Assembly (NCBI GenBank): GCA_013911345.1
Contig: JACETJ010000037.1
Location: forward strand, 1-9,930
DNA from: Congregibacter sp.
Lineage (GTDB): Bacteria; Pseudomonadota; Gammaproteobacteria; Pseudomonadales; Halieaceae
DNA: 9,930 nucleotides
Reading direction: 5' to 3'
In this document: one piece after another, positions 1 to 9,930 of the stretch
Layout: each line of letters opens with the position of its first letter
Position numbering within the stretch: the stretch's first letter is position 1
The notes under the pieces: model-generated
What the model saw: only the letters and a program-made list of their open reading frames with translations
The model's database searches: none
Told to the model about the DNA's origin: nothing
Translations under genes and position numbers: made by a program

Positions 1-608
1 AGCAGCGACAGCGGGATCAGGTGCTGCTTCAGTTTGCCAATGACTCCTGTCCGGTCTTAATTGCTAGTGATGTCGCAGCACGCGGCCTCGATATTCCCGC
101 ACTCGAGATGGTGGTGAATTTTGAGCTGCCGCGAGATGCGGACACGTATGTCCATCGAATTGGCCGCACTGGCCGGGCCGGGCAATCCGGAAAGGCTTTC
201 AGTCTGGTCACACCCGCCGAAGCGCCGCGCATGCGCGTGATTGAAGACCATCTTAATATCACGGGTATTTGCGACCAGCTGGCATCACTAGACCGCGATC
301 CGAATTACCACTTGCGGGGCGCTATGGCCACAGTACAAATTGATGCAGGCCGTAAACAAAAGATCCGCCCGGGCGATGTGCTCGGCGCCCTCACCGGTGA
401 CGCCGGGTTGGATGCCGGGGCGATCGGGAAGATCGCGATCGCAGACAATGTAAGCCACGTAGCAATTTCCAGAACCGCGCTCCGTCAGGCAATGAGCTAC
501 CTCGCTCAGGGCAAAGTAAAAGGCCGTGCCATTCGAGCGCGGCATATCGGGTCTAACGCGCCCCCTTCTCTCCCAAGACAAAGAGACGCCAGGAAAAGGC
601 GATCGTGA
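1..608 (+). CDS. dbpA: ATP-dependent RNA helicase DbpA, 3' part (5' end outside window)
   Basis: C-terminal portion of a DEAD-box RNA helicase. The reading frame is open from base 3, so the true start lies upstream; the GTG at 21 is only an internal valine. Helicase motif V (SDVAARGLDIP) and motif VI (HRIGRTGRAG) are intact near bases 69-195. They are followed by a DbpA-type RNA-binding domain with the signatures KIRPGDVLGALTGDAGLD, IGKIAI and GKVKGRAIRARHI. In E. coli this domain targets helicase action to hairpin 92 of 23S rRNA during assembly of the large ribosomal subunit; that role is taken from the family. About 17 basic residues extend past the usual DbpA end, and they lie in the overlap with the convergent rlmA gene. 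The identity is secure; the N-terminal DEAD domain cannot be seen. Confidence 0.93.
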   Translation, partial: QRQRDQVLLQFANDSCPVLIASDVAARGLDIPALEMVVNFELPRDADTYVHRIGRTGRAGQSGKAFSLVTPAEAPRMRVIEDHLNITGICDQLASLDRDPNYHLRGAMATVQIDAGRKQKIRPGDVLGALTGDAGLDAGAIGKIAIADNVSHVAISRTALRQAMSYLAQGKVKGRAIRARHIGSNAPPSLPRQRDARKRRS

Positions 609-1368
609 CCAGAAAATCAGATTGCGCCGTTAGCGCTGCGCGGCTTTCCCGGCGCCCCCTAAAAGCGAAGGGCGTCGCTGCCAGCAGCGCCTGAAGCAAC
701 CCATTATCCAGCGTTCTGTCGTAACGGACTTCGCCTTCATCTGCGAGAGTCGCGTCCACCATTTGTCGTCTTAAGGGTTTGTGCTGACGGGGCTGCTCGT
801 ACAGTGCGCTTTTTAGCTGCCAAAGGTGTTCTGGCCCGGGCCCGACCTCAAGGTAAAACCCGCCCGGCCGCAACACCCGGGCAATTTCTGCATCATTGGA
901 AGGAGAAAAAACGCACAGCGCCATATCAATCGACGAGGTGATGACGGGCAGGTCCCGCGAGCTTGCTACGGCATAGTGATGACGCGGATAGGTTTTAGCG
1001 GCCAACTTGACTGCGGGCTTCGCCACATCGATGCCATAGCACGTCAGATGCGGCAATTGACTCGAGAGCACTCCGCCGTAAAACCCCTCACCGCAGCCAA
1101 TATCCAATAGCGTCCTGATCCCAGATCTCGCAGACACCACATCGCCGAGCGCCTCTGCTAGAGGCTGATAAAGCCGAGCATCGTGAACCGTTCGCCGAGC
1201 CAGTACCATCTCGAGGCTGTCTCCCGGGCGCTTACTCCGTTTTTTTTGTACCGGGAGCAGGTTAACGTAGCCCTCTTTCGAGCGATCAAAGCTGTGGTGT
1301 GCGGGGCATAGCAAGCGCTCATCACCGCCCTCAAGCGCCTGTCCGCAACTCGGACACCTCCACACCAT
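553..1368 (-). CDS. rlmA: 23S rRNA (guanine-745-N1)-methyltransferase RlmA
   Basis: A 271-residue SAM-dependent methyltransferase that, by family, methylates N1 of G745 in 23S rRNA in the cytoplasm. The N-terminal zinc finger is complete: C5, C8, C21 and H25. Next come the RlmA signature KEGYVNLLPVQ (31-41) and PGDS (48-51). SAM motif I, LLDIGCGEGF, is at 87-96, and RVLRPGGFYLEVGPGPEHL lies at about 164-182. Length matches E. coli RlmA. The ATG at 1368 is supported by the zinc-finger spacing and by a G-rich stretch just upstream. The gene converges on dbpA, overlapping it by 56 bp, so the two rRNA-maturation genes share their tails. An A8 run on the coding strand falls in the KK codons at residues 42-43. 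It could be confused with the related tlrB-type (G748) enzymes, but the resemblance to E. coli RlmA is close. Confidence 0.93.
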   Translation of the reverse strand: MVWRCPSCGQALEGGDERLLCPAHHSFDRSKEGYVNLLPVQKKRSKRPGDSLEMVLARRTVHDARLYQPLAEALGDVVSARSGIRTLLDIGCGEGFYGGVLSSQLPHLTCYGIDVAKPAVKLAAKTYPRHHYAVASSRDLPVITSSIDMALCVFSPSNDAEIARVLRPGGFYLEVGPGPEHLWQLKSALYEQPRQHKPLRRQMVDATLADEGEVRYDRTLDNGLLQALLAATPFAFRGRRESRAALTAQSDFLVTIAFSWRLFVLGEKGAR

Positions 1369-1481
1369 GATGTCGCCCCCGCTTGGTCAGCAACCCGGTT
1401 CATCATGCTCTAAGATACCGCATCGCGATAAGGCGCTCGACGATCTTCCTCGAAAGCCCACGCTGCCGCTTTTATCAGGAG

Positions 1482-2042
1482 TTGGGAAGTATCGACACCA
1501 CCGTCAACATTACCCGGCGCTGGATCAACTCTTTTGTCGTTGACCTCAACCTGTGTCCATTTGCCCGTCGAGAAGTGATGCGCAATAGCATGCGTTTTAC
1601 CGTCTTCGAGAACTCGGAACCAGAGAACATCCTTCACGCCCTGAGCGAGGAGATTACCCTCCTGCACAACAGCCCAGATATCGAAACGAGCTTCCTCATT
1701 TTGCCGGCCGGCATGCCCGATTTTCGCGACTTTAATGATTTTTTATACACCGCCCAGAGTCTAGCCGAAGCGTTGGGTTGGGAAGGTAGCTACCAGCTGG
1801 TGGGCTTTCACCCACGGTATCAATTTTCCGATACCGAACCCGACGATGCAGAAAACTACACCAACCGATCACCGTTTCCGATGCTGCATATCTTGCGGGA
1901 ATCGAGTGTCAGCGATGCCGTCGCGACAACGCAAGACGCCGCGTTAATCCCTCAGCGGAATATCGCCACGCTGGGTGACCTGGGTAGCGCCGCTCTCAAA
2001 GCGCGATGGCGGAGCTGCTTTGCCTGTCCGCCGGCAAGCTAA
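1482..2042 (+). CDS. DUF1415 family protein
   Basis: Conserved protein of unknown biochemical function, recognised by the DUF1415 signatures LNLCPFARRE (22-31), FHPRYQF (109-115), PDDAENYTNRSPFP (about 120-133) and MLHILRE. It is probably cytoplasmic: no signal peptide or membrane segment is visible. No ATG lies upstream of the conserved core; the first in-frame ATG would remove LCPFA. The frame stays open back to a TTG at 1383. I place the start at TTG 1482 because it puts the conserved Trp at residue 14 and gives 186 residues, both normal for the family. An AGGAG at 1477-1481 abuts this TTG, which is too close for a usual ribosome binding site, so the exact start is open; ATC 1491 or TTG 1383 are alternatives. 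The gene is divergent from rlmA and convergent with the MAPEG gene 24 bp downstream. Confidence 0.87.
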   Translation: MGSIDTTVNITRRWINSFVVDLNLCPFARREVMRNSMRFTVFENSEPENILHALSEEITLLHNSPDIETSFLILPAGMPDFRDFNDFLYTAQSLAEALGWEGSYQLVGFHPRYQFSDTEPDDAENYTNRSPFPMLHILRESSVSDAVATTQDAALIPQRNIATLGDLGSAALKARWRSCFACPPAS

Positions 2043-2066
2043 CATCGTTGGCCACCGGATGAGACA

Positions 2067-2459
2067 TCAAAGCAGATGCGACACCATCATCCCGTAACCG
2101 ACCACACCCACAATCCAGACCAGACTCCGAACGTACTTGATCCCTGCGATGTAGATAGGCACATAAGCCACTCTCGCCCAAAAAGCGATCTGAGCGCCAA
2201 GCAGCACCTCGGCGTCCATGCCCGCCAGATGCGCTAACACGGCAAGGGGAGCAAAAAACACCAGCGCTTCGATGGAGTTTTTCGCGGCGCGATCAGCCCG
2301 CCCACCCATGGGGGTCTCCGCCTTAAGATTATCGCGATTACCCAGCCCGATATCACGGCCCTCTTTTGTCCACTCCTGGTTACGGATCGCCGCACCGAGG
2401 ACCACTGTTATAAAGGTCAGCAACGTGAAATACAGCGTGATTTCGAGTAATGGAGTCAT
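2067..2459 (-). CDS. MAPEG family small membrane protein
   Basis: A 130-residue integral membrane protein of the MAPEG type (membrane-associated proteins in eicosanoid and glutathione metabolism). Four hydrophobic segments lie at about 3-25, 63-80, 84-106 and 110-129. The family motif RADRAAKNSIEAL (54-66), of the R-x-x-RA-x-x-N-x-x-E kind, sits at the start of the second helix; in characterised members this region contributes to glutathione binding. Bacterial members are mostly untested, so a glutathione-dependent activity is only possible. The start at 2459 is chosen because AAGGA precedes that ATG by 6 nt, whereas the ATG two codons earlier directly abuts it. The gene stands alone, divergent from the acyl-CoA synthetase gene and convergent with the DUF1415 gene. 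Confidence 0.85.
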   Translation of the reverse strand: MTPLLEITLYFTLLTFITVVLGAAIRNQEWTKEGRDIGLGNRDNLKAETPMGGRADRAAKNSIEALVFFAPLAVLAHLAGMDAEVLLGAQIAFWARVAYVPIYIAGIKYVRSLVWIVGVVGYGMMVSHLL

Positions 2460-2465
2460 CGGCAT

Positions 2466-2470
2466 TCCTT
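2466..2470 (-). promoter_or_regulatory. Ribosome binding site deciding the MAPEG gene start
   Basis: AAGGA on the minus strand lies 6 nt before the ATG ending at 2459 and 0 nt before the alternative ATG at 2465. This favours the shorter protein starting MTPLLEI. Confidence 0.6.
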
Positions 2471-2507
2471 TTTGTGGTAAACGCAATAAGCTGGATAGCT
2501 CCGCGCC

Positions 2508-2538
2508 ACTATACCCTTACCCGCGCAGCTCCGCTCAA
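2508..2538 (-). promoter_or_regulatory. Possible sigma-70-like promoter for the MAPEG gene
   Basis: On the minus strand, TTGAGC (2533-2538) and TATAGT (2508-2513) resemble the -35 and -10 boxes, matching four and five of six consensus bases, with a 19-nt spacer, which is slightly long. It would start transcription about 40 nt upstream of the MAPEG ATG. The rest of the 233-bp divergent gap (2460-2692) holds a small GGCCG/CGGCC inverted repeat (2627-2641), and I see no convincing rightward promoter for the acyl-CoA synthetase gene. Based on eye inspection only. Confidence 0.3.
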
Positions 2539-2692
2539 ACGGTATCAGGGTCATCACTGTGCGGGGCTGGAATTGGCTGCCCGCACCGACTAATGTAAAC
2601 CTTACGCGCAGCGAGCAGCCCGATAAGGCCGTTTTGCGGCCAATACACGTTTAGTCAGGCCTCAGCGCCACCAGCTCAAAGGAACCGATCGC

Positions 2693-4345
2693 ATGCAGTA
2701 CTCCACCCTCACCGAGCAGGCACGCCACTGGGCGGCGTCGCAACCCGAGCAGGTATGGATGCGTGATCTGGCTGAATCAGGCGCAACAGAGTACACCTGG
2801 GGTGCGGCGGTTGCCGAGATCGACCGCGTTGCTGCCTGGCTCGAAGCGGCGTTTGGGCACGGTGAACGAATGGCACTGCTCTCCCGCAATCGGGCCCACT
2901 GGATCATGGCCGACATGGGGATCATTCACTCGGGTAACGTCACGGTGCCGCTTTTTACCACTCACGCTCAGGCAACCGCCGAATACATCCTAGGCTTTAC
3001 TGATACCAAAGTGCTGTTTCTCGGCGAGACCGAAAACTGGCACAGCGTAAAAGAGGTCCTCCCGGAAGGCTGCTTGTTGATTACGCTACCGGGGGTCGAT
3101 TGCGACCTGCCTCATACAAAATGGGAGGATCTCGTCGCAGCCGCTTCTACGGAGGCGCCCTCCTATAAACCCGGCCCCGATGACGTCGTCTCTCTGGTAT
3201 TCACTTCGGGCACAACCGGCTTGCCAAAGGGGGTCATACAGACCCACGCCACCAATCTGATTCCCATGCGTCGGTGCCAATACCTTTTCACGCAACGTGA
3301 ACAACCGAGGTGGTTCAGCTACTTGCCGCTCTCCCATATCGCTGAGCGCCAGATTGTTGAATTCTCATCGATCAATACGGGGGGCGAGATCTGGTTTAAT
3401 GAATCGCTCGAGACGCTGGCGCGGGATCTTCCCCAATGCCGACCCAACATCTTTTTCGGCCCACCCCGGGTCTGGGAGCAACTACGGCAATCGATTACTG
3501 CCAAGTTTGGGGGCGCAGAGGCGCTGGCAGCAGCGCTCGCAGCCGATCAAGCTGGAGTACAGGGTCTGGTAAGGGGTGCGCTCGGGATGGATGACGTTGA
3601 ATATTGTCTGACCGCGGCCGCCCCCACTCCACCCTCTCTGATTGAGTGGTGGGACAAAGTCGGTGTGAAGCTGTGTGAGGGGTTCGGGCAGACCGAAGCA
3701 ATGGGGCTCATTATCACCGACCCAAAGGACCGCCGCATCGGCTCCATCGGCAGACCCGCTGGCGAAGTCGAAGTCAAAATTGGGGACAACGACGAACTAT
3801 TAATCAAGGCAGAGGGCTGCACGCCCGGATACTACAACCGCCCCGAGAAGACCGCAGAGCTCTGGCAGAATGGTTGGCTGCACACGGGCGACAAAGTGCG
3901 CATTGATGACGATGGCTTTATTTTCATTACCGGGAGAGTCAAAGACTACTTCAAGACCATTCAAGGCAAGTTCGTGGCCCCACCGCCCATCGAGGGTCTC
4001 TTTGCTGACAACCCTCATTCTGAACAACAGTGCCTGCTAGGCCGGGGTTACTCAAAGACGGTAATGGTCACGGTGCTTAACGAGCCCGCTCGCGCCCTGC
4101 CCAAAGAGGCTGTAGAGGCCGCTGCTTTAGCGACGGTAGACCATATCAACGGCGAAATTGAAAAACATGCGCGCATTGGCGCGGTGATTTTCAGCAGCGA
4201 ACCCTGGACCATCGAAAACGAGATTCTGACCCCGACCATGAAGATTCGGCGCGAGCAGATTGAAAATAAATTTGGCGAGTGCGCAGAGCGTATTGCCCGG
4301 GAAGGCGCAGAGACGGGAGCGATTCAGCTTCACTGGTTTGACTAA
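2693..4345 (+). CDS. AMP-forming long-chain acyl-CoA synthetase
   Basis: A 550-residue adenylate-forming enzyme that activates a fatty or related carboxylic acid with ATP and CoA. Visible motifs: phosphate-binding loop TSGTTGLPKG (171-180), YLPLSHIAER (210-219), FFGPPRVWEQ (254-263), adenylate-contacting GFGQTEAMGL (330-339), GWLHTGD (394-400), and the hinge and C-terminal region FITGRVKDYFKTIQGKFVAPPPIE (411-434 approximately). The probable catalytic lysine of the C-terminal domain is K517 in TPTMKIRR. The overall pattern is that of long-chain (FadD15/FAA-like) synthetases rather than acetyl-CoA synthetases, though it is somewhat shorter than many. The acyl chain preference cannot be read from sequence. 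The ATG at 2693 has AAAGGA 9 nt upstream. It stands alone, with divergent and convergent neighbours, so there is no operon context to narrow the substrate. Confidence 0.9.
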   Translation: MQYSTLTEQARHWAASQPEQVWMRDLAESGATEYTWGAAVAEIDRVAAWLEAAFGHGERMALLSRNRAHWIMADMGIIHSGNVTVPLFTTHAQATAEYILGFTDTKVLFLGETENWHSVKEVLPEGCLLITLPGVDCDLPHTKWEDLVAAASTEAPSYKPGPDDVVSLVFTSGTTGLPKGVIQTHATNLIPMRRCQYLFTQREQPRWFSYLPLSHIAERQIVEFSSINTGGEIWFNESLETLARDLPQCRPNIFFGPPRVWEQLRQSITAKFGGAEALAAALAADQAGVQGLVRGALGMDDVEYCLTAAAPTPPSLIEWWDKVGVKLCEGFGQTEAMGLIITDPKDRRIGSIGRPAGEVEVKIGDNDELLIKAEGCTPGYYNRPEKTAELWQNGWLHTGDKVRIDDDGFIFITGRVKDYFKTIQGKFVAPPPIEGLFADNPHSEQQCLLGRGYSKTVMVTVLNEPARALPKEAVEAAALATVDHINGEIEKHARIGAVIFSSEPWTIENEILTPTMKIRREQIENKFGECAERIAREGAETGAIQLHWFD

Positions 4346-4369
4346 AAAGCGCCCCGACAACTTGCTCTA

Positions 4370-4389
4370 GACCCGACTCCGTCGCGGTC
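4370..4389. other. Hairpin between convergent genes, possible bidirectional terminator
   Basis: GACCCGAC and GTCG-C-GGTC can pair as an 8-bp stem with one bulged C and a 3-nt loop. It lies in the 49-bp gap between the acyl-CoA synthetase stop and the EthD gene stop, where a shared terminator would be expected. Neither strand has a proper T tract directly after the stem, so it is not a classical intrinsic terminator. Confidence 0.3.
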
Positions 4390-4394
4390 AGCGG

Positions 4395-4751
4395 TCAGGG
4401 CATTTCCGACTCGTATTCCTCGACAACGTAGCTGCGAATGAGCTCGCGGTCGAAAAGGCGCGCTTCGTCGGCGATGATTTCCGCTTGCGCGGCCTCTGAC
4501 GCAATCAACGCCATCGCGGCGTCCATGCGGTCCTGATCCGGGAACCAGATCTCCATTAGTACATCAAAAGGCAATCCCTCTGGAGCATGATGAGTCGAAT
4601 CGGCCACGTGAAGGTAACGCCGCTGATACTTCACCGCGTACCCGGCGAGATACTTCTCGCCGATTATCTTATGGTGCGTCTCGTAATGCTCAATAAATGC
4701 TTCCCGCGACATGCCGGGTTTTTTTGTCAGCAACGTAACCAGCTTGATCAT
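4395..4751 (-). CDS. EthD domain-containing protein
   Basis: A 118-residue protein matching the EthD family, a small ferredoxin-like (dimeric alpha-beta barrel) fold. It begins MIKLVTLLTKKPGMSREAF, followed by the typical HYETHHKII and a central YQRRYLH, and ends with an acidic tail. EthD proteins are found beside oxidative degradation genes (the namesake with the EthABC ether-degrading P450), but their biochemical role is poorly defined. No signal peptide is visible, so it is probably cytoplasmic, unlike its upstream neighbours. It starts 37 bp after the TPR lipoprotein stop on the same strand and is probably the last gene of the mauG-like/TPR/EthD unit. The ribosome binding site is weak, which fits translation as a downstream operon gene. 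Family membership is fairly sure; a link to methanethiol metabolism is a guess from position. Confidence 0.78.
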   Translation of the reverse strand: MIKLVTLLTKKPGMSREAFIEHYETHHKIIGEKYLAGYAVKYQRRYLHVADSTHHAPEGLPFDVLMEIWFPDQDRMDAAMALIASEAAQAEIIADEARLFDRELIRSYVVEEYESEMP

Positions 4752-4788
4752 GCGCTTTTCACCGCCTCAGCCAACGAGCGCTAAATAG

Positions 4789-6483
4789 CTAGAGAATTGA
4801 AGAACTCAACGTCACGTCTGCGAACTGCCAGAGCGTCTCAAATCGGTCGAGTGCTTTCTTCGCTCCCGCCTCGTCACCCAGAGCGCTCATGGCCTCGGCC
4901 AGGCCAAACGTAGACCACCCGTTCATCGGATACTGCTTCAGATCTGCCTCGAACACCGCCTGCGCCTCTTCAGCCCGACCATCGGCCAGCAGCGCGGCGC
5001 CTAACGACTGCCGCGTCGGGTAGTACCAGAATGGCGGCTCGGTGTAGGGCAGCGCGTCCTGCAGCGCAACGGCTTCCTCAAACGCCTGCACCGCGCTAGC
5101 CGCATCATCTGAGCGATACGCCATCTCGCCCCTCAGTAATGCCTTGGCAATCTCGAGAAGATCTCTGGCCGGGTACACATTGCCCATGAAGATCTCGTCG
5201 ACCTCGGGCTCGAGCCGTTCAATCGCTGCCAATTCGACCAGCGCGGCCTCTGCGTCACCCAGCGCTGCGTGGGCGACACCGCGCCCGTAGTGCCATATCG
5301 CGCGGGCAAACGCGAAGGGCTCGTAAGGCTCGGGCTCAGCCAGAATCTCCTCCCACTTCGCGAACCGCACCAGAGAGAGCATCGGCACTGTGCGAAAGAA
5401 CTGAATAGTCGGGAACTGCTCCACCTGCTCGACCCGCACGTTAGCCACTACCCGCCGGGCGCTGTCCAGCGACAGTGCGCTTTGGCCCTGCATGGTCGCC
5501 GAGGCCCACAGGAAGTGGATGTTATGCGGGTAATACAGCGCGGGATAAAAGCCCTGCGCGTTGCACTGGGCGATGTAGGCTTCGTCAACTTCTGCGGCGC
5601 GAAGATTAGCCAGCGCGGAATCCTGGTACCGGCCCACCCTGAAGTAAATGTGGCTGGGCATGTGCACGAGATGACCTGACCCGGGCACCAGATTAGCCAG
5701 ACGATCCGCAGCAAGCTCCGCCTTTGCCGCATTCGAAGAGGCTTCCAATGCATGGATATACAGGTGAAGCGCGAGGGGATGATCGGGGTCTGCCTCCATG
5801 ACGGCCTCAAGGCTCGCAATCACCGCTTGCGTGTCAGGCTTTGCTTCCCCGTTCGGACCCCAATAATCCCAGGGCATAGTATTCATCAACGCCTCTGCGT
5901 ACACCGATGCCACCGTCGTGTCATTGGGGTAACGCGCTGCCATCTCAGCCAGCGCATCGGCCCATGCCCGATCGAGCGGGTCGCGGGGGGTGTCCGCCTG
6001 ACCGTCATAACGCTGATCCAGCGCTCTGATCCAGTCCTGCTCCTTAGGCGTCACTCCATCGATCAACGTCAACGCTTGATCTATTGCGGCGCGCGCGCCG
6101 ACTCGCTCATCAGCCGACATAATGGCCTTGCCGTTACTGGTCACGTTGATATTCGGCCCTGTCGCCAGTGCTTCGCCCCAGAAGCACATGGCGCATCCGG
6201 GATCTAACGTTTGCGCGGCGCGAAAACTGCGAATGGATTCCGCATGGTTAAAGCCAAACGCCAGCACCATGCCCTGATCAAAGTAGCGTTGGGCATTAGG
6301 GTCAGTGGTGGTGATGGGCATGTGGTAATCACCCATGCCCTCGAACAGCGGCGCTCCTGCGCGCTCCGCCAAACTTTGCTGTTGGTCTGCGCCCGACAGC
6401 GAATCGACTTCGCTGCCACACCCCACCAAGGCCAAGGACCCCAAGATACCCAGCAACCCTATTCGCTTACACGCCTTAAACAT
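4789..6483 (-). CDS. TPR-repeat lipoprotein of the methanethiol oxidase locus
   Basis: A 564-residue exported lipoprotein. The start at 6483 gives a classic lipoprotein signal: a basic N-terminus, a hydrophobic stretch, and lipobox LVGC with lipidated C22. An in-frame ATG at 6519 is possible but would add a non-typical leader. TPR-like helix pairs are seen at about 67-98, 396-426, 486-519 and 520-551. Between them are dense polar motifs that look functional: C97-x-x-C100 followed by FWGEALATGPNIN, HLYIH (240-244), HLVHMPSHIY (271-280) and YYPHNIHFLW (318-326 approximately). The CXXC is followed by Phe, not His, so it is not a c-type haem site. I recall similar uncharacterised TPR proteins in other bacteria but no assigned activity. 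It starts 44 bp after the MauG-like gene and is probably co-transcribed with it. A scaffold or metal-handling partner for the periplasmic enzymes is a reasonable inference, not shown. Confidence 0.82.
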   Translation of the reverse strand: MFKACKRIGLLGILGSLALVGCGSEVDSLSGADQQQSLAERAGAPLFEGMGDYHMPITTTDPNAQRYFDQGMVLAFGFNHAESIRSFRAAQTLDPGCAMCFWGEALATGPNINVTSNGKAIMSADERVGARAAIDQALTLIDGVTPKEQDWIRALDQRYDGQADTPRDPLDRAWADALAEMAARYPNDTTVASVYAEALMNTMPWDYWGPNGEAKPDTQAVIASLEAVMEADPDHPLALHLYIHALEASSNAAKAELAADRLANLVPGSGHLVHMPSHIYFRVGRYQDSALANLRAAEVDEAYIAQCNAQGFYPALYYPHNIHFLWASATMQGQSALSLDSARRVVANVRVEQVEQFPTIQFFRTVPMLSLVRFAKWEEILAEPEPYEPFAFARAIWHYGRGVAHAALGDAEAALVELAAIERLEPEVDEIFMGNVYPARDLLEIAKALLRGEMAYRSDDAASAVQAFEEAVALQDALPYTEPPFWYYPTRQSLGAALLADGRAEEAQAVFEADLKQYPMNGWSTFGLAEAMSALGDEAGAKKALDRFETLWQFADVTLSSSIL

Positions 6484-6527
6484 GAGCCAGCCCCCGAAGA
6501 AAACCCTCACCCTACACATGCCTGTGG

Positions 6528-7862
6528 TTACTGACCACCCGCCGTCCGCTCACCGATCGTCACACTTCGGGCATCTGACACCAGCGTATCAACGTGGCTG
6601 GAGGTGAGCGTATTTAGAAACGCCACCAACGCGTCTTGATCGGACTGCGTTAACTGAACGGATTGCGTTCGGGGATCCTGGGCCGGATCTCCCCCACCAC
6701 CCTCAGCATAGAAAGCGACCACCGCCTCGAGTGTGGCAAGCGACCCATCATGCATGTAGGGGCCGGTGAGCGCGACGTTGCGCAGGCTGGGGGTGCGATA
6801 CCGCCATCGATCAGCTTCACGGCCCGTGACTTCATAGCGCCCGTCGTCAGTGAACGTTTCGGTTTCAGCGTCGACCGTGGGCACCACAAAAATCCCGGGA
6901 GCCAGCTGAACTGAGGGGGGCCGGAGTGCCCGGCCCGCGCGAAGATATCCGGTACCCGTGTTGTGAAACTGGCCATCTGTAAACAGCGCCGACGAATCGT
7001 TGATGCGATGACACGTGGCACAGCCTTTTTCCTGAAAGACGGCGAAGCCCCGAGCCGCCAGTGCCGGATAACCCTCAGCACCCGATTCTTTCTTAATGGG
7101 TAGTTCCTCGCCCCCGAAGTACCACCGATCAAACGGTGAGTCGCCAGACAGCAACGCGCGCTGATAGGCGGCCAGGGCCCGCCCCAGGGTGCTCTGGGTG
7201 AGACCCTCCTCGAAGATCTCCGCAAACCGCTGCCTATACAAATCGTTTGAGACCAGTTTTGCCAGCACCGCTTCACGAGAACCGTTCGCCATCTCATTAT
7301 CAGCAAGCAGTGGCGACCAGATCTGCGCCTCCAGTGACTGCTCCCGCCCGTCCAGGAAAAGGTCTTCCGTATACGCCACGTTGTAGAGCGACGGCACATT
7401 GCGCCGCACGCCTTTACCAAGATGACCAACCGGCGTGGCCAACTCGTTTTGGGTAAAGCCCTGCTCGGGGATGTGGCACATGGCACAAGACAGCGTCTCG
7501 TTTTTTGACAGTCGCCGGTCGAAAAATAGCTGGCGCCCTAAATCGATTTCCGCGGGAGCTAACTGACGTGTTACTGCGGGCAGGCCAAGCGGTGCATTCA
7601 CGCTCAATTCATATAGCGGCTGCCGTTCGCCGAGTGCTTGTATAACGACCTTTGAGTCTGTGACATACGAAACCGACTCATACCCCACCCGGGAGTCAGC
7701 TAAACCCACTTTGTGGGTACCATCAGTAACAGGAGCACCAGCATCCGCGAGCACCCCGATCAGCGGCAGGCACAGCAATGAGACGCCGCCCAAACACAGC
7801 ACCACGCCCCGTTTCACCGGAGTTAGAAAACGATTCGCAGGCTTGGCTGAAGGTGATAGCAT
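6528..7862 (-). CDS. MauG-like di-haem cytochrome c peroxidase family protein, secreted
   Basis: About 444 residues with a signal peptide (basic KPANRFLTPVKRG, then a hydrophobic stretch to about residue 38, ending near LADAGAP), so it is probably periplasmic. It carries two c-type haem sites, CAMCH (126-130) and CATCH (281-285). By comparison with bacterial cytochrome c peroxidases, H147 (TPVGHLGKG), Q180 and E190 sit where the distal peroxidase residues belong. RTPSLRNVALTGPYMHDG (356-373) is the usual family signature. Y385, in AFYAEGG, lies about where peroxidases have an axial Met and MauG an axial Tyr, which favours a MauG-like type. Likely roles are oxidative modification of a partner protein or H2O2 removal. 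The ATG at 7862 is chosen although no good ribosome binding site precedes it; the frame is open to a TTG at 7895. It is divergent from mtoX and the first gene of the leftward unit. Confidence 0.88.
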   Translation of the reverse strand: MLSPSAKPANRFLTPVKRGVVLCLGGVSLLCLPLIGVLADAGAPVTDGTHKVGLADSRVGYESVSYVTDSKVVIQALGERQPLYELSVNAPLGLPAVTRQLAPAEIDLGRQLFFDRRLSKNETLSCAMCHIPEQGFTQNELATPVGHLGKGVRRNVPSLYNVAYTEDLFLDGREQSLEAQIWSPLLADNEMANGSREAVLAKLVSNDLYRQRFAEIFEEGLTQSTLGRALAAYQRALLSGDSPFDRWYFGGEELPIKKESGAEGYPALAARGFAVFQEKGCATCHRINDSSALFTDGQFHNTGTGYLRAGRALRPPSVQLAPGIFVVPTVDAETETFTDDGRYEVTGREADRWRYRTPSLRNVALTGPYMHDGSLATLEAVVAFYAEGGGGDPAQDPRTQSVQLTQSDQDALVAFLNTLTSSHVDTLVSDARSVTIGERTAGGQ

Positions 7863-7897
7863 CAGGCTAATTGTGGCAGAAAAATTTAGGGACAATC
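7863..7897. promoter_or_regulatory. 35-bp divergent control region between mtoX and the MauG-like gene
   Basis: Only 35 bp separate the two chosen start codons, so each promoter must extend into the opposite coding sequence. A weak rightward candidate is TTGGCT (7843-7848) with GCTAAT (7866-7871), spacer 17 nt, each matching four of six consensus bases. The 8-bp palindrome ATCATGAT (7896-7903) covers the mtoX start codon. I do not recognise a known operator. Confidence 0.4.
7888..7892 (+). promoter_or_regulatory. Ribosome binding site deciding the mtoX start
   Basis: AGGGA lies 5 nt before the ATG at 7898. This favours that start over the TTG at 7871 and gives a clean signal peptide. Confidence 0.65.
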
Positions 7898-9256
7898 ATG
7901 ATAATCAAAGGATTTTTTTCAGCGCTAATTGCGCTGGCCGTGCTGGTACAACCAACGTCGGCAGACGAAACCTGCATGTCACCGTATATGGCCAAGATCG
8001 TTGGCCAGGAAGACTATGTTTATATCTGGACGCTGGGCCTTGAGGGCGTTGGCGACGGAGAGGACAAACTCGTCACGGTAGACGTTAACCCTGACTCTGA
8101 AACCTATGCACAGGTCATTCACTCAATCTCGATGGGTGGCCGCCACGAAGCGCATCACTCAGGGCTAACCGATGATCGCCGCTACTTGTGGGCGTCCGGT
8201 TTGGACACCAGTAAAATCTTCATCTTCGATGTCCATACAGATCCTGCGGCGCCCACGCTGCACCGCACCATTGACGATTTCGTCGAGAAAACCGGCGGCG
8301 TGGTCGGGCCCCATACCAACTATGCGCTGCCCGGACGCATGCTGATCACTGGGTTGTCCAATAACCGCGACCACGGCGGCCGCACCGGCATGGCGGAGTA
8401 CACCAACGGCGGTGATTTCATCACCAGCGTCTGGATGCCCACCGATGACAACCTGCAGGGTGCCGAGAAGTCTGGAAACTTCGCCGACGGCTATGGATAC
8501 GACGCGCGCGCCTTGCCACGACGTAATGTGCTGGTGACGTCCTCCTTCACCGGCTGGAACAACTACATGATGAACCTTGGCAAGATGATGGGCGATGGCG
8601 AGGCGATGAAGCGTTTCGGCAATACGGTCGTTATTTGGGACCTGCATACCCGAAAGCCCAAAAAGGTATTGGATGTGCCTGGTGCGCCGCTCGAAATCCG
8701 CTGCGCCTGGGGCTCTCGCTCAAACTACTGCTTCACCACCACCGCCCTCACCTCCAAGGTCTGGTTAATCTACGAAGACGAAGCCGGCGAGTGGCAGGCG
8801 AAAGCGGTGGCGGATATTGGTGACGCCAGCAAGATACCTCTGCCCGTGGATATCTCGATCTCGGCCGACGACAACCACCTGTGGATCAACACCTGGAACG
8901 ATGGACTGACTCGCTTGTATGACATTTCAGATCCTTTCGCACCGACGCAGATCATGGAAGAGCAGATCGGCGAGCAGGTGAACATGGTGTCGCAGAGCTG
9001 GGACGGTAAGCGGCTTTACTACACCTCGTCGCTACTAGCGAACTGGGATAAAACAACCGCATCAGAAGGCAATGACCTGCAGTACTTCAAACTCTACAAG
9101 TGGGACGGTAAGTCGATGACGCCAGAATTTAATCTCGACTTTGTCGAGCTTGGCCTCGGAGCCCCACACCAGATGCGATTCGGCGCTCACGCGCTGTATG
9201 GCGGTATGACCGCGCAATCGCCGTCGGGCCTGATCACGACACCACCCGCGCACTGA
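7898..9256 (+). CDS. mtoX: Methanethiol oxidase, SBP56/SELENBP1 family, secreted
   Basis: A 452-residue selenium-binding-protein-56 family member. Characterised bacterial relatives are copper-dependent methanethiol oxidases that convert methanethiol, O2 and water to formaldehyde, H2S and H2O2. A signal peptide is clear (MIIKGFFSALIALAVL, cleavage probably after TSA at residue 22), so it acts in the periplasm. Family signatures aligned with human SELENBP1 are VTVDVNPDSETYAQVIH (59-75), HHSG (86-89), GPHTNYAL (137-144), APLEIR (263-268), LYDISDP (340-346) and GAPHQMRFGAHAL (421-433). H86, H87, H139 and H424 are conserved with the human protein and are likely metal ligands. The CXXC at the N-terminus of human SELENBP1 is absent; only C26 remains there. 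The SCO gene begins 7 bp after its stop and a MauG-like gene is divergent, the known neighbours of bacterial mtoX. Substrate activity is inferred from family and context. Confidence 0.87.
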   Translation: MIIKGFFSALIALAVLVQPTSADETCMSPYMAKIVGQEDYVYIWTLGLEGVGDGEDKLVTVDVNPDSETYAQVIHSISMGGRHEAHHSGLTDDRRYLWASGLDTSKIFIFDVHTDPAAPTLHRTIDDFVEKTGGVVGPHTNYALPGRMLITGLSNNRDHGGRTGMAEYTNGGDFITSVWMPTDDNLQGAEKSGNFADGYGYDARALPRRNVLVTSSFTGWNNYMMNLGKMMGDGEAMKRFGNTVVIWDLHTRKPKKVLDVPGAPLEIRCAWGSRSNYCFTTTALTSKVWLIYEDEAGEWQAKAVADIGDASKIPLPVDISISADDNHLWINTWNDGLTRLYDISDPFAPTQIMEEQIGEQVNMVSQSWDGKRLYYTSSLLANWDKTTASEGNDLQYFKLYKWDGKSMTPEFNLDFVELGLGAPHQMRFGAHALYGGMTAQSPSGLITTPPAH

Positions 9257-9263
9257 TACCAGC

Positions 9264-9930
9264 GTGCGCGGTACCCTCCTCCTGCTGATCTGGGCATGGA
9301 GTGCAGCCGCACTCTGTGCCCCTCACGAGCACAAACCCCCTGTGGTACTGGCCCCGGGCTACGAGCCCTTGTCCTTTACGCCACCGGAGCCCGGCAGTTA
9401 CGCCCTTCCGTCCATGGGTAGCGCGGCAGATGGCGCGGTGATCGACAGTGACGGCAATTCAGCACAGCTCCATGATTTCCTCGGCGGCAAGCCCACTGTC
9501 CTGAGCTTTATTTTCACCACCTGCGATGACGTGAACGGCTGCCCTCTGGCAACCTACGTGATGCGGAGCGTCCAAGATGCTCTGCAAGCAGACCCCGCGA
9601 CTGCGGATAAAGCGCGCCTGGTGAGCTTCAGTTTTGACCCAGTATTCGATACGCCTGACGTGATCGACGCGTACGGGTCGCAGTTTCGCGCGGGGGATTT
9701 TGACTGGCAGTTTCTCACCACAGAGGGCGCCACCACATTGGACCCCATCCTCAACGCCTATGGTCAGTGGGTGATCCGAGACTATGACGAGAATGGCGAA
9801 TACATGGGCACGATGTCGCATATCCTGCGTGTGTTTCTTATCGATGAATCCCGCCAGATTCGCAACATCTACAGCACCTCGTTTCTGCATGCTGACACCG
9901 TTGCCAACGACGTGCGCTCGCTGTTAATGG
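9264..9930 (+). CDS. SCO1/SenC family copper protein, secreted (3' end outside window)
   Basis: The frame is open from GTG 9264 to the window end: 222 residues, with no stop reached. A short signal peptide (RGTLLLLIWAWSAAALCA) predicts export. A thioredoxin-like SCO fold follows: VIDSDGNSAQLHDFLGGKP, then PTVLSFIFTTC, and later LVSFSFDPVFDTPDVIDAY. Likely copper ligands are C87, C93 and H186 (SHILRVFLID). Canonical SCO proteins have CX3C; here the cysteines are C-DDVNG-C, a CX5C spacing followed by PLA. Family members deliver copper to cytochrome oxidase or act as thiol-disulfide proteins. The 7-bp gap after mtoX suggests translational coupling and a role in loading copper into the oxidase. 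No Shine-Dalgarno is obvious and no ATG fits, so GTG is the best start. Confidence 0.87.
   Translation, partial: MRGTLLLLIWAWSAAALCAPHEHKPPVVLAPGYEPLSFTPPEPGSYALPSMGSAADGAVIDSDGNSAQLHDFLGGKPTVLSFIFTTCDDVNGCPLATYVMRSVQDALQADPATADKARLVSFSFDPVFDTPDVIDAYGSQFRAGDFDWQFLTTEGATTLDPILNAYGQWVIRDYDENGEYMGTMSHILRVFLIDESRQIRNIYSTSFLHADTVANDVRSLLM

What the first reader, a model, noticed from the sequence alone, without database searches (positions are those of the whole stretch)
4395..9930. Divergent five-gene periplasmic module around a methanethiol oxidase
The sequence shows mtoX and a SCO protein going right, and a MauG-like di-haem protein, a TPR lipoprotein and an EthD protein going left, with short gaps (7, 44 and 37 bp) inside each arm. 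Four of the five proteins carry export signals. Linkage of mtoX with SCO1/senC and mauG is known from bacterial methanethiol oxidase work. Inclusion of the TPR lipoprotein and the EthD protein as functional members is my inference and would enlarge the known system.
Basis: partly seen in the sequence, partly recalled or inferred. Interest (0 to 1): 0.7.

Follow-up and report, generated by a model that had tools for sequence, protein, structure and literature searches.

The report
Known methanethiol oxidase cluster with bystanders
This is a marine bacterium's version of the already described gene set for breaking down the smelly gas methanethiol; the two extra genes that looked like new parts of it appear to be neighbours inherited in one small bacterial group rather than parts of the system.

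Summary
The five genes, strands and gaps (7, 44, 37 bp) are as described. mtoX passes the NCBIfam methanethiol oxidase cut-off; mtoX, SCO and a MauG-like di-haem gene are the published core. Of 80 related mtoX loci, 50 have enough flank: SCO in 50, MauG in 49, TPR in 3, EthD in 4. TPR and EthD occur beside mtoX only in one Luminiphilus-like subclade; outside it 0 of 46 each. There their homologues were on other contigs in the groups I read, or not found. An acyl-CoA-ligase-like gene beyond EthD is linked in the same loci, so adjacency there can be shared ancestry. The window's EthD and ligase resemble another lineage than its mtoX does, which suggests recombination. The core is supported; the five-gene module is not. 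Side results: the MauG-like protein has Tyr where aligned peroxidases have Met; the TPR lipoprotein belongs to a large family with nine nearly invariant histidines, perhaps a metal or cofactor site. A better candidate extension, itself lineage-limited, lies right of the window in relatives: aldehyde dehydrogenase and O-acetylhomoserine sulfhydrylase genes.

The parts
7898..9256 (+). mtoX, methanethiol oxidase (SBP56 family), signal peptide by eye
   Evidence: NF052453 732.9 bits (cut-off 650); 66% identical to R. pomeroyi MtoX; putative Cu ligands H86 H87 H139 H424 and W220 W383 present
9264..9929 (+). SCO1/SenC-type copper chaperone gene, 3' end outside the window
   Evidence: PF02630 3e-17; 50 of 50 flank-complete mtoX loci
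6528..7862 (-). MauG/MbnH-like di-haem protein, divergent from mtoX
   Evidence: PF03150 1.5e-50; two CXXCH (126, 281), Tyr Y385 at the presumed axial-ligand position
7818..7897 (.). divergent control region; TGnTAGCAT (extended -10 like, overlapping the mauG ATG) in 14 of 14 close relatives printed, AATTGTGGCAGAAA in 13 of 14 (not L013)
   Evidence: read by eye, many of the 14 near-identical; the consensus scan did not list it, so it is a suggestion only
4789..6483 (-). TPR lipoprotein of a large family with nearly invariant histidines; neighbour, not shown to belong
4395..4751 (-). EthD-domain protein; neighbour, not shown to belong
   Evidence: PF07110 1.3e-12
2693..4345 (+). AMP-binding acyl-CoA-ligase-like gene, convergent with EthD; used as a control for inherited synteny
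   Evidence: PF00501; in 4 of the 4 flank-complete loci that have EthD, 0 of 46 outside

Best explanation
The functional unit is the published one: periplasmic MtoX oxidises methanethiol (to formaldehyde, a reduced sulfur product and H2O2), SCO delivers copper to it, and the MauG-like di-haem protein matures it, probably by oxidising conserved tryptophans. Here mauG is read away from mtoX-SCO from a shared short control region, the layout of 52 of 80 relatives. The TPR lipoprotein and EthD genes stand beside mauG by inheritance in one Luminiphilus-like subclade; they may be co-transcribed with mauG but most likely do other work. Shown: gene content, homology, residues, distribution. Inferred: copper delivery, maturation, and that TPR and EthD are bystanders.
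For: Family assignments. Putative Cu-ligand His and cofactor Trp named for R. pomeroyi in PMC10936201 (passage) are all present and 0.99-1.00 conserved in 74 MtoX rows. Tyr at the presumed axial site in 67 of 69 rows with a letter there, 2 Phe, where three aligned peroxidases have Met and the di-haem enzyme 6e1c (MbnH, as I recall) has Tyr; PMC7567364 states that Tyr marks MauG (passage). Linkage counts. One subclade. In the HTCC2080 group the TPR homologue sits beside DoxX, EgtB- and EgtD-like genes (5 of 5 loci) and EthD beside a peptidase M3 gene (6 of 6), on other contigs than mtoX. Mosaic: window EthD is 93% identical to L007 but 69% to L001, while MtoX is 93% and 98%.
Against: Within the subclade TPR is kept in 8 of 9 loci long enough to show it (not L013) and EthD in 7 of 7, on mauG's strand with short gaps in the window (37, 44 bp), which suggests co-transcription. 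A lineage-specific accessory gene would show just this pattern. In the mosaic TPR goes with the mtoX side, not with EthD. The 80 loci are the most similar of 388, so more distant mtoX were hardly sampled (three plasmid loci fetched, two with annotation). Absence from MAGs can be incompleteness.
Confidence: 0.82

Rival explanations
1. The TPR lipoprotein is a lineage-specific accessory of MtoX, for example a membrane-anchored metal or partner-binding scaffold that helps load copper or dock MauG.
For: Directly behind mauG, 44 bp gap; kept in 8 of 9 assessable subclade loci; stays with the mtoX side in the mosaic; nearly invariant His/Met set H235 H240 H244 H271 H274 M275 H278 H320 of the kind that could bind metal.
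Against: 0 of 46 loci outside the subclade; L013 inside it has core and EthD but no TPR homologue was found in its genome; in L011 the TPR gene is split between two frames, as is its ligase gene, so perhaps a sequencing error; the same residues are kept in homologues beside unrelated genes, so they serve a general family function.
Confidence: 0.1
2. EthD is a functional member, for instance a cytoplasmic enzyme handling a product of methanethiol oxidation.
For: Present in all 7 subclade loci with enough flank (one cut by the contig end), and 2 bp behind mauG in L013.
Against: 0 of 46 outside; the ligase gene beyond it is equally linked (4 of 4); its similarities follow the ligase side, not mtoX; homologues in the HTCC2080 group are in a different conserved neighbourhood.
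Confidence: 0.04
3. The real local extension is on the other side: ALDH, O-acetylhomoserine sulfhydrylase (MetY-like) and an alpha/beta hydrolase behind SCO capture or remove the products. (This can be true together with the best explanation.)
For: ALDH same strand downstream in 14 and MetY-like in 11 of 57 loci with 4.5 kb or more to the right, all among the 16 such loci of the 24-row Luminiphilus-HTCC2080 clade; MetY-like passes its equivalog cut-off, 769.3 against 636. R. pomeroyi has an S-(hydroxymethyl)glutathione dehydrogenase behind its mauG.
Against: 0 of the 41 other loci, so it too is lineage-limited; outside the window; ALDH scores best with succinate-semialdehyde dehydrogenase models and passes none of the 25 cut-offs listed of 42; substrate unknown.
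Confidence: 0.3

Closest known systems
mtoX-SCO1/senC-mauG cluster (Hyphomicrobium sp. VS, Ruegeria pomeroyi DSS-3; PMC5739008)
   Same: Same three protein families, 66% identical MtoX and 48% identical di-haem protein to R. pomeroyi
   Different: mauG is divergent from mtoX instead of downstream of SCO; mauG rather than an IclR gene lies upstream; TPR and EthD neighbours
MauG / MbnH di-haem enzymes
   Same: Two CXXCH and a Tyr at the presumed axial position; best NCBIfam model is the MbnH family TIGR04039
   Different: 215.5 bits is under the MbnH cut-off 362.85, and 178.9 under the MauG cut-off 443.85; MbnP was not searched for
TPR lipoproteins such as LbcA of Pseudomonas
   Same: Predicted helical repeat lipoprotein; LbcA is among the Foldseek matches
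   Different: Only general TPR likeness (TM about 0.2-0.3); no sequence match in the PDB at E<=0.001; own invariant His set

Membership tests
MtoX methanethiol oxidase | NCBIfam equivalog cut-off | tested here: met
   732.9 against 650 bits
MtoX methanethiol oxidase | four putative Cu-ligand His and two cofactor Trp | tested here: met
   H86 H87 H139 H424, W220 W383
MtoX methanethiol oxidase | methanethiol oxidation, Cu content, cofactor | not testable with these tools
   needs protein
mtoX-SCO-mauG cluster | SCO and MauG genes adjacent | tested here: met
mtoX-SCO-mauG cluster extended by TPR and EthD | TPR and EthD linked to mtoX beyond one lineage | tested here: not met
   0 of 46 and 0 of 46 outside the subclade
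MauG (TTQ biosynthesis) | two haem c motifs | tested here: met
   both CXXCH in 71 of 71 rows
MauG (TTQ biosynthesis) | axial Tyr instead of Met or His | tested here: met
   the column is identified through peroxidases and 6e1c, since no MauG alignment was printed
MauG (TTQ biosynthesis) | NCBIfam TIGR03791 cut-off | tested here: not met
   178.9 against 443.85
MbnH | NCBIfam TIGR04039 cut-off | tested here: not met
   215.5 against 362.85
MbnH | MbnP partner gene | not tested
   no search was run

The most novel reading that the evidence does not exclude
The TPR lipoprotein is the first noticed member of a large family of exported TPR metalloproteins, whose invariant His/Met-lined helices bind copper or another cofactor, and in this subclade it has been recruited to supply or dock MtoX.
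Probability: 0.06. Interest if true: 0.55.

Novelty: new member of a known kind. Interest (0 to 1): 0.2.

Why it matters
It takes two genes off the candidate list of the methanethiol oxidation system and shows how conserved adjacency in close relatives can mislead. Correct gene lists for mtoX loci of marine bacteria matter for sulfur-cycle models. The His-rich TPR family and the ALDH-MetY neighbours are cheap, testable leads.

Tried and rejected
One search failed: no whole genome is held for this window. In one search the TPR query was cut one base out of frame; its TPR column is void and one search replaces it. The tree's 'TPR 6 changes' is not used, because loci whose contig ends before the TPR position were labelled as lacking it; only the clade itself is used. 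The promoter and terminator scan found no more sites than shuffles (1 against a mean of 2.7; 3 against 4.7). A PDB sequence search with the TPR protein found nothing at E<=0.001; fold searches gave only general TPR solenoids. Model coordinates were not in the Python box, so whether the His residues meet in space was not tested. Plasmid-borne TPR homologues (100 records matched, 30 listed; four neighbourhoods read) show no annotated sulfur or copper gene; on two Skermanella plasmids mtoX and a TPR homologue coexist but lie over 150 kb apart. On one of these no mauG is listed beside mtoX-SCO, in a gene table that is known to be incomplete. Literature searches in the held library for methanethiol oxidase with tetratricopeptide, with EthD, with mauG plus aldehyde dehydrogenase, and for MtoX with O-acetylhomoserine gave 1, 1, 0 and 0 papers; the single hits (a neuroproteomics and a fungal genomics paper) look unrelated from title and abstract start in the listing. 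Supplementary Table S7 of PMC5739008, which lists neighbourhoods, was not read (the session allows no supplementary files).

Full report
Observation. The five ORFs, their strands and the gaps of 37, 44 and 7 bp are confirmed. MtoX exceeds the equivalog cut-off (732.9 against 650 bits). The window probably comes from a Luminiphilus-like bacterium: its MtoX is 97-98% identical to that of six loci titled Halieaceae or Luminiphilus.

Core. MtoX aligns over 414 columns at 66% identity with R. pomeroyi MtoX, and the residues named in PMC10936201 as putative copper ligands and cofactor tryptophans (passage) are present and 0.99-1.00 conserved in 74 rows. The di-haem protein is 48% identical over 363 columns to the one behind R. 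pomeroyi SCO. In the five PDB alignments printed, its Y385 stands where three different peroxidases (4aal with a near-identical second chain, 9qdt, 3o5c) have Met and where 6e1c, which I recall as MbnH, has Tyr. Over 71 rows the site is Tyr in 67, Phe in 2, gap in 2. PMC7567364 (passage) says that an axial Tyr is conserved in MauGs and replaced by Met or His in peroxidases. No MauG alignment was printed, so that Y385 is that ligand is inferred. It then works like a MauG/MbnH maturase, though it fails both NCBIfam cut-offs. That MtoX carries a TTQ-like cofactor is a proposal of PMC5739008 (passages), not shown here. The products are from PMC7157515 (passage); PMC10936201 argues for sulfane sulfur instead of H2S (title and abstract start).

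Neighbourhood survey. The collection scan found 388 relatives and kept the best 80. By tblastn at E<=1e-5 mauG is divergent on the left in 52, same-strand on the right in 26, and not seen in 2 (L047 with 138 bp on the left, and L076). Of 80, 50 have at least 4.5 kb left and 1.5 kb right: SCO 50, MauG 49, TPR 3, EthD 4, ligase 4. The loci with TPR or EthD fall in one 15-row clade with the window (support 99/95). Of the 50, 46 lie outside it: MauG 45, SCO 46, TPR 0, EthD 0, ligase 0. Inside the clade, TPR is in 8 of 9 fetched loci with enough flank (not L013) and EthD in 7 of 7, one cut by the contig end; the other five loci end too early. In four of those five genomes TPR and EthD pieces lie side by side on another contig (G002, G004, G006, G008); G010 has neither. 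G012 has TPR but no EthD found; G005 has a second, partial TPR-EthD pair on another contig. In L011 the TPR gene is split between two frames. In L013, the first branch of the clade, EthD starts 2 bp behind mauG and no TPR homologue was found in the genome.

Where the homologues are otherwise. I searched 36 of the 80 genomes (L001-L030 and six more): 26 have a TPR and 24 an EthD homologue at E<=1e-3. In the HTCC2080 group the TPR homologue (36-39%) sits beside DoxX, EgtB-like and EgtD-like genes in 5 of 5 loci (Pfam was run on L091, the others share the ORF clusters). The EthD homologue (52-59%) sits beside a peptidase M3 gene in 6 of 6, a GST gene in 5 and thymidine kinase in 4 (some contigs are short). 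These contigs are not the mtoX contigs. Of six isolates among the 36, four with the core have neither homologue; Seongchinamella unica has TPR only and HTCC2080 both. In all, 20 TPR and 10 EthD stretches were fetched; none shows an MtoX or SCO/MauG cluster in the ORF maps.

Inherited synteny rather than function. The ligase gene beyond EthD is in 4 of 4 flank-complete loci with EthD. The window's EthD is 90-93% identical to L007 and L009 but 69-71% to L001 and L003, whereas its MtoX is 97-98% to L001 and L003 and 92-93% to L007 and L009, and MauG 83-86% against 69-71%. The ligase is 90-91% to L007 and L009 and 84% to the 118 residues held of L003. L005 is in between (EthD 80%). The simplest reading is homologous recombination with a breakpoint between TPR and EthD, which uncouples EthD from the mtoX side; I tested it by identities only, not by trees of each gene. 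TPR goes with the mtoX side (89-90% against 83-87%), so it is the less clear of the two.

The TPR protein. It carries a lipobox and is predicted as a helical repeat protein (mean pLDDT 84.9). The family is large: 7637 of 7999 and 7960 of 8000 scored candidates matched in two capped searches. In 44 rows, the window included and the others 41-91% identical to it, H80, H240, H244, H271, H274, M275, H278 and H320 are in 44 of 44, H235 and H323 in 43. In a broader set of 26, down to 29% identity, H235, H240, H244, H271, H274, M275, H278 and H320 stay at 95% or more; H80, H323, C97 and C100 do not. In the model H240/H244 and H271/H274/M275/H278 lie on single helices at spacings of 3-4, so on one face. 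A metal or cofactor site is my inference; no coordinates were available to test it. The feature is family-wide and therefore no argument for a role with MtoX.

Right of the window. In relatives SCO is followed on the same strand by an aldehyde dehydrogenase (14 of 57 loci with at least 4.5 kb on the right), a MetY-like O-acetylhomoserine sulfhydrylase and an alpha/beta hydrolase (11 of 57 each). All lie among the 16 such loci of the 24-row Luminiphilus-HTCC2080 clade, 0 of 41 outside, so they spread wider than TPR and EthD but are lineage-limited too. A sulfhydrylase could capture sulfide or methanethiol (established chemistry of the family; PMC7157515 discusses both routes in Ruegeria, passages). 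This is the better candidate for a functional extension, still unproven.

Verdict. A known system in a lineage where mauG is divergent, with two neighbours that the evidence does not admit as members.

Noticed in passing
L001:5858-9404 and matching places in L006-L013, L015, L023 (right of the window): SCO is followed by ALDH, MetY-like O-acetylhomoserine sulfhydrylase and an alpha/beta hydrolase, a possible sulfur-capture extension of the mtoX operon.
   Followed up: partly
window 4789-6483: TPR lipoprotein family with a nearly invariant His/Met set and, in 44 of 44 aligned rows, C97/C100; no specific family model among the Pfam and NCBIfam hits and no PDB sequence match.
   Followed up: partly
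window 4395-4788: Mosaic: EthD and ligase side resemble L007/L009, mtoX side resembles L001/L003; likely recombination breakpoint between TPR and EthD.
   Followed up: partly
L091-L095: In HTCC2080-group genomes the TPR homologue neighbours EgtB/EgtD-like (ergothioneine-type) genes; in L091 a TIR-AAA domain protein lies next to it.
   Followed up: no
window 7818-7897: A conserved extended -10-like TGnTAGCAT overlaps the mauG ATG; the true mauG start may be a GTG 45 bp further in (read by eye).
   Followed up: partly
L121:9262-10374: R. pomeroyi has an S-(hydroxymethyl)glutathione dehydrogenase gene directly behind mtoX-SCO-mauG, a plausible formaldehyde step.
   Followed up: no
L055 and L068 mtoX: In-frame stops inside the mtoX stretch (codons 257 and 28 of the matched stretch), perhaps assembly errors or broken genes.
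   Followed up: no
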